This document shows, piece after piece, positions 1-64,000 of a stretch of DNA of 64,000 bases. A program made the position numbers and the translations under genes. Below the pieces are notes generated by a model, which saw only the letters and a list, made by a program, of their open reading frames with translations, did not search any database and was not told the origin of the DNA. Source of the DNA: an uncultured Prevotellaceae bacterium (GTDB lineage: Bacteria; Bacteroidota; Bacteroidia; Bacteroidales; Bacteroidaceae); assembly GCA_902780635.1 (NCBI GenBank), contig CACZGH010000007.1, forward strand, positions 1 through 64,000, read 5' to 3'. Position 1 is the stretch's first letter. Each line of letters begins with the position of its first letter.

Positions 1-99
1 TAAAAATGAAGTTAAAAGGAATGAGCCCGGCAAAATACCGAGCTCAATACTTAGAGAGTAAATAACGTGTTTAACGTCTAACTTTTTGGGGGTACTTCA
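1..99 (+). mobile_element. Right end of an IS3-family insertion sequence (cut by window start)
   Basis: The end of a transposase frame is followed by a terminal inverted repeat at 76-99. Read on the minus strand it begins TGAAGTACCCCCAAAAAG, the style of end seen in IS3-group elements of Bacteroidota. The left end and most of the element lie outside the window, so completeness cannot be judged. No target duplication can be checked. Confidence 0.65.
3..65 (+). CDS. IS3-type transposase, C-terminal end (partial)
   Basis: Only the last 20 codons are in the window, stopping with TAA at 63-65. The peptide KLKGMSPAKYRAQYLESK matches the 'GMSPxxYR' tail that ends many IS3-family OrfB (DDE integrase) proteins, where the chain finishes soon after the catalytic core. 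The terminal repeat follows 10 nt after the stop, as expected. The fragment is partial because of the window edge, not because of visible damage. Confidence 0.6.
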   Translation, partial: KMKLKGMSPAKYRAQYLESK

Positions 100-319
100 C
101 ATTGACACACACTCATTTTCTTTCCTGTTTATCTAATAGTTTCCTCTAAGTACAAAATACGTAAGGGTGGTTTACACAAAGCTACGTACTTTGCTTTCTG
201 TTACTTTATAACGACTTTCGGCCACGGGAGTTTCGGCAAGCTGAGTGACATTAGGATTGGCAGTGATTACGAGAGCAAGTTACGGGAGGCCGGCATCATC
301 GACCAAGATTTGAGGACAT
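100..319. other. Intergenic stretch next to the IS end; long open frame without a start
   Basis: No gene is supported here. Frame 1 on the plus strand is open from about 79 to 552. It reads like a plausible protein in its middle part (for example GKLSDIRIGSDYESKLREAG at 235-294), but has no ATG and runs back into the IS end. It may be the 3' remains of a gene split by the insertion. Confidence 0.35.
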
Positions 320-544
320 ATGGAATCGCATCAGAAATCGGCTGTCTCACCATTAGCGAGGCAGCAAAGCTCAACAGAATGGTTAACGGAAGAGCAAAAA
401 GAGCGTCTTCGTCAGTCAACGAAAGATTTTCAAGCCTACGTCAGGAACACTCCGCAGTTCCAGCGGTGGCTGAAGAAGTTTCAAGAAATGAAAAGAGGGA
501 ACAAATGCGTTTGGTTCCTTCTGCAAACAACCGCCCTGTTTTGA
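320..544 (+). CDS. Small hypothetical protein (74 aa)
   Basis: I do not recognise a family. The ATG at 320 follows a GAGGA motif at 312-316. The central part (TEEQKERLRQSTKDFQAYV, then a basic, amphipathic segment) has the composition of a real helical protein. The last 15 residues are less convincing and may reflect decay. It overlaps the start-less frame that comes out of the IS end, so both could be pieces of one damaged gene. Treat as tentative. Confidence 0.35.
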   Translation: MESHQKSAVSPLARQQSSTEWLTEEQKERLRQSTKDFQAYVRNTPQFQRWLKKFQEMKRGNKCVWFLLQTTALF

Positions 545-570
545 GAAGGTAGTCATGTGAAAGTATGCAA

Positions 571-602
571 GAGGATGTGTCAAAATGAATTGACACACCC
601 TC
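571..602. terminator. Stem-loop, possible terminator between convergent genes
   Basis: Arms 571-583 and 590-602 pair over 13 bp with one mismatch around a 6-nt loop. There is no clear T-run on either side, so factor-independent termination is uncertain. It sits between the small rightward ORF and the leftward gene ending at 671. Confidence 0.4.
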
Positions 603-670
603 TGAATATATCTTCACAATCATCCACGTTTCATTCTCCTGTAGACGGGCGGATTTTTTTGCCAGTTGTG

Positions 671-1543
671 TTATTCTCCCAAAAGGTAAGGGAAAGAATA
701 CCCTTCAATTCCATAGGCGCGGAACTCACCGTTGATGAAGAAGACACGCCAAGGATGATAGGCTTTCATTGCTTCAGCCATCTCGGCGGCAAGACGTGGG
801 TTGAACTCAGCGTCTTTAGGTCTGACCACCTTTACCTCGCACTCGACAAGATTCCCCTGTGCGTCGACACGAGCCCGCTTGATGCTGAATACGATTCGCT
901 TGACATCAGTCAGTTCTGGATAATTCTCAATGTGCAGGGGGAACATCTCACGCAGTTCAGTATTGCTCCATGGCTGCATATTCTTGCCTGACCAGCGATT
1001 TAATGTCGAACGGTCGAAAGAAAACCCCTCCAAGAAATAGTTCTGATAGTCTTTCATCTCACAGACCTTCCCATGGTCGAGGGTGACAATTCGCTCGTTC
1101 TCGAAATTCCTCTCATAACCCGTATGTTCATAGTATATCATTTTCCCCCTTGCCACTCGAATGTTTCCATTGAACCACGTGGCAACGATGTGTTTCCCGT
1201 CGACGTATTTTCTAAACACGCTTTTCAGGGTTTCTGAAGGCACACATTCTTTCCTGTTATTCTTGGAATCTTCATATATCTCATACAGGATGCTGTCCAG
1301 GCAGAGTTTGTCTTCCTGAATGCTCCAATATGCCGTGTAACCGTCCCAGTTGGCCATCGAGTATGAACGTTCTTTGGGAAGAGCGGCTATCAAATCTTTT
1401 GCAAGTATGGAGTCTGCGTAGACAGGTTTGCCCAGCAACACCCATTGCTTGCCATCGATATATATGAGGTCGCCATCCTGACCAGTGGCATATATGTTCA
1501 AGGATACGAACACCAACGTAAAGAAAAATATAAGTCTCCTCAT
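671..1543 (-). CDS. Secreted hypothetical protein, third gene of the ECF sigma operon
   Basis: A 290-residue protein of unknown function. I chose the ATG at 1543 because it puts a clean signal peptide (MRRLIFFFTLVFVSLNIYA) at the N-terminus; the upstream in-frame ATG at 1609 would precede it with 22 unrelated residues. The mature part starts with a DLIYIDGKQWVLLGKP segment. The last 70 residues (VSIKRARVDAQG-like strand, then ECEVKVVRP and a proline-tryptophan motif) loosely resemble a TonB C-terminal fold, but this is only an impression. It follows the TonB/plug chimera by 85 nt on the same strand and probably shares its transcript, so it is likely an envelope protein serving the same sigma-factor system. 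Confidence 0.75.
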   Translation of the reverse strand: MRRLIFFFTLVFVSLNIYATGQDGDLIYIDGKQWVLLGKPVYADSILAKDLIAALPKERSYSMANWDGYTAYWSIQEDKLCLDSILYEIYEDSKNNRKECVPSETLKSVFRKYVDGKHIVATWFNGNIRVARGKMIYYEHTGYERNFENERIVTLDHGKVCEMKDYQNYFLEGFSFDRSTLNRWSGKNMQPWSNTELREMFPLHIENYPELTDVKRIVFSIKRARVDAQGNLVECEVKVVRPKDAEFNPRLAAEMAEAMKAYHPWRVFFINGEFRAYGIEGYSFPYLLGE

Positions 1544-1628
1544 CGTGCAATATAAATAATTTGTTTTGTTACGGTAATTACTAAATGTGGTTTTCACCAC
1601 TCTTTCCAAAATAGTGACAGTGGAAACA

Positions 1629-3185
1629 TTAGCGAATACGTATTTTTTTTACAGGTATTGCCTCCCCCTCCGCTCCATTCTTTCCACGAGGTGCGTTTTT
1701 CACATCTTTCAGGAGGATTGTTTCTTTCAGGTGGAAGATGAGCATGGGATTTGTTGGTTCAACTTTTAGCCGTGAACTTTCATAGCCTGTGCAGGTAGCC
1801 AATAGTTCTTTTTGGGTCAAGGGCAACCAGAGCGCGAAATGACCTTTGGTGTCTGTGGCGGCACCACCAGACAGCGTTGTCATTGCAACCCAGGCATCGG
1901 CAAGCGGCTCGCCTTTTTCGTTCATGACGTAGCCCTCCACATATCTACGGCTCTGCTTCAGTTCTGGATGCTTGCGGATGTAGGCATCACAAAGAGTGTC
2001 GGAAGTTGTGATGATTGATATCACTCCATTTTTGGCCCGTTCGCCATATTGCTGCTTGATACTCTTCTCGTCTTTGTACACATAGATACCATGAATTGAC
2101 TGTCCTTTCTTATACAAGTACACCATCAATCTTGTGCAGACGGATGAAATGTTGTTTAGAGAATCAGGAAGCGGCGTGCCGTTGACCAAGATGAGGATGG
2201 AGTCGTTGCCATTGCGACTCCCTCTCAGCCGAATGAAATTAGTTCCCATGTCTGCCGAAGTTGGTACAATGTCAAGTCCGGCTATGCGGGTTTGCAGAGC
2301 CGCCTCAACATCCGTGTGCTGCTTTTGGGCAAGAAACGTTTGTCGCTCGGCTTCAGAGAGCAGGAACTGAACAGGCACGTTGTATTTCACACTCAAGGCT
2401 TTTCCATTCACCTTGCCCGGACTCCATCTTGGCATCAGGCTGAGGATACGTGTGCTCTCTTCACCCAATTGGAGGGCAATCTGCTCCTTCACCTGCTTTT
2501 GTTTTTCAGCGGTCTCCTGACTTAAGCGCAAGGTGTCGTATTTGAGTTTGTATCCATGGACTTTGATGTCTGACACGTATCCCAAGCTGTCCACCAAGAA
2601 GGTCATAATGACCCTGCCCTTTGCCCCATATTCCATTGCCAGGTCTGGATACTGCTGGTTCGTCTTGATAAATTCCTCTAAAGCCCTGTTGCCTCCAGGA
2701 AAACTGGGACTTTGTTCTACAACGGAAACTATTGTCTCTTGTTTGACGGGTTCTTCAATAGCCTTACTGCCATTGTCCTCCACTTTTTCCTCCGTGCCAG
2801 AAGGGTTTGCCTTTGCGAGCAATTCTTCGACCGGGTGCTGCACAGTTTCCGATACGGTTTTGATCTCCGATGCAGTTTTGGTTTCTGATACAGTCTTGGC
2901 CACCGATGTATGTTCCGTCCCTGGTGTTGTTGAGACTTCTTCATGGGATTTAAGTGCGGTTGGCTGCTCCACCTTGGCCACAGTACTGCCTGCTTGTTCT
3001 TTGGAGGCATTCCCAAGAAGGAAGATGCCAGCCACCAGTGCAATGGACGCAGCGATGGAAAGCCCCCACATGATCACGCTTTTGTTTGATGTGGACTCTT
3101 TGTCGATGACCTCGCGCTCGAACTTTTCCCATTCGGTGTCCACATCAGGCATGCCAATTTTCTTGTCGATATCTTCTGTTTTCAT
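1629..3185 (-). CDS. Membrane-anchored TonB-plug-CarboxypepD_reg chimera in anti-sigma position
   Basis: 518 residues when started at the ATG at 3185, one base after the sigma factor stop. Layout: cytoplasmic residues 1-35, one membrane helix at about 36-58, a Ser/Thr/Glu-rich linker with repeated SETKT/SEIKT units near 97-115, and a TonB C-terminal domain at about 153-275 (FPGGNRALEEFIK; RWSPGKVNGKALSVKYNVPV). Next comes a SusC-type plug-like segment at about 292-396 (ALQTRIAGLDI; FIRLRGSRNGNDSILILVNG; AKNGVISIITT), then a CarboxypepD_reg-like domain at about 414-490 (VEGYVMNEKGEPLADAWV). There is no beta-barrel. Position directly behind an ECF sigma gene suggests it controls that sigma factor, but the cytoplasmic part is short and no classical anti-sigma motif is visible. 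The function is inferred. Confidence 0.8.
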   Translation of the reverse strand: MKTEDIDKKIGMPDVDTEWEKFEREVIDKESTSNKSVIMWGLSIAASIALVAGIFLLGNASKEQAGSTVAKVEQPTALKSHEEVSTTPGTEHTSVAKTVSETKTASEIKTVSETVQHPVEELLAKANPSGTEEKVEDNGSKAIEEPVKQETIVSVVEQSPSFPGGNRALEEFIKTNQQYPDLAMEYGAKGRVIMTFLVDSLGYVSDIKVHGYKLKYDTLRLSQETAEKQKQVKEQIALQLGEESTRILSLMPRWSPGKVNGKALSVKYNVPVQFLLSEAERQTFLAQKQHTDVEAALQTRIAGLDIVPTSADMGTNFIRLRGSRNGNDSILILVNGTPLPDSLNNISSVCTRLMVYLYKKGQSIHGIYVYKDEKSIKQQYGERAKNGVISIITTSDTLCDAYIRKHPELKQSRRYVEGYVMNEKGEPLADAWVAMTTLSGGAATDTKGHFALWLPLTQKELLATCTGYESSRLKVEPTNPMLIFHLKETILLKDVKNAPRGKNGAEGEAIPVKKIRIR

Positions 3186-3186
3186 C

Positions 3187-3678
3187 TTACTTTGCATTTT
3201 TGAGGGTTTGTCTGATTTTTGCCAATGACCGGGTGATGTGCTTGTTCACCGCCGCCGTGCTGATGCCCAGCACCGTAGCCGTCTCCGCGTAGGTCATTTC
3301 CTCTTCATAGTGCAGTTGCAGTACGCACCGGTCTTGTTCCGTCAGGTTGTCTTCGATAATCTGATGCAGTTCCTGCAACAATTCCTTTCTCGCTTCATCC
3401 TGATGTTCCGCCTCATCTTGCTGCAACTCTTCCTCCAGTTGGCGTTGCAGTTGCCGCTGCTTGAGGATGTGCAGACACTGGTTGCGTGTGGCAGCCAATA
3501 GATAGCCTCTGATGCTGCTTTCGCTCACCTTGGGTTTTCCTTTCCACATCTGGGTGAACACCTGGTTTACTGCATCCTTGGCATCGTCGGCATTCTCCAC
3601 CATTGAGAACGCCATGCGATACATCACCGGATAGTTGTCCTTGAACAAGTGTCCAAACCATTGTCTACCGTAGTCCAT
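3187..3678 (-). CDS. ECF-type RNA polymerase sigma-70 factor
   Basis: 163 residues, the normal size of an ECF sigma factor. Region 2 spans about residues 12-75 (NYPVMYRMAFSMVENADDAKD, then VFTQMWK), with RGYLLAATRNQCLHIL as the usual region 2.4 ending. Region 4 is at about 105-160, with a helix-turn-helix reading YAETATVLGISTAAVNKHI. A glutamine/glutamate-rich linker (LQRQLEEELQQDEAEHQDE) joins them. It is the first gene of a three-gene leftward operon. Genes of this type in Bacteroidota usually respond to an envelope signal passed on by the adjacent membrane protein. Confidence 0.93.
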   Translation of the reverse strand: MDYGRQWFGHLFKDNYPVMYRMAFSMVENADDAKDAVNQVFTQMWKGKPKVSESSIRGYLLAATRNQCLHILKQRQLQRQLEEELQQDEAEHQDEARKELLQELHQIIEDNLTEQDRCVLQLHYEEEMTYAETATVLGISTAAVNKHITRSLAKIRQTLKNAK

Positions 3679-3796
3679 ACATGTGTTTTTTGTCTTTGTT
3701 CATCTATAAGACCTTCGAAGGGCAAAACCCAATACCCCCCGTTTGCAAAAAAATGTGATTTTCCTAATTTTTACCACAAAATTGCAAAACTTTCTG

Positions 3797-3827
3797 CAAA
3801 GATACGATGATGTGAATAAAAAGTCAA
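3797..3827 (-). promoter_or_regulatory. Promoter of the ECF sigma operon
   Basis: On the minus strand, TATCTTTG (3797-3804) matches the Bacteroidota -7 consensus TAnnTTTG, and a TTG at 3825-3827 lies 20 nt upstream, the expected spacing. The leader to the ATG at 3678 would be about 110 nt. Confidence 0.6.
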
Positions 3828-4349
3828 ATGATTTCGGGCTTTTCGTGTTCCTGTATCGAGGTGGACAATCAGCGCAAGGACATAAAGCGTCATCGTCGCA
3901 AGCAGATCATAGCCCTGCGTCGCATGGACCCGATGGTTAGCGTAGGGAAAGGCACCTGGTACTTCCTCATCGCCAACTCCCTTCCCCAGATGTTTTACTG
4001 TTTGAAACGCATGGGTGAGCCATGCAAGGAGCATGTTGGCAACAATTTCAGTCCCGTCCCTAATGATTACGCCAATCAGTTTCTGTGCTTTAGCAAAGAG
4101 ATTGTGAGATTGTTCAACAGTGCTGTCACCTCTGAAAACACTGCTCTAATCCGTGACGATGCCCTCAAATTGCAGTCCTCATTATCCGATTATCGAAAAC
4201 ACATCATCAATGACATTCAAACACAGCAACTCAACATAGAAAGCATGACCATCTTTCTAAACCTTGTTCAAGAGTCGCAAGAACTCCTCGGTGCCTTGCG
4301 CCATGTGATGAGAGGCATGAGCAAGTTTGAATACAATGTGGTTCTGTAA
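3828..4349 (+). pseudogene. C-terminal fragment of a PiT-type inorganic phosphate transporter
   Basis: The 173 residues match from memory the cytoplasmic tail of long Bacteroidales phosphate permeases (PiT family, usually over 700 residues). The visible features are a charged RKDIKRHRRKQIIALRRMD stretch, then KGTWYFLIANSLPQMFYCLKR, then CKEHVGNNFSPVPNDYANQF and a final QESQELLGALRHVMRGMSKF. All membrane segments are missing. An in-frame stop lies four codons before the ATG, and the first ten residues do not look like the family, so this is a truncated remnant. Expression as a free PhoU-like domain cannot be excluded. The leftward sigma promoter overlaps its 5' end. Confidence 0.65.
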
Positions 4350-4556
4350 TAACACAAAATGTAAAAAATCGTTTTCGGTTAGCACGGCCTTCATAATGTA
4401 GTTCATAAACTGCCAAATTCTGATGGGAGAACGGATTTTAGGTCTTGGAATCTGTGATATCTTATGCAATGTATGAATGGGATATTATGGTTTCACTGTC
4501 TTTCATCACCTCTATATCCTAAAATTTTCGTTTCACTTTCGTTTCACCCAAAAAGA
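4350..4556. other. Non-coding stretch with a tandem 11-bp repeat
   Basis: No gene is supported. The only clear structure is TTTCGTTTCAC repeated twice head to tail at 4526-4547, directly beside the tRNA terminator. Together with the broken transporter fragment upstream this could be the scar of an integrated element, but no integrase is present. Confidence 0.4.
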
Positions 4557-4591
4557 AATCAGAGAGCTACGAACCTCGTAACTCTCTGATT
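4557..4591 (-). terminator. Intrinsic terminator of the tRNA gene
   Basis: A long hairpin pairs 4557-4566 with 4582-4591, and an inner stem pairs TACGA with TCGTA. On the minus strand it is followed by TTTCTTTTT. It begins 8 nt beyond the tRNA 3' end. Confidence 0.8.
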
Positions 4592-4598
4592 CTTAAAG

Positions 4599-4672
4599 TA
4601 GCGGGAGCCGGGATTGAACCGGCGACCTCATGATTATGAATCATGCGCTCTAACCAGCTGAGCTATCCCGCC
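4599..4672 (-). tRNA. tRNA-Met (anticodon CAT)
   Basis: 74 nt on the minus strand. The acceptor stem pairs GGCGGGA with TCCCGCT (one G-U), with discriminator A at 4599. The D-arm has GCTCAGCTGGTTAGAGC, the T-arm has GGTTCAATCCC, and the anticodon loop is TTCATAA between CATGA and TCATG stems, giving CAT. The 3' CCA is not encoded. It looks like elongator Met. A CAT anticodon is also used by tRNA-Ile2 after lysidine modification, so the identity should be confirmed by tRNA classifiers. Confidence 0.9.
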
Positions 4673-4736
4673 ATCATTTTTGCGGGTGCAAAGGTAAATA
4701 AAGTTTTTCAATTACCAAAAAATATTTGATAAAATA

Positions 4737-4767
4737 TTTGCTACCGGATAAAATTTTATTATTTTTG
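4737..4767 (+). promoter_or_regulatory. Promoter of the START-like gene
   Basis: The -7 box TATTTTTG is at 4760-4767 and a TTTG at 4737-4740 lies 19 nt upstream. The leader to the ATG at 4812 is about 40 nt. Confidence 0.6.
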
Positions 4768-4811
4768 CAAAAAATCCCCTTGGAATCGAACTATGTAAAT
4801 AAATAAGGTAC

Positions 4812-5210
4812 ATGAGTAAGGTACAGATTACAATAGAGAACATTCTCAATTCCACCTCCCCAAAGATTATATGGGGGATTATCAGCACAGAAGGTGGTTT
4901 GAAAAAATGGCTGGCCGATGATGTGACGATTGATGGCGACGTGTTTACCTTCACATGGGGTGAGACATGGAGCCATCATGAGATACGTAAGGCGCGGATA
5001 CTTGAAATGGTGAAAAACAGCCACATCCGTCTGAGATGGGAGGACGAGACCGACATGGATGCCTACTTAGAACTCCGGATGAACCGTAATGAGATCACCG
5101 ACGACTACATCCTCCACATCACCGATTTTGCCTTGCCAGAGGACGTGGAGAGCATGTACAACCTGTGGGACCAGAACCTGCACCAGCTACACCTTTCGAG
5201 TGGGCTGTAA
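4812..5210 (+). CDS. START-like / AHSA1-type (SRPBCC fold) protein
   Basis: 132 residues, a typical size for the short START-like proteins found in Bacteroidales. The opening (QITIENILNSTSPKIIWGII, then STEGGLKKWLADDV) is the first helix-grip strand and helix of the SRPBCC fold. FTWGETWSHHEIRKARIL and WEDETD form the middle strands, and the C-terminal long helix is near residues 112-130. The family binds hydrophobic ligands or partner proteins, and its physiological role here is unknown. It stands alone with its own promoter, between the tRNA and the permease gene. Confidence 0.8.
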   Translation: MSKVQITIENILNSTSPKIIWGIISTEGGLKKWLADDVTIDGDVFTFTWGETWSHHEIRKARILEMVKNSHIRLRWEDETDMDAYLELRMNRNEITDDYILHITDFALPEDVESMYNLWDQNLHQLHLSSGL

Positions 5211-5323
5211 GAATGCCTCACCACACCCCTCCCCAAAGTGGAGGTGGCTGTAAAGAGTTGAGAAATATGCTTGAAAAAACAAGCTTAGGTTTTCATGCTC
5301 CATAAAAAAAAGAATATTTTATT

Positions 5324-5353
5324 TTGTTTTGCTCTCGCTTAATTGTACCTTTG
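5324..5353 (+). promoter_or_regulatory. Promoter of the LptF/G-ribBA operon
   Basis: The -7 box TACCTTTG is at 5346-5353 and a TTG at 5324-5326 lies 19 nt upstream. The start codon of the permease is at 5377, giving a leader of about 20 nt. Confidence 0.65.
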
Positions 5354-5376
5354 CAGTGCAAAACGTTTTGTGCTGA

Positions 5377-7317
5377 ATGCTTCGTATCAAAAAACTACAT
5401 ATTCTCATCGTCAAACAGTTTGCGCTGCTTTTTGTCGGCACATTCTTTATTTGTCTTTTTGTGTTGATGATGCAGTTTGTGTGGCAATACATTGACGCAC
5501 TGATAGGCAAGGGCCTCACGCTGGATGTGTTGGCGCAGTTTTTTTGGTACATGGCCCTGATGATGGTGCCACAGGCGCTGCCTTTGGCCATCCTGCTGTC
5601 CTCGCTCATTGCCTTTGGCAACCTCGGCGAAACCTCGGAACTCACCGCCATCAAGGCTGCCGGCATCTCTCTGATGCAAGCCCTCCGCCCCCTTATCATC
5701 ATCGTCATCGCCATCGCATTTGGCTCCTTTTATTTTCAGAACAACGTAGGCCCCTACTCCAACAAGAAGATGGGCCAGTTGCTCATCTCCATGAAGCAGA
5801 AGAGTCCCGAGCTTGAGATTCCCGAGGGCATCTTCTACGACGGTATCCCGCAATGCAACATCTATGTTCAGAAAAAAGACCTCAAGACAGGTGTGCTTTA
5901 TGGTGTGATGATCTATAAGATGACCGACAGTTATGAAGATGCTGCCATCATCCTGGCCGACTCGGGCATGCTCCAGTCGACGGCAGAGAAGAAACACCTC
6001 CTGCTCAGTCTCTGGAGCGGCGAGTGGTTTGAGAACATGCGTTCATCCGACTTTGGCGGCAGCGCCTATATCCCTTATCGCCGTGAAACCTTCTGGTCGA
6101 AAAAGATCCTGCTTGACTTCGACGGCGACTTCAGTCTGGCCGACGCCAATGTCTTCGGCCAGAATGCTAAAGCCAAGAGTCTGAACCAACTGCGCGAGGA
6201 CATCGACTCGCTCAACTTCACCTACGACAGTATCGGGCGCGCCTATTACAACGATGCCATGCGATACGCCTTCGACGTGGGCATCATGAGCAAGGCTGAC
6301 TCGCTGCGCGCCATCAACACCATCAAGACAAAATCATTCACATTCGACAGTCTCTACGCCAAGCTGAGTCCTGACAAACAGCGGCAATCCGTCAACGGTG
6401 CCCTTTCGAAGGTGAATCAGCAGAGCACCGACCTTGACTTCAAGAGCATGCTCACCAGTGACGGCGACAGATATCTCCGTTTGCATAAGATAGAAGCCAT
6501 CAACAAATTTGTGCTGACATTCTCGTGCATTATCTTCTTCTTCATAGGAGCCCCCCTTGGAGCCATTATCCGCAAAGGTGGTTTAGGCATCCCCATTATC
6601 GTGTCGGTGATTGTCTTTATCATCTTCTACTTATTAGACAGCACCGGCTTCCGCATGTCACGCGGTGGTATGTGGGCGATATGGTTTGGCAAAGGCCTTG
6701 CCACCGCCGTCTTGGCCCCCACGGCCGTCTTCATCACCTACAAAGCCAACAACGACTCCGCCGTGTTCAACCTCGACGCCTACATCGACTTAGGTATGCG
6801 CATCCTTGGCATGAGACGCAAGCGCAGCATCATGGGCAAGGAAGTGATCATCAACGACCCTGATTACGCCAACGACCGTCTGGAGCTGGCCCGTCTGAGC
6901 CGTGAGGTGACCGACTATGCCCATGAGCACAACCTGAAGTCGCCACCTAATATTATAAAGGTGTTCTTCAAATATCAGCCCGACCATGAGATAGAGCGTA
7001 TCAGCGAAGAACTCGAAGGCGTGATCGACGACCTGTCGAACACCAAAGACAGGATGGTGCTGAGCCTGCTCAACCACTACCCCATTGTGGCTGAGAAAGC
7101 CCACACTCGCCCGTTCGAGCGCCGTTGGCTCAACACGCTGATGGCCATTCTGGTACCTTTAGGCGCCTTCTTTTACATCAGGATGTGGAGTTTCCGTCTC
7201 CGCCTGCTCAAAGACCTGCGCGTTATCAAGCAGACCAATGAGAAGATGACATCCCGGATAGAAGAAATCATTGGAATGACACAACAATCAGAATCCTCAG
7301 AACAAAAAGCAAACTAA
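5377..7317 (+). CDS. LptF/LptG-type permease (YjgP/YjgQ family)
   Basis: Inner-membrane part of the lipopolysaccharide transport ABC complex, which pulls LPS from the membrane toward LptC/LptA. Three N-terminal membrane helices lie at about residues 13-35, 58-80 and 95-116, with the family motif [16 protein letters not shown] between helices 2 and 3. A periplasmic beta-rich domain follows ([19 protein letters not shown]), then three more helices at about 375-455. At 646 residues it is far longer than proteobacterial LptF/G (about 360). The extra roughly 190 C-terminal residues are charged and end in another membrane helix near 590-608. It sits 2 nt ahead of ribBA and is probably co-transcribed. 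I cannot tell LptF from LptG. Confidence 0.88.
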
Positions 7318-7319
7318 AT

Positions 7320-8537
7320 ATGAACGAAAACCTGCAAAAACCACTGGACCGCATCGAAGACGCCGTTGCCGACTTCAAAGACGGCAAGTTTGTGATTGTC
7401 GTAGATGACGAAGACCGAGAAAACGAAGGCGACTTGATCATCGCCGCAGAAAAAATCACCGCAGAGAAGGTGAACTTCATGCTCAAGCATGCCCGTGGCG
7501 TGCTGTGTGCCCCCATCACCATCTCCCGTTGCAAAGAGCTCGACCTGCCCCGTCAGGTGTCTGACAACACCTCCGTGCTGGGCACACCCTTTACGGTGAC
7601 GATCGACAAACTGGAAGGCTGCACCACCGGTGTCTCTGCTCATGACCGCGCCGAGACCATCCGTGCACTGGCCGACCCCGCCTCCAAGCCCTCCACTTTC
7701 GGCCGCCCAGGCCATGTGAACCCTCTCTACGCCCAGGACCATGGTGTGCTACGCCGCAGTGGCCATACTGAGGCCACCATCGACCTTTGTCTGATGGCCG
7801 GTCTCTACCCCGCCGGAGCCCTGATGGAGATTATGAACGACGACGGCACGATGGCTCGCTTGCCACAATTGATGGAGATGGCCCGCACCTACGACCTGAA
7901 GATCATCTCCATCAAAGACATGATCTCCTATCGTCTGCGCCGTGACTCCCTGATAGAGGTCGGCGACGAAGCCGACCTGCCCACCGCATGGGGTCACTTC
8001 AAACTGGTGCCCTTCCGTCAGCGCAGCAATGGCACAGAACACTTCGCACTGGTCAAAGGCACGTGGAGCGCCGAAGAACCTGTGATGGTACGCGTACACT
8101 CCTCCTGCGCCACCGGCGACATCTTAGGCAGCATGCGCTGTGACTGCGGCGAACAGTTGCACAAATCGATGGAGATGATAGAGCGTGAGGGCAAAGGCGT
8201 GTTGGTGTATATGCAGCAAGAAGGCCGCGGCATCGGCCTGATGAACAAGATAGCCGCTTATAAACTACAGGAAGAGGGCTATGACACCGTGGACGCCAAC
8301 CTGCACTTAGGGTTCAAGCCCGACGAGCGCGACTACGGCTGTGGAGCACAGATGCTGCGCCATTTAGGTGTCCACAAGATGCGTTTGCTCACCAACAACC
8401 CCGTGAAGCGTGTAGGCCTAGAGGCATATGGTCTGGAGATTGTAGAAAACATCCCCATCGAGACCACCCCCAACCGCTACAACATCGGTTACCTGCGTAC
8501 AAAAAAAGAGCGCATGGGGCATACTTTGCATCTGTGA
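7320..8537 (+). CDS. ribBA: Bifunctional DHBP synthase / GTP cyclohydrolase II
   Basis: Two riboflavin-pathway enzymes in one 405-residue chain. Residues 1-205 form RibB (ribulose 5-phosphate to 3,4-dihydroxybutanone 4-phosphate), shown by [16 protein letters not shown], the HARG(V)LC segment and [10 protein letters not shown]. Residues 208-405 form RibA (GTP to the diaminopyrimidine precursor), shown by the zinc-binding cysteines in [20 protein letters not shown], by [12 protein letters not shown], and by [18 protein letters not shown]. Both sets of active-site motifs look complete, so both activities are expected. No FMN riboswitch is visible; the gene follows the permease by 2 nt. Confidence 0.96.
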
Positions 8538-8627
8538 GAAAATATCAGTTTGCGTAGAATAGACGACCAAACGAAACAATAAAGTAACTTTTTTTACGTT
8601 AATAATAAGCATTAGTAGGATTAGGTT

Positions 8628-9821
8628 ATGGCAAAATTATCAGAACGTCTCAATCGACTGTCACCCTCGGCCACCCTCGTGATGTCTCAGAAGAGCAGCG
8701 AGATGCGCGCCAATGGCATTGATGTGATTAATCTCAGTGTGGGGGAGCCCGACTTCAATACCCCCGACGCCATCAAGCAATGCGCCCATCAAGCCATCGA
8801 CAACAATTACTCCAAATACTCCCCTGTGCCCGGCTATGCCGACCTGCGCAAAGCCATCTCCCACAAGCTCAAGCAGGAGAATGGCCTTGACTATAGCATT
8901 CAGGAGATACAAGTGTCTAATGGTGCCAAACAATGTGTCTGCAATGCCATCATGGCCTTAGTAGACGACGGTGACGAAGTGATCATCCCAGCCCCCTACT
9001 GGGTGAGTTATCCGCAGATGGCCAAATTGGCCGGCGGCATCCCAGTAATCATTTCCACCGGTTTTGAGCAAAACTTCAAGCTGACCCCTGCGCAGCTGGA
9101 GCAGGCCATCACCCCCAAGACACGAATGCTCATCCTGTGTTCGCCCAGCAACCCCACCGGCAGTGTCTACACCCGTGCGGAACTGGAGCAAATCGCTGAA
9201 GTGGTGAAGCGCCATGACGACCTTTTCGTTATCTCCGACGAGATCTACGAGCACATCAATTATACTGGCCATCATGAGAGCATCGCACAGTTTGAAGGCA
9301 TGCGCGAGCGCACCATCCTGATCAACGGTGTATCCAAAGCCTACGCCATGACCGGTTGGCGTATTGGTTTCATGGCTGCCCCCGAATGGATTGTCAAAGG
9401 CTGCAACAAACTGCAGGGGCAATATACGAGCGGTGCCTGCTCAGTAAGTCAGAAAGCCGCCGAGGCAGCCTACACTCTGCCTCAAGACTGTGTGGAGGAG
9501 ATGCGTCAGGCCTTTGAGCGCCGCCGCGACTTGATTGTGAAGCTGACGCGCGAGGTGCCCGGTCTGGAAGTGAACATACCCGACGGCGCCTTCTATGTGT
9601 TCCCCAAATGCAGTGCCTATTTTGGCAAGAGTCACGACGGCAAGACCATCAACACTGGTGGCGACCTGGCTCTTTATCTGCTTGAGGACGCCCATGTGGC
9701 TACTGTGGGTGGCGACGCTTTTGGCGACCCTGATTGTTTCCGCATGAGTTATGCCACGAGCGAGGAGAACATCATAGAGGCCCTCAGCCGCATCAGACGT
9801 TCACTGGAAAAGCTGAAATAG
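8628..9821 (+). CDS. aspC: Class I pyridoxal-phosphate aminotransferase, aspartate aminotransferase type
   Basis: 397 residues, the usual length. Motifs in order: LSVGEPDFNTPDAI near the N-terminus, CSPSNPTGSVYTRAEL, then SDEIYEH with the cofactor-contacting aspartate and tyrosine. GVSKAYAMTGWRIGF holds the PLP-forming lysine, and the C-terminal MSYATSEENI segment carries a substrate-carboxylate arginine nearby (CFRMSY). The subgroup is the Bacillus/Thermus-like aspartate or aromatic aminotransferase branch, so substrate range is inferred. It stands 90 nt after ribBA with no clear promoter of its own. Confidence 0.92.
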   Translation: MAKLSERLNRLSPSATLVMSQKSSEMRANGIDVINLSVGEPDFNTPDAIKQCAHQAIDNNYSKYSPVPGYADLRKAISHKLKQENGLDYSIQEIQVSNGAKQCVCNAIMALVDDGDEVIIPAPYWVSYPQMAKLAGGIPVIISTGFEQNFKLTPAQLEQAITPKTRMLILCSPSNPTGSVYTRAELEQIAEVVKRHDDLFVISDEIYEHINYTGHHESIAQFEGMRERTILINGVSKAYAMTGWRIGFMAAPEWIVKGCNKLQGQYTSGACSVSQKAAEAAYTLPQDCVEEMRQAFERRRDLIVKLTREVPGLEVNIPDGAFYVFPKCSAYFGKSHDGKTINTGGDLALYLLEDAHVATVGGDAFGDPDCFRMSYATSEENIIEALSRIRRSLEKLK

Positions 9822-10041
9822 CGCATCATCCCACAGAATAGACGTGAAAACGCGTTTAAGAAAAAATATTTGTTAAAATTATTAAATTAGTCTGATAGTT
9901 GTTTATAAATTATTATCTTTGCGAAGTTATTCGCCAAAGTATGACTATAACAAAAAGAAAAACGCGTCTACAAGAATTAAAAAATAGGATATTCGTATAA
10001 CTTAAATTTTTAATAACTAAAATCAACAAATTAAAAAACTT
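9822..10041 (+). promoter_or_regulatory. Leader region of the exbB-tonB operon
   Basis: A -7 box TATCTTTG lies at 9914-9921, but no TTG sits at the matching -33 distance. The resulting 5' leader of about 115 nt is AT-rich. I see no riboswitch-like fold. Confidence 0.45.
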
Positions 10042-10872
10042 ATGGCAACATCAACAAAAGCAGCTAGCCCAAAGAAGAAGTCTGAGGGCTTCACCGGAGT
10101 AAGAGGTGCATTCTGGATCATCGTAGTATGCGCTATCATCGCTTTCACATTGTTCTTCACATGGTTCGCAGACGTGTCTCACTTCTCAGATGAGACCAAA
10201 GAGTCTCCTATCGACGTATGGGGAACCATCTTCAAGGGTGGTATCATCGTGCCTGTGATTCACTCACTGTTGCTCACTGTGATCGCTATGTCTATCGAGC
10301 GCTGGCTCGCCCTGAAGACCGCATTTGGCAAGGGTGCTCTTCCCAAATTCGTAGCTAATATCAAAGCCGCCCTCAACGCCAACGACTTTGCAAAAGCTCA
10401 GCAGCTCTGCGACCAGCAGAAGGGTTCTGTAGCCAACGTGGTGAGTGCTTCTCTCAATGCTTACAAAGAGATGGAAGCTACCGCTGGTGTTAAGAAGAGC
10501 CAGAAAGTAGCCAAGATTCAGCAGGCTCACGAGGAGGCTTCCCAGCTTGAGATGCCTACCCTGACGATGAACCTCCCCATCATCGCTACTCTCGTTACTC
10601 TTGGTACGCTGACTGGACTTCTCGGTACTGTGGTCGGTATGATCAAGTCATTCTCCGCTCTGTCCGCAGGTGGTGGTGCTGACTCCGCTAAGCTGTCAGC
10701 AGGTATTTCTGAGGCTCTTATCAATACCGCCTTCGGTATCGGTACATCATGGTGCGCCGTTGTATCTTACAACTACTTCACCAATAAGGTTGACAAGTTG
10801 ACTTTCGCCCTCGACGAAGTTGGTTATTCAATTGCTCAGACCTACGAAGCAAACCACACAGACGAGGCTTAA
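10042..10872 (+). CDS. exbB: MotA/TolQ/ExbB proton channel protein
   Basis: Inner-membrane channel subunit that couples the proton gradient to TonB. 276 residues with a membrane helix near 22-45, a second near 70-92, and the conserved ExbB/TolQ core at about 160-255 (LPIIATLVTLGTLTGLLGTVVGMIKSF, then LSAGISEALINTAFGIG). It opens an operon with two exbD genes and tonB. The N-terminal extension before the second helix is typical of Bacteroidota ExbB. Confidence 0.93.
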   Translation: MATSTKAASPKKKSEGFTGVRGAFWIIVVCAIIAFTLFFTWFADVSHFSDETKESPIDVWGTIFKGGIIVPVIHSLLLTVIAMSIERWLALKTAFGKGALPKFVANIKAALNANDFAKAQQLCDQQKGSVANVVSASLNAYKEMEATAGVKKSQKVAKIQQAHEEASQLEMPTLTMNLPIIATLVTLGTLTGLLGTVVGMIKSFSALSAGGGADSAKLSAGISEALINTAFGIGTSWCAVVSYNYFTNKVDKLTFALDEVGYSIAQTYEANHTDEA

Positions 10873-10902
10873 TTTTTGCTAACCCTTTAAAAATTTATCG
10901 CT

Positions 10903-11535
10903 ATGGGTAAAGTAAAAGTTAAGAAAAGTGACGTCTGGATCGACATGACGCCTATGAGCGACGTGATGACCCTGCTTCTGACCTTCTTCATGCTGACATC
11001 AACATTCGTCAAGAATGAGCCAGTGAAGGTCAATGTGCCAGGATCAGTCTCGGAGATCAAGGTGCCTGAGAACGGAGTCCTGACCATCCTGATCAATCCA
11101 GAGAAGGATGCCGCGGGCAACCCCACGGGTGAGGGTCAGGTATTCATGAGCATCGATAACACAGACCAATTGGGTGAGACTCTGGACTTGGTGATGCCCG
11201 ACGCAAGCGCCATGGACAAGGAAGTGTTCAAGCGCGAGGCCATGTTTGGTATCCCCCTGTCAGAGATGAAAGGTTATCTGGGAATGAGCACCAACAACCG
11301 TCAGAAAGTGCTTCCAACGAAGGGTATCCCCCTCGACAGCATCGATGGCGGCATGAGCGAGTTTCAGATGTGGGTTCAGGCTGCACGTAGCGTGAACGAC
11401 AACATCAAGCTTGCGTTGAAATCAGACGCTGATACCCCTTACAAGACTGTCAAGAAGGTCATGAACGAGCTTCAAGACATGGATGAGAGCCATTACTACA
11501 TGATCACCAATCTTAAAGTAGCGGAGGAAGACTAA
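10903..11535 (+). CDS. exbD: Biopolymer transporter ExbD, first copy
   Basis: 210 residues. The single membrane helix at about 20-40 carries the proton-path aspartate in the ExbD signature (DMTPMSDVMTLLLTFFMLT). The periplasmic part includes a Bacteroidota-type insertion near residues 65-150. The stop overlaps the start of the second exbD (TAATG), so the two are translationally coupled. Two ExbD paralogues suggest a hetero-oligomeric stator around ExbB, an inference from gene order. Confidence 0.92.
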   Translation: MGKVKVKKSDVWIDMTPMSDVMTLLLTFFMLTSTFVKNEPVKVNVPGSVSEIKVPENGVLTILINPEKDAAGNPTGEGQVFMSIDNTDQLGETLDLVMPDASAMDKEVFKREAMFGIPLSEMKGYLGMSTNNRQKVLPTKGIPLDSIDGGMSEFQMWVQAARSVNDNIKLALKSDADTPYKTVKKVMNELQDMDESHYYMITNLKVAEED

Positions 11536-12188
11536 TGGGTAAGAAAAAAGAAAGCAAACAGAAAAAAATGACCGTACGCGTGGACTTCACGCCGATGGTG
11601 GATATGCTGATGCTTCTCATCACTTTCTTCATGCTGTGTACAACACTGAGTAAGCCCCAGACTATGGAGCTGACCATGCCAAGTAATGACGAGAACCAGA
11701 ACGAAGAGAACCAGAACGAGTCAAAAGCCTCTCAGACTGTAACCCTGTATGTGGCAGCCAACAACAAGATTTACTACGGCGAGGGTATCCCCGAGTACAA
11801 CAATCCCGAATGGCTGAAAGAGACCACATGGGGCTCGAAGGGTGTGCGCAACGTGCTTCGTGAGCATGCTATCGAGAATGGTACCAAGCCTGTGAAGCGC
11901 ATCGAACTGGCTGTTAAGGAACTGAACATGGACAAGGCGAAGAATCCGAAGGCATATCCTGAGGACAGTATCTTCCAGAAGAAGTTGAACGCTCTGAAGC
12001 GTGGTGAGCTTCCCGATGGCAAGATTCCGACCCTTACCATTGTGATTAAGCCTACCGACAATGCTTCTTATAAGAACATGGTAGATGCTCTCGATGAAAT
12101 GCAGATATTGAGTATAGGAACATACGTCATCGACAAGATCACACCTGATGATGAGAAACTTCTCAAGTCAAAGAATGTGGAAATGTAA
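11535..12188 (+). CDS. exbD: Biopolymer transporter ExbD, second copy
   Basis: 217 residues, a paralogue of the preceding gene. The signature DFTPMVDMLMLLITFFMLC at about 16-34 holds the essential aspartate. A Gln/Asn/Glu-rich linker (NDENQNEENQNESKASQ) follows the helix, and the C-terminal periplasmic domain ends in GTYVIDKITPDDEKLL. Its start codon overlaps the previous stop, and tonB starts 26 nt later. Confidence 0.92.
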   Translation: MGKKKESKQKKMTVRVDFTPMVDMLMLLITFFMLCTTLSKPQTMELTMPSNDENQNEENQNESKASQTVTLYVAANNKIYYGEGIPEYNNPEWLKETTWGSKGVRNVLREHAIENGTKPVKRIELAVKELNMDKAKNPKAYPEDSIFQKKLNALKRGELPDGKIPTLTIVIKPTDNASYKNMVDALDEMQILSIGTYVIDKITPDDEKLLKSKNVEM

Positions 12189-12214
12189 TGATGACTAACT
12201 AAAACGTAAGAAAG

Positions 12215-13069
12215 ATGTCAAAGATAGATCTATACGATCCCAGGTGGATCGAGATGGTGTTCGAGGGGAAGAACAAGGAGTACGGAGCCTACAAGCTTCG
12301 CCGCGGTACTTCCAGCCGTAACATCAAGGCACTTCTTATCCTGCTCATAGCTGCAGCCCTCATCGGTGGATATCTTGTATACAAGATCCAGGCTGACAAG
12401 GCAGCCGCTGAGCGTGCCGCTTACATGGAGCAGTTGGAGCTTTCCAAGCTTCAGGAGCAGGCTAAGAAAGAGAAGAAAGAAGAGAAGAAGGTGGAGAAGC
12501 CCAAGATTGAGCCTATCAAGGAGCTTCCCCAAGTACGTGAGACACAGAAGTTCACCGCTCCTGTCATCAAGAAAGACGAACTGGTGAAAGAGGAGAACGA
12601 GGTGAAGCAGATGGCCGACCTTGATGCCAACACCGCTGTGGGTACGAAAGACCAAGAGGGTACAAAAGACCGTACCATCGAGGCTGCCCGCGAGGCTGTG
12701 GTAGAGGCTGCGCCTGTCGAGGTGAAGGAAGAGGTGAAGCAAGAAGTCGCCCAGAAGATCTTCGACGTGGTGGAGCAGCAGCCGCAGTTCCCCGGTGGTC
12801 AGAGCGCCCTGCTCTCATGGCTGAGCCAGAACATCCACTATCCTCCAGTAGCTGAGGAGAACGGTATCCAAGGCCGTGTCGTGGTGTCCTTCGTGGTAGA
12901 GCCAGATGGTTCGATCAGCAACGTGCAAGTGGTACGTGGTGTAGACCCGTCACTTGACAAAGAGGCTGTTCGTGTGACCAAGGCGATGCCCAAATGGCAG
13001 CCAGGTAAGCAGAATGGTCAGGCTGTACGTGTGAAGTACAACCTTCCTGTAACCTTTAAGCTTCAGTAA
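12215..13069 (+). CDS. tonB: TonB energy transducer
   Basis: 284 residues. The N-terminus carries the motif DPRWIEMVFEGKNKEYGAYKLRR, typical of Bacteroidota TonB, before a membrane helix at about 35-54. The Lys/Glu-rich periplasm-spanning segment (EKKEEKKVEKPKIEPIKEL) occupies about 70-140, and the C-terminal domain at 190-284 contains FPGGQSALLSWL, GRVVVSFVVEPDGSI and PKWQPGKQNGQAVRVKYNLP. It connects the ExbBD motor to outer-membrane receptors such as the SusC protein encoded at 58937-62179. Members of this branch lack the proline-rich spacer of enteric TonB. Confidence 0.94.
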   Translation: MSKIDLYDPRWIEMVFEGKNKEYGAYKLRRGTSSRNIKALLILLIAAALIGGYLVYKIQADKAAAERAAYMEQLELSKLQEQAKKEKKEEKKVEKPKIEPIKELPQVRETQKFTAPVIKKDELVKEENEVKQMADLDANTAVGTKDQEGTKDRTIEAAREAVVEAAPVEVKEEVKQEVAQKIFDVVEQQPQFPGGQSALLSWLSQNIHYPPVAEENGIQGRVVVSFVVEPDGSISNVQVVRGVDPSLDKEAVRVTKAMPKWQPGKQNGQAVRVKYNLPVTFKLQ

Positions 13070-13070
13070 A

Positions 13071-14036
13071 ATGAAAAGAACTTTTTTCTATGCATTTCCA
13101 TGCTTATTGTTCGTTCTGAGCCTGACACTAGGCTGTGAGGACAGCAGTAAGAAAAGGAATGGTAGAACTGATACACCGACGTCAGGGGCGATTTCTTTCG
13201 CCTCTGACGAAAGTTTTAGTCCCATCATTCAAGAGTTGGTCGACCAGTTTGAGTTTAAATACCCTAAGGCCAAACTCACCCCTATTTACACAAATGAAAT
13301 CGACGGGTTCAACATGATCAAAGACATGAAGACCTGTCTGTTCTTCACGTCACGCCCCTTGAAAGACAGTGAGGTGGCCTACATGAAGACGAAGAAGCAG
13401 ATACCCTCCGTGTTTCCCATCGGCTATGACGGCCTGGCGTTCATTGTCAACACCCAAAACAATGACACGTGTATCAGCGTCAAGGACATCAAACGTATTC
13501 TGAGCGGCGAGGCCACCAAGTGGAGCGACATCGTGCCTGGCTCAAAACGTGGGGAAATAGACGTGGTATTTGACAACAAGCAGTCTGCCACCCTGCATTA
13601 TGTGGTGGACTCTATTCTGGATGGCAAGCCCATCAATAGTCCGAACATCACTGCCGCAAAGACGAGCAAGGAAGTGATAGACTATGTGGATGACACTCCA
13701 AATGCCATCGGTGTGATTGGTTCAAACTGGCTCAACGACAAGCGCGACACCACCAACACCACCTTCAAGAAGAATATACATGTGATGTCTGTGACGGTCA
13801 ACGACGAGGCCACTCCCCGCAATAGTTGGAAACCCTATCAGGCATACTTGCTGGATGGTCGTTACCCATTCGCAAGAACCATATATGCTATCTGTGTAGA
13901 CCCACAGAAAGCACTCCCCTGGAGTTTCGCCAACTATGTGACCAGTCCTGTCGGACAGATGATTGTGTTTAAGTCGGGACTCCTTCCCTATCGTGGCGAT
14001 ATCACCATCCGCCGTGTCAATGTGAAAAAACAATAA
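13071..14036 (+). CDS. PstS-like phosphate-binding lipoprotein
   Basis: 321 residues, beginning 1 nt after the tonB stop. The signal peptide ends in a lipobox (LSLTLGC), so the mature protein is a lipoprotein. The body matches PstS-type periplasmic binding proteins: GAISFASDESFSPIIQELVD, FFTSRPLKDSE, IGYDGLAFIVN, LSGEATKWSDI and IGVIGSNWL. No pst permease genes are nearby; instead it lies inside the tonB operon, which recurs in Bacteroidales to my knowledge. It may therefore bind a ligand other than free phosphate or support the transducer. Confidence 0.85.
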   Translation: MKRTFFYAFPCLLFVLSLTLGCEDSSKKRNGRTDTPTSGAISFASDESFSPIIQELVDQFEFKYPKAKLTPIYTNEIDGFNMIKDMKTCLFFTSRPLKDSEVAYMKTKKQIPSVFPIGYDGLAFIVNTQNNDTCISVKDIKRILSGEATKWSDIVPGSKRGEIDVVFDNKQSATLHYVVDSILDGKPINSPNITAAKTSKEVIDYVDDTPNAIGVIGSNWLNDKRDTTNTTFKKNIHVMSVTVNDEATPRNSWKPYQAYLLDGRYPFARTIYAICVDPQKALPWSFANYVTSPVGQMIVFKSGLLPYRGDITIRRVNVKKQ

Positions 14037-14119
14037 ATGATTAAACCTTGACATATTCGTCACGTCATAAAGTCGAATCATGCCAACCAATTATTAACGA
14101 CATTAAAAAACCTAAGAAA

Positions 14120-15538
14120 ATGAAAGCAAGAAAATATCTGATTGCAGGTGCGCTCGTCTTAGGACTCTCCGCACCCGTTATGGCTCAAGACTACGTGTCA
14201 GCCATTGAGACTGTATCCAACGCACTGAAAGCTGACCCCACAGGCCTTGGCTCCGCCAAAAGTCTGGTGAAAGACTATATGAAGCAATTCAAGAAGAACC
14301 CGGAGGCCATGGTGGCCCTTGGCAACGCCTATCTGTCCAACAAACAGTTTGCCAAAGCCGTGGAGTGTGCCGACCTGGCTCTGAAGAAGAATAAGAACTA
14401 TGGCGAGGCCTACATCCTGAAAGGTGACGTGGAGTCGCTGAAGGACGATGGTGGCCAGGCCGCCGGTTGGTATCAGCAGGCAATGACCCTCGACCCCAAG
14501 AACCCCAATGGCTATATGCGTTACGCCAACGTATACCGCAAACGTAGCCCTCAAGAGTCAGAAAGAGCTCTTGCCGAGCTTCGCAAGAACTGCCCTGACT
14601 TTGATGTCGACGCTGAAGCTGCTCACACTTTCTATACCTCCGGCCAGTATGAGAAGGCCATGGAGTATTTCGAAAAGACCAACCTGCAGAAGCTCTCTGA
14701 GAGCCGCATTGGTGAGTATGCCCTCACTGCTCTGTCTGTAGGCAACTCCGCCAAGGGTCTTGACGTTTCAAAGATTGCCATCCAGCGCTTCCCATCCAAC
14801 CATGGTTTCCTGCGTCTGGCTCTGATCAACGGTGTGGGTGCTCAGAAATATGATGACGCCATCCGTTTTGCTGAGCAGCTGATGGGTGCTACCGATGTTG
14901 AGAAGAACTCCGGTGACTACACCTATTATGGCCAGGCTCTGCTGGGTGCCCAAAAATACAATGAGGCTATCGCACAGTTTACCAAGTCCTTCTCTATGGA
15001 TAGCGAGAGCTTCAAGAACCTGCAGCTCATCTCTGAGGCATATGCTGGCATGGGCGATGAGGACAAGGCCTTAGAGTTCAGCAAGCAGTATCTGAGCAAG
15101 AACCCCAACGCCAAGGTTTCTGAGTACAACAAACTGGCCGGTATCTATCTGGCTAAGGTAAAGAAAGACATCGACAAGGAGGTCAACTTCGCCAATGCAA
15201 TGGCAGTTTACGATGACATCATTGAGAAGTTCCCCACCGTCAAGGACTGGGCCATGTATCAGAAGGGCAACCAGGCATTCTTGGCAGAGATGCCTGATGC
15301 AGCCATCGCCAACTACATGCCTCTGATCAGTGCACTGGAAGGCATGAGCAACCTGAGCGATGACCAGAAGACCTACCTGAAAGCCGCTTATCGCGCTGTG
15401 GGCTATGCTTACTGGGGTGACAAGAATGATCTCGACACTGCTAAGCCATTCTTTGAGAAACTCTATCAGATGGATCCCAATGACAAGCTGGCCAAACAGG
15501 CTCTTGGCATTGATGATGCTCCAGCTGCAACAGAATAA
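14120..15538 (+). CDS. Secreted tetratricopeptide-repeat protein
   Basis: 472 residues with a signal peptide (MKARKYLIAGALVLGLSAPVMA). I chose the ATG at 14120 over an upstream one at 14048 for that reason. TPR units run through most of the chain: NPEAMVALGNAYLSNKQFAKAVECADLAL, YGEAYILKGDVESLKDDG, NPNGYMRYANVYRKRS, and again near residues 270-330 and 400-460. It is the last gene of the exbB-tonB operon and is followed by a strong terminator. A periplasmic scaffold role is likely; the partner is unknown. Confidence 0.87.
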   Translation: MKARKYLIAGALVLGLSAPVMAQDYVSAIETVSNALKADPTGLGSAKSLVKDYMKQFKKNPEAMVALGNAYLSNKQFAKAVECADLALKKNKNYGEAYILKGDVESLKDDGGQAAGWYQQAMTLDPKNPNGYMRYANVYRKRSPQESERALAELRKNCPDFDVDAEAAHTFYTSGQYEKAMEYFEKTNLQKLSESRIGEYALTALSVGNSAKGLDVSKIAIQRFPSNHGFLRLALINGVGAQKYDDAIRFAEQLMGATDVEKNSGDYTYYGQALLGAQKYNEAIAQFTKSFSMDSESFKNLQLISEAYAGMGDEDKALEFSKQYLSKNPNAKVSEYNKLAGIYLAKVKKDIDKEVNFANAMAVYDDIIEKFPTVKDWAMYQKGNQAFLAEMPDAAIANYMPLISALEGMSNLSDDQKTYLKAAYRAVGYAYWGDKNDLDTAKPFFEKLYQMDPNDKLAKQALGIDDAPAATE

Positions 15539-15556
15539 GATTGAAAATCTTTAAAC

Positions 15557-15594
15557 AAAAACTCCCTTTCGCCTTGCGAAGGGGAGTTTTTTTA
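15557..15594 (+). terminator. Terminator of the tonB operon
   Basis: A stem pairs 15557-15572 with 15576-15588 (AACTCCC and TTCGC arms with one G-T), a CTT loop, and a run of seven T. Confidence 0.88.
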
Positions 15595-15631
15595 TCAACC
15601 CTCATACCTCCAAAGAGGAGCTATCAACAAC

Positions 15632-15664
15632 AAAAAAAGTGCGGGCCTTGTGGGCTCGCACTTA
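15632..15664 (-). terminator. Terminator of the ferredoxin gene
   Basis: On the minus strand AAGTGCGAGCC pairs with GGCCCGCACTT and a seven-T run follows. The stem starts 18 nt after the ferredoxin stop. Confidence 0.85.
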
Positions 15665-15682
15665 ATTTATTTTCATTTATGT

Positions 15683-15850
15683 TTACGGAAGGCTGATTGC
15701 CTCAGAAGGACAGACATCTGCGCAAGTACCACACTCGGTGCAGAGATCTGGATTGATTGAATACTTGTCGCCTTCAGAGATAGCCTCTGCCGGACATTCA
15801 TCGATACAAGTGCCGCATGCGATGCAGTCATCACCAATAACGTATGCCAT
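15683..15850 (-). CDS. 2[4Fe-4S] ferredoxin (55 aa)
   Basis: A complete small electron carrier, ATG at 15850 and TAA at 15683-15685. It has two canonical clusters: C-x2-C-x2-C-x3-CP in CIACGTCIDECP and again in CTECGTCADVCP, each followed by the usual AI(S). The length and symmetry match clostridial-type ferredoxins, which shuttle low-potential electrons for enzymes such as pyruvate:ferredoxin oxidoreductase. It is monocistronic, with its own promoter and terminator. Confidence 0.95.
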   Translation of the reverse strand: MAYVIGDDCIACGTCIDECPAEAISEGDKYSINPDLCTECGTCADVCPSEAISLP

Positions 15851-15910
15851 AGTTTTTTAAGTTTTGAAGTTTATAAGTTGAGTTGTCTGGATACCTAAAA
15901 ATATCCACTG

Positions 15911-15943
15911 CAAAGATACACTATTAATTTTAAATACCTACAA
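15911..15943 (-). promoter_or_regulatory. Promoter of the ferredoxin gene
   Basis: On the minus strand TATCTTTG is at 15911-15918. A TTG at 15941-15943 lies 22 nt upstream, slightly longer than usual. Confidence 0.5.
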
Positions 15944-16028
15944 ATGATGATAGCTTTTTTTCTTATTTATACAAATTCCAAATAGCGGGCGATACAATAA
16001 GGAGCGTAGATGTGCGTTATTATAATAT

Positions 16029-16778
16029 ATGATGATACGCGCATCACTGACAACCCTGTTATGGGCATTCTCCATCCTCAGCCTGTTCTCGCAGTCGCGC
16101 ACTGTAGAGAACCGGCCTTATATTGACTTGCGCCAATTTCATTTCGGCGTGCATGTGGGTACCCACTTCCAGGACATCGAGTTGGTCAACGTCGGCCCAC
16201 AGGTAGTGCAGATGGAAGACGGCACGATGGCAGAGAAGCATGTATCTTGCGACCAGGATCGCTGGGACAATGGTTTCAACGTAGGCGTGCTGGGCGAGTT
16301 GCGTCTGAACACCAACTTGCAGTTGCGTATTGCCCCGACCATGTATTTTGGCAACCGCCATTTCACCTTCCGCAATCACACCGACGTGGATATCAATGGC
16401 AAGCCCACCGAGGAACATCAAGACATGAAGACTGCGTACATCTCCAACGCCATCGACCTGATCATCGCTGCTCCCCGCTTCAACAATCACCGTCCGTACT
16501 TCGTGACAGGCCTTAACCCGATGATCAACCTCTCCGGCCGCGACAATGACTATCTCAAACTGAAACGTTACGACCTCTATGCCCAGTTGGGTGTAGGCTG
16601 CGACTTTTACCTTCCCTTTTTCAAGCTCCGTCCCGAGTTGAAATTTATGTATAGCCTCACCAACGCCCTCGACACCGACCACGCCAACCATCTTCGCAAC
16701 CGCAACATGGTGATGTACACCAACTCGGTGAACAAGGCGCGTACGAAAATCATCGCACTGACGTTTTATTTTGAATGA
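16029..16778 (+). CDS. porT: PorT-family outer-membrane beta-barrel protein (type IX secretion)
   Basis: 249 residues with a short signal peptide (SLTTLLWAFSILSLFSQS). The mature part alternates as a small beta-barrel. Family hallmarks from memory are NRPYIDLRQFHFGVHVGTHF near the start, GVLGELRLNTNLQLRIAPTMYFG in the middle, GLNPMINLSGRDND, and an aromatic C-terminal strand ending IIALTFYFE. PorT is needed for type IX secretion in Porphyromonas. The cargo-like proteins encoded at 29-43 kb fit with an active system. The start could also be the second Met at 16032. Confidence 0.85.
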   Translation: MMIRASLTTLLWAFSILSLFSQSRTVENRPYIDLRQFHFGVHVGTHFQDIELVNVGPQVVQMEDGTMAEKHVSCDQDRWDNGFNVGVLGELRLNTNLQLRIAPTMYFGNRHFTFRNHTDVDINGKPTEEHQDMKTAYISNAIDLIIAAPRFNNHRPYFVTGLNPMINLSGRDNDYLKLKRYDLYAQLGVGCDFYLPFFKLRPELKFMYSLTNALDTDHANHLRNRNMVMYTNSVNKARTKIIALTFYFE

Positions 16779-17055
16779 GCTGGCATCAGGAGGGAGGATA
16801 AAGGCTGCGATGATAGCGCAGCATAGAAGGCAGGCGAAGAAGCACTTTTTGATGCATTTTGAGGGTCAAGAGATGGCGCAGAAGGCATTTTTGTGGGGAA
16901 TTTGGGGGTTTGAAAGCAAATATTTTAAAAATATCTCGTTTAATCCACAAAAAAGTATTACCTTTGCACCGTTTTTCCGCGTAATCGCTGACAGGAAGAA
17001 GAGTTGCCTAGTTATGTTGCGCCGGAAACCATTCACATTTTAAAGAACAATCACA
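16779..17055 (+). promoter_or_regulatory. rplS upstream region: promoter box and a repeated hairpin element
   Basis: A hairpin at 16804-16822 (GCTGCG paired with CGCAGC) belongs to a roughly 33-bp element that recurs at 27616-27648. The rplS -7 box TACCTTTG is at 16959-16966; no good -33 TTG is seen. Nothing in the region looks coding. Confidence 0.5.
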
Positions 17056-17421
17056 ATGGATTTAATCAAAGTTGCCGAAGAAGCCTTCGCTACCGGCAAG
17101 AAGTATGAAGAAGAGTTCCATCCTGGTGACACTATTACAGTAGCTTACAAAATCATCGAGGGTAGCAAAGAGCGTATCCAGATGTACCGTGGTGTTGTGA
17201 TCCGCATTTCCGGCCATGGTGACAAGAAGCGTTTCACCGTTCGCAAGATGTCAGGCACTGTAGGTGTGGAGCGTATTTTCCCGTTGGAGTCACCCAACAT
17301 TGAAAGCATCACCATCAACAAGCGTGGTAAGGTGCGTCGCGCTAAGCTGTACTACCTGCGCAATCTGACAGGTAAGAAGGCTCGCATCAAGGAGAAGAGA
17401 ACTGTCAAGCCACAAGCTTAA
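17056..17421 (+). CDS. rplS: 50S ribosomal protein L19
   Basis: 121 residues, the normal length. Contains the L19 signature stretch [20 protein letters not shown], then [30 protein letters not shown], and the basic tail [19 protein letters not shown]. The protein sits at the 30S-50S interface. Here it is monocistronic, with a promoter box upstream and a perfect terminator downstream. Confidence 0.97.
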
Positions 17422-17437
17422 TCCTTGGGAATGAAAT

Positions 17438-17468
17438 AAGAGGTTTCATGTCATGAAACCTCTTTTTT
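17438..17468 (+). terminator. Terminator of rplS
   Basis: A perfect 13-bp stem pairs 17438-17450 with 17452-17464 and is followed by six T in total. Confidence 0.88.
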
Positions 17469-17544
17469 AGTTATGAACCGTAAGGTCATAACGTGACAAC
17501 GACATGACACAATAAAGAAAAACCGAAAACAACATACAAACGAG

Positions 17545-18723
17545 ATGAAAGAATTAGGATTAAAGTACGGATGCAATCCCAACCAGAAACCCTCACGCAT
17601 CTATATGGAGGAGGGAGAGCTGCCCCTTGAGGTGCTCAACGGCCGTCCCGGCTATATCAATTTTCTCGATGCTCTCAATAGCTGGCAGTTGGTGAAGGAG
17701 ATGAAAGCCGCCACAGGGCTGCCCTCTGCCGCCAGTTTCAAGCATGTGTCACCTGCCGGTGCTGCTGTGGGTCTTCCCCTGAGCGACACACTCAAGAAGA
17801 TTTATTTTGTCGACGACCTCCCCGAACTGTCACCCATCGCCTGTGCCTATGCCCGTGCCCGCGGTGCCGACCGCATGAGCAGCTATGGCGACTTTGTAGC
17901 ACTGAGCGACACTTGCGACGCTGTTACGGCCCTGTTGCTTAAACGTGAGGTGTCTGACGGTGTGATTGCCCCTGGCTATACTCCCGAGGCCCTTGACATC
18001 CTTCGTGCCAAGCGCAAAGGCACCTACAATGTGATTCAGATTGACCCCAACTACGTGCCGGAGCCTGTCGAGCGCAAGCAAGTGTTTGGCATCACCTTCG
18101 AGCAGGGACGCAACGAGATCCGTCTTGACGACCCATCTCTTTTCGCCAATATACCCACCGCAAACAAGACCTTCCCTGAAGAGGCTCGTCGTGACCTGAT
18201 CATCTCACTCATCACCCTGAAATACACCCAGAGCAACAGCGTCTGCTACGTGAAAGACGGCCAGGCCATCGGAATTGGTGCCGGCCAGCAGAGCCGCATC
18301 CACTGCACCCGTCTGGCTGGCAACAAAGCCGACATCTGGTGGCTCCGCCAGCATCCACGTGTGATGAACCTGCCTTTTATTGAGGGTATCCGTCGTGCCG
18401 ACCGTGACAACACCATCGACGTATATATCAGCGACGACTATGACGACGTGCTCCGTGAGGGTACCTGGCAGCAATTCTTCACCACCCGACCTGAGCCATT
18501 GACCAGAGAGGAGAAGAAGGCCTGGATTGCTCAGAACAAAGATGTATCTTTGGGCAGCGACGCGTTTTTCCCGTTTGGCGACAATATCGAGCGTGCTCAT
18601 AAGAGTGGTGTGGCCTATATCGCCCAGGCCGGTGGCAGTGTGCGTGACGACCATGTGATCGCCACCTGCGACAAGTATGGTATCGCCATGGCCTTCACTG
18701 ATGTCAGACTGTTTCATCATTGA
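17545..18723 (+). CDS. purH: Stand-alone AICAR formyltransferase (PurH transformylase domain)
   Basis: Transfers the formyl group from 10-formyl-tetrahydrofolate to AICAR in late purine synthesis. The 392 residues correspond to the C-terminal transformylase domain of PurH only; the N-terminal IMP cyclohydrolase domain is absent. Motifs: LKYGCNPNQKPSRIY at the start, SFKHVSPAGAAVGLPL (the KHxNPCG-like loop), SNSVCYVKDGQAIGIGAGQQSRIHC, and GSDAFFPFGDNIERAHKSGVAYIAQAGGSVRDD near the end. The cyclohydrolase step must be supplied by another gene outside the window. Confidence 0.93.
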   Translation: MKELGLKYGCNPNQKPSRIYMEEGELPLEVLNGRPGYINFLDALNSWQLVKEMKAATGLPSAASFKHVSPAGAAVGLPLSDTLKKIYFVDDLPELSPIACAYARARGADRMSSYGDFVALSDTCDAVTALLLKREVSDGVIAPGYTPEALDILRAKRKGTYNVIQIDPNYVPEPVERKQVFGITFEQGRNEIRLDDPSLFANIPTANKTFPEEARRDLIISLITLKYTQSNSVCYVKDGQAIGIGAGQQSRIHCTRLAGNKADIWWLRQHPRVMNLPFIEGIRRADRDNTIDVYISDDYDDVLREGTWQQFFTTRPEPLTREEKKAWIAQNKDVSLGSDAFFPFGDNIERAHKSGVAYIAQAGGSVRDDHVIATCDKYGIAMAFTDVRLFHH

Positions 18724-18734
18724 TACCGGCAGCT

Positions 18735-18932
18735 ATGAGACCCGATGACATAGATGACATCATCGCCGGTGGCGGACTAGTGTTCAGCCGTGGCGGAGGC
18801 AAGAAGTCCGACGATGACAAAGTGCGCACCAAAGCGAAGAAGAAAAAGTACATCACCGGAGCCCATGGCAGTGGCAGTGCCCGCCAGAAAGCGAAATACC
18901 GTCAGCAACGGGCTAATAGGCATAAGAAATAG
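18735..18932 (+). CDS. Small basic hypothetical protein (65 aa)
   Basis: Starts 11 nt after the purH stop. The N-terminal half is acidic and glycine-rich (DDIDDIIAGGGLVFSRGGGK); the C-terminal half is strongly basic (KAKKKKYITGAHGSGSARQ, ending QRANRHKK), as in small nucleic-acid- or ribosome-binding proteins. I do not recognise a family. The ATG at 18735 is preferred over an upstream TTG. It ends 18 nt before the convergent pgeF stop. Confidence 0.5.
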   Translation: MRPDDIDDIIAGGGLVFSRGGGKKSDDDKVRTKAKKKKYITGAHGSGSARQKAKYRQQRANRHKK

Positions 18933-18950
18933 ACAAGCGCAGCGGTCTAT

Positions 18951-19733
18951 TCATTTCATCATAATAGCGGTGTGGATACGGCCAGAATGGATGCCGAGCC
19001 TTCTCGCAGAAAAATATTCGCAGGCATTTGCATACGTGCAAATGCCTGCGACGTGTATATGTTCTGGCGTCACGCCACAAGCCGACAGTTGCAACCAGTT
19101 GCACTTCCATAAGTCAATGTGCCATTTCTCGTCATGGCGGGCGATGGCCGACATATCGAATCCTGCCTCTTCAAACTGACTATACACTTCATCACCCACC
19201 TCAAAATGCTCCAAAGAGATGCCTGGACCTATGACCGCCACCATCTCCTCGGGCTGGGTGTGATAGGAGCAGCACATTTCACTTATTGTTTTTTCTACTA
19301 TCCGTGCCACTGTGCCCCGCCATCCGGCATGTATTGCCGCACAAGCATGATGCCGACGGTCATACAACAATACAGGAATACAATCCGCCGTAGAGACCCC
19401 AATGCAAATGCCCTGTTGGTCAGTCATCACGGCATCAACGCCCTCTAAAAGCAATTTGCGCTCTGCCTCAGACAAGGAGACAAAGTCTGCCTGTATCTGC
19501 CTGACCACTGTGCCATGCACCTGATGCGGATAGACGAGACAAGGTTGGCTGATACATAGCTGTTCACACAAAGCCTCTTTGTTGACAGTGATATGCTCAG
19601 GGGAGTCACCACAATACCAATTAACATTAAACTCGGAGTAGTTGCCTTGGCTCACCCCACCTTTTCGGGTAGAGCTGAATGCCACGACATCTGCTCCGAG
19701 ATCATAATAATGCAAGACAGGACCGACGCTCAT
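18951..19733 (-). CDS. pgeF: Peptidoglycan editing factor PgeF / polyphenol oxidase family (YfiH, DUF152)
   Basis: 260 residues, normal for the family. The metal-site residues are in place: histidine in PHQVHGTVV, cysteine in [13 protein letters not shown], and histidine in [23 protein letters not shown] near the N-terminus and [13 protein letters not shown] are also typical. In E. coli this protein removes wrongly incorporated L-serine from peptidoglycan precursors, while older work described laccase-like activity. Its start overlaps the obgE stop (ATGA), so it is translated with obgE. Confidence 0.93.
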
Positions 19734-20890
19734 GGGTTCTCTTCCTCATATTCGAAGTCATCGAGGTCTTCAATGTCCTCCTCGTCTATGAAAACAATTT
19801 CGTCTTCACCTTCATCCTTTAGTTCGAGGGCGAAGTGCGACATATCCTTGTCCCGATGTACGAGTGTGTCCTCCGACATGATGCCCTGCAGTTTGTTGCT
19901 CTCACTGTTGAGTTCACGCCAGAGCACGTTTTTCAGTTCCTCCAACCCATATCCTGTCACAGACGAGATATAGACCACGGGGACATCCTCCGGCACCGTC
20001 TCACTAATCATCTCTATGAGTTCCTGGTCGAGGAGGTCGCACTTGGTGACGGCGAGCACACGGTGCTTGTCGAGCATCTCCGGATTGAAGTTACGCAGTT
20101 CGTTGAGCAGCACCTCATATTCATGTTTGATATCATCCGTGTCACCCGGCACCATGAAGAGCAGGAGCGAGTTGCGCTCTATATGTCGCAGAAACCTCAG
20201 TCCCAGTCCCTTTCCCTCACTGGCGCCTTCGATAATGCCTGGTATATCCGCCATGACAAACGACTGTCGGTCATGGTATCCCACGATGCCCAGCGAAGGC
20301 TCCAGGGTGGTAAAAGGATAATTGGCGATTTTGGGCCGTGCGCTGGAGAGTGCCGACAGGAGTGTAGACTTCCCCGCATTGGGAAATCCCACCAGTCCTA
20401 CGTCGGCCAGCAGTTTCAGTTCCAAAATCACGGTGAGTTCCTGCATAGGCTCCCCTGGCTGTGCATAGCGTGGAGCCTGGTTGGTGGCCGACCTGAACTG
20501 GAAATTGCCCAGTCCGCCGCGCCCTCCTTTGAGCAGCAGGACCACTTGTCCGTCCTGTGCCACGTCACAGATATATTTTCCAGTCTCCGCATTATACACC
20601 ACGGTGCCACAAGGCACATCGATATACTCATCCTTTCCTTTGGTGCCATGGCATTTGTCTTTGCCACCATTTCCCCCATGCTCAGCAAATACATGCCGCT
20701 GGTATTTCAAATGGAGCAACGTCCAAAAGTTATGGTTTCCGCGGAGATAGACACTCCCCCCGTCGCCTCCGTCGCCTCCATCAGGTCCGCCATTGGGCTG
20801 ATACTTAACATGGCGCAGGTGCATGGAGCCGCGTCCACCTTTTCCGGAGCGGCAGTATATTTTTACATAGTCTACGAAATTTGATTCCAT
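19730..20890 (-). CDS. obgE: GTPase ObgE/CgtA
   Basis: Ribosome-associated GTPase, 386 residues. The glycine-rich Obg fold covers about 1-158 ([42 protein letters not shown]). The G domain follows with G1 [12 protein letters not shown]2 TTLEPSLG, G3 [10 protein letters not shown] and G4 TKCDLL. The C-terminus is long and acidic ([18 protein letters not shown]), as often in Bacteroidota. It lies between the hpt-adk fusion and pgeF. Confidence 0.96.
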
Positions 20891-20987
20891 GAGTGATGGG
20901 GGTGATGTGTAATAATAGGTTGAATGGGGTGGATGGGATTAATGGATTTTAATGAGGTGAATGGGATAATGGGAGAACGCTGGACTA

Positions 20988-22121
20988 TCAGATGCTGTCA
21001 ATCACTTGGCAGATGTCGCCGAAGATGCGGTCGAGAGCTCCCAGTCCGTCGATGTGATGACGTATGCCCTCTTTCTGATACCACTCAATGAGCGGTGCTG
21101 TCTGGTTATGATATACATCCAGGCGTTTTTTGATGGTCTCAGCGTTGTCGTCGCTGCGGCCACTTTCCTGTCCGCGCTTGATGAGCCTGGCCATAAGTTC
21201 CTCCTCAGGTACGTCAAGTTCAATCATGGCAGCCACCTGGTGTCCTCTATCTGCAAGCATTTTCTTGAGCGCCTCCGCCTGAGGTACCGTGCGTGGGAAT
21301 CCGTCGAAGATGACACCTTTGTGCTGTGTTCCAAACGTGTCGTAAACGCTGGCAAGAATGTCGACCATAAGACTGTCGGGTATGAGCATTCCGTCGTCGA
21401 TGTATTCCTTGGCCGTCTTGCCGAGTTGTGAACCCTTTTTAATCTCACTGCGCAGCACGTCGCCAGTGGAGATATGGTTAAGACCGTACTTCTCTATTAT
21501 CAGGTCACTCTGGGTACCCTTTCCGGACCCTGGAGCTCCAAAAATCACAATGTTTTTCATATTTCCTTTTATGTTAGTGTTTTCATCTTCCACAAGTGTG
21601 TATATATCTCTCAGGTTACGCCCCTGCTGGTTGTAGTCGAGGCCATATCCGAGTATAAAGTCATTGGGTATGCGCATGGCCACATAGTCAATGTCGATGT
21701 CCGCTTTCAGTTTCTCAGGCTTCTGCAACAAGGCACAGATATGCACAGAGGCAGGATTGCGTGTGCCCAGTGTCTCCATCATCCTTTTCATGGTGAGGCC
21801 TGTCTCCACGATATCCTCCACGATAATGACTGTGCGCCCTGCGAGGTTCTCGCTGATACCAATCACCTCCTCCACCGTTCCTGTCGAGGTAGTGCCCTGA
21901 TAAGAAGCCAGTTTGACGAAGGAGATCTCGCAAGGGATAGTGATACGCCTCATCAGGTCGGCCGCAAAGATGAAAGAGCCATTGAGCACAGCGAGGAAGA
22001 GCGGGTTTTTGCCCTCCATGTCTTTGTTGATTTGCTGTGCCACGGCGTCCACCCTCTTCAATATTTCGGCTTCAGGTGTAGTGACTCTAAATTTTTTGTC
22101 AAGTACTTGAATAATATCCAT
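20988..22121 (-). CDS. hpt/adk: Hypoxanthine phosphoribosyltransferase-adenylate kinase fusion
   Basis: One uninterrupted 377-residue ORF joins two purine enzymes. Residues 1-178 are HPRT: the FLAVLNGSFIFAADLMR loop, the PRPP motif VIIVEDIVETGLTM, and VAMRIPNDFILGYGLDYN. Residues 188-377 are a complete short-LID adenylate kinase: GAPGSGKGTQSDLI, STGDVLRSEI, GVIFDGFPRTVPQAEAL, and RLIKRGQESGRSDDNAETI. The junction DENTNIKGN is only about ten residues. The adk start region keeps an AGGAAAT stretch before its ATG (21558-21560), so internal initiation could still yield free kinase. Genes for these proteins are usually separate neighbours in related genomes, to my knowledge. Confidence 0.9.
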   Translation of the reverse strand: MDIIQVLDKKFRVTTPEAEILKRVDAVAQQINKDMEGKNPLFLAVLNGSFIFAADLMRRITIPCEISFVKLASYQGTTSTGTVEEVIGISENLAGRTVIIVEDIVETGLTMKRMMETLGTRNPASVHICALLQKPEKLKADIDIDYVAMRIPNDFILGYGLDYNQQGRNLRDIYTLVEDENTNIKGNMKNIVIFGAPGSGKGTQSDLIIEKYGLNHISTGDVLRSEIKKGSQLGKTAKEYIDDGMLIPDSLMVDILASVYDTFGTQHKGVIFDGFPRTVPQAEALKKMLADRGHQVAAMIELDVPEEELMARLIKRGQESGRSDDNAETIKKRLDVYHNQTAPLIEWYQKEGIRHHIDGLGALDRIFGDICQVIDSI

Positions 22122-22144
22122 GGCAGTTTATTTTGTTTTCGATA

Positions 22145-22152
22145 CAAAAATA
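22145..22152 (-). promoter_or_regulatory. -7 box of the hpt-adk-obgE-pgeF operon
   Basis: TATTTTTG on the minus strand, 23 nt ahead of the ATG at 22121. A matching -33 element is not clear. Confidence 0.45.
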
Positions 22153-22196
22153 ATAAAAATATGTCAAAGTATGCGCATCCGTTGGGAGAAAATTTG

Positions 22197-22212
22197 TAAT
22201 TTTGCAGATATG
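22197..22212 (+). promoter_or_regulatory. -7 box placed 5 nt before the nnr start codon
   Basis: TAATTTTG at 22197-22204 ends 5 nt before the ATG at 22210. Bacteroidota transcripts begin a few nucleotides after this box, so the mRNA would have almost no leader. Confidence 0.45.
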
Positions 22213-23724
22213 AAAATATTAACAAGTTCACAAATGCACGAGCTCGACCAATATACGATTGAGCATGAGCCTATTAGTTCCATTGATTTGATGGAACGTG
22301 CAGCCAAAGCCATCACCCTTGCCATCGCCGAAACTTGGACCACCTTCACCCCTGTGGTGGTTTTTGCCGGTCCTGGCAACAATGGTGGTGATGCCCTTGC
22401 TGTCTCTCGCATGCTTGCAGAGAAAGGATACACCGTGTCGGTTTATCTGTTCAACATCAACAACCATCTCTCAGAAGACTGTGCTGAGAACAAGAAGCGC
22501 GCTCAGGATTGCAAGCGCATCAAGAGTTTCACGGAGGTGATTCATGAGTTTGACCCCCCACAGCTCACTTCCACCACGTTGGTGGTTGACGGCTTGTTCG
22601 GCACGGGGTTGAACAAGCCACTCGACAGTGGTTTTGCTGCCTTGGTGAAATACATCAACCAGTCGCCCTGCAAAGTGGTAAGTATCGACGTACCCTCCGG
22701 CATGATGGCAGAGTGCAACACGTACAACAACCTCAACCACATCATCCGAGCCAATATCACGCTGACCCTTCAGACGAAGAAACTAGCCTTTTTCTTCTCC
22801 GACATGCAGCAGTTTGTCGGCAAGTTGCGCGTGCTCGACATCCGTCTGTCACAAGACTATCTGCATAGCGCCGACTCGTTCTATACGATCCAGGAAGAGA
22901 AGGAAATCCGCCAGCTGGTACTACCCCGTGAGGACTTCGTCCATAAAGGTGACATGGGGCATGCCCTTCTGATTGCCGGCAGCCGAGGTATGGCTGGTGC
23001 TGCCATTTTGGCCAGCCGCGCCTGTCTTCGCTCTGGTGCAGGCAAGCTGACGGTGCACACTCCCAAGGCCAACAACGACATACTCCAAATCTCTGTGCCC
23101 GAAGCCGTGTTAAGCGCTGACATAGAGGACGACTACTTCTCCGAGGCTATCAGTACCGAGGCCTACGACGCCATCGGCATTGGTCCTGGTTTGGGTCAGC
23201 AGGAAGGTACCGCCATCGCCCTGATTGCGCAGTTGCGCAAGAGTCATGCTCCCGTTGTGGCTGATGCCGATGCCCTCAACATCCTCGGCAGTCACCATGC
23301 ATGGATGCAGCAGTTGCCAAAAGATATGATTTTGACTCCCCATCCCAAGGAGTTCGACCGTCTGTATGGCCAGCGTTGCGCCGATGACTACGAGCGTCTG
23401 TCCAAGGCCCGAGAGATGGCTATGAAGCTGCATGTCTACATCATTCTGAAAGGACATTATTCCGCCCTTTGCTCCCCCGAGGGCAATGTCGTGTTCAACA
23501 CCACCGGCAATTCCGGCATGGCCACCGCCGGCAGTGGCGACGTGCTCACCGGCATCATCACCGGTCTGCTGGCCCGTGGTTACAACCAGATGTCAGCCTG
23601 TCGTCTGGGTATGTATCTGCATGGTCTTGCTGGCGACATCGCTGCCAAGACGATAGGCAAGGAATGTCTGATGGCCAGTGACATCATCGCCTGTCTGCCC
23701 GAGGCTTTCGCGGTATTAGAATAG
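22210..23724 (+). CDS. nnr: Bifunctional NAD(P)H-hydrate epimerase / ADP-dependent dehydratase
   Basis: Repairs hydrated NAD(P)H. The 504 residues begin at the ATG at 22210; an earlier in-frame ATG at 22120 lies before the promoter box and adds a non-conserved tail. Residues 1-215 form the YjeF-N epimerase (SSIDLMERAA, VVFAGPGNNGGDALAVSRML, VVDGLFGTGLNKPL, VSIDVPSGM). Residues 225-504 form the kinase-like dehydratase (HKGDMGHALLIAGSRGMAGA, AIGIGPGLGQ, VVADADALNIL, ILTPHPKEFDRL, NSGMATAGSGDVLTGIITGL). Both halves look intact. It is divergent from the hpt-adk operon. Confidence 0.94.
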   Translation: MKILTSSQMHELDQYTIEHEPISSIDLMERAAKAITLAIAETWTTFTPVVVFAGPGNNGGDALAVSRMLAEKGYTVSVYLFNINNHLSEDCAENKKRAQDCKRIKSFTEVIHEFDPPQLTSTTLVVDGLFGTGLNKPLDSGFAALVKYINQSPCKVVSIDVPSGMMAECNTYNNLNHIIRANITLTLQTKKLAFFFSDMQQFVGKLRVLDIRLSQDYLHSADSFYTIQEEKEIRQLVLPREDFVHKGDMGHALLIAGSRGMAGAAILASRACLRSGAGKLTVHTPKANNDILQISVPEAVLSADIEDDYFSEAISTEAYDAIGIGPGLGQQEGTAIALIAQLRKSHAPVVADADALNILGSHHAWMQQLPKDMILTPHPKEFDRLYGQRCADDYERLSKAREMAMKLHVYIILKGHYSALCSPEGNVVFNTTGNSGMATAGSGDVLTGIITGLLARGYNQMSACRLGMYLHGLAGDIAAKTIGKECLMASDIIACLPEAFAVLE

Positions 23725-23733
23725 ACACTATTA

Positions 23734-24912
23734 TTACGTGATATCATCATCTGTCTCTCCCTCATATTTCTTCCAGTTGCGGTAGAAAGATGAGGGAGTG
23801 CTGTATCCACATGACAACGCCACCTGACTCTTGGTGAGCGTGGGGTCTGCAGCCATCAATTTCCTTGCATGGGCGATGCGCAGCCGGTTGACATATTCCT
23901 TAAACGACATATTCAAGCCCTCATTAAGGGCATAAATGAGGTAGGTACGGTTAGTGCCCAAGAGGCCAGCCACCTCCTCCAGTTTCAAGTCATTCTGCAG
24001 ATAGAGTTGGCGCTCCTCTATCAGCAGCATGGCTTTTTTGAGCAGAGGAATCTGGTCCTCCTCCATGCTGTCTACCGTCTCACGAATAGTGTCATCCAAT
24101 ACATTTTCCGTTTTTCCCTTCACTTCTCTCATATCCAGTTGATGGAGTATTTCCCTTGCTGATGGTCTTTTACGCAAGCCAACCCATCCAATGGCAAACA
24201 ATACTGTGGTGAATAAGAGTGAAGGCAAAGCCACCCATAAAGAACCTTCAAACCTTTGTCTTCCGATTCTGTTGGCGACGATGGAAAAGAGAGAAGTACA
24301 CACCAAGAGTATCAGCATCGTATTCACCCAGTAGAGCGACCTCTTCTCGGTATCGGCATACAATTGTTCGATTTTCTGATGATACGCCCGCACTTTTCTC
24401 ACGCCCCAAGCCATGACCAAGATGACCTCGACCGAGAAGACCACTTTTGAGACGTGATGCACAATGCCTTGGGTGTACGCCCATCCTGATAAGCCTTGCG
24501 TCGTACCCCCATAGAGAAATTTGTCGACGAAAAGCGCTGTCTGTGTGGGAGACATCACCGCAAAGGCCCATCCACAAGCCGCACCACACAGCAATGCCGG
24601 GCACAACAGCAATACCACGCTCCAAGGTCTCAATGACAATGGGCGAACATCTGCCAATTCACTGATATATATCAAATAAAGTGGATAAACTGAGAGTTGG
24701 CACACCGTATAGATTGTATTGCTCCATGGCAACAGACTATTGACATGTTGAAAAAAAAGATAGTGACACGCATAGAGCGTCGTTGTCGTCACCGCCCAAA
24801 TCAACAGCCAGCATCGTGGGCGGTCGGTGTCACGCAGCAACGACAGCGCCAATTCGACGGTGATGACTGCGCACACTATCATGGGCAGAGAGAAAAACAA
24901 AGATTCCAACAT
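23734..24912 (-). CDS. Membrane-anchored AraC-family transcriptional regulator
   Basis: 392 residues. The first 250 are hydrophobic with about seven membrane segments (for example LFFSLPMIVCAVITVELALSL; SVVLLLCPALLCGAACGW; VNTMLILLVCTSLFSIVAN). The cytoplasmic C-terminus at about 285-388 has the two AraC helix-turn-helix units: DLKLEEVAGLLGTNRTYLIYAL and TKSQVALSCGYSTPSSFYRNW. Such 7TM-AraC proteins presumably sense a membrane or periplasmic cue and act directly on DNA; the ligand is unknown. The next rightward gene cannot be its target by position. It ends 9 nt from the convergent nnr gene. Confidence 0.9.
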   Translation of the reverse strand: MLESLFFSLPMIVCAVITVELALSLLRDTDRPRCWLLIWAVTTTTLYACHYLFFQHVNSLLPWSNTIYTVCQLSVYPLYLIYISELADVRPLSLRPWSVVLLLCPALLCGAACGWAFAVMSPTQTALFVDKFLYGGTTQGLSGWAYTQGIVHHVSKVVFSVEVILVMAWGVRKVRAYHQKIEQLYADTEKRSLYWVNTMLILLVCTSLFSIVANRIGRQRFEGSLWVALPSLLFTTVLFAIGWVGLRKRPSAREILHQLDMREVKGKTENVLDDTIRETVDSMEEDQIPLLKKAMLLIEERQLYLQNDLKLEEVAGLLGTNRTYLIYALNEGLNMSFKEYVNRLRIAHARKLMAADPTLTKSQVALSCGYSTPSSFYRNWKKYEGETDDDIT

Positions 24913-25151
24913 GCTTGCAAAGATAGTCGATTATTGTCAAAAAAAGAACAGACGAGACCTTTTTTGACGTTTTTGGTCACTTTTGCAAAAGATTTGCAGT
25001 TTTGCAACAAAAGATTTGACAGAGATTCCTATTTTTGCATGACAGGAAGGGGACCCTGTGCCCGATGTGCCAACGTGTCGCACTTTGATGAAGAGGAGCC
25101 GCTGGGCTACCATTGGAAGCCGAAGAAATATTCTAAAACTACTTACACCAT
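24913..25151 (-). promoter_or_regulatory. Upstream region of the AraC-type gene
   Basis: A minus-strand TATCTTTG at 24918-24925 ends 5 nt before the ATG at 24912, so the transcript is probably leaderless or nearly so. The remaining sequence is rich in TTTTGCA motifs, but I see no supported gene in it. Confidence 0.45.
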
Positions 25152-25192
25152 AAAAAAACGAGAGGGCGCACTTCATAGCAAGTGCGTCCTCC
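25152..25192 (-). terminator. Terminator of the esterase gene
   Basis: On the minus strand GAGGACGCACTT (25180-25191) pairs with AAGTGCGCCCTC (25162-25173) and is followed by a seven-T run. Confidence 0.85.
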
Positions 25193-25218
25193 TTATTTTG
25201 GGGATTGGGAAGGGTTGT

Positions 25219-26334
25219 TTATCGTGTCACCTCCACACTGGCAGAGGAGCCTCCAGAACCATAAAACACCACGACAATATGTTTCTCGTCGGGAAACTCG
25301 CCCGTGTCCACGTCTGCTTTGACTTCCCCATTCATGGGGATGGTCTTCAAGGTCTGGCCAGAATAACTCACCAGTTCGATTTTCTCCATAGGCGCTGTCG
25401 TTGTGGCGTGCACCACACCTTTGTTGTCGACGGAGGCGTCTACGTCAATCTCCACCGCTTTGGGAGTGACCTTGCTTTTGGTCTCACCATAGCCGTCGGA
25501 GATCTCAAAGCCCATGGCCTGCAGCATCTTGACACCATATCTCATGCCAAGCGTGCGATAGCCGTCAGCAGTGAAATGCACATGGTCAGGGCTCACCTCG
25601 CATCCTTTCGACGAGACGACATAGGCATTGGGCAGCACCTCCGACAAACGGTTGATGGTGGGATTGGCGTGAGCGCAGACACCCTTCTGGTCAGTGCCGG
25701 CCACTTCACCAGCGATAAGCGGCACCCGCTTCGGGTCCAGCTTCAAGTCGGTGATGATGTCGCCATAGATTTTCTTCACCTTTTGCAGCCATCGGTCGTT
25801 GTAAGCATCGGTCTCTCCCTGATGGAGCAAGATGCCACGGATGACGCCCTCTTTTTGTGCCTTGCGCGCCATCTCAATCAGACGGCCATAGGGATTGCCA
25901 CCATAGGCAGCGATTTCATTTTTCAGCCAGTCGGCCTTGATGGTATCGGTATACGACTTGTAGGCATCCTTGTCGAAGAGGTCGATGGCACAGCCGTCGA
26001 CAGCCACATACACCACGCCGATGCGTACCTTGTCGGGGTAGTTGGTGCGCAGCGTGCGCCCGAAGAAATCGACGAGCGACAATCCAGTGTTACTGCGGCA
26101 GAGTGGTGGCACCGCGGTGCGCCACTCTCCCACCCTTCTATCAGGTCCGTCTACTGCTGAGAGGCTGAGAAAACCTTTGTCCTCTATCTTGTCAGCGTCG
26201 CTGATTTTGCCCTGTCCTACCATGTTGGACTGTCCGATACAGAGAAAGATATAGAAATAGTCGTCCTGTGCGGTAGCTGTTCCCGCCATCATGGAGAGCA
26301 ATGTGGTCATCATAAGAACTATCAATTTTTTCAT
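25219..26334 (-). CDS. Secreted SGNH-type acetyl esterase (SASA / CE6-like)
   Basis: 371 residues with a signal peptide (LIVLMMTTLLSMMAGTATAQ). The N-terminal two thirds carry the sialate O-acetylesterase/acetylxylan esterase fold: nucleophile serine in CIGQSNMVGQG, the LHQGETDAYND block, and the catalytic Asp/His pair in SPDHVHFTADGY. A C-terminal domain of about 90 residues (VDASVDNKGVVHATTTAPMEKIELVSY) looks like an extra beta-sandwich. It probably removes acetyl groups from plant polysaccharides or glycans outside the cell. No sugar-utilisation genes adjoin it; it lies after fba but is separated by a terminator and repeats. Confidence 0.88.
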   Translation of the reverse strand: MKKLIVLMMTTLLSMMAGTATAQDDYFYIFLCIGQSNMVGQGKISDADKIEDKGFLSLSAVDGPDRRVGEWRTAVPPLCRSNTGLSLVDFFGRTLRTNYPDKVRIGVVYVAVDGCAIDLFDKDAYKSYTDTIKADWLKNEIAAYGGNPYGRLIEMARKAQKEGVIRGILLHQGETDAYNDRWLQKVKKIYGDIITDLKLDPKRVPLIAGEVAGTDQKGVCAHANPTINRLSEVLPNAYVVSSKGCEVSPDHVHFTADGYRTLGMRYGVKMLQAMGFEISDGYGETKSKVTPKAVEIDVDASVDNKGVVHATTTAPMEKIELVSYSGQTLKTIPMNGEVKADVDTGEFPDEKHIVVVFYGSGGSSASVEVTR

Positions 26335-26354
26335 AGGAGATGGTTTTTTAAAAT

Positions 26355-26508
26355 TATAGGAGTGAAGGAGTGGAGGAGTTAAGGAGTTCAGACATATGAT
26401 TTTGAGGAGTGGAGGAGTTAAGGAGTGGAGGAGTTAAGGAGTGGAGGAGTTAAGGAGTTCAGACATATGATTTTGAGGAGTGGAGGAGTGAAGGAGTGGA
26501 GGAGTTGA
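26355..26508. repeat. Low-complexity tandem repeat array (GGAGTTAAGGAGT family)
   Basis: Units such as GGAGTGGAGGAGTTAAGGAG alternate with TTCAGACATATGATTTTGAG (two full copies about 78 bp apart). The same family recurs at 28681-28735, 46217-46348 and 51978-52036. Always intergenic; no coding potential. Confidence 0.85.
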
Positions 26509-26510
26509 GT

Positions 26511-26542
26511 AAAAAAACCACCTCCCACAATGTAGGAGGTGG
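26511..26542 (-). terminator. Terminator of fba
   Basis: On the minus strand CCACCTCC pairs with GGAGGTGG across an 8-nt loop and is followed by seven T. It begins 20 nt after the fba stop. Confidence 0.85.
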
Positions 26543-26562
26543 CCATGTGATGTCTCAAAAAA

Positions 26563-27573
26563 TTAGTCGCACTGAGCGAGTTTGTTGTCAGAGCCAAGCA
26601 CCTCGATGATCTTGTGCTTGTACATCTTCTCCATCTCGTCACGAGCGGGACCACAGAACTTGCGGGGGTCAAACTCTCCTGGTTTGTCGTGCAGCACGCG
26701 GCGCACAGCAGCGGTGAAGGCAAGACGTGAGTCGCTGTCGATGTTGATCTTGCACACAGCGCTCTTTGAGGCCTTGCGGAGCTGCTCCTCGGGGATACCG
26801 ATGGCATCAGGCAGTTTGCCACCCAGTGAGTTGATTTCGTCTACATACTCCTGTGGTACAGAAGAACTTCCGTGGAGCACGATGGGGAATCCTGGCAGTT
26901 TCTCCATGACAGCATCGAGCACGTCGAATGCCAATGGTGGGGGAACGAGTTTTCCTGTCTTCGGGTCGCGTGTGCACTGCTCTGGGGTGAATTTGTATGC
27001 ACCATGGCTAGTACCGATACTGATGGCGAGGGAGTCGCAACCAGAACGCTGAGCGAACTCGATCACTTCCTCGGGCTTGGTGTAGTGTGACACAGCACTT
27101 GCTACCTCATCCTCTACGCCAGCGAGCACACCCAGCTCAGCCTCGACAGTTACATCAAACTGATGTGCATAGTCGACGACTTTCTTTGTCAGGGCAATGT
27201 TCTCCTCGAAAGGCAGAGAACTAGCATCGATCATCACGCTTGAGAAGCCGTAGTCGATACAACTCTTGCAAGTCTCAAAGCTGTCGCCATGGTCAAGGTG
27301 CAGCACGATTTCGGGATGCTTGCAACCCAGTTCCTTAGCATATTCCACAGCACCTTGTGCCATATAGCGCAGGAGGGTGGCATTGGCATAGTTGCGTGCG
27401 CCCTTGGACACTTGCAGGATGACGGGAGACTTGAGGTCAGAAGAGGCCTTGATAATAGCCTGCAGCTGCTCCATGTTGTTGAAATTGAATGCGGGGATGG
27501 CGTAACCGCCATTGATGGCTCTTGAAAACATCTCACGGGTGTTGACGAGCCCTAAAGTTTTGTAACTTACCAT
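26563..27573 (-). CDS. fba: Class II fructose-bisphosphate aldolase
   Basis: 336 residues. Splits fructose 1,6-bisphosphate in glycolysis and makes it in gluconeogenesis, using zinc. The sequence shows AIPAFNFNNMEQLQAI near the start, the zinc-binding HLDHGDSFETCK, the VEAELGVLAGVEDE loop, SIGTSHGAYKF, and LHGSSSVPQEYVDEI. The C-terminal CKINIDSDSRLAFTAAVRR segment is typical of the longer Bacteroidota form. It is monocistronic, with a good promoter and a terminator. Confidence 0.95.
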   Translation of the reverse strand: MVSYKTLGLVNTREMFSRAINGGYAIPAFNFNNMEQLQAIIKASSDLKSPVILQVSKGARNYANATLLRYMAQGAVEYAKELGCKHPEIVLHLDHGDSFETCKSCIDYGFSSVMIDASSLPFEENIALTKKVVDYAHQFDVTVEAELGVLAGVEDEVASAVSHYTKPEEVIEFAQRSGCDSLAISIGTSHGAYKFTPEQCTRDPKTGKLVPPPLAFDVLDAVMEKLPGFPIVLHGSSSVPQEYVDEINSLGGKLPDAIGIPEEQLRKASKSAVCKINIDSDSRLAFTAAVRRVLHDKPGEFDPRKFCGPARDEMEKMYKHKIIEVLGSDNKLAQCD

Positions 27574-27615
27574 GTTGTGTTTATTTTATGAGGTTTTGAA
27601 GGTTTAAAATATGGA

Positions 27616-27648
27616 GGGTTGCGATCATATCGCAGCATAGACGACAGG
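27616..27648 (+). repeat. Second copy of the roughly 33-bp hairpin element
   Basis: GTTGCGAT pairs with ATCGCAGC around a 3-nt loop, followed by CATAGACGACAGG. About 28 of 33 positions agree with 16802-16834, and the stem is kept. It lies in the 5' leader of fba, in antisense orientation to it. Confidence 0.5.
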
Positions 27649-27689
27649 ATATCTTCCTTTTTTATCTTCTCTGTCTTCAATCGTGTTTG

Positions 27690-27720
27690 CAAAATTAATG
27701 ATTTTTTGTATCAATGCAAA
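27690..27720 (-). promoter_or_regulatory. Promoter of fba
   Basis: TAATTTTG on the minus strand at 27690-27697, with TTTG at 27717-27720 exactly 19 nt upstream. The leader is about 110 nt. Between here and 27812 I see nothing else. Confidence 0.65.
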
Positions 27721-27812
27721 GGTTTTAACTCATTTTATTATATTGTCGAGAGCAAAAAAAACAAACCATTTATGTTGACGGATGACAATCACTATTTTGC
27801 AAAATAAGGATA

Positions 27813-27847
27813 GCAAAAAAAATGCCTGGAGTCGCAACTCCAGACAT
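27813..27847 (-). terminator. Terminator of the aquaporin gene
   Basis: On the minus strand ATGTCTGGAGT pairs with ACTCCAGGCAT and is followed by eight T. Confidence 0.85.
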
Positions 27848-27863
27848 TAGTTCTTTGTAAACA

Positions 27864-27900
27864 TGCCCTCTCACTCCTTTGGAGGGGATGGGAGAGAGGT
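27864..27900. repeat. GC-rich imperfect palindrome (CCTCCTTTGGAGGGG family)
   Basis: CCCTCTCACTCC and GGGATGGGAGAG arms form a hairpin just behind the aquaporin stop. Related palindromes lie at 28789-28830 and 52078-52125, with a weak one near 5217-5250. Confidence 0.5.
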
Positions 27901-27902
27901 GT

Positions 27903-28571
27903 TTATTCTTCTGTACCAATCACTTTCCAGATAGCAGCAGCCAGTGCGCCACCCACGAAAGGACCTATGATAAAGATCCAGAGATTGGAGAGAGCGGAGC
28001 CTCCCTCAAACACAGCGGGAGCGATGCTACGGGCTGGGTTGACAGATGTGCCAGTGATGGGTATCAGTGCGATATGGATGATGACAAGGGAAAGACCAAT
28101 AGCCAGTCCGGCGAAGTTTCCAGCACCTTTCTTGGGGTCAGTGGTGCCCAAAACTACGAGCACGAAGATGCAGGTGAAGATAATCTCGGCGATGAGACCC
28201 GCTGTGACCATGCCGTCGCCCACATTATTGGCACCCGTCGTTGTGGCTGTCACCTCCACGCCAGAGGCAAGAATCAGGTAAATGAGCGCCGAACCGATAA
28301 AAGCGCCTATGACCTGAAACACCATATACATGCCGGCGTCTTTAGGAGAGATACGCCCTGCGAGCAATGCTCCTAGTGTGATAGCTGGGTTGATATGGCA
28401 TCCGGAAATGCCTCCTATCGTATAGGCCATGGCTACCACAGCCACACCAAATGAAACAGCTACCATCAGCACTTGTGCCGGTGTGCCGCACCCGCCATTG
28501 AACACGGCGCTACCACAGCCGATGAACACCAGAACCATCGTACCTATCATTTCTGCCAAATACTTTTTCAT
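27903..28571 (-). CDS. aqpZ: Aquaporin Z-type water channel (MIP family)
   Basis: 222 residues with six membrane helices and both NPA loops: GCHINPAITLGALLAG and GTSVNPARSIAPAVF. The aromatic/arginine filter residues around them (histidine before the first NPA region, arginine after the second) and the short loops fit a water-selective aquaporin rather than a glycerol facilitator. Monocistronic, with a promoter at 28620-28650 and its own terminator. Confidence 0.93.
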   Translation of the reverse strand: MKKYLAEMIGTMVLVFIGCGSAVFNGGCGTPAQVLMVAVSFGVAVVAMAYTIGGISGCHINPAITLGALLAGRISPKDAGMYMVFQVIGAFIGSALIYLILASGVEVTATTTGANNVGDGMVTAGLIAEIIFTCIFVLVVLGTTDPKKGAGNFAGLAIGLSLVIIHIALIPITGTSVNPARSIAPAVFEGGSALSNLWIFIIGPFVGGALAAAIWKVIGTEE

Positions 28572-28619
28572 AATCTTTTCCTTTCTTTGAAAATTAATAC
28601 TTATTTACTTTTCATAGTG

Positions 28620-28650
28620 CAAAATTAGTGAAAATATTTTAATTACGCAA
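28620..28650 (-). promoter_or_regulatory. Promoter of the aquaporin gene
   Basis: TAATTTTG on the minus strand at 28620-28627 with TTG at 28648-28650, spacing 20 nt. The leader is about 45 nt. Confidence 0.65.
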
Positions 28651-28680
28651 TGATTTTATAAAAAATTATTTAAAAGGAAG

Positions 28681-28735
28681 AACTGAAGAGGAGGAGCAAA
28701 GGAGTTCAGACATTTGCTTTCAAGGAGTTAAGACA
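28681..28735. repeat. GGAGTTCAGACAT-family repeat, second locus
   Basis: Contains AAGGAGTTCAGACATTTG and AAGGAGTTAAGACATTAC units of the array seen at 26355-26508. It is the distal part of the composite module described for the small RNA. Confidence 0.7.
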
Positions 28736-28753
28736 TTACTATACTATTTGGGT

Positions 28754-28830
28754 GATCTGACAATAGTTTGTGTTTAATGGGTCTACCTCCCCTCCTTTGG
28801 TGGGGGCAGGGGGAGGTGTCAGATCAGGGG
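28754..28830. repeat. Nested palindrome downstream of the small RNA
   Basis: Outer arms GATCTGACA (28754-28762) and TGTCAGATC (28817-28825) enclose an inner ACCTCCCC/GGGGGAGGT palindrome. A shorter relative lies at the same place behind the second small-RNA copy (52078-52125). Confidence 0.6.
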
Positions 28831-28849
28831 GAGTCAGTCATATATATAC

Positions 28850-28912
28850 AAAAAAAGGAGTACCGCCGTACTCCAACCTTTGTTAACCTTAAATCTAATA
28901 CTATGAAAAACA
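28850..28912 (-). ncRNA. Putative small RNA, copy A
   Basis: A candidate transcript of about 63 nt starts a few bases after the -7 box at 28918-28925. It ends in a terminator hairpin GGAGTAC/GTACTCC (28857-28863 with 28868-28874) followed by seven T. The 82 nt from 28844 to 28925 are identical to 52136-52217. No start codon with a sensible frame is contained. Identity of the whole unit including promoter and terminator argues for a functional RNA. I do not recognise a named family. Confidence 0.65.
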
Positions 28913-28917
28913 CGATG

Positions 28918-28949
28918 CAAAGGTAAAACAGAAAGCACAAATCTGCAAA
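28918..28949 (-). promoter_or_regulatory. Promoter of small RNA copy A
   Basis: TACCTTTG at 28918-28925 and TTTG at 28946-28949 on the minus strand, 20 nt apart. Copy B has the same elements with the same spacing. Confidence 0.7.
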
Positions 28950-28985
28950 TTTTTCTGTTTTTAAAGTGTAAAAATAACAATTTTC

Positions 28986-28999
28986 TTGATTTATATCAA
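28986..28999 (-). promoter_or_regulatory. Crp/Fnr-type box upstream of small RNA copy A
   Basis: TTGATTTATATCAA is a perfect TTGAT-N4-ATCAA dyad, the classic Fnr consensus. Its near edge is 60 nt from the -7 box, exactly as in copy B. The centre would lie near -80. No Crp/Fnr gene is in the window. Confidence 0.6.
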
Positions 29000-29134
29000 G
29001 GAAAAGAAGAAAATGAAACAAAACGGCAATAATAGATACAGTATTTCAATAAAGGCTAAAATTATTCTTTTTCATTTCTTGTCAGATAGGATTTGGTTAT
29101 TTTAACATTTGCTTTTATATTATAAGGGTAAATA

Positions 29135-29166
29135 TTTGATTCATATCAATTTTTTATTTATATTTG
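29135..29166 (+). promoter_or_regulatory. Promoter of the 1173-residue secreted protein
   Basis: TATATTTG at 29159-29166 with TTTG at 29135-29138, spacing 20 nt. The leader to the ATG at 29263 is about 90 nt. Confidence 0.6.
29136..29149 (+). promoter_or_regulatory. Crp/Fnr-type box overlapping the promoter of the Big_2 protein gene
   Basis: TTGATTCATATCAA, again a perfect TTGAT-N4-ATCAA dyad. Its left half supplies the TTG of the -33 element. Confidence 0.55.
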
Positions 29167-29262
29167 CAGTCAAAAGCATATTGTAATAAGCTATCTATTT
29201 AACAATCAAATCATCAACTGGACAAGAGATAAAAACACAATTATTAACCAAAACGATCATTT

Positions 29263-32200
29263 ATGAAACATTTAAAACTACTATTCATGACAGTCTGCGC
29301 CCTCATGATGGGTGCCACTGCCTATGCGCAGGAGGACGTAACAGATACGTACCTCAAGAACGCCGACCTCAAATCTCTTGAGGGATGGGATTATGGCGAT
29401 CCATTTGGAGATGGTGTTTTCAATTACACTGACTGGAAGACTGACGGAGATGTTCCCGTCATCGAATTCTATCACTCATGGTCTGCCAATGCGGGTGCTG
29501 AGATTGGATCTACCAAAAATTTCCATTTCACACAGAAAGTAACTTTGCCTGCTGGTAACTATCGTTTAAAAGTGAACGGTTTCTACCGTGAGGGCAATGG
29601 TAATGGCACGAACACCAAGGCCTACATTTTCGCAGGTGAGAAACAACAGTTCATGGTGGGACTGAGCAGTTCAGGTGTAGCCTCTTACTCTGGTTCCAAC
29701 GATCTTTACAAAGCTGCTAACGCTTTCTCCAAAGGAGACTTCTCCAATGAGTTTGACTTCGATGTTGAGGAGGAGGCTGAAATCGAGATTGGTTTCCGTG
29801 GCTATATCGACACTTATTGCTCATGGTGTATCCTTGGTCCAGTGAAGCTCCTCAAGTATAGCATTGACGACTATCTTAATGACTACAACGCCAAGGCAGA
29901 TGAGGCAAAAGCTCTCTATAATGAGCCGATGAACAAAGACGTGCTGGCAGAATTGAAAGCTGCCGTTGTAGATCCGAAATCATTCAAACTGATCAAAGAA
30001 GTGACCGCAGCTATCCAGACACTGGAAGGAAAGATCGCAGCTGCTAAGCAAAGCATTGCTGACTATGCCGCCACCAAAGAAGCCTTCGACTCCTATGATG
30101 CCAAAGCAGCCGCACTCGATGCAGCTGGCAAGGCAGCTTACGATGCTGCTGTAGCCTCTATCAAGAGTGCTTATGACGCCCGGACGATGGAAGGCAATCA
30201 GGCTGAGGCAGTGAAAGCCGCATATGTAGAGGCCCTGAAGAAACAAACAGCTGCCGGTTCCGACTTTACAGAGTGTGCCCCCGCCACTTGGGTAGGACAG
30301 ACTGGAGGTTATCAAGGCAGATTTGAGCGCTACAACGCCAGTGACTGGAATCCTCCATTCGAGTATGATGGTGATGTGATGACCCAGACCATTGAAGGTT
30401 TACCCGAGGGTGCTTACAAGATTGTGCTTGAAGCTACCGCCTCCTTCACCTCTGGCCGTGGTTTCACCTGCAAGACTGGTGATGACTTAGCAGTCGTTTT
30501 CGCTAACAACCAATGCGTGAACCTTCCTGTTATTGACCGCGTAGCCATTAACAACGCCTCTGAATATGGCCCCTACGAGGTGATTGGCAAAGTGGGTGCT
30601 GATGGTGTTTTGAAGTATGGTATCCAGAAACTTGACATCTTAGGCGGCAACTGGTTTGTTGTCAACCTCCTCTCCATCACGAAGGTGGAATACATTCCCG
30701 TTGAGAGCATCAATGCTGCTGACGTGGAAGTGGAAGTCGACAAGACCGCAGAGATTGGCGCCAGCGTAGCTCCACAGAACGCTACCCTGCCACAGATCAT
30801 CTACACCTCTGCTGACGAAGCCATCGCTACTGTAGACAAGAGCGGTGTGGTGAAAGGTATCGCCGTGGGTAAGACTACTATCACGCTGAAAGCTGACGAT
30901 GTGGAGAAGACCATCAATGTCAATGTGGCCGCTCCCGCTGTTCTGCCAGAGAGCATCACTCTGAACCAAACAGAGATTGCCCTTAACGCAGGTGAGAACA
31001 CCACATTCACACTGACTGCTACCATTGCTCCTGCTGAAGCCAACCAGGAAGTGACATTTGCTTCAAGCAATGAGGCTATTGCCACTGTTTCTGCCGATGG
31101 TGTCATCACCGTCGCAGGCATCGGCGAGGCCACCATCACCGTGACGAGCAAAGCCAAGGAAGATGTGAAAGCCACTGCTAAAGTCACTGTCACCGCCGCT
31201 GAGATTAACAGCTATTTCGCCGAAGAGGTTGAAGATGGCGAGGACTACTGGATCATCAACGCTGCTACCGGCAAGTTCTTAGGTGGTGCCAACAGTTGGG
31301 GAACTCGTGCCTCTCTGATCAAGCATGGAATCCCATTCAAGGCCGTTGCAAAAGGTGAGAACGTGTTTAATCTCGATTCCTACACCTCTAATGGTGGCGA
31401 CAGCCACTTCTTAGCTGGCGAATGGATAGACGGTGCCGCTACTGACATCACCTTAGTGCCCCACTCTTCCACTAAGACGATCAAAGTAGGTGTCGACGAA
31501 TACACAGCAATCACTAATGCATTCAACCTGAAGATTGGTGACAATATGCTTGTCGCCAAGTGTAGCAACACTGAGGTAGACCTGAAAGCCGCCGATGAGA
31601 ATGACCTCTTCGCACAGTGGTACTTCGTCAGCAGAGGCGAAATGGTTGCGAACATGATGATGGCCGATGAGGAGCATCCTGCTGACGCCACCTTCCTGAT
31701 CAAGGACTTCAACTTCAGCCGCAACAACACCCAGTATGACGCATGGGAGATTACCACAGCAGGAAATGTGACGAACGCACAAAATCCTAAAGCTAACGAG
31801 AATCACTACAACTGGAACGTGGAATGCTACCACGGCACATTTGATATGATGCAGCCTATCGTTCTTCCTAACGGTAAATATCGTCTGAAGGCTCAGGGCT
31901 TCTACAGACAGGACGGCGAGGACAATGACAACATCGCTTACTTCTATGCCAACGACCAGAAACAGACCTTCCCATTGAAGACTGGTGCAGAGAACAGCAT
32001 GAATGAAGCTGCTGCTTCCTTCTCAAAGGGTCTGTACACCATCGAGCCTATCGAGGTGACTGTGACCGACTATCAGCTGAAGATTGGTGCTGCCAATCCT
32101 GTGAACACCGCCCTGTGGTGTATCTGGGATAACTTCGAGTTGGAGTGCCTCAGCATGGACAAGAATCAGGACGGCATTGAAGTGACTATCGGCAAGAACG

Positions 32201-32784
32201 GTTACGCCACCTTGTATTACAACTATCTCAACTTAGTGGTTCCCGAGGGTGTCACCGCCTTCACCGCCACCACGAATGCTGACAATAAGTTGCTGCTCAG
32301 CCCCATTGAGGAATCAGACAATGAATATCTCGACGATGACGAAAAATATGTGATTCCTGCAGCTACCGGCGTTGTGCTGAAAGGCGAGCCAGGCACGTAT
32401 AAGTTTAGAGTCATATATGATGCCTTCAATACTATCACTGATAATGAGTTGCTCGGTACCGACGAGGAGACTACTCTCGCAGAGGAAGGCTTCAAGTATT
32501 ACATGCTTGCCGTGAAGGACAACGACCCATCTACCATTGGCTTCTACTATCAGACAGCCGACGGCTCGAGCATTACCAACGGTGCCCACAAGGCTTACCT
32601 GAGAGTGGAAGGTTTGAGTGCTCCACAGATGTTCTCCATCACCGATCCTACGGGTATCTTCGATGTGACCACTGTCACCACTGAGAGCAATGAGGTATAC
32701 AGCATCTCTGGCGTGCGCATGAACAATCAGTCGCTGCAGAAGGGTCTGTACATCATCAATGGCAAGAAAGTTATCGTTAAATAA
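29263..32784 (+). CDS. Large secreted protein with Big_2 domains and a type IX sorting tail
   Basis: 1173 residues with a signal peptide (LKLLFMTVCALMMGATAYAQ). About 25-200 is a beta-sandwich region resembling a carbohydrate-binding module (FTQKVTLPAGNYRLKVNGFYR). About 200-330 is helical and alanine-rich. About 345-480 is a second sandwich. Two bacterial Ig-like (Big_2) domains follow at about 482-645, with IIYTSADEAIATVDKSGVVK and VTFASSNEAIATVSADGVIT. A later segment repeats the first sandwich (LPNGKYRLKAQGFYRQDGED, near 870). The last 30 residues (VYSISGVRMNNQSLQKGLYI, ending KVIVK) fit a type IX C-terminal domain. Likely a surface glycan- or matrix-binding protein; function inferred. 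Confidence 0.85.
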   Translation: MKHLKLLFMTVCALMMGATAYAQEDVTDTYLKNADLKSLEGWDYGDPFGDGVFNYTDWKTDGDVPVIEFYHSWSANAGAEIGSTKNFHFTQKVTLPAGNYRLKVNGFYREGNGNGTNTKAYIFAGEKQQFMVGLSSSGVASYSGSNDLYKAANAFSKGDFSNEFDFDVEEEAEIEIGFRGYIDTYCSWCILGPVKLLKYSIDDYLNDYNAKADEAKALYNEPMNKDVLAELKAAVVDPKSFKLIKEVTAAIQTLEGKIAAAKQSIADYAATKEAFDSYDAKAAALDAAGKAAYDAAVASIKSAYDARTMEGNQAEAVKAAYVEALKKQTAAGSDFTECAPATWVGQTGGYQGRFERYNASDWNPPFEYDGDVMTQTIEGLPEGAYKIVLEATASFTSGRGFTCKTGDDLAVVFANNQCVNLPVIDRVAINNASEYGPYEVIGKVGADGVLKYGIQKLDILGGNWFVVNLLSITKVEYIPVESINAADVEVEVDKTAEIGASVAPQNATLPQIIYTSADEAIATVDKSGVVKGIAVGKTTITLKADDVEKTINVNVAAPAVLPESITLNQTEIALNAGENTTFTLTATIAPAEANQEVTFASSNEAIATVSADGVITVAGIGEATITVTSKAKEDVKATAKVTVTAAEINSYFAEEVEDGEDYWIINAATGKFLGGANSWGTRASLIKHGIPFKAVAKGENVFNLDSYTSNGGDSHFLAGEWIDGAATDITLVPHSSTKTIKVGVDEYTAITNAFNLKIGDNMLVAKCSNTEVDLKAADENDLFAQWYFVSRGEMVANMMMADEEHPADATFLIKDFNFSRNNTQYDAWEITTAGNVTNAQNPKANENHYNWNVECYHGTFDMMQPIVLPNGKYRLKAQGFYRQDGEDNDNIAYFYANDQKQTFPLKTGAENSMNEAAASFSKGLYTIEPIEVTVTDYQLKIGAANPVNTALWCIWDNFELECLSMDKNQDGIEVTIGKNGYATLYYNYLNLVVPEGVTAFTATTNADNKLLLSPIEESDNEYLDDDEKYVIPAATGVVLKGEPGTYKFRVIYDAFNTITDNELLGTDEETTLAEEGFKYYMLAVKDNDPSTIGFYYQTADGSSITNGAHKAYLRVEGLSAPQMFSITDPTGIFDVTTVTTESNEVYSISGVRMNNQSLQKGLYIINGKKVIVK

Positions 32785-32804
32785 TCAATAGGAGGATCAT
32801 CAAT

Positions 32805-32972
32805 ATGAAGACATACAATAAGCCGATCACAAAAAGCCTTTTATTCAGAATGACACTCATGCAGGAAGTCATGAGCATCTTTGACGAAGTAGGCGACGAG
32901 CAATTAGGCAACAGCTATCAGTTTGAAGACGATGCTTTCAGTCCTAAGCCAACATCTGTGTGGGATAAATAA
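32805..32972 (+). CDS. Small protein of 55 residues behind a strong Shine-Dalgarno
   Basis: ATG at 32805, TAA at 32970-32972, 20 nt after the large secreted protein. An AGGAGGA sequence at 32790-32796 precedes it, unusual in Bacteroidota, where such sites matter little. The peptide begins MKTYNKPITKSLLFRMTLMQ, continues with an acidic stretch (FDEVGDEQLGNSYQFEDDAF) and ends in PTSVWDK. There is no signal peptide or membrane helix. The terminator at 32996 closes the pair, so it is co-transcribed with the exported protein. Family unknown. Confidence 0.65.
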   Translation: MKTYNKPITKSLLFRMTLMQEVMSIFDEVGDEQLGNSYQFEDDAFSPKPTSVWDK

Positions 32973-32995
32973 TCACCACGCATAGACTATACGCA

Positions 32996-33030
32996 TCAGG
33001 GCGGGCCTTACGGCTCGCCCTGATTTTATT
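32996..33030 (+). terminator. Terminator of the secreted-protein operon
   Basis: TCAGGGCGGGCC pairs with GGCTCGCCCTGA around TTAC, followed by TTTTATT. Confidence 0.82.
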
Positions 33031-33090
33031 ACAGCTCTTTTGATGGTCAACTATACCATCGCTGCAAACAACTATTTTGCTGTCAGCAGA

Positions 33091-35565
33091 CTATTGATGC
33101 AATTTGATGATGCGGCATGTGCCGTCACTATAAATAATGCGGCGGATGATGATGCCCTGTGTAGATTTTGACACCCTCCGCCCTGCGAGGTCGTAATAGT
33201 CAACAGAGAAAATGTGCCGGTTGGCATCCATCTTGGCATCGTAGATAGCTGTATTCTGCTCAGTAGTGACTTGTTGCTCTGTGGAAGGCAGCGAACCCGT
33301 CATGCCCCCCGTTGCCAATGCATACACCTTATATAGATATGTGCGGTTGGATACAAGGCCATCGACCAAACAATGATTATCGGCAATACTATCTACCGTC
33401 CATGCCTTTGGACCTGCATTAGCCACCATCGCGCTATCCACCTCGCCCTTCACGATTCGCACATCATTGAGGAAGAAGCGCTCATTTTTTGTGGCAAAAG
33501 AGATGCGGCTATGTGCCGTGCCGTTTCGGAAAGAGAGCAACGTCCACTGCTCATTTTTGTCCGCCTTGAGGTCAACAGTCTGTAAGACATGTCCGGCGTC
33601 ATCAACATGTGACACGGTATAACTTACTTTTTTACCTGGATAGGAGACCCCATGAAATGCCACCGTGAAAGCCCCATCTTGCTCTGTGAGGTCCAATGCA
33701 GGTGTGGTGAGCGTCCCCGACTTGCCATAACTTCCGATACGCACATAGCCGTTGCTGGGATAGACGTCTGCCCCACTCCATCCAGAGCGATGACAATAGT
33801 CAGAGAGTTGACGACTGATGTCGGTGTAGCCGGAGTTGGGATAATCCGCCTCCCTCATCAAAGAGAAGTCCTCGTCGAGCACTATCGGATTAAGCGAGTC
33901 GGGCAATAGTTCTCTCACATCTATCGCATAGTACTGTGCCCCTTCTACTGGCAACCAGTTGACCATGAACGAATGGTCGGTGACCTCGGTTGCCTCTGTG
34001 AGCACAGGTCTTGACAACCGGTCTTTCATGAACCTGAAACAGATGACCCCGTCGACATCACGGATATTCGTCACGCCCTTCTCTGTAGGAGTGCCTTCCC
34101 ATGACAGCGAATTGGGCGTGGAATAATCTGTGAACATATCGTTTCCTGGTATCGGATAGAGGTCTGTGGCCTGGTCATAGCCCTGTGTGCCGTCGGCTTC
34201 GATGAGGTCATAGCGAGGTGCCATGCCAGAGTTGACACTATTATTATCCCATGCCCCCTGATCATATACGACATGAATGATCATCAGTCCTCGTCCAGCC
34301 TCATACTTGTCCCATCCCACCTGTTGATGATTCTCCAGAGTGAAGAACTCATTCTCATTGGCAGTATTGATGCGATAACCTACATTATTCTGCGAGATTT
34401 CCTCCACAGCCACGCTGTCGGAGGGCGTGTCAAGCTGTGTCAGATCCATCCATCCCAGGCTATAACGCTCAAAAGCCGTATACGAAGGCGGTGTGCGCGA
34501 GTTGTTATTGTAGCTTCCTCCGTCCATCACGTCCCATGACCCCAATTGAGTCTGAGAAGAAGAAAACGTATTATAGAAATCAGGGAGTCCGAGCACATGT
34601 CCAAACTCATGACAGACGGCTCCGATGCCATCGATCTCCGTGCCTGTATTTCCATTCAGCTCACAAGAGCAGGCATATCTGTTGACCGCCTTTTCATCGA
34701 GGGTGAGGTAAGTATGCTGGTCATGAAGAGTGGACATGTGTGGCCATATGGTATTATCAGACGCGCCGTAACTCTGTCCATATCCCGCGTAAAGAATGAA
34801 CACGAAATCGACCTCACCGTCGTTGTTGTAATCATACTGGCTGAAGTCAACTCCCAATTCATCGTGCGCGATATTACAGGCATCCACCACCATCTCATTG
34901 GGGCGCACATCATTACCCATATTCGAGCTGGCACCGTAATAGGACATGATTTTCGGCAGTTTGACAGGTCCTACCACGTCAAAATACGGTGTGAACTGCC
35001 CCATCGACTGTGAGATGAAATAATCGCGTGCCGACCCTGTGGCTCCATAGTCACTATATCCCTGTTCGTTGAGCTGGCGTTCATACAGTTCGCGCGTGTA
35101 TTCCTCCTGAAACTCATTGTCCTTAAACTCGACGAGGATGACCAAGCCTTTCACTTCTCCCTTGGTGGGAAAATTGCCTGCCAGTCCGCTTTTCTTGACC
35201 CTCAGCGGTCCATCAGCTTTCTTCTGCTGATATACTTGTGCGAAGTCTTTCATTCCCACAGTCTTCAGCAGTTGCTTTTCATCTGCTGAGCGCCCTGGCT
35301 CATTGTGCGCTAAGACCGCTGATGGCATCATACCATCGGCAGTATGAGTGAGATAATACATGCCCCCGTCGGTTTTCTCAGTTATAAGATAACCGTCAGT
35401 GGTCACAAAAGAGTGGAAGTGCTCATCGCCTATGAGATAACAAGACAAAGAAGTGCCGTCGGGCTGTGACTTGGTCAGCACACCTCGCCAAGCGGGTCGG
35501 GCTATGAGGGCCGTACTCCATACAACGAACACCGCCCATAGTGATAATTTGAGTATTTTTGTCAT
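33091..35565 (-). CDS. Secreted M6-family metalloprotease with type IX tail
   Basis: 824 residues with an N-terminal signal. The zinc site CHEFGHVLGLPDFYN lies near residue 320, preceded by NDGEVDFVFILYAGYG and followed by LGSWDVMDGGSYN, all typical of M6 (immune inhibitor A-like) proteases of Bacteroidota. A propeptide-like region with FHSFVTTDGYLI covers about 30-130. After the catalytic domain come a fibronectin-like and a jelly-roll module. The C-terminus (SVDYYDLAGRRVSKSTQGII, then a short Lys/Arg-rich end) fits a type IX sorting domain. It forms an operon with the Omp28-like gene, 3 nt apart. A degradative or host-protein-cleaving role is inferred. Confidence 0.9.
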   Translation of the reverse strand: MTKILKLSLWAVFVVWSTALIARPAWRGVLTKSQPDGTSLSCYLIGDEHFHSFVTTDGYLITEKTDGGMYYLTHTADGMMPSAVLAHNEPGRSADEKQLLKTVGMKDFAQVYQQKKADGPLRVKKSGLAGNFPTKGEVKGLVILVEFKDNEFQEEYTRELYERQLNEQGYSDYGATGSARDYFISQSMGQFTPYFDVVGPVKLPKIMSYYGASSNMGNDVRPNEMVVDACNIAHDELGVDFSQYDYNNDGEVDFVFILYAGYGQSYGASDNTIWPHMSTLHDQHTYLTLDEKAVNRYACSCELNGNTGTEIDGIGAVCHEFGHVLGLPDFYNTFSSSQTQLGSWDVMDGGSYNNNSRTPPSYTAFERYSLGWMDLTQLDTPSDSVAVEEISQNNVGYRINTANENEFFTLENHQQVGWDKYEAGRGLMIIHVVYDQGAWDNNSVNSGMAPRYDLIEADGTQGYDQATDLYPIPGNDMFTDYSTPNSLSWEGTPTEKGVTNIRDVDGVICFRFMKDRLSRPVLTEATEVTDHSFMVNWLPVEGAQYYAIDVRELLPDSLNPIVLDEDFSLMREADYPNSGYTDISRQLSDYCHRSGWSGADVYPSNGYVRIGSYGKSGTLTTPALDLTEQDGAFTVAFHGVSYPGKKVSYTVSHVDDAGHVLQTVDLKADKNEQWTLLSFRNGTAHSRISFATKNERFFLNDVRIVKGEVDSAMVANAGPKAWTVDSIADNHCLVDGLVSNRTYLYKVYALATGGMTGSLPSTEQQVTTEQNTAIYDAKMDANRHIFSVDYYDLAGRRVSKSTQGIIIRRIIYSDGTCRIIKLHQ

Positions 35566-35568
35566 TTT

Positions 35569-37308
35569 CTATTTTCTGAGAATCCATTTCTGTGTCATAA
35601 CCGTACCATCGGAGTAAGAAACTTTTCGCACATTGAGGCCAGATTGCGGAGCTTGAAGTTTTCTTCCCAAGATATCATAATATTCTGTGGACAAGACCGT
35701 CCGCTCACTATGGTTACGGGCGATGCCCATCTGCTGCTCACTGAGCGGTGTAGCATATGCCGCATTGACGATATAGCCTGACAGATGGTCGATGATCAGC
35801 CCAACGACATGCACCTGCCGTTTGTCGCTAACCGTCGGGGGCAGCTTCAGTGTATACTGATGATGATAAGGCGTCTCCGCCTGCATCGACTTGGGTGAGC
35901 ACAGCTCACCATCATAACTTGCGTAGATACCGCGTGCCAGGTCGTTGAAATAACAGTCGGTCGTACGCGTGCCCTTCTGCTCCCAACCATAAAACTCCTG
36001 TTCGGGTGTCTGTGCATAATAGTTGGTCTGCGCATAACCTGTCACACTATCCTCTGTGACGACATATGCCGCATGATACTGTGGGCTGTCGATGTCGATA
36101 TCAGACAGGAACGTCGAATTCATCGTCAGTTGCGTGGAGTCACTGTTCCATTGTGCTGTCATCTCGTAAGCGATGTGGTTTTCAGATGCGATGGCCATGC
36201 TATAGAGGTTTTGGATGTCATAAAATGGGTCACCGGAGAAACTACGGTTGACCACACATGACGGAGCGCCCAACTGAGAGTCAGTGAACTTGGCATAATT
36301 GTAAGGCTCATTGCGGTCTATCTCCAGCACATCCCCACCATGAACAGCGATAGCGATAAAACTGTCGGGATAACGTTGCTTCATCTGTTCGAGTCCCACC
36401 ATTCCCCGTGGGCACCATCCGCACCACAGTCCTGTGTTCTCCTCACACACCACACGTCTTCTGAACCGTATGTCCTTGACAGTGAGGTGTGCCTCCGTAT
36501 TATTGTTGCCAGCATAGGTATCCGGCACACCATTGACCTGGTCGACCCATACTTTCAGCAGATGTACGCCTTTGACCGTAGACGGTATCTCGATGGAAAA
36601 GGTATCCAACTGATTCAATGGCACGGCACCACCTTGGTAAACACTCTCCCCGGCATCGTCGACACTATATCTGAGCGTATAGCCATCAATGTCATTGGCG
36701 CCCATGTTTCGCACTGTGCCGTTGAACGTCATGGTCTCCGCCTCATAAGGCGCCACCTGGTCTGTCAGCCGTCCGATCATCAGTTCATTTTGCGGCATAT
36801 TTTCCCCTTCTATCAGGGCTTGGATACAAAGAGAAGACCCTGTGCTGCTCCATTTAGAAGACTGATTGATATACACATAGTCACCATCCGACACTTTGTT
36901 GGCTGCACATCCGATGGCATCATTCTCCCCCAGTGTGGCTTTATAGCCGATAGCGATACTTTTCTTGCCGGTGATATCAAAAGGCGTGTTGAGTGTCACC
37001 TCATTCCATCCTGCCTCTAATTCGTTGACTTTCTGTGTATAAAGCGGTTTGGAGTCACGTTGGTTTTCCTTGATGTACAGCGTGACATTAGACGCCGGAC
37101 CGTGCATGCCTATCCGTACTTTTGTGATTTGGTTGTCGGCATAGGGCTTTGTGTAAGCGACCGGGAAGAACACATATGACGTGAGGATCTGTCCTGCAGA
37201 ACCATATCCATGGTCAATCACGCCATCACCGTACTGCAGCAAAACCTGAGCCTGGAGAGACGGCAGGGCACAGACTGTCAACACAAAAATCAGAAATTTT
37301 CTGAGCAT
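35569..37308 (-). CDS. Secreted Omp28-like protein with thioredoxin-type CxxC and type IX tail
   Basis: 579 residues with a signal peptide ending near SLQAQV. About 20-170 is a beta-sandwich (PVAYTKPYADNQITKVRIGM). At about 285-300, VVCEENTGLWCGWCPRGMVG is the hallmark of Omp28-related proteins: a CxxC inside a thioredoxin-like fold, then GLEQMKQRYPDSFIAIAVHGG. The C-terminus (STEYYDILGRKLQAPQSGLN, ending QKWILRK) is a type IX sorting tail. It is upstream of and nearly touching the M6 protease gene. It could bind or act on disulphides at the cell surface, but this is not established. Confidence 0.82.
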   Translation of the reverse strand: MLRKFLIFVLTVCALPSLQAQVLLQYGDGVIDHGYGSAGQILTSYVFFPVAYTKPYADNQITKVRIGMHGPASNVTLYIKENQRDSKPLYTQKVNELEAGWNEVTLNTPFDITGKKSIAIGYKATLGENDAIGCAANKVSDGDYVYINQSSKWSSTGSSLCIQALIEGENMPQNELMIGRLTDQVAPYEAETMTFNGTVRNMGANDIDGYTLRYSVDDAGESVYQGGAVPLNQLDTFSIEIPSTVKGVHLLKVWVDQVNGVPDTYAGNNNTEAHLTVKDIRFRRRVVCEENTGLWCGWCPRGMVGLEQMKQRYPDSFIAIAVHGGDVLEIDRNEPYNYAKFTDSQLGAPSCVVNRSFSGDPFYDIQNLYSMAIASENHIAYEMTAQWNSDSTQLTMNSTFLSDIDIDSPQYHAAYVVTEDSVTGYAQTNYYAQTPEQEFYGWEQKGTRTTDCYFNDLARGIYASYDGELCSPKSMQAETPYHHQYTLKLPPTVSDKRQVHVVGLIIDHLSGYIVNAAYATPLSEQQMGIARNHSERTVLSTEYYDILGRKLQAPQSGLNVRKVSYSDGTVMTQKWILRK

Positions 37309-37334
37309 GATTGTTGATGTTTATTAGTTTGAGA

Positions 37335-37377
37335 AAGGAGCCATGGGGTCTGGACATGTCCAGACTCCCGGCTCCTT
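37335..37377 (-). terminator. Long stem-loop after the 1875-residue gene
   Basis: Outer arms AAGGAGCC/GGCTCCTT and inner arms GTCTGGAC/GTCCAGAC. There is no T-run on the minus strand, so it may act as a processing or attenuation site between this gene and the Omp28-M6 pair rather than a full terminator. Confidence 0.5.
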
Positions 37378-37399
37378 ACTATAAAAGAATAAGTACAAA

Positions 37400-40300
37400 T
37401 TATTTCACATTGACTTTGCGCACCACGTTGCCTACCTTCACCACATAGACGCCAGGAGCGACATTGACGGTGAGATGAGCACGTGTGGCAGCAGCGAACA
37501 CCTGTTGTCCACCGACAGTGGTGATGACGACCTTGCCATCAGCGCCTGTGATGTGGATGCTACGCTCAGCGGCATAGATGCTCACCTTGTTGTCCCCGTT
37601 AACATTGACCACGCCAGTGTTCTCATCGCTGGTGTAGATATTGGAGTAGCGCGACTCACCATTGTCATAGACTGCTGTCACAGCATACTCATAAGGCGCA
37701 TCATTGGCCCCGATTTGGTCTACATACTTGGTATCCGTCACTTTCTCAGCGATGAGCTGATTCTCACGATAGACGTTGTAGCCCACGAGGTTCAGCTTCG
37801 TAGTAGAACTGAATGCCGGTGTATATTCGATGTCATCGAGGAATGCCACGGTATAAGCGCCGTAAGAGCAGTTGCGCACAGCGAAATACTTAGCATCAGA
37901 AGGTAGTGTGAAGAGGAACTGCACCCAGTCGGTAGTGCCCCATACAGAGTCACGGTCAAGCACCACGAAGTTCTCTGGACTCTGGTCTGTAGTCGAGTAC
38001 ATCAGTTCGAAGACCTGTGGATCGCTTCCCTCATTAGGCACTCTGTACCAGAATGACACATCCGTACCACCAAGCACTTCTGAAGAGATGAGCCAATCAT
38101 CCTGTGGCAATGTGGAGGAATATCCATCCGAAGCAGCCCAGCAAGAGAGATACTTGTCGCCAGAGTGTGGTGTGAGGACATCAAATCTCTCGAGACTGAA
38201 TCCAGCCTCTACAGGTGCCCATACTTGCCATGCTTTAGGCTCAAAGGCATTGGCCACGGTCGGTCCACCGAAGTAGACAGTAGGTGTGCCGTCGCCGTCA
38301 TAGGTTTGCCAGTCGCCGAAATCTTTGATGACAAACGACTCATACTCGTCGAATCCATCCACCACGGCGTCTTCCATCTCCTCTTTGCTTGGTTTGCTCC
38401 ATTCGAGGCTGACCCTTCCCTCATCGTTACGTCCGAGGAGGTTCTCCGGCTGTGGGAGATTGGAGTTGTGCATGAGGAACTTGAAGTCGCGTGAGTTGTT
38501 CTCTGCCACCTCATCATTCTCCATCAGCACTTCAGCCTTCAGATTGAAATACTTAGACTCCGAAGCCCGTGAACCCTCGATGCTAAGTGTATATCTCTGT
38601 GTGCCATTTGCGGGCACTTCTTTGATCTCTTCACCACTGAAGGTATAGAAATCCTCTGTTGTACCATCAGGATTCATCATACTGACAGCCACGCTATAGT
38701 CAATGAGTGGCTCAGCACCGTAGTTGGCCACAGTGACCACCAACTCAGCTTCCTCTCCTGGCTCAACACGTTTCTGTCCTCCGAAGAAGGCAATGGCGGC
38801 ATCACGTTCAATGGTCTGCCCTACAGTGATCTTGTCGAGATAGATTGCTGCAGAAGCGTCTGCGGCTTTAGCACCGAATGCAAACTGCACATTGTTGCCT
38901 TGTGGGAGTTGTACGGCATAGCGTCCCCATCCCTCTGTATCATTGTTGTAGTCAACCTCTGCAGCCTTGACCCATCCTTGGTCATCGACATTGATATAGA
39001 CAAAGAGAGTCAGGTCGCCCGGGTCAGTCTCATATCCATGATACATGTAGAAGGAGAGTTCGTTTTTCTCTGCCTTTGTAAGAGTCACACGCGGGCTGGT
39101 CATCACCTGGTCATTGGAGTCTTCGTCGATGTACTCAAATCTGAGCATACCATTGTCGCCATCATATGGTTTCACAGCCAGGCCCGATCCATCGACCATC
39201 TTCCATGCATAATAGTAAGAATTGGCCATCAGTGTCCAAGGATCCTTTGAAGCGAATCCCCAAGCGAAACTTTCCTCGTATGGCGTGTCGTATGGCTCAC
39301 CCAGTACGATGCCAAATGCAGCGCCTTCAGAGCGTCCAGAAGCATTGGAAGCCACAATCACATAGTCGACGTACTCCTGTCCCCATCCGTAATAGTCAGT
39401 ATCTGTTGCGGAGAGTTCCTTTGACTCGGGTGTTACAGCGTGCCAGTGCTCAGTGAAATCCCATGGGAAATAGCGGTACAGTGCGTAAGTGACGTCATCA
39501 GGATTGACATAACCACCATGAGCGCCCACAGAGGTGACAGCGTCCCAAGAAGCGGTGGCCTTGAAATCTTCGGTCATATGATACTTCACATTGGTCACCA
39601 CAGCTGGGATGTCGACACCCACCCAGTTTTCTGTAAGGTATTCCTCACCCTGGCCAGCCTCATTGAATGGCAAGATGCGATAGTTGACAAGACCTGTCTC
39701 CACTTCGTCATCCACCCATGAGAGTTGCTCACCTGGCTGTGGATTGTCAAACACCTTGGCAGCTGTTCTGCCATTGTTACGGTAAACTTCAATGCGGCTG
39801 ATACTCTCAAGCGTCTCACCCTTGTAGGTCTTAGTCGGAGCATTGAATGTAAGTGTATTGTTCAGGGCACCCATAGCACCTGCTTCCACATTGACATCAG
39901 TGACTGCTGCCGGACCCTCGAATGCAGCGTATTCATCCACAGCCACATTGTCAACACCGATGACCAAACTGTTACCCACGGTATTGGCATGGAACATGAT
40001 GGTATAGTATCCATCCTCAGGCACACTGAAGATCTGGGTCATCTCCCCGTCTCTTGGGTTGAACTGTGGTATAATGGCTGTCTCATCGCCAGTGACGGTA
40101 TTGCCTTTGCCAAGGAGCACCTCCATGGTTTCGCTATAGAGCGAGATACTGAGGAGATCAAACTGCAGACGGTAGTCGACACCCTGTTTCAATTGCATCG
40201 GCAGCGAGATAGCATAGTCATCATCGAGTGTAGAGACAAATCCCGTCTCTGGATCAGTGATACCATTTCCTCTGAGCCACAAGTAACCGCTCTCCTCACC

Positions 40301-43027
40301 CCATGAGTGCATATATGTCCAGGACTGCCCATCAGCATTCTTGTCCACGATTGACCATACATCGAAGTCGGACTGCTCAAAGAACTCCTCTTTGAATGGC
40401 ACGACATATTCTGTACCACCAGAGATTATATTTGACGCGAAGTCAGCACCAAACTGATCGTTGGTGAATACGCTGACCATATAGTAATAACGGTCACGGC
40501 GTGCAGGTATCGGCTCGGTGAAGTGGGTATCCTTCAGTTTCTCAGCCACCACCACATTGTCGGGCATCCGCACGACAGTGTAATTGAGGCTCTCATCATC
40601 GATCGGTCCACCATTCTGTGAAGTGACAGGAGCGTTCCATGTCAACTGGAAGTTTTCGCCATCATCAGCATTAAGTACCAAGTCGGTGACATGAGTCGGG
40701 ATGTCTGTACCCACAAAGGTATTGACACGACGCTCGGCAGAGCGGCCAACCTCATTTCCGATTTCGATAGCAATCATCACCACCCCATTGAGGTTGAAAT
40801 CGATTGTCTTCACCTCGCCGGCGGTCACGTCATACGCTGTCTCCTCACCATTGACTGTGATATATGCCTTGAGTGCACCGGAAAGTTCATTGCCATCCAC
40901 TGTTGTCGTAGGCACGGTGAAAGTGAGCGTTCCATCGTTGAAAGTAATCTCCTGTGCAGGAGCTGGTGAAGCCTTATCGGGATTGGGGAAGTAGATGCCC
41001 ATCATGGTCATCTCACGTCCTGGGAAGCTGTACACATTATATGGCTCTTTGGCTCCAGTGACATCGATACATGTAAGATGGTCGGTCCAATCGTTATCGA
41101 GGAATGTCATATAAAGCAACCCTGTCGTCCAGTCGAACGCAGCGGCGATACCCTGGTTCTGCCAGTTGATCACCTTGCCGTCGGCATCGCTGATTTTCAC
41201 GTTAGCGAGCACATCGGTACATTCCTTGGTGTCACGGTCGAACTTGTGCAAAGCACCATCATAAGTGATATAATAGATATATCCATCGGGACCACAAGCC
41301 ACACAAGTGACAAAACCACCAGTGAGTCCAGAAAGGTCGGTGACGATAGAGGTCTCGAAGGTCTCAGCGTCAATCTCCACCAGGCCATCCCATGTAATCA
41401 TATAGAATTTGTTGCGGAGATAATCGTAAGAACCTCCACGAGCAGCCCAACTCAGGCTGACAGGCACCTCTTTCACCTTGTCGCCCGTCTTAGCATTGAC
41501 CACGGTGATGGCATTTGAATTAAAAGCATACCAGTTGTCACCCACCCGTACGTAAGCCAAACGTGAACCATAATCGGCGCTTGGAAGCAGTTTGCCGTTC
41601 ATTTCCTTGTAGATGGCCGACTTCTCATTGAGATAAAGGCCTAGAACCTGACCCTGCTCATAGCCTTCGTTCACCGTCTGATAGGAGGAACTCATAGCTG
41701 TATAGATATAAGGATCATTGGCATAGAACTTAGGTGCGTTGCTCACCCATGTGTTATAGCGGCGTTCTGCCGAGCGTCCTGCCTCATTGGCAATCTCTAC
41801 AGCGATAGCCACATTACCCTTCAGCTCCAGTTCCACACTCTTGGTCTCACCGGCTGTCACGTCATAGGCGGTCTCCTCGCCATTGACAGATACATAAGCC
41901 TTGAGTGCACCAGAAAGCTCGTTTCCGTCCACCGTTGTAGTAGGCACCGTGAATGTGAACACATCGCCATTAAGGCTGATGTCGTGAGCGGGTGCTGGTG
42001 CAGCTTTGTCTGGATTGGGGAAGTAGATGCCCATCATGGTCATCTCACGCCCTGGGAAGCTAAATGCATTATACGGAGCATTGGTGCCTGTGATATCGAT
42101 ACATGCGAGATGGTCGGTCCAATCGTTGTCAAGGAATGTCATATACATCAGCCCGGTTGTCCAGTCGAATGCAGCGGCGATGCCCTGATTCTGCCAGTTG
42201 ATTACCTTGCCGTCAACATCGTTGAGTTTCACGTTAGAGAGCACCTCAGCGCATTCTTTGGTGGCATAATCATACTTGTATAACTGTCCGGCATATGTGA
42301 CATAATAAATGTTACCATCAGGTGCGCATGCCACACAAGTGACGAAGCCGCCCGACAAGGAACCAAGGTTGGTCGACTCGAAAGTCTCCGGATCGATTTC
42401 AAACAGTCCGCTGAAGTTGATGACGTAGATCTTGTTGCGGTTGTAGTCGTAGGAAGCTCCACGAGCAGCATTGGCCACATCAGTCTCAGCCTCTTTCACC
42501 AAATCACCAGTCTTTGCATTAAACACGCTGATTTTGTTGGTTTCAATACAATACCACAGGTCATTGGCCCTGACATAGGCATTACGTCCTCCATAATCAG
42601 CGCTTGGCAGCAGTTTTCCACCCATCTCCTTGTAGATAGATGAATTCTCATTGAGATAGAGACCGATGACCTGTCCCTGCTCATACCCCTCATTTACCGT
42701 CTGATAGGTAGCGTTCATGACGGTGTAGATGTAAGGATCGTTGGGGAAGCACTCCGTAGCGCCAATGCGGCGCGGTGGCACTTTGTTCACCTTGGAAGTG
42801 AATCTACCATTGGCAGCAGTCCAACTAAACAAGTCTTGTGGTGCCACACTGTAGACACTTGCCTGAGGCAATGTGATTCTACCTTTCTGGGTGTTGTCCT
42901 TTTGCACAGACTTCACCTCAGTGGCAACTTTTGCCGGTTGCATTGTAGCATTCAGCGACTGCCCAAAGGCGATCACCGCACAAAAACAGCTCAGCAGTAA
43001 AGAAGCGAATCTTTTAGTCATAAGCAT
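37400..43027 (-). CDS. Giant secreted protein (1875 aa) with internal duplication, MAM-like and FN3 modules, type IX tail
   Basis: A signal peptide (FASLLLSCFCAVIAFGQS) is followed by two tandem copies of a roughly 344-residue unit at about 95-435 and 438-770. Each contains NDPYIYT, YQTVNEGYEQGQV, PDGxIYYxTY and DWTTGLxYMTFLDNDWTDHL, like a partial beta-propeller. The rest alternates fibronectin type III segments (NFQLTWNAPVTSQNGGPIDD) with choice-of-anchor J/MAM-like jelly rolls (FFEQSDFDVWSIVDKNADGQ; ESFAWGFASKDPWTLMANSY; KAWQVWAPVEAGFSLERFDV). The tail (SIYAAERSIHITGADGKVVI, ending VRKVNVK) is of type IX form. Probably a surface adhesin or glycan-binding protein. Confidence 0.85.
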   Translation of the reverse strand: MLMTKRFASLLLSCFCAVIAFGQSLNATMQPAKVATEVKSVQKDNTQKGRITLPQASVYSVAPQDLFSWTAANGRFTSKVNKVPPRRIGATECFPNDPYIYTVMNATYQTVNEGYEQGQVIGLYLNENSSIYKEMGGKLLPSADYGGRNAYVRANDLWYCIETNKISVFNAKTGDLVKEAETDVANAARGASYDYNRNKIYVINFSGLFEIDPETFESTNLGSLSGGFVTCVACAPDGNIYYVTYAGQLYKYDYATKECAEVLSNVKLNDVDGKVINWQNQGIAAAFDWTTGLMYMTFLDNDWTDHLACIDITGTNAPYNAFSFPGREMTMMGIYFPNPDKAAPAPAHDISLNGDVFTFTVPTTTVDGNELSGALKAYVSVNGEETAYDVTAGETKSVELELKGNVAIAVEIANEAGRSAERRYNTWVSNAPKFYANDPYIYTAMSSSYQTVNEGYEQGQVLGLYLNEKSAIYKEMNGKLLPSADYGSRLAYVRVGDNWYAFNSNAITVVNAKTGDKVKEVPVSLSWAARGGSYDYLRNKFYMITWDGLVEIDAETFETSIVTDLSGLTGGFVTCVACGPDGYIYYITYDGALHKFDRDTKECTDVLANVKISDADGKVINWQNQGIAAAFDWTTGLLYMTFLDNDWTDHLTCIDVTGAKEPYNVYSFPGREMTMMGIYFPNPDKASPAPAQEITFNDGTLTFTVPTTTVDGNELSGALKAYITVNGEETAYDVTAGEVKTIDFNLNGVVMIAIEIGNEVGRSAERRVNTFVGTDIPTHVTDLVLNADDGENFQLTWNAPVTSQNGGPIDDESLNYTVVRMPDNVVVAEKLKDTHFTEPIPARRDRYYYMVSVFTNDQFGADFASNIISGGTEYVVPFKEEFFEQSDFDVWSIVDKNADGQSWTYMHSWGEESGYLWLRGNGITDPETGFVSTLDDDYAISLPMQLKQGVDYRLQFDLLSISLYSETMEVLLGKGNTVTGDETAIIPQFNPRDGEMTQIFSVPEDGYYTIMFHANTVGNSLVIGVDNVAVDEYAAFEGPAAVTDVNVEAGAMGALNNTLTFNAPTKTYKGETLESISRIEVYRNNGRTAAKVFDNPQPGEQLSWVDDEVETGLVNYRILPFNEAGQGEEYLTENWVGVDIPAVVTNVKYHMTEDFKATASWDAVTSVGAHGGYVNPDDVTYALYRYFPWDFTEHWHAVTPESKELSATDTDYYGWGQEYVDYVIVASNASGRSEGAAFGIVLGEPYDTPYEESFAWGFASKDPWTLMANSYYYAWKMVDGSGLAVKPYDGDNGMLRFEYIDEDSNDQVMTSPRVTLTKAEKNELSFYMYHGYETDPGDLTLFVYINVDDQGWVKAAEVDYNNDTEGWGRYAVQLPQGNNVQFAFGAKAADASAAIYLDKITVGQTIERDAAIAFFGGQKRVEPGEEAELVVTVANYGAEPLIDYSVAVSMMNPDGTTEDFYTFSGEEIKEVPANGTQRYTLSIEGSRASESKYFNLKAEVLMENDEVAENNSRDFKFLMHNSNLPQPENLLGRNDEGRVSLEWSKPSKEEMEDAVVDGFDEYESFVIKDFGDWQTYDGDGTPTVYFGGPTVANAFEPKAWQVWAPVEAGFSLERFDVLTPHSGDKYLSCWAASDGYSSTLPQDDWLISSEVLGGTDVSFWYRVPNEGSDPQVFELMYSTTDQSPENFVVLDRDSVWGTTDWVQFLFTLPSDAKYFAVRNCSYGAYTVAFLDDIEYTPAFSSTTKLNLVGYNVYRENQLIAEKVTDTKYVDQIGANDAPYEYAVTAVYDNGESRYSNIYTSDENTGVVNVNGDNKVSIYAAERSIHITGADGKVVITTVGGQQVFAAATRAHLTVNVAPGVYVVKVGNVVRKVNVK

Positions 43028-43141
43028 ATTGATTTAAGTGAATATAAAGAATTTTACATTTCGCACTAGTTAATAAGTATCGTTTTTTACAACAGACCAT
43101 CCCGAGGTGGGCAATGATTGCACCACTCATTAAAATATCCG

Positions 43142-43168
43142 CAAATATAGCATTTATGGACGAGTCAA
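43142..43168 (-). promoter_or_regulatory. Possible promoter of the giant secreted protein gene
   Basis: TATATTTG on the minus strand at 43142-43149; the nearest TTG (43166-43168) is 16 nt upstream, shorter than usual. The leader is about 110 nt. Confidence 0.45.
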
Positions 43169-43180
43169 TCATCCACACCA

Positions 43181-43201
43181 AGGGTGACAAAAGGGTGACA
43201 A
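43181..43201 (-). promoter_or_regulatory. Two direct repeats one helical turn apart (possible operator)
   Basis: AGGGTGACAA occurs at 43181-43190 and 43192-43201, an 11-bp period, so both lie on the same face of the DNA. They sit just upstream of the -33 region of the giant gene and just beyond the 3' end of the TPR/HTH regulator gene. Confidence 0.45.
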
Positions 43202-43243
43202 ATGTGTTAAAAAAGAGATTTTCAGGTGATTTTTTGCTTTTCT

Positions 43244-44896
43244 TTACAAAGAAGAGACATATTGGTACAAATCGGAGGAGGACTCAAGACCCAGTTTTTT
43301 ACTCAGCCGTATTTTGCGCCTTTTGCATGATTCAGGCTCCACATTGAGAAATGCCGCGATTTCTTTTAAAGAAAGATTCATGCGCACGTATGACAAGAAA
43401 CGGATGTCAGAGGTAGACAGTCCGGGATGCCTCTGACGGATGACTTTAGCGAAATCAGGGTTGGCAGCCTCGAAACTAACCAGGAAGTTGTCATGCTCGT
43501 TGCCGTTTTTAAGCAACTGCTTAAGATGCCCTGCCAAGGCCGCCAACTGCGGACTGGTCTTTGCTTCATCCAAGGCTGTGATTTCAGAGAGCAAGTCGGC
43601 GATCAGCGCATTACGTGACGCCACCAGCATGGTGGTAGTGGCCAGTTCGTTTTTCTTTTGCTCAATCTCCTTTTTCATCATCTCCTCCTGATAATGCGCT
43701 ATTAGTTCTGTCTCACGTGTTCTTTTCTCGGCGAGCAGTTTTTCATTTTTCTCCTTCTCTATCTGGAGCCGCATCATCTGCTCACGCTGGCGTGCCTGCT
43801 GCCGTTTCGACCGATAGACAATCAGTCCAATGACGATAAGCAGGAGGCAAATGATAGCCGTCAAGACAGCCGCCTGTCTGTGCATGGACATTTTGGACAG
43901 TTCACGGTCCATCTCCATCTGCATCTTAAACAACTCCAATTTGATATGAGAATTCTCGGACAATTTGCGGTCCTGCAGATGGGTGAGAGAGTCACTATAG
44001 ATGATCACTGAGTCTTTATACAACAATGCCATCGACATATTGCCTCTCTGACGGTAAAGGGCAGACACCGCCTCATAGAGTTCTGGGCGGCTTCTGAGCG
44101 GTGATATTCTCATGGCTTCAGCAGCATGTCTGAAAGCCGCCTCCGTCATCCCCCGATCTTTGTATATTTGGATGAGATAGATCATCAGCACCACCCTGTC
44201 AGCATTGGGGATGCTGCTCCCCCCTACATGGCTCTCAGCAATGCGCAACACTTGGTCATACTCCTCCCTCATAAAATGCATTTCAGCGTATATCACATCT
44301 ATTTTGCCAAGGGTCACGCTGTCATTCTGATTGGCAAGCCACCTTTTTGCCTCCTTCAAGAAGCGGTTAGTGTCTGCGAACCGCCGATTTTTATTGCCGA
44401 GGATGGCCAAGTCAAGACAATAAGTGACACAAGAAGCTGAGTCGTTGGACTGTACCGCATCCTCATAGCACTTCATACAGATTTCCTGAGCCTTGTCAAA
44501 ATTTTTCTCCTCGAAATAAACGCCAGCGATGCCATTGAGAATTTTTGATTCCGCCTCAGCTCCCAACTGATGTTTCTCGACGATTTTCGCTGCTTCATAA
44601 TAGCAATTGAGAGCTTCGCCATGCTCACTGATCATAAAATATGAGATACCCATGTCGTAGGTAGCGACATAACTCAAGCGAAAAGAGTCGACGCGCTCAG
44701 CCTGATTCTTGGCCTTGACAAAAAACTGCAAAGCCTCGGAATACTGCTCCCTCAAAAATGCCTTCTCACCCTGTTGGATCATCTGATCGATGGGATTGTT
44801 GCGATCGCGTGCATTCAATATCGATACCGGCAACCATGCCAACACCCACACTACAGCCATCCAGGCACCTTCTTTCCAGTTCTTCATCCGCCTCAT
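43244..44896 (-). CDS. Membrane TPR protein with C-terminal LuxR-like helix-turn-helix
   Basis: 550 residues. A signal or membrane segment lies at about 10-29. TPR-like helical repeats cover about 35-330 (EQYSEALQFFVKAKNQAERV; YDMGISYFMISEHGEALNCY; YRQRGNMSMALLYKDSVIIY). A membrane helix at about 345-366 (LTAIICLLLIVIGLIVY) is followed by a coiled coil with many Lys/Glu/Gln. The C-terminal 65 residues form a LuxR-type helix-turn-helix (STSDIRFLSYVRMNLSLKEI, then AAFLNVEPESCKRRKIRLSK). Thus TPRs outside, DNA-binding inside. It starts one base after the DUF58 stop, so it is likely the last gene of the MoxR operon. It may regulate the secreted-protein genes next to it; this is inference. Confidence 0.87.
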   Translation of the reverse strand: MRRMKNWKEGAWMAVVWVLAWLPVSILNARDRNNPIDQMIQQGEKAFLREQYSEALQFFVKAKNQAERVDSFRLSYVATYDMGISYFMISEHGEALNCYYEAAKIVEKHQLGAEAESKILNGIAGVYFEEKNFDKAQEICMKCYEDAVQSNDSASCVTYCLDLAILGNKNRRFADTNRFLKEAKRWLANQNDSVTLGKIDVIYAEMHFMREEYDQVLRIAESHVGGSSIPNADRVVLMIYLIQIYKDRGMTEAAFRHAAEAMRISPLRSRPELYEAVSALYRQRGNMSMALLYKDSVIIYSDSLTHLQDRKLSENSHIKLELFKMQMEMDRELSKMSMHRQAAVLTAIICLLLIVIGLIVYRSKRQQARQREQMMRLQIEKEKNEKLLAEKRTRETELIAHYQEEMMKKEIEQKKNELATTTMLVASRNALIADLLSEITALDEAKTSPQLAALAGHLKQLLKNGNEHDNFLVSFEAANPDFAKVIRQRHPGLSTSDIRFLSYVRMNLSLKEIAAFLNVEPESCKRRKIRLSKKLGLESSSDLYQYVSSL

Positions 44897-44897
44897 C

Positions 44898-46211
44898 TTA
44901 CACCAGCAGCTGTCGTTTTCTCATTTCGATATATTGATTGATGACATCCACAGAGAGTCTTTCCGGTGTCGTCAGCAGGCTATAGATGCCATTCTGCCGG
45001 AGCGTATGGACGATGAGCCGCCGCTCATAACCCATTTTCTCGCCAATGACATGCTGGTAGCACTCCTCGATATCCTGGAAGGGCGAGGCCACCATGTCAT
45101 TGAGTTGGGAGTCCTCGAAAAACACCACCAGCAACCGGTGCCGTTGATTGAGCATACGCAGGTAAGGAAGTTGACGGCTGAGACTGTCGAAGTCGGCATA
45201 ATTGGTGTAGAGCACCATGAAGCTGCGGCGTGGCACCAATCTGTTGAGTTGCGACACTAGCATGGAGAAGTCGGACTCGCCGAAAGTGGTCTGCTGACTG
45301 TATAGGCGCTCCAAGATACGTTGCATCTGCCCCGTATGTCGCTCGGCCGGCACAAACGAGTCGAAGGTGTCGGCAAATGTCATCAGCCCAGCCTTGTCTT
45401 GCCGATGGATGGCCACGTATGAGAGCACGAGTGCGGCGTTGATGGCATAGTCGAGCAGTGTCATGCCATGAAAAGCCTGCTGCATGAGTCGCCCCTTGTC
45501 GATGAGCGAGAAGATCTGCTGCGACCGTTCGTCCTGATAGACATTCACCATGAGATGGTCACGGCGCGCACTGGCACGCCAATTGATGGAGCGGTAGTCG
45601 TCGCCCTGCACATAGTCTTTGATATGCTCGAAGTCGGTATTGTTGCCCACCCTTCGTATGCGCTTGACACCCGTCTCTGTGATATGGTCGGAGACCGCCG
45701 CCAGCTCATACTGCCGCAACATGGCGTAAGACGGGTAGACCTTGACCTCGGTGGGCTGACCACAGCGGTAACGCCGCCGCACCAGTCCTATGCGTGTGGT
45801 GGCGAACACCTGTACATGGCCAAAGGCATACACACCCCTTTTGACAGGGCGCAACTGATAATCGTGGGTGACAGTCGCATGCGGCATCAAGTGCTCATTC
45901 AGGCACCAGTCTCTCTTCTGAAACTGTGGTGGCAACTCGTCGATAATCTCTGCAGAAAGCCTGAAAGAAGAAAGGTTGGCCAGACGCAGCGACACGGTAT
46001 TGTCATCACCATTGGAGAAACGGGCGGCACAGGTCCTTGTCCCCACCACCCTCACGACCGTATAGAGCAGCAACGTCTCGGCAGCCACGGCGATGGCCAG
46101 CAGCACAAGCAACGCCTGCCCCATCCATAAGAGAAATGGAGCCAGCATGCCTGCGGCCATAATGACCGCGCAGAGTGCGATGAGTATGTAAAACCGTCGA
46201 GTGAGGAACAT
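44898..46211 (-). CDS. DUF58 domain protein (MoxR partner)
   Basis: 437 residues. Two membrane helices at about 8-55 are followed by a beta-rich part and then the DUF58 signature EHIKDYVQGDDYRSINWRAS around residue 210. The C-terminal part resembles a von Willebrand A fold (QIFSLIDKGRLMQQAFHGMT; RRSFMVLYTNYADFD). DUF58 proteins accompany MoxR ATPases and are thought to be their clients or adaptors. Here 145 nt of repeat-containing sequence separate it from moxR. Confidence 0.88.
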   Translation of the reverse strand: MFLTRRFYILIALCAVIMAAGMLAPFLLWMGQALLVLLAIAVAAETLLLYTVVRVVGTRTCAARFSNGDDNTVSLRLANLSSFRLSAEIIDELPPQFQKRDWCLNEHLMPHATVTHDYQLRPVKRGVYAFGHVQVFATTRIGLVRRRYRCGQPTEVKVYPSYAMLRQYELAAVSDHITETGVKRIRRVGNNTDFEHIKDYVQGDDYRSINWRASARRDHLMVNVYQDERSQQIFSLIDKGRLMQQAFHGMTLLDYAINAALVLSYVAIHRQDKAGLMTFADTFDSFVPAERHTGQMQRILERLYSQQTTFGESDFSMLVSQLNRLVPRRSFMVLYTNYADFDSLSRQLPYLRMLNQRHRLLVVFFEDSQLNDMVASPFQDIEECYQHVIGEKMGYERRLIVHTLRQNGIYSLLTTPERLSVDVINQYIEMRKRQLLV

Positions 46212-46216
46212 TCTTT

Positions 46217-46348
46217 TAGGAGTTCAGAAGTTCAGGAGTTCAGAAGTTCAGAAGTTGAGGAGTTCAGACATATGAATTTTTGAGGAGTTCAGGAGCACAG
46301 GTGTTCAGACGAATGACTTTTTAAGAATTCAGACATATAATTTTGGGA
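46217..46348. repeat. GGAGTTCAGAAGTTCAGGAG-family repeat inside the MoxR operon
   Basis: Imperfect units (AGGAGTTCAGAAGTTCAGG; GAGGAGTTCAGACATATGAA; AGAATTCAGACATATAATTT) fill the gap between moxR and the DUF58 gene. Same family as 26355-26508. Confidence 0.75.
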
Positions 46349-46355
46349 GTGCATG

Positions 46356-47330
46356 CTATTTTGGCACCTCTACCTGCTCCATCAGAGTGCCGACGAGGCG
46401 CACGGCACTGTACCCCTCCATCTCGGCCTCAGCGGTGAGAATGAGGCGATGCTGTAAGACGGAAGGCGCCACAAACTTGATATCATCGGGTGTGACGAAA
46501 TCGCGGCCTTGCAAGAGCGCATATGCTTTGGAGGCACGTAAGAGTGCCACTGCAGCGCGTGGCGATGCCCCGAGATAGATGGCCTTGCTATTGCGTGTAA
46601 GCTGTATGAGCTGGGCGATGTAGAGAAGCAAGCTGTCATCGACGATGACCTGCGACATGAGAGCCCGGAACTGCAGCAGCTCCTCCTTGGTGAGTACAGG
46701 ACGTAGGTTGTCGAGTTGCGTGAGCCTCGCATTCTCCTGATGGCGGCGAAGAATGAGCAGTTCCAGTTCAAGTGGCGGATAGACCATCGACACTTTCATG
46801 AGAAAGCGGTCAAGCTGAGCCTCCGGCAGTTTGTAGGTGCCCTCCTGCTCCACTGGATTCTGTGTGGCCACGACAGTAAAGAAATCGCCCATGGGATAGG
46901 TGACACCGTCGATGGTGGCCTGCCGTTCCTCCATGACCTCAAAGAGAGCCGCCTGCGTTTTGGCTGGCGCACGGTTGATCTCATCCACAAGCACCAAATC
47001 AGCAAAGACCGGTCCCTTGTGGAAGTCGAACTCCGATGTTTTCATATTCAGCACATTGGTGCCCAGTACGTCGCTGGGCATGAGGTCGGGTGTGAACTGC
47101 AGTCGGCTAAAACGTGCGTCGATAAGCCGGGCAATGACCCTGGCGAGCAGCGTCTTCGCTACACCTGGCACACCCTCAAGGAGCACATGGCCGTCGGCGA
47201 GGATAGCCGTGAGCAACAAATCGATGGCATTGGTCTGTCCTACGATAACAGAGCCTATCTGCTGACGGACGATCTGCATTTTCTCTGAGAAGGCCGTGAT
47301 GTCGAGACGTTGTGAAATGGATTCTTGCAT
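46356..47330 (-). CDS. MoxR-family AAA+ ATPase
   Basis: 324 residues, the normal size. Walker A is GVPGVAKTLLARVIA near residue 54, Walker B LVLVDEINRAPAKTQAALFE near 115, and sensor 1 is in FFTVVATQNPVEQEGTY. The C-terminal lid domain contains LGASPRAAVALLRASKAYAL and FVTPDDIKFVAPSVLQHRLI. MoxR proteins act as chaperones that insert cofactors or remodel envelope complexes, with DUF58/VWA partners encoded next door as here. Confidence 0.95.
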   Translation of the reverse strand: MQESISQRLDITAFSEKMQIVRQQIGSVIVGQTNAIDLLLTAILADGHVLLEGVPGVAKTLLARVIARLIDARFSRLQFTPDLMPSDVLGTNVLNMKTSEFDFHKGPVFADLVLVDEINRAPAKTQAALFEVMEERQATIDGVTYPMGDFFTVVATQNPVEQEGTYKLPEAQLDRFLMKVSMVYPPLELELLILRRHQENARLTQLDNLRPVLTKEELLQFRALMSQVIVDDSLLLYIAQLIQLTRNSKAIYLGASPRAAVALLRASKAYALLQGRDFVTPDDIKFVAPSVLQHRLILTAEAEMEGYSAVRLVGTLMEQVEVPK

Positions 47331-47409
47331 ATCTTTGTGAGGGTTGATGGTTTTTTGATGAGGTTGATGGGATGATGGGCTTGCAGGATGTTGGAGGGAG
47401 CTTGTTGGC

Positions 47410-48675
47410 TTATCTCCGGGTGAGGTGGCTCATCTCGCGTATGAGGCAAAGGGTGTCTTTGTCATTGGGAGAGGAGTCAGAGGCGATGACCCGTCGTATC
47501 TCGCTGAGCAGGTCGCTGACCTGCTGCTCGGAGACACCAGTCTGTGCTGCCAGTTGTCTAGCGTGTGACTCGTCGCTGTCGAGGTCATCAAGATCGATCA
47601 TCATCGTGCGGCGCAGGTCCTCCTTGAAGTAGACATATTTCTTCTTAATGAGGTCGAGATTGTCGTGGCGACGGCAGTATATAGAACCGATGAGCCTGGC
47701 GAAGTCAAGATTACGGTTGACAGGTCTCCCCATGACAGGGATGATGCGCTGGCGACGCCGGGCCGTGAAGCACATAAAGATGACGGCAGCCACAAGGATG
47801 GTATACAAGGCCCAACGTAGTGGTTTTTGCGAGAGCATGAACCTCAATGGCGACATCTGCAGATTGTCGTTGTCCGAGGACGACCGCTCACGCAACAACT
47901 CAGCATCGAGTCTGACGACAGGCAGGTCGGCTATCTGTGACAACTGCCTATTGAGATACTGAGAGATAGCAGGATCCAAAGCACCGTAGTTGGTGAAGAA
48001 CAGCGGTGTGAGCACCACGTAGAGCGTGCCTTTGCCTACCTGCCGTTTGACAGACATAGGCAGTATTTTCTTGTAGTATGTATAGGCGACAGAGTCGGAG
48101 TCTTCCGACTCGATGAAATCATTAATAGTGACTGAAGCATTGACTGTGTAATTAGCTTTCATACTATCTACATAACTGTTCAGGAAGCCTGAACAGACAG
48201 GCACACGCAGGGTATCGCTGCCTGTCCACACCAAGGTGTCACGGGGTTCCTCTCCCTTGAGCACGTCTATCAGTTCATTGGTGGAGAAAGATTTGAAACT
48301 TTGTTCCTCCAGACGTAGCCATCGACTTTGATCTGCGCTGAAATCACTAGACACAAGTATCATCTTGTTGCCAGCGCGGATGAAACTGTCGAGCGAGGCG
48401 ATGGCCAGGCTGTCCCAGAAATATTTTGTATTGATGACCAACAGAGCCTTGCGACGCTTGTCGTTCATCAGCCGATGGAAGTCGCCCTTATAATAAGTAT
48501 ACCCTTTTGGCATGGTCGTGCCCGCAATACTGTCAAACCACTGACATCCAAAGGGCTGGTCATCAGTATGCGAAAACGTCTCGCTCCATAGAAAAGTCTT
48601 ATTGAGCGAAGCGACATACATAAGGAAACCTATCACGCTCACGGCCGCGACCAGGTAGATCAGATTGCGCTTCAT
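47410..48675 (-). CDS. DUF4350-type membrane protein
   Basis: 421 residues. The N-terminal membrane helix at about 5-24 precedes a periplasmic alpha/beta domain (YYKGDFHRLMNDKRRKALLV; ILVSSDFSADQSRWLRLEEQ). A second helix lies near 285-305 (LRWALYTILVAAVIFMCFTA), followed by a cytoplasmic tail with RRQRIIPVMGRPVNRNLDFA and a helical end. DUF4350 proteins are regular members of MoxR-DUF58-DUF4129 loci. The start overlaps the preceding gene's stop by 4 nt. The molecular role is unknown. Confidence 0.78.
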   Translation of the reverse strand: MKRNLIYLVAAVSVIGFLMYVASLNKTFLWSETFSHTDDQPFGCQWFDSIAGTTMPKGYTYYKGDFHRLMNDKRRKALLVINTKYFWDSLAIASLDSFIRAGNKMILVSSDFSADQSRWLRLEEQSFKSFSTNELIDVLKGEEPRDTLVWTGSDTLRVPVCSGFLNSYVDSMKANYTVNASVTINDFIESEDSDSVAYTYYKKILPMSVKRQVGKGTLYVVLTPLFFTNYGALDPAISQYLNRQLSQIADLPVVRLDAELLRERSSSDNDNLQMSPLRFMLSQKPLRWALYTILVAAVIFMCFTARRRQRIIPVMGRPVNRNLDFARLIGSIYCRRHDNLDLIKKKYVYFKEDLRRTMMIDLDDLDSDESHARQLAAQTGVSEQQVSDLLSEIRRVIASDSSPNDKDTLCLIREMSHLTRR

Positions 48676-49304
48676 CGGCTACCTCCTTTCTGCACCTGGC
48701 TACTGAGCAGTGTCATCTCGTCGCACAGTTCCTTAGAGGCGGGGAAGCCGCCATAACGTACCCTTAGGAAATGGTGCGTCATCTGTGTGAAAGCGGTGTC
48801 GCCCACCTCGGCAGCAAACTGCGAGGGAGTCTTATAGATGCGCCAGACGACAGCACCACTCTCGTCGAGCCGCCGCAGTGTGGAGAGATAGACCAGGCGC
48901 ACGACAGCCGGCCAGTTGCCCTCAGCGATGGCAGCAGCCATCTCGCGGTCATAATCAATCTCATAGATATCGTCTTCTGGTTCGAAAGACGGCTCAGTTT
49001 GTTTCTTATAGAAAGAAAACACTCCCATGCGCAACATGCCATAGATGACCAAAGAGAGCAAGAACACACCTAAGATGACCCAAACGACAGGCGGCACGGA
49101 ATGGAAGAAACTCGTTATTGCGTCGAAAAACTTTCCTATTACCTCAGCCATCTTGTCTTCCCTTACCCCAGAGCCTTGATCGAGAGTCAGCAGGTCTTCA
49201 TCCAGATATTTCTCTGCGACGAGACCACGATTGTAGTTGTAGTCTCGCAAGAGTTGTCTAGCGAGAGAGTCGTTTTGCATGACCTGTAGTACCATGTTCT
49301 GCAT
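48672..49304 (-). CDS. DUF4129-type membrane protein
   Basis: 210 residues. A single membrane helix at about 75-95 (VVWVILGVFLLSLVIYGMLR) precedes a cytoplasmic segment with the family-typical block AAIAEGNWPAVVRLVYLSTL, then LDESGAVVWRIYKTPSQFA. DUF4129 domains occur beside MoxR/DUF58 genes and in transglutaminase-like proteins. Translational coupling (ATGA) to the DUF4350 gene supports a joint complex. Confidence 0.8.
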   Translation of the reverse strand: MQNMVLQVMQNDSLARQLLRDYNYNRGLVAEKYLDEDLLTLDQGSGVREDKMAEVIGKFFDAITSFFHSVPPVVWVILGVFLLSLVIYGMLRMGVFSFYKKQTEPSFEPEDDIYEIDYDREMAAAIAEGNWPAVVRLVYLSTLRRLDESGAVVWRIYKTPSQFAAEVGDTAFTQMTHHFLRVRYGGFPASKELCDEMTLLSSQVQKGGSR

Positions 49305-49324
49305 ATCCTTTTCTCCCCTCTCGT

Positions 49325-50191
49325 TTACAATTGTTCAAAATGCTCGATGTCACTCTCAAGAGACGCGTCATCGACCCGCTCCGACACGCTACCATAATGG
49401 AACACACAAGAAAGCAGCACTAGGCTACACACCATCAGACCACAGAAATAGGCCAAAACAGTGAACACGTAAATGACCCATTTGATGAAAAGCAGTCCGC
49501 CCCCGCTTTCTCCGTTGACAGGAACGATCTCTGTCAGGATGGTCTGCAGGATGATCCAAGGCACATTGACCACCAGGGTGATGATCCCGCCTATCAGTAT
49601 CACCATGAGCACCATGAAAAAGAGCGAGAACCAAGACGAAAATCCCAGTCGCAACCCTTTGGAGACCGCCGTGAAGAAGGAGCAATCCTCCATCATCCAC
49701 ACCGGAGGCACCAACGACATAGGCACCAAAATCACCAGCAACGGCACCACAGGAAACCACGAACGAAAACTAAAAAAAGCCCAGAGCAAGACAAACAGCA
49801 CGATGGCCGACACCAACGACCGCACCGCAGCCCGGCGCACATAGTGCACCATGCCACGCATCGAGGAAGGCAGCTTCCGGTCGGCCGCAGCGAACAACAA
49901 GGCATATACCAACATCATGACAGCCCACAAGGCCAGCATCTCCAAAAGCCAGAAGACGAAGGGTGTGTCATCATCATCTCCCCAGGAGAAGCCGAGGTTC
50001 CATCTGGTGTCATTGAGAAACTCATCATTGTCTATCGTAAACACAGCCAGCGACAACAGCATGCACACTGGCAGAAGCAAGACAGCGCCGAGCCGGAGCC
50101 AGGTCATGATATGGATGCGGATGAAGTCGAACGTCGCCTCGACACACATCGACATCGACCGCTCCTCATAGAGAGACAACCTATCGTCCAT
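49325..50191 (-). CDS. Polytopic membrane protein of the MoxR locus
   Basis: 288 residues with about six membrane segments (WLRLGAVLLLPVCMLLSLAV; MLALWAVMMLVYALLFAA; SLVSAIVLFVLLWAFFSF; SLFFMVLMVILIGGIITLVV). The last 20 residues are acidic. I recognise no named domain with certainty; it resembles DUF4013-like membrane proteins. Its start overlaps the SpoIIM-like gene by 11 nt, so the two are coupled. Confidence 0.75.
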   Translation of the reverse strand: MDDRLSLYEERSMSMCVEATFDFIRIHIMTWLRLGAVLLLPVCMLLSLAVFTIDNDEFLNDTRWNLGFSWGDDDDTPFVFWLLEMLALWAVMMLVYALLFAAADRKLPSSMRGMVHYVRRAAVRSLVSAIVLFVLLWAFFSFRSWFPVVPLLVILVPMSLVPPVWMMEDCSFFTAVSKGLRLGFSSWFSLFFMVLMVILIGGIITLVVNVPWIILQTILTEIVPVNGESGGGLLFIKWVIYVFTVLAYFCGLMVCSLVLLSCVFHYGSVSERVDDASLESDIEHFEQL

Positions 50192-51146
50192 CTGTCACCT
50201 CCTTTGCCCTCCTCGCGGGCAAGACCACATAGTAAAACAATATGAACGCCAGTGAAAGCAGGATGACGAAAAGTCGCCAGGCATCGCCCACCTCTGTATA
50301 ACGGGTGAAGAAACCCTCTATAAAAGCCGCCACGATGAACACCGGGACCGTAGACACTAAGATCATCAGGCTGCGCCGCGCCGCCCTCAAGAACGACCGT
50401 AGCCGGCTATAGGTGCCGGGGAAAAGCCAGCCATTGCCCAGTGTGATGCCCGCCCCTCCGGCGATGACGACAGCGGAGAGTTCAAGAGTACCATGAAGCA
50501 TGATGGCGAGGATGGACTGGACGAAAAGACCTCTCTGGATGAAGAAAGTGACAAAAGCGCCCACCATGATTCCATTGTGCATGAGGTAATAGCCCGTGCC
50601 GAAACTAGTGAAGAGCCCCATGACATAAATGACGAAAGACACTATCACATTGTTGACTGTGATCCCTAAAAACGACGACACCTGCGAGTCGCCCCCATAG
50701 ACCGCCATCGGATGACCCTCCTCGATATTGCGCAACGTCATGTCTACATAACTGTCGCCAAGGATGACCCGCGGGAAAGACTCGTCGCCAAAGGTGGAGA
50801 TGATCCCTATGAGGATGCTCACCACAAAGATGGCCAACGACACGAGAAGTGCACGGCGCGCATGATAAACACTAAGCGGCACCTCATGAGTCCAGAAGGT
50901 GAGGAGCCGTGACCACTTGTCGCGACGGTTGCGGTAAAGGTCACGATGCAGTCCGAGTGCCAGGTCATTAAGATACTCCGTGATAGACGAGTCAGGGAAA
51001 TGTGTCTGTGCGAAGGCCAGGTCAGAAGTGACCTGATTGTAGGCCGCCACGGTATCATCAGGAGTGGTGAAAAGCGTGTCGCCAACAATCAGCTCCACCT
51101 TTCTCCATTTCTCAATATTCTGTCTGATGAATACAGCCTCTTTCAT
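50181..51146 (-). CDS. SpoIIM-like (DUF95) membrane protein
   Basis: 321 residues from the ATG at 51146. An earlier ATG at 51206 would lie upstream of the promoter box at 51176-51183, so it is rejected. The N-terminal cytoplasmic helix bundle (MKEAVFIRQNIEKWRKVELI) and DLALGLHRDLYRNRRDKW are typical of this group. Five or so membrane helices follow, with the conserved GYYLMHNGIMVGAFVTFFIQ and LHGTLELSAVVIAGGAGITL. Stage II sporulation protein M homologues occur widely in non-sporulating bacteria beside RDD and MoxR genes. First gene of the leftward operon. Confidence 0.87.
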   Translation of the reverse strand: MKEAVFIRQNIEKWRKVELIVGDTLFTTPDDTVAAYNQVTSDLAFAQTHFPDSSITEYLNDLALGLHRDLYRNRRDKWSRLLTFWTHEVPLSVYHARRALLVSLAIFVVSILIGIISTFGDESFPRVILGDSYVDMTLRNIEEGHPMAVYGGDSQVSSFLGITVNNVIVSFVIYVMGLFTSFGTGYYLMHNGIMVGAFVTFFIQRGLFVQSILAIMLHGTLELSAVVIAGGAGITLGNGWLFPGTYSRLRSFLRAARRSLMILVSTVPVFIVAAFIEGFFTRYTEVGDAWRLFVILLSLAFILFYYVVLPARRAKEVTDGR

Positions 51147-51170
51147 AAATGCGCACAAAACAAACAAAAC

Positions 51171-51207
51171 TTTTGCAAAAGTAGGAAGAAATTCATAATT
51201 TTGCAAA
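51171..51207. promoter_or_regulatory. Overlapping divergent promoters (SpoIIM operon and RDD gene)
   Basis: Rightward: TTTTG at 51171-51175 and TAATTTTG at 51196-51203, 20 nt apart. Leftward: TTTG at 51204-51207 and TACTTTTG at 51176-51183, also 20 nt apart. The -33 of each promoter abuts the -7 of the other, so the two polymerases would compete for the same 37 bp. Confidence 0.65.
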
Positions 51208-51243
51208 AAATCAGAGGCTTTTCGCCCCTACTTACACATCATC

Positions 51244-51969
51244 ATGGCACAGACAAGCATCATCACCGGACAATACGTATGCATCCATCAGACAGCGGCC
51301 ACCGTCGTACAACGGGTGATCGCCTGGCTGATAGACATGGTATTTCTCTACGTTGCAGGCCTTATTGCCGCCATCGGAGTGATGCCTATCGTCTTCTCTT
51401 TAGAACAAGAGACCATCGCCATCGTATTCACAACACTTCTCACCTTGTCTATCCTCTCCTACCCCCTCCTCATGGAAGTATTCAACCATGGGCAGAGCAT
51501 CGGCAAATACTTGGTGGGCATCAAGGTGGCATCCCTTGATGGCAGCACCCCTACCCTAGGCGCTTACCTGTTGCGGTGGTTGCTGCTGCTTATCGACTGG
51601 GGTTTCATGGGTGTAGGCCTGGCCGCTATCGTGTTCACCAAGAACAGCCAGCGTATCGGCGACCTGGCCGCCGGCACCACCGTGGTGAAACTGCCGAAGC
51701 AGACCCGCTCCATCAACACTTACGACCTCTATTTCGCCAACAACCATTACACCCCTACCTATCCTGAAGCAGCACATCTCTCATTGAGACAATTCAATGT
51801 CATCGCCCGGACACTGCTGACCCAGAATGAGGCACGCGCCGTCAACATCATCCGGCTGGCGGAGAAGACAGAAAAAGTTTTGGGAGTGAGCAACACCACA
51901 GGCAACGCAGAACTGTTTCTACGCACCATCTACAACGACTTTCAGTACTATGCCTCGAGGGTGGTGTAA
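51244..51969 (+). CDS. RDD-family membrane protein
   Basis: 241 residues. The RDD domain covers about 15-145: an arginine and aspartates in VVQRVIAWLIDMVFLYVAGL, GQSIGKYLVGIKVASLDGS, and QRIGDLAAGTTVV. Three to four membrane segments are present. The C-terminal 90 residues are soluble and helical (LSLRQFNVIARTLLTQNEAR). RDD proteins have been linked to ion or solute transport in a few cases. In Bacteroidota they pair with SpoIIM and MoxR genes, as here from the opposite strand. Confidence 0.87.
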   Translation: MAQTSIITGQYVCIHQTAATVVQRVIAWLIDMVFLYVAGLIAAIGVMPIVFSLEQETIAIVFTTLLTLSILSYPLLMEVFNHGQSIGKYLVGIKVASLDGSTPTLGAYLLRWLLLLIDWGFMGVGLAAIVFTKNSQRIGDLAAGTTVVKLPKQTRSINTYDLYFANNHYTPTYPEAAHLSLRQFNVIARTLLTQNEARAVNIIRLAEKTEKVLGVSNTTGNAELFLRTIYNDFQYYASRVV

Positions 51970-51977
51970 TTTTTTAG

Positions 51978-52036
51978 CAGGAGTTCAGGAGTTGGGGAGT
52001 GTAGGAGTTGAGGAGTGTAGGAGTTGAGGAGTTCAG
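51978..52036. repeat. GGAGTTGAGGAGTGTAGGAG-family repeat, fourth locus
   Basis: Units AGGAGTTGAGGAGTGTAGG and GAGGAGTTCAGACGTTAC. Same order relative to the small RNA as at 28681-28735. Confidence 0.75.
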
Positions 52037-52077
52037 ACGTTACTTTTTTTTGCGATACGATTATAGTATGAGTATCT

Positions 52078-52125
52078 ATCTCCCCTCCTTTGAAGGGGTC
52101 AGGGGGAGAGGGCTGATTAGGGGGT
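52078..52125. repeat. GC-rich palindrome downstream of small RNA copy B
   Basis: TCTCCCCTCC and GGGGGAGAG arms form a hairpin, matching the inner palindrome at 28792-28817. Confidence 0.6.
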
Positions 52126-52141
52126 ATTTAAGTAGATATAC

Positions 52142-52204
52142 AAAAAAAGGAGTACCGCCGTACTCCAACCTTTGTTAACCTTAAATCTAATACTATGAAA
52201 AACA
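52142..52204 (-). ncRNA. Putative small RNA, copy B
   Basis: Identical over 82 nt (52136-52217) to 28844-28925, including the -7 box, the transcript body and the terminator hairpin at 52149-52166 followed by seven T. The sequences flanking the 82 nt differ in many places, so exact conservation of the core suggests selection or recent copying. Confidence 0.65.
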
Positions 52205-52209
52205 CGATG

Positions 52210-52241
52210 CAAAGGTAGTGCCTTTCACCGTGTTTTGCAAA
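52210..52241 (-). promoter_or_regulatory. Promoter of small RNA copy B
   Basis: TACCTTTG at 52210-52217 and TTTG at 52238-52241 on the minus strand, 20 nt apart. The spacer sequence differs from copy A, while both boxes are kept. Confidence 0.7.
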
Positions 52242-52277
52242 TTTTCCTGTCGGAAAAGTGTAAAAAGTACAATATTC

Positions 52278-52291
52278 TTGATTTATATCAA
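52278..52291 (-). promoter_or_regulatory. Crp/Fnr-type box upstream of small RNA copy B
   Basis: TTGATTTATATCAA, the same 14 bp as at 28986-28999 and at the same 60-nt distance from the -7 box. It overlaps the last codons and the stop of the gene ending at 52283. Confidence 0.6.
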
Positions 52292-55240
52292 GACCACCCC
52301 TTCTTGCTTCTTGCCGTCCATCATGATACGCAATGGTTTCGGGAAACGCACATGGCGCACATGAGCTGTCTCCTCCACAGCCGGCATGGCATCGAGATAT
52401 TCTTTCTGCCATATCCCATCGCCCGTATAGGTGTTGATGGTGAAATAGCCCACACCGAAACTGGTGAGGTTCTGGAAGAAGTGCGTGCCCTGACTGGGGT
52501 CGATGCGGTAGTTTTTGAGCGCCACCTCAGCGATGAGTTTGGCTGCACTGATATGTGGCCACTTGACAGGTATGCCCAGCCAATAGTCGCTCGACCCCCA
52601 TCGTCCAGGTCCTACAAGCACATAGTTGCGCCCCTCGGCAAGGAAGCGGCGGTTGATGCGCTCTATCTCCTCGGCGATGGCGGGATTGTTGGAGGCCGTA
52701 AAGTTGTCATCGGTCTTGACATACACCACATCGGTGATTTCTTCGTTGATGCCATGACCAAGAGACATGTGTGAGCGAAGCAGACACCGGTTGTCCTCGA
52801 TGGTGGCCAAGTCGATGTCGAGCATCTGTTTGGCGTCGACGATGGGACGTATCTGGAGCAGGTAGAAGTCGATGGTACGATTGGCGTTGACATTGCAGGC
52901 AAACTCTATCTCCACCGGCCGGTGCATGGCCTCAGCACCATACTTCATGGCCATCTGCATGATCTCAGGGAAGGGGAACACACCCTGCTGGAGCATACCC
53001 GCAAAAGTGATGACCTTACGCCCACCCTCGTAAATGCCGTCGCGGATGATCTGGTCGTAAGGGTCGTAGGTAGAGGCGAGGAAATTGAGCGACTTTTCCT
53101 TATCTGCCTCCTTGACACGCAGCCGGAGGATATTGAATCCATCGTCGACTTTGAAGTCCTCACCCATATTGGTCATGTCGAGAGCATAAAACTTGGTCTG
53201 CGTCTCGCGTAGCGCCGTCTCCATCTCGCTGGTCTGCAACACCTGATGAGGATGATAAGGACTGACGCGGAGTGTCTGTCCGCCATCAACGATATACTTG
53301 CCAAGACCCAGTGCGAGGCTGGCGATGCCATCCTCTGCCTTCTCGTCGCCGATAGGATAATAGTTGAGTGAGCGCAGCACACCACTTATATTTGGGTAGA
53401 AATGGTCGCCATACCTATTGCCCACCACTTCCTGAAGGATGACTGCCATCTTCTCCTGGTCGATGACGTTGCTGGTGGCGGTCATATATGCTTTAGAGTC
53501 GCTATAGTAAACCGACGCATAGACCGCCTTGATAGCACAGGCGAGCATGCGCAACATCTCATATTTGTCGTCGAGGAAAGGCACCATATAGGTGGAATAG
53601 ATGCCCGCGAAGGGCTGGTAATGGGCATCCTCGAGTAGCGACGACGACCTCACCGCGATAGGGCTCCGTGTGGCCTCGAAGAAGGTGAAGAAGTCGGCAA
53701 TGAGTTTGTCGGGCAACTGTGCTCGCAGAAAATGTCGCAGGATATCCTCGTCGGAGGCATCGCTGAGGGCTATCTGGTAGAGGTTGTTAGCATCCATGAA
53801 CTGGTCGAAGATGTCGGTACAGAGGACGACCGTCTTGGGTATAGACACGGAGGCATTCTCAAACTGGTTGAACTCAGGATGCCGTTTGACCACATGGTCG
53901 AGGAAAGCCAGTCCACGCCCTTTTCCGCCAAGCGACCCGTCGCCGATACGTGCGAAATGGGCGTAGCGGTCATACTTACCACGGTCGAAGACGGCCACGA
54001 CACCCACGTTTTTCATCTTTCGGTACTGCACGATGGCATCGAAGATGATTTGGCGGTGCGCGTCGACATTCTTAAGTTTATGCCAGGTGACATTTTTAAG
54101 AAATTGCGACACGGGGAAAATGGCCCTGGCACAGAGCCATCGGCTCACATGGTTGCGTGAGACATGATAGAGCATGCTGTCGTTGGGGATATTGAAGATA
54201 TTGTCTTGCAATTCCTTGAGACTGCGCACCCGCATGATCTCACGCTTGGTGACAGGGTCGCGGAAGATGAAGTCGCCGAAGCCCATGTGCTCTGCGAGCA
54301 GGTTGCGCAGGTCGATGTTCATCTTCTTGGAGTTTTTGTCGACATACAGGAACCCTTCGGCCTCTGCTTTCTCCTTGTTTTCCACCTCAGCGCTTTGGAG
54401 GATAACTGGCACGAACTCATTGCGCGCGCGTATCTCGCGGAGCAGTTTGAAACCGGCTTCCGGATCTTTCACACCATCTTTGGGGAAGCGCACGTCACTG
54501 ATGACACCCTGTGTGTTGTCGGCATATTTGTCATAAAAGGCGATAGCCTCCTCGTAGGTACGGGCAAGCACCACCTTGGGACGGCCGCGCTTACGCTGTG
54601 CGGCGGCATGTGGATTGAGGGCCTCGGTGGAGAAGCGCTGGCTCTGCAGGAGGATATAGCTGTAGAGATTGGGCAGCACCGACGAATAGAAGCGGATGCC
54701 ATCCTCGACGAGCAGAATCATCTGCACGCCAGCCTCCTCAATGTCGTGCTCGATGTTCATCTTGTCCTCCAGAAGCTTGATGATGGATAGGATAAGGTTG
54801 GTATCACCGAGCCAACAGAACACATAGTCGAAGATGGACATGTCCTCGTCCTGAATACGCCGGGTGATACCATGCGAGAAGGGGGTGAGCACGACGCAGG
54901 GCAGGTCGGGGAAGTCGGCCTTAATGTCACGTGCCACGGCGAAAGCGTCGTTGTCGGCATTGCCAGGCATACAGATCACGAGGTCGATATCCGTGTTCTC
55001 CAGCACTCGTCGTGCCTCCTCTGTTGTCGACACCTGCGTGAACGACGGTGGGTAGCGCATGCCGAGCTCCATATACTCGTCGAATAGCTTCTCGTCTACT
55101 CGACCGTCATCCTCGAGCATGAAGGCATCGTATGGGTTGGCCACAATGAGCACATTGAAGATACGGTGTGTCATCAGATGGATGAACGACACATCTTTGA
55201 GGTAAAATTTAGTCCATTCCTGGGGTATGATATTGTCCAT
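52283..55240 (-). CDS. Chimera of two receiver-like domains and a PEP/pyruvate-binding ATP-grasp domain
   Basis: 985 residues from the ATG at 55240; the ATG 30 codons upstream lies beyond the promoter. Residues about 28-150 (FNVLIVANPYDAFMLEDDG; DIDLVICMPGNADNDAFAV) and about 170-310 (VQMILLVEDGIRFYSSVLP; TQGVISDVRFPKDG; GFLYVDKNSKK) resemble response-regulator receiver folds. The second keeps candidate Asp and Lys residues. From about 450 on it matches the PEP synthase/PPDK N-terminal domain: GDGSLGGKGRGLAFLDHVV, SPIAVRSSSLLEDAHYQPFA, and later YLLQIRPI. The swivelling phosphohistidine domain and the PEP-binding TIM barrel are absent, so it is unlikely to make PEP. Ligand and output are unknown. 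Confidence 0.82.
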   Translation of the reverse strand: MDNIIPQEWTKFYLKDVSFIHLMTHRIFNVLIVANPYDAFMLEDDGRVDEKLFDEYMELGMRYPPSFTQVSTTEEARRVLENTDIDLVICMPGNADNDAFAVARDIKADFPDLPCVVLTPFSHGITRRIQDEDMSIFDYVFCWLGDTNLILSIIKLLEDKMNIEHDIEEAGVQMILLVEDGIRFYSSVLPNLYSYILLQSQRFSTEALNPHAAAQRKRGRPKVVLARTYEEAIAFYDKYADNTQGVISDVRFPKDGVKDPEAGFKLLREIRARNEFVPVILQSAEVENKEKAEAEGFLYVDKNSKKMNIDLRNLLAEHMGFGDFIFRDPVTKREIMRVRSLKELQDNIFNIPNDSMLYHVSRNHVSRWLCARAIFPVSQFLKNVTWHKLKNVDAHRQIIFDAIVQYRKMKNVGVVAVFDRGKYDRYAHFARIGDGSLGGKGRGLAFLDHVVKRHPEFNQFENASVSIPKTVVLCTDIFDQFMDANNLYQIALSDASDEDILRHFLRAQLPDKLIADFFTFFEATRSPIAVRSSSLLEDAHYQPFAGIYSTYMVPFLDDKYEMLRMLACAIKAVYASVYYSDSKAYMTATSNVIDQEKMAVILQEVVGNRYGDHFYPNISGVLRSLNYYPIGDEKAEDGIASLALGLGKYIVDGGQTLRVSPYHPHQVLQTSEMETALRETQTKFYALDMTNMGEDFKVDDGFNILRLRVKEADKEKSLNFLASTYDPYDQIIRDGIYEGGRKVITFAGMLQQGVFPFPEIMQMAMKYGAEAMHRPVEIEFACNVNANRTIDFYLLQIRPIVDAKQMLDIDLATIEDNRCLLRSHMSLGHGINEEITDVVYVKTDDNFTASNNPAIAEEIERINRRFLAEGRNYVLVGPGRWGSSDYWLGIPVKWPHISAAKLIAEVALKNYRIDPSQGTHFFQNLTSFGVGYFTINTYTGDGIWQKEYLDAMPAVEETAHVRHVRFPKPLRIMMDGKKQEGVVLI

Positions 55241-55267
55241 TATTATATCTCTACTGGTTTTTCTTTG

Positions 55268-55299
55268 CAAATTTATAAAATAACGAGCGTTTTTGCAAA
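55268..55299 (-). promoter_or_regulatory. Promoter of the receiver/ATP-grasp gene
   Basis: TAAATTTG on the minus strand at 55268-55275 with TTTG at 55296-55299, spacing 20 nt. The leader is about 25 nt. Confidence 0.6.
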
Positions 55300-55366
55300 T
55301 GAAATTAGAAAAAGCATTAACTGTAGGCAAAAAGTAAGAAAGGGCTCCAAAATAATCCCGCTTTTA

Positions 55367-55397
55367 TTTGGAAGTAACATAAAAATTGCATACTTTT
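55367..55397 (+). promoter_or_regulatory. Promoter of gdhA
   Basis: TACTTTTG at 55390-55397 with TTTG at 55367-55370, spacing 19 nt. The leader is about 42 nt. Confidence 0.65.
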
Positions 55398-55443
55398 GTA
55401 TAATATTATTGACCATTTGAAATTGTAACCTAAAGTTTTTACT

Positions 55444-56781
55444 ATGGAAGTTGAGAAAATCATGCAAGCCTTGGAGCAGAAGCATCCAGGCGAGTCGGAG
55501 TATTTGCAGGCAGTGAGAGAAGTACTCCTGTCGGTAGAAGAAGTTTACAACCAGCATCCTGAGTTTGAGAAAGCTAAAATCATCGAGCGCATCGTGGAGC
55601 CAGAGCGCATCCTTACATTCCGTGTGCCCTGGGTTGACGACAAAGGTGAGGTGCATGTCAACTTAGGCTACCGCGTGCAGTACAACAGCGCCATCGGCCC
55701 CTACAAAGGCGGTCTGCGCTTCCATCCATCCGTCAATCTCTCCATCCTGAAGTTCCTGGGATTTGAGCAGACATTCAAAAACGCACTGACCACCCTGCCT
55801 ATGGGCGGTGGCAAAGGCGGCGCTGACTTCTCCATCCGTGGACGGTCGGACGCTGAAGTGATGCGTTTCTGCCAGGCCTTCATGCTGGAGTTGCACAAAG
55901 TGATTGGCCCTGACATGGACGTGCCCGCCGGCGACATCGGTGTGGGCGGCCGTGAGATTGGCTACCTCTTCGGTATGTACAAAAAACTGACCCACCAATA
56001 TCAAGGTGTGCTCACCGGCAAAGGTCTCGAATGGGGCGGCTCCATCCTGCGCCCAGAGGCCACCGGCTTTGGCGCACTCTATTTCGTCAACCAGATGCTG
56101 CAGACCCACGGCATCGACATCAAGGGCAAGACTGTGGCCATCAGCGGCTTCGGCAACGTGGCCTGGGGCGCCGCCAAGAAAGCCACAGAACTAGGTGCCA
56201 AGGTGGTGACTATCTCGGGTCCTGACGGCTACATCTACGACCCCGCCGGTCTTGACGATGAGAAGATAGCCTACATGCTAGAACTCCGCGCCAGCGGCAA
56301 CGATGTGTGCGAGCCATACGCCGAGGAGTTTGAGGGCAGTACTTTCTATGAGGGCCGTAAGCCATGGGAGGTGAAAGTGGACATCGCCCTGCCTTGTGCC
56401 ACCCAGAATGAGCTCAACGGTGCCGACGCCGACATGCTGCTCAAGAACGGCACACTGTGTGTGGCTGAGGTCTCCAACATGGGTTGTACCGCCGAGGCTG
56501 TGGATAAATTTGTGGCTGCCGGCCAGCTCTTCGCTCCCGGCAAGGCTGTCAATGCAGGCGGCGTAGCCACTTCCGGTCTTGAGATGACCCAGAACTCGAT
56601 GCGCCTGTCATGGAGCAGCAAAGAGGTGGACGACAAGCTGCACAGCATCATGTCGAACATCCATGAGCAGTGCGTGAAGTACGGCAAAGAGCCCAGTGGA
56701 TACATCAACTACGTGAAGGGTGCCAACATCGCCGGCTTCATGAAGGTGGCCCACGCCATGATGGCACAGGGAATCGTGTAG
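55444..56781 (+). CDS. gdhA: NADP-type glutamate dehydrogenase
   Basis: 445 residues, hexameric GDH of about 50 kDa. Motifs: YRVQYNSAIGPYKGGLRFHP, the catalytic lysine region PMGGGKGGADF, DVPAGDIGVGGREIGYLFG, and the nucleotide-binding SGFGNVAWGAAKKATEL. The C-terminal half has NAGGVATSGLEMTQNSMRLSW. The N-terminal 30 residues and the sequence around the dinucleotide fold fit the biosynthetic NADP-dependent type, which assimilates ammonium. Cofactor choice is inferred. Monocistronic, with a clear promoter and two terminators. Confidence 0.95.
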   Translation: MEVEKIMQALEQKHPGESEYLQAVREVLLSVEEVYNQHPEFEKAKIIERIVEPERILTFRVPWVDDKGEVHVNLGYRVQYNSAIGPYKGGLRFHPSVNLSILKFLGFEQTFKNALTTLPMGGGKGGADFSIRGRSDAEVMRFCQAFMLELHKVIGPDMDVPAGDIGVGGREIGYLFGMYKKLTHQYQGVLTGKGLEWGGSILRPEATGFGALYFVNQMLQTHGIDIKGKTVAISGFGNVAWGAAKKATELGAKVVTISGPDGYIYDPAGLDDEKIAYMLELRASGNDVCEPYAEEFEGSTFYEGRKPWEVKVDIALPCATQNELNGADADMLLKNGTLCVAEVSNMGCTAEAVDKFVAAGQLFAPGKAVNAGGVATSGLEMTQNSMRLSWSSKEVDDKLHSIMSNIHEQCVKYGKEPSGYINYVKGANIAGFMKVAHAMMAQGIV

Positions 56782-56784
56782 GAG

Positions 56785-56832
56785 ATGAAAGATTAAAAAT
56801 GAAAGATTAAAAATGAAAGATTAAAAATGAAA
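56785..56832. repeat. Three tandem 15-bp units after gdhA
   Basis: ATGAAAGATTAAAAA repeats three times head to tail just before the terminator. Length variation between strains is likely. Confidence 0.7.
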
Positions 56833-56889
56833 TCCTCCAGTGTCGGCGACACTGGAGGATTTTTTTGTTTAATCAGCTACTGATTTTTT
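56830..56889. terminator. Double terminator between gdhA and susD
   Basis: The first hairpin has arms AATCCTCCAGTGTC/GACACTGGAGGATT and a seven-T run (to 56867). A second, AATCAG-CTA-CTGATT at 56871-56885, is followed by T. The first may also act leftward for the SusD gene. Confidence 0.85.
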
Positions 56890-56903
56890 CAGGACAAACT
56901 GCT

Positions 56904-58904
56904 TTATTGCTGTGCTGGCTGGTCAGTCTCTGTGGGCCAATAAGGATTCTGATACAGTGGACTTGCGGAGACAGAGCTGTGGTCGGAAGCTGTCAGCAAG
57001 AACTGTCTCAGCGGCAGTGGCTGCAGATAATAAGCCATGCGCCATGTGAGTCCTTTGGCATAACTATTATTGGTCATATTCACAACGTGCGGGCAGTGGT
57101 ACTCGCTGATGCTGCGCTGTGAGACATTGGAACTGCTGGTACCGTCGGCCACAAGGTCATTGTACCACGACTCCATGGTGGTGCCCCAGAGGTGTATACC
57201 CTCTGCGTAAACCGGTTTGGTGATCAACTGCTCATACGAACGCCAGCGCTTCAGGTCCATGTCTCTCAATCCCTCAGCAAGGAACTCACAACTACGTTCA
57301 CGACGGATGTTGTAAAGGATGGGGTCCGTCAAGACTTTTCCTGCGGTGTATGCACCCCAGTCGAGTGTCTCTTTCGACATATCAGTGGCGGCAATCGTCA
57401 CCTGTGGATTGAGTCCGTCGCCTGTGAATCCTGCACATTCACGCACCTTTTTCCAGTATTCCATGATTTTCCCTGCACCGAGATTCTTCGTCAGCATATA
57501 CTCAGCCTCGATATAGTTGAGCAGAGCCTCTGTGGCACGGAAGATGACACACACGTTGTAGCTTCCACCATTGGCGGTGAGCGAGCGGTCGAATGTCATA
57601 CCCTTACGGATGGCATAACCAGTGATATATCCGTCCTCAGCGTTGGCATTGGTGATATTGGGCACCGGCTCCGTTTCTGTCCAGTGCGTACCAGCCACAT
57701 CAGATACATTCTTGAAGCAGTTGACCTGTCCAGGCACTTTCAGCATGACAGCGAGGCGTGGATCACGATTGGCCACCACCTTGGCGATCTCAGAGTCATC
57801 GTATGCGAAAGAAGAGTTGTAGATGGGTTTTCCATCAGCCATCAGATAGCGCTCCACGAGAGAACGTGTGACACCCGTCCCGATGTTACCTTTCTCTACA
57901 GCCACCTCGATATCGTTCTGCACACCGAGCGATTTGCTATATTCACGCCACAGCAAGATTTCGCTCTTTCCTGCGCATGAGGTGGTTCCCCACAACTCCA
58001 GATATGGATTGCTCTGTCCTTCAGTCTGTGGCACCACGCCATTGTTGACCGTCAGACTTCCTTTGTATTTGTCGGCCACTTGCTCGGCTGCGGCGGCGGC
58101 AGTCTCAAAGAAATATTTGGCCTCATTATCCAGCGAGCCTGCAGGGAAGCTGTAGCCAGGATTTTTCTCTGCACCCGGCCATCCATTGCCTAAAGGCACA
58201 AATGGTGTGCCTGCGAAGTTGGTCAGCCATGAACCCATATAAAGAGCGACCCTCGATTTAAACAAGCGGGCCACATCCACAGAGATGCGTGTATGACGGC
58301 CTTCGAACCCATCCTTCATGTAAGTGGCTGCCGTGTCAAGGTTGTTGATGATGAAGCGCGCCACCTCGTTACAGGGCTGCCGGTTGCTGGCAGCCACGAG
58401 CACTGCCTCGTCATCGGGCAAAGCCTCTGTGAGAATGGGCAGGTCACCATATTTTTTCAGCAGTTCGAAATAGGCGTAAGCCCTAAAGAAATAGATCTCA
58501 CCAATATACTGGCGTATGTTGGTCTCATTGCCACTGATGGCGCCTTCTGACAGTTTTGTCTTGAGCTGTGCGAGTTGGAAATTGACATTGCGCACATTGC
58601 CCCACGACCAGTCGCCCTCAGACTGACTGGTGCGCCAGAGGTTGCTGGAGAACTTAGCGCTCGGTGAGCGTGATGCTTGCACGTCAGTATTGTTATCGTT
58701 GGTATAAGTACCGTAGTCCCATCCTCCATGTCCTGGCATAATGTCCTGATAGAAACGGTTGGCCACTGCCTGCACCTGGTCTTCACTGGTATAGAAGTTT
58801 TCTGGTGTGAGAGACGATGGTGGTTCTTGCTCCAAGTAGTCGTTACATGAGGTGATGCTTGCTGTGAGAGCCAATGCTATGAATGAAAAATGATATAGTT
58901 TCAT
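56904..58904 (-). CDS. SusD/RagB-family glycan-binding lipoprotein
   Basis: 666 residues from the ATG at 58904, which places a lipoprotein signal at the start (FIALALTASITSC); an ATG at 58937 overlaps the susC stop but adds 11 residues before it. The SusD start NDYLEQEPPSSLTPENFYTS is typical, then TPR-like helices (IGEIYFFRAYAYFELLKKYG), and near the end LRDMDLKRWRSYEQL and YLQPLPLRQFLL. It caps the SusC channel on the cell surface and hands glycans to it. Directly downstream of susC. Confidence 0.93.
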   Translation of the reverse strand: MKLYHFSFIALALTASITSCNDYLEQEPPSSLTPENFYTSEDQVQAVANRFYQDIMPGHGGWDYGTYTNDNNTDVQASRSPSAKFSSNLWRTSQSEGDWSWGNVRNVNFQLAQLKTKLSEGAISGNETNIRQYIGEIYFFRAYAYFELLKKYGDLPILTEALPDDEAVLVAASNRQPCNEVARFIINNLDTAATYMKDGFEGRHTRISVDVARLFKSRVALYMGSWLTNFAGTPFVPLGNGWPGAEKNPGYSFPAGSLDNEAKYFFETAAAAAEQVADKYKGSLTVNNGVVPQTEGQSNPYLELWGTTSCAGKSEILLWREYSKSLGVQNDIEVAVEKGNIGTGVTRSLVERYLMADGKPIYNSSFAYDDSEIAKVVANRDPRLAVMLKVPGQVNCFKNVSDVAGTHWTETEPVPNITNANAEDGYITGYAIRKGMTFDRSLTANGGSYNVCVIFRATEALLNYIEAEYMLTKNLGAGKIMEYWKKVRECAGFTGDGLNPQVTIAATDMSKETLDWGAYTAGKVLTDPILYNIRRERSCEFLAEGLRDMDLKRWRSYEQLITKPVYAEGIHLWGTTMESWYNDLVADGTSSSNVSQRSISEYHCPHVVNMTNNSYAKGLTWRMAYYLQPLPLRQFLLTASDHSSVSASPLYQNPYWPTETDQPAQQ

Positions 58905-58936
58905 GATCTTCTGTTTATTATTACGTGTTTTGTGCA

Positions 58937-61900
58937 TTAGAATGATACATTAAGACCGAATGCAAACGTCTTCTGGAGAGGATAACCATTGTTTTGGTTG
59001 ACAGAGGTTGACATCAGTTCAGGGTCAAACTGGTGTGGCATGTCAGTGATGGTAAAGAGATTTTCTGCGGAGACGAAGACACGCAGATTGCTGATGCCCC
59101 ATTGCTGTGTGAGCTTACGTGGCAGAGTGTATCCCAACTGCAGATTCTTCAGTCTCATATACGAGCCATCCATGAGGTAACGGGTCTGTGCCTGTTCGTT
59201 CTTGTCGCTGAACTGCACTCTGGGCAACCATGCATCCTGATTGGCTGTCTGGTATCCATTCTGCACTGACCATGTGTTGGCGTCTCTATAGTAGTCTTGC
59301 ACATCGGTGATACCGACGCTCCACCACTCCCATGAGTTGGTTGTACCGAAGAGATACTCCAGACCGCCGCCCCATGAGCCACCGATCCACCAGTCGCGCT
59401 TCATCACGCCCTGGAAGAAAGCAGAGATGTCGAATCCTTTCCATGCGGCGTTGAGGTTCAATCCCACGAGGTAGCGTGGTGTGGAGTTTCCGATGACCTT
59501 GAGGTCGCCGTGATCGTCCAGCGTCTGTGCGCCACGTGTGATTTGATGGTCTCCATTGATGTCACGATACATGATGTCGCCTGCTGCCCAGTTGCTGCCC
59601 AGTGAACTTTGGTCAGCATTGGCAAGATGTGAGTTCATCTCCTCGTCACTCTTGGCGATGCCAATGGTCTCAAATCCCCATATCTCATTGAGGTAACGTC
59701 CCTCGATATAATTGTTGATAGACTTGGTGGGGTTGTTCGGGTAGCGTGTAATCTTTGTGCGTGCGTCGGAGATATTGAAGGTGGCTCCATATGACAATCC
59801 GTTCTTGAGCACGTCGCGCCAACTGATTTGGAACTCCCATCCTGTGGTGCGAAGGTCGGTGTTGTTGGTCACAGGGACACTGGTACCAAGGATAGCAGGC
59901 AGTTCGGGTGCGTTGCCCACCATATCGAGTGTGTTGCGCACATAGAAGTCGAAGGTGGCCGTCAGTCGGTTGTTGAGGGCTCCGACATCAAAACCGACAT
60001 CATAGCTTTCCACTTTCTCCCATGTCAAGAGTGCTGAGACGAGGCTCGGTGCGCTGGTGGTGTTGGGTTTCACACCATTCTGCAGCCAGGTGCCAGCCAC
60101 GGAGTTGTAAGCAATGGTCTGATAGGTCTGATACCAGTTGTCGATGTTCTGGTTGCCAAGTGAGCCATAAGATGCTCTCAGTTTGAGCGTATTGACTTTA
60201 CCCACCAGGTTCTCCCAGAACTTCTCACGTGCGATGTTCCATCCCAATGACACAGATGGGAACAACTTCCACATCTTATCCGTACGGAAACGTGAGGTGC
60301 CATCGTAACGGAGGTTGGCCTCGAGGAGGTATTTCTCGTCGTAGTTGTAGTTGAAACGTCCGAAGAAACCGGCAGTCTGCCATTGATTGCGTGCGCCATT
60401 GACAGATGGCACGATGCTTTGTCCTGAATAGCTCAGTCCGTTGGTCAGGTCTACCTCAGGTTTGCTGGGATCGAGGATACCGTCACGTTGCATTCCAAAG
60501 ACCAGTCGTTTCAGTTGTTCGGTCTGGAAACCTCCCATCAGATGGAAGTTGTGTTTCTCAGCCAGTGACCATGTGTATTCTGTATACGCCTGGAAGTTCA
60601 GGTAGTTGTCCTTTGCCTCGTCCTCGTGCACATTGGAGCTTTGGTTGTAGATCACGGCTTCACCAGCCACATTGTGATTGTAAGTACGCTGGCTGTCCCA
60701 GTGTCTCACTGCGTTGTCTATCTTGTAGTTGAAGTCGATGTGAGTCACCCAGTTCTTTATCGGCTCTAGTACGAATCCGACCTGGTGGTTGATGACATCT
60801 CTCTCGGTAGTGTCTTTTCCGCCAGTCTCCAGTCCCAATGCCGGTGAGGGTGAGGAGTAGAGGTATCCATTGCGGTCGTAAAGGGGCAGCATAGGCCATC
60901 CCTGACGGGCCATGTCATTGTAGAGACCGTACCCTAACGTGGCTGGACGATGGTAATTGGTGCGTGTGAAACGCATATTATAGTTCATGCGGATCCACTT
61001 GGCCAGTTCGATGTTCATCTTGGCGGTACCGTTGTAGCGTTTATAGCCATCGCTACCCATATTCATGAAACCATCCTGATCGAGATAACCAACAGAAGCA
61101 TAGAAACTGAATTTATCGCTGCCACCGTTGACGCTGGCATTATGCTCCTGAGAGAAAGCAGAGCCTTTGTATACCACATCGTACCAGTCCACGTCGTCGA
61201 TACCATGTCCATAGCCGTCATCCCATGTCACGCCATTCTGTGAACCAATGGCATAGACTGTTTTGCCATCGGCGGTAAGGCGGGTGCCCGGACCGATAGG
61301 TTTGGCGTCATGATATTCTTTGATGGCAGCCATACGTTCAGCGTCAAAGAACACCGACTGTCCCTGATTGGTCTTGGCATCGTTGAGCCAGGAGGCGTAG
61401 TCAACGGAGTTCATCATGTGTTTGCCACGTATCAGACTGCTGAAACGGAAGCTGTTGTTATAATTAACCTTCACCTTGGTATCTTTACTACCACTCTTGG
61501 TGGTGACAAGAATGACGCCGAAGGGTGCACGGCTACCATAAATGCTCGATGCTGCGGCATCTTTCAGCACAGAGATGCTCTCGATATCCTGTGGATTGAT
61601 GGTGTTGAGGTCGCCCTCCATGCCATCAATGAGGATGAGCGGTGAGCCACTCGACCCCTCACCAATGGTAGCGGTACCACGCACATTGATAGCCGGAGAC
61701 GAGTCAAGCGTACCGCTGGTCGATGAAATTTGTAGTCCAGGTACAACACCCTGCAATGCCTGAGTGGCATTGGCGACGGGTCGCTGTGCCAGCTCGTCGC
61801 CATCGACGACAGACACTGCTCCTGTGAGGTTGACTTTTTTCTGTACACCAAATCCCACGACGACTACTTCACTCAGAGCCTTGGCGTCTTCCAGAAGTTT

Positions 61901-62179
61901 TACCTCCAAATAGTTTCCCGTCACCTTTACGGCTTGTGTCTTATAACCGATGTAAGACACTTCCAGCTCGGAACCCTTTTCTGCTTCGACAGTGAAATTT
62001 CCATCCAGGTCAGAGACCGCACCGGTAGCGCTTCCCTTTACTTTTACTGTGGCGCCGATGATTGGTTCGCCATTCACTTCCACGATTTTACCAGTAATCT
62101 TGCTCTGTGCCATTGCTACTGTCGAAGAAATAGCAAGCAACGCAAGAACTGTTAGTCTTCGCATTTTGTTTTTCATCAT
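58937..62179 (-). CDS. SusC/RagA-family TonB-dependent outer-membrane transporter
   Basis: 1080 residues with a signal peptide (LTVLALLAISSTVAMAQ). The CarboxypepD_reg domain is at about 26-105 (KITGKIVEVNGEPIIGATVK), then the LSEVVVVGFGVQKKVNLTGA region and the plug at about 115-235 (ALQGVVPGLQISSTSGTLDS; SIYGSRAPFGVILVTTKSG). The large barrel ends in the aromatic strand KTFAFGLNVSF. It imports oligosaccharides using TonB energy, with its SusD partner following. It lies 130 nt after the GH2 gene, on the same strand. Confidence 0.95.
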   Translation of the reverse strand: MMKNKMRRLTVLALLAISSTVAMAQSKITGKIVEVNGEPIIGATVKVKGSATGAVSDLDGNFTVEAEKGSELEVSYIGYKTQAVKVTGNYLEVKLLEDAKALSEVVVVGFGVQKKVNLTGAVSVVDGDELAQRPVANATQALQGVVPGLQISSTSGTLDSSPAINVRGTATIGEGSSGSPLILIDGMEGDLNTINPQDIESISVLKDAAASSIYGSRAPFGVILVTTKSGSKDTKVKVNYNNSFRFSSLIRGKHMMNSVDYASWLNDAKTNQGQSVFFDAERMAAIKEYHDAKPIGPGTRLTADGKTVYAIGSQNGVTWDDGYGHGIDDVDWYDVVYKGSAFSQEHNASVNGGSDKFSFYASVGYLDQDGFMNMGSDGYKRYNGTAKMNIELAKWIRMNYNMRFTRTNYHRPATLGYGLYNDMARQGWPMLPLYDRNGYLYSSPSPALGLETGGKDTTERDVINHQVGFVLEPIKNWVTHIDFNYKIDNAVRHWDSQRTYNHNVAGEAVIYNQSSNVHEDEAKDNYLNFQAYTEYTWSLAEKHNFHLMGGFQTEQLKRLVFGMQRDGILDPSKPEVDLTNGLSYSGQSIVPSVNGARNQWQTAGFFGRFNYNYDEKYLLEANLRYDGTSRFRTDKMWKLFPSVSLGWNIAREKFWENLVGKVNTLKLRASYGSLGNQNIDNWYQTYQTIAYNSVAGTWLQNGVKPNTTSAPSLVSALLTWEKVESYDVGFDVGALNNRLTATFDFYVRNTLDMVGNAPELPAILGTSVPVTNNTDLRTTGWEFQISWRDVLKNGLSYGATFNISDARTKITRYPNNPTKSINNYIEGRYLNEIWGFETIGIAKSDEEMNSHLANADQSSLGSNWAAGDIMYRDINGDHQITRGAQTLDDHGDLKVIGNSTPRYLVGLNLNAAWKGFDISAFFQGVMKRDWWIGGSWGGGLEYLFGTTNSWEWWSVGITDVQDYYRDANTWSVQNGYQTANQDAWLPRVQFSDKNEQAQTRYLMDGSYMRLKNLQLGYTLPRKLTQQWGISNLRVFVSAENLFTITDMPHQFDPELMSTSVNQNNGYPLQKTFAFGLNVSF

Positions 62180-62206
62180 TTTGTTAGTTTTTTGGTTGAA
62201 AAATAC

Positions 62207-62220
62207 GCATACAAGTATGC
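62207..62220. promoter_or_regulatory. Perfect palindrome upstream of susC
   Basis: GCATAC-AA-GTATGC lies 28 nt before the susC start in an AT-rich leader. It could be an operator or an mRNA hairpin controlling the transporter. Confidence 0.4.
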
Positions 62221-62309
62221 TTGGTAAAAAATAGTTGTCTGTTGTTTAGTCTAATTACATCCATTGAAATGGTTAAGTCTTTGTCAGTTTCCGGTAGCGT
62301 CTTCTTTGT

Positions 62310-64000
62310 TTATTCATAAATTGAGGTCGCACCGGTTTTCAGTTCTGTGCCATCTTCTTGCAGCAGACTGAGCAACTGAGTGGGCGTGAGGGTGGTCGTG
62401 GGGTGAAACTCGTGACCTAGCATATACTTTGTCAGAGAATAGCGCAACTGCCGTATTTCGGGCAACTGGCTGTCTGTCAGCAAGTCGATGGTTGAAAAGA
62501 TGAGCCGCCCCTTTCCCACTTGAGCCTCAAAGACTAATGCGATCCGTCGATTGTTGACAAAATTGTCCACACTCTCGACAATAGGGCACATGTATGGCAG
62601 ACTGTCAAGCACCATCACACGACTGCGTTTCACCAGATTCCACCACTGCCAGTCACTGTGCATGTCGGTGGGGAAATCACTCAGGGCAGGATGCTTGGGA
62701 TTGCACAACAGTCCCATGGTACCTGCTTGCTTGGGGAAGTGAACAGGACTCCAGAAGACGGGCAGGAATTTTCCCTCCAATCCTTTGACAGTGGAAGTCT
62801 CAGGAGAGAAGAGCACCTTCTTTCCTTTTTTCAATGCTTTGAGTGCCTGACCGATGTCCGCGGTGACGATCAATTGCCGGTTCTGGGGCATATCCACTTC
62901 AGGATACACCCATATATTCCAGCGATTTCGCCATGGGGAATCTTTTATGGTGACAAGCAGTTCAAGCCGTTGAGCCTTTTCTACCCTATCAAGAGCCACA
63001 TCCACTTGGCGGCCATCACCTTCGGCATATATACGACCCGTTTCGTCGGTCAATTGCCAGTTGATTTCTTTCTCTTTGGGGTTTTCAGAATAATCTGCCA
63101 CGTCAATGGTGGCAGTAAATCGCTCCTGAGCACGCCACACGGCTTTCTCGAATCGTGCCAGCGGCACCACTGGCGCACAGAATTCCCTGAAGCGTTGCGG
63201 TTGGATGAGACCTTTTGAGTCCCAGAATGCATCAAGCAACCCTACAAGGGCGGTACCCTGACCAGGGAAGTCGTGCAGGTCGAGCAATTGGAATCCACTC
63301 TGCTGTGGGGTTTTCAACGCCCGTTCGATTTCTTCCTTATAAAGGATGGCTGCGAACCGTCCGGAAGCCTGGAGATAGTCATCCGCACGATGGAGCAGCC
63401 CTTTACGTCTGAGGTCGTCACGTATCGCTTTGAAATTGAGAGGGTCGAGCACACCCGTGTATTTTTCTATCTCCCGGATATTGGGATAAACACTATATTG
63501 GCCTATCTCATGTGAGATGAGCGGCACCGTAATGTCTTGGGCAGCGGCGCGGTAGTCGCTTTTGAAGTCGGGCATATGCTCATCAAAGACGCCCTGTCCT
63601 CTCACCCATCCTTTGTCGGTCCATTGTGTGATGAAGATGTCATCCTCTGGCTCCTGCCTGACACCGTGCCCTTTCTCAAAAGTGAAAGTCGACGTGAGAT
63701 AGAGATGCCGCGAATCAGATGACTTCATATAGTGTGTCAACTTGTTGAGGAAGTCGAAGTCGGGTTGCAGTTCATTGCCACAGCTGATGATACATAGCGA
63801 GGGGTGATTGCCGTAGTGACGAACGATATGGTCAAACTCGTCGTAGAGGAATTGTGCGGTGGCAGAGTCTTTGTTGACAGTCAGCGACCAGTTAGGCAGC
63901 TCCACCTGACAATAGAAACCCATCTTATCAGCGACACGGAAAGCAGCCTTGGGTGGACACCATGAGTGGAAACGCAGGTGGTTGAGTCCATACTCACGGG
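62310..64000 (-). CDS. Glycoside hydrolase family 2 enzyme (partial, N-terminus outside the window)
   Basis: The frame runs to the window edge: before the Met at 63923 it continues as REYGLNHLRFHSWCPPKAAF, a GH2 catalytic-domain block, so the true start is beyond 64000. The acid/base region is SLCIISCGNELQPDFDFLNK and the probable nucleophile glutamate is in VPLISHEIGQYSVYP. QLLDLHDFPGQGTALVGLLD is also found in GH2 relatives. A beta-sandwich and a further C-terminal domain follow. GH2 covers beta-galactosidases, beta-glucuronidases and beta-mannosidases, so the substrate is open. With susC and susD downstream it forms a small polysaccharide utilisation locus. Confidence 0.88.
   Translation of the reverse strand, partial: REYGLNHLRFHSWCPPKAAFRVADKMGFYCQVELPNWSLTVNKDSATAQFLYDEFDHIVRHYGNHPSLCIISCGNELQPDFDFLNKLTHYMKSSDSRHLYLTSTFTFEKGHGVRQEPEDDIFITQWTDKGWVRGQGVFDEHMPDFKSDYRAAAQDITVPLISHEIGQYSVYPNIREIEKYTGVLDPLNFKAIRDDLRRKGLLHRADDYLQASGRFAAILYKEEIERALKTPQQSGFQLLDLHDFPGQGTALVGLLDAFWDSKGLIQPQRFREFCAPVVPLARFEKAVWRAQERFTATIDVADYSENPKEKEINWQLTDETGRIYAEGDGRQVDVALDRVEKAQRLELLVTIKDSPWRNRWNIWVYPEVDMPQNRQLIVTADIGQALKALKKGKKVLFSPETSTVKGLEGKFLPVFWSPVHFPKQAGTMGLLCNPKHPALSDFPTDMHSDWQWWNLVKRSRVMVLDSLPYMCPIVESVDNFVNNRRIALVFEAQVGKGRLIFSTIDLLTDSQLPEIRQLRYSLTKYMLGHEFHPTTTLTPTQLLSLLQEDGTELKTGATSIYE

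What the first reader, a model, noticed from the sequence alone, without database searches (positions are those of the whole stretch)
28844..28999. Duplicated small-RNA unit with a Crp/Fnr-type box, copy A
Seen: 82 nt (28844-28925) are identical to 52136-52217 and hold a -7 box, a transcript of about 63 nt and a strong terminator. Beyond them the flanks diverge, yet the -33 TTTG keeps its 20-nt spacing and a perfect TTGAT-N4-ATCAA dyad lies 60 nt upstream in both copies. Known: this dyad is the Fnr consensus. Inferred: two sister small RNAs under a redox- or ligand-responsive Crp/Fnr regulator, possibly a wider family in this genome.
Basis: partly seen in the sequence, partly recalled or inferred. 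Interest (0 to 1): 0.78.

Follow-up and report, generated by a model that had tools for sequence, protein, structure and literature searches.

The report
FopS small RNAs with swapped switch
The repeated 82 bases encode two copies of FopS, a known small RNA of gut Bacteroides that limits sugar-uptake proteins; new here is that in Prevotella-group bacteria many of these genes carry a strictly placed Fnr-like switch site where relatives carry a different one, so a conserved RNA seems to have changed its controller.

Summary
28844-28925 and 52136-52217 are identical and encode minus-strand small RNAs. The RNA is not new: Rfam RF04319 (FopS) matches both at 78.2 bits (cut-off 56), and the genome holds five copies. 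FopS is a studied B. thetaiotaomicron family that represses SusC translation (PMC11697453). The dyad is the new part. In the window's genus (Prevotella, wide sense) 23 of 59 FopS copies carry TTGATN4ATCAA (at most 1 mismatch) near -80; shuffles give 0.04. In a capped scan of public genomes that left 55-75 bases free, 118 of 118 hits used 63-65, with dissimilar flanks and a constrained WTAW centre. In 81 copies from outside the genus the site is absent there; instead the Cur/BT4338-type dyad is centred near -28 (38 of 62) or, in sister genera, near -60 (8 of 19). So FopS appears to have moved between Crp/Fnr-type regulators. A Cur-like protein is missing from 4 of 10 surveyed genomes that have the TTGAT site. 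Candidates present in 10 of 10: a short Crp/Fnr protein with helix PETLSR (favoured) and an RLxVS family. Redox sensing is not supported. Regulator, sign and targets are inferred.

The parts
28847..28913 (-). FopS small RNA, copy A
   Evidence: RF04319, 78.2 bits, cut-off 56
52139..52205 (-). FopS small RNA, copy B
   Evidence: RF04319, 78.2 bits
28857..28874 (-). terminator hairpin of copy A, followed by the U-run at 28850-28856
   Evidence: sequence and fold
52149..52166 (-). terminator hairpin of copy B
   Evidence: same sequence as copy A
28918..28925 (-). -7 box TACCTTTG, copy A
   Evidence: sequence
52210..52217 (-). -7 box TACCTTTG, copy B
   Evidence: sequence
28946..28949 (-). -33 TTTG, copy A
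   Evidence: sequence
52238..52241 (-). -33 TTTG, copy B
   Evidence: sequence
28986..28999 (.). TTGATTTATATCAA dyad, centre -79.5 from FopS A
   Evidence: conserved position in relatives
52278..52291 (.). TTGATTTATATCAA dyad, centre -79.5 from FopS B; it contains the stop codon (52283-52285) of the upstream PPDK-like gene
29136..29149 (.). second dyad, TTGATTCATATCAA, centred at -28.5 relative to a TATATTTG on the + strand, upstream of ORF 29263-32784

Best explanation
The two 82-nt copies are FopS small-RNA genes of a Prevotella-group bacterium. Each is transcribed from a -33/-7 Bacteroides-type promoter and ends at a hairpin plus U-run. In this genus most short-bodied FopS copies are controlled by a Crp/Fnr-type dimer that binds TTGATWTAWATCAA about 80 bp upstream, a distance that fits activation from upstream of RNA polymerase (class-I-like). 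In other Bacteroidales the same RNA often has instead a dyad of the type bound by the carbohydrate master regulator Cur (BT4338), centred near -28 or -60. FopS has thus been moved from one Crp/Fnr-type controller to another while the RNA stayed nearly unchanged. The favoured Prevotella controller is the short Crp/Fnr protein with helix PETLSR. Shown here: RNA identity, dyad, fixed spacing, site swap, and which regulator genes are present in the genomes surveyed. Inferred: binding, activation rather than repression, the signal, and (from B. thetaiotaomicron) repression of SusC-type transporters.
For: RNA: RF04319 at 78.2 bits, five copies. Dyad near -80 in 23 of 59 genus copies, in 18 of 24 genomes, shuffle mean 0.04, largest 1 in 200 trials. 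118 of 118 genome hits at 63-65 free bases of 55-75 allowed; 94 clusters at 70% identity; mean identity 0.29 in the 40 nt above the dyad, 0.40 in the first 45 nt below it, 0.86 in the RNA; centre TA nearly fixed, T 114 and A 111 of 118. Cur-type dyad in 38 of 62 copies near -28 outside the family, 8 of 19 near -60 in sister genera, 0 of 59 in the genus. A Cur-like protein is missing from G003, G008, G009 and G016, which keep the dyad. The PETLSR protein is the best match of the query in 9 of 9 other dyad genomes surveyed, at 68-84% identity, with identical helix.
Against: No binding or expression data. 36 of 59 genus copies lack the dyad at that place. PETLSR relatives also occur in G188 (51%) and G281 (45%), whose sampled FopS copies lack the TTGAT site, whereas the RLxVS family is in 10 of 10 dyad genomes without a close match among the proteins fetched from the five other genomes. 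Regulators of dyad-less genus genomes were not surveyed. The dyad shows a similar excess over its reversed control in many order genomes, so a genome-wide regulon is not shown. The target test was negative. Cur-type sites are not rare in every Prevotella-group genome: G009 has 7, G350 has 8.
Confidence: 0.6

Rival explanations
1. The RLxVS-type Crp/Fnr family (G000 contig 14) and not PETLSR binds the TTGAT dyad.
For: A relative is the best match in all nine other dyad genomes surveyed, at 37-48% identity, and the best match among proteins fetched from the five non-genus genomes is much weaker (at most 98 bits against 142-225); its distribution follows the site better than that of PETLSR.
Against: Its presumed recognition helix varies (RLNVSR, RLDVSK, RLNVSH, RLNISK, RLDVSV, RRDVSK, RLNLSR), while the dyad is nearly fixed; it lacks the glutamate that FNR uses for TTGA (FNR residues from recall). 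The G016 copy could not be read through. Not all Crp/Fnr proteins of G188 and G281 were fetched.
Confidence: 0.25
2. The Cur (BT4338) ortholog itself controls Prevotella FopS: its DNA preference drifted from ATGTT-nTAn-AACAT to TTGAT-WTAW-ATCAA and the site moved.
For: The two dyads share the TA centre and differ at two places per half-site. A Cur-like protein is in 6 of 10 dyad genomes.
Against: It is missing from four dyad genomes of 90-99% completeness (G003, G008, G009, G016). The helix TTSNAIRTL is the same in G023, G350, G011 and G015 as in G188 and G281, which have Cur-type sites; only the window genome has TTGNAIRTL.
Confidence: 0.08
3. The dyad is not an operator: it was copied along with a mobile or duplicated FopS cassette.
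For: A and B share 29 of 37 positions between dyad and -33 box and a downstream repeat, so they are duplicates. FopS cores occur on 15 viral contigs.
Against: Across species the sequence around the dyad is near random while dyad, centre and spacing hold. None of the 15 viral contigs has the dyad near -80.
Confidence: 0.02

Closest known systems
FopS, family of paralogous sRNAs (Rfam RF04319), B. thetaiotaomicron, PMC11697453 (passages read)
   Same: RNA sequence and terminator hairpin score above the family cut-off; -7 box; several paralogs per genome
   Different: 5 copies instead of 14; three of the five have a TTGAT dyad centred at -79.5, a site not mentioned in the passages read
GibS sRNA (RF04182), PMC7366714 (passages read)
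   Same: Shares the 5' seed region
   Different: 40 bits against a cut-off of 115; not a member
Cur/BT4338 regulon of Bacteroides, with MasB as a published Cur-activated sRNA (PMC6989115, PMC3878776, PMC10994844; passages read)
   Same: A Crp/Fnr-type dyad with a TA centre upstream of an sRNA
   Different: TTGAT instead of ATGTT half-sites, near -80 instead of -28 or -60; 0 of 59 genus copies have the Cur-type site there
E. coli FNR operator (consensus from recall)
   Same: TTGATN4ATCAA
   Different: The candidate protein lacks an N-terminal cysteine cluster and fails the Fnr model; four centre bases constrained to WTAW

Membership tests
FopS (RF04319) | Score above the curated cut-off | tested here: met
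   78.2 bits against 56 for both copies
FopS (RF04319) | 3' terminator hairpin and U-run | tested here: met
   (copy A; copy B has the same sequence)
FopS (RF04319) | Bacteroides-type -33/-7 promoter | tested here: met
   TTTG-N20-TACCTTTG in both
FopS (RF04319) | Several paralogs in one genome | tested here: met
   5 copies
FopS (RF04319) | Pairs with susC translation starts | tested here: inconclusive
   30 of 60 Plug-domain genes tested: mean z -0.35, mean energy like random windows
FopS (RF04319) | Bound by RbpB; transcript made | not testable with these tools
   needs RNA and protein experiments
GibS (RF04182) | Score above the curated cut-off | tested here: not met
   40 against 115 bits
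FNR regulon (E. coli type) | TTGATN4ATCAA operator | tested here: met
FNR regulon (E. coli type) | A true Fnr protein with iron-sulfur cysteines as the regulator | tested here: not met
   for the favoured candidate: 20 against 228 bits, no N-terminal cysteine cluster
Cur/BT4338 regulon (window copies) | TATGTTnTAnAACATA-like site near -28 or -60 | tested here: not met
   0 of 59 genus copies, the window's two included

The most novel reading that the evidence does not exclude
FopS is a direct target of Crp/Fnr-type global regulators across Bacteroidales: Cur in many families, and in Prevotella a different, uncharacterised Crp/Fnr protein (PETLSR helix). A conserved multicopy sRNA that limits glycan transporters has been handed from one global controller to another by exchange of operators at fixed promoter positions, and this protein is the unnamed regulator of FopS in Prevotella.
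Probability: 0.42. Interest if true: 0.72.

Novelty: new variant of a known kind. Interest (0 to 1): 0.55.

Why it matters
The published FopS work leaves its transcriptional regulator open (PMC11697453, passages). The site pattern gives concrete candidates, Cur outside Prevotella and a short Crp/Fnr protein inside it, and so may link the master control of carbohydrate use to the sRNAs that hold back SusC transporters. It would also be a clear case of operator swapping at a conserved sRNA, visible in sequence alone, in a group important for fibre use in gut and rumen.

Tried and rejected
New sRNA family: rejected (RF04319). Redox Fnr: not supported. Genome-wide excess of the dyad as proof of a Prevotella regulon: rejected, since 197 of 198 order genomes hold the dyad and many show a similar excess over the reversed control. 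Targets: a 23-nt complement of the FopS seed, up to 3 mismatches, matched only four places, all FopS genes; duplex test negative. Phage origin: 15 viral contigs hold a FopS core, none with the dyad near -80, two with a Cur-type site at -60.5; not followed further. A second non-coding unit under the dyad elsewhere in the genome: Rfam matches only below cut-off.

Literature: the listings, and the passages I read, showed no paper that ties FopS to Cur, to a Crp/Fnr site or to Prevotella. Only open-licence papers are held. (whole word) missed the one text mention of Cur in PMC11697453, which one search shows to be a phenotype comparison. Supplementary tables, where Cur ChIP peaks would be listed, were not open to me. 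PMC10294740 (passages) names three sRNAs near Cur sites (BTnc140, BTnc195, BTnc364); I could not tell whether any is a FopS.

One search repeats it by best BLASTP match per genome without the motif.

Full report
WHAT IS THERE. Positions 28844-28925 and 52136-52217 are identical over 82 nt and differ at the next base on both sides. On the minus strand each holds TACCTTTG, an RNA of about 67 nt and a hairpin followed by seven U. A TTTG lies 20 nt above the -7 box and a perfect TTGATTTATATCAA dyad 60 nt above it, so that the dyad centre is 79.5 nt upstream of the first RNA base in both.

THE RNA IS KNOWN. Rfam release 15 names both copies BTncRNA_FopS, RF04319, 78.2 bits against a cut-off of 56. 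The genome has five copies, all above cut-off. FopS was described in B. [quoted passage not shown] passages read). GibS, which shares the seed, scores 40 against 115 and is not the match.

WHICH ORGANISM. The contigs are unnamed. A stretch of one genome placed in the same genus (G011) is identical over 1266 nt to Prevotella illustrans A2931, and the 80 listed public loci with the dyad-plus-FopS pattern are mostly titled Prevotella, Segatella, Xylanibacter, Hoylesella, Paraprevotella, Prevotellaceae or Bacteroidaceae; one record is titled Clostridium sp.. I therefore call the window's genus Prevotella in the wide sense.

THE DYAD HAS A FIXED PLACE. I collected FopS copies with upstream DNA: the 67 hits (completed; one dropped because it lies at a contig end), the 30 loci returned, and 40 further regions chosen from its truncated list. 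This gave 140 distinct upstreams from 73 genomes. In the window's genus 23 of 59 copies have the dyad with at most one mismatch, 14 of them exact, between -82.5 and -75; dinucleotide shuffles give a mean of 0.04 and at most 1 in 200 trials. 18 of the 24 genomes with usable copies have at least one such copy. They fall into 94 clusters at 70% identity; the 40 nt above the dyad agree at 0.29 on average, the first 45 nt below it at 0.40, the RNA at 0.86; and the four centre bases, free in the search, are nearly always WTAW (T in 114 and A in 111 of 118 at the two middle places). This is what a bound operator looks like, not a drifting repeat.

ONE CLASS OF FOPS HAS IT. In the genus the dyad is on 21 of 34 copies with the short body and on 2 of 25 with the long body (ATTATTAAGG). 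In the window genome it is on copies A, B and a third at contig position 186497 (which has a further dyad at -110.5), not on the copies on contigs 19 and 2.

OUTSIDE THE GENUS THE SITE IS DIFFERENT. The published Cur/BT4338 consensus is TATGTTnTAnAACATA (PMC3878776, PMC6989115; passages). With at most two mismatches it is centred at -32..-26 in 38 of 62 copies from 46 genomes outside the family, at -62..-59 in 3 of 62, and in two sister genera (3 genomes) at -62..-59 in 8 of 19 and at -32..-26 in 2 of 19; shuffle means are 0.03 or less. It is at neither place in any of the 59 genus copies, and the TTGAT dyad is near -80 in none of the 81 others. The outside copies are mostly the best-scoring ones, not a random draw, and none is named, so I cannot say which, if any, is B. 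thetaiotaomicron. Among 18 genomes chosen by me, Cur-type sites (at most one mismatch) number 0-2 in seven of nine genus genomes (G009 has 7, G350 has 8; reversed controls 0-5) and 4-14 in the nine others (reversed controls 0-10).

WHO BINDS IT. I surveyed Crp/Fnr proteins (PF00027) in ten genus genomes that have the FopS dyad, out of 18 such genomes, and in five genomes outside the genus; 62 proteins were translated. A protein of about 198 aa ending in PETLSRVR is, by best BLASTP match, in 10 of 10 with the same helix, at 68-84% identity to the window genome's copy; relatives with the same helix are in G188 (51%) and G281 (45%), and only distant matches (27-28%) in G282, G331 and G379. By recall, E. 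coli FNR reads TTGA with E, S and R in VETISR; that the registers match is my inference, since Pfam's Crp-type HTH models did not match this protein. A Cur-like protein (NAIRTL helix; best PDB match of the window genome's copy is 2gau, E 3.1e-51, which PMC12040651 identifies as CrpPg of Porphyromonas gingivalis, passages) is in 6 of 10 and missing from four dyad genomes of 90-99% completeness. I take it as the Cur ortholog because it is in all five outside genomes and has weak Cur-type sites upstream of 4 of 11 members, against 0 of 28 other proteins scanned; I had no BT4338 sequence to prove it. The RLxVS family is also in 10 of 10 dyad genomes, at 37-48% identity, with weaker matches outside, but its presumed helix varies. 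So co-occurrence favours RLxVS, and helix constancy and the FNR-like residues favour PETLSR; I favour PETLSR without certainty.

HOW IT PROBABLY WORKS. A dimer of the PETLSR protein, with an unknown ligand on its cNMP-type domain, binds about 80 bp upstream and helps RNA polymerase start FopS. FopS then, as in B. thetaiotaomicron, would block translation of transporter mRNAs. Sign and signal are inferred. Other dyads in this genome lie upstream of a DcuA/DcuB-type transporter gene (-39.5 from a TAnnTTTG), pyruvate phosphate dikinase (-101.5), a TonB receptor (-21.5) and ORF 29263 in the window (-28.5), which would suit a regulator of carbon metabolism, but these are single observations, and several of the 21 dyads fall inside open reading frames. 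A duplex test of FopS against 30 of 60 Plug-domain gene starts gave no overall signal (mean z -0.35).

NOVELTY. The RNA family is known. The Prevotella operator, its fixed place and the exchange with the Cur-type site did not turn up in the searches listed. MasB is a published sRNA under Cur (PMC10994844, passages), so sRNA control by this regulator class is not new in kind. I rate it a new variant of a known kind.

Noticed in passing
L083:2087-2312 (G000 contig 13, about 80072-80297, + strand): A non-coding stretch with a TACCTTTG promoter whose TTGAT dyad is also centred at -79.5, FopS-like seed words and a strong terminator; only sub-cut-off Rfam matches (GibS 27.5 of 115 bits, BTnc231 24.7 of 80.4). 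Possibly another sRNA under the same switch.
   Followed up: partly
window 28790-28815 and 52083-52108: G+C-rich repeat CCCTCCTTTGNNGGGGNCAGGGGGAG about 30 nt past both FopS terminators; among 370 loci searched it occurs only in the four that cover these two places. An 8-nt AGGAGTTn tandem repeat lies at 51979-52041.
   Followed up: partly
window 29136-29149: A further TTGAT dyad at -28.5 of a TATATTTG, upstream of ORF 29263-32784 (Big_2 and DUF5013 domains): the position where the Cur-type dyad sits at FopS in other families.
   Followed up: partly
window 56904-62179: A SusC/SusD pair (TIGR04056 907.5 bits; SusD_RagB), the gene type FopS is known to target; the susC start showed no special pairing with FopS (z -0.93).
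   Followed up: partly
window 52278-52291: The dyad of copy B contains the stop codon of the PPDK-like gene 52283-55330; DNA of this gene beside FopS aligns at 77-84% with several public Prevotella-group loci.
   Followed up: no
long-bodied FopS copies of the genus, e.g. L004 upstream of 1284: Many of the 23 long-body copies without the dyad share another upstream stretch (TTAAATGGAACGG ... TTTAAnnAnTGTTAA), perhaps a second control site.
   Followed up: no
G015 contig 1 near 2792777-2793023; G023 contig 1 near 2182161-2182407: Two FopS genes in tandem about 180 nt apart in two genomes.
   Followed up: no
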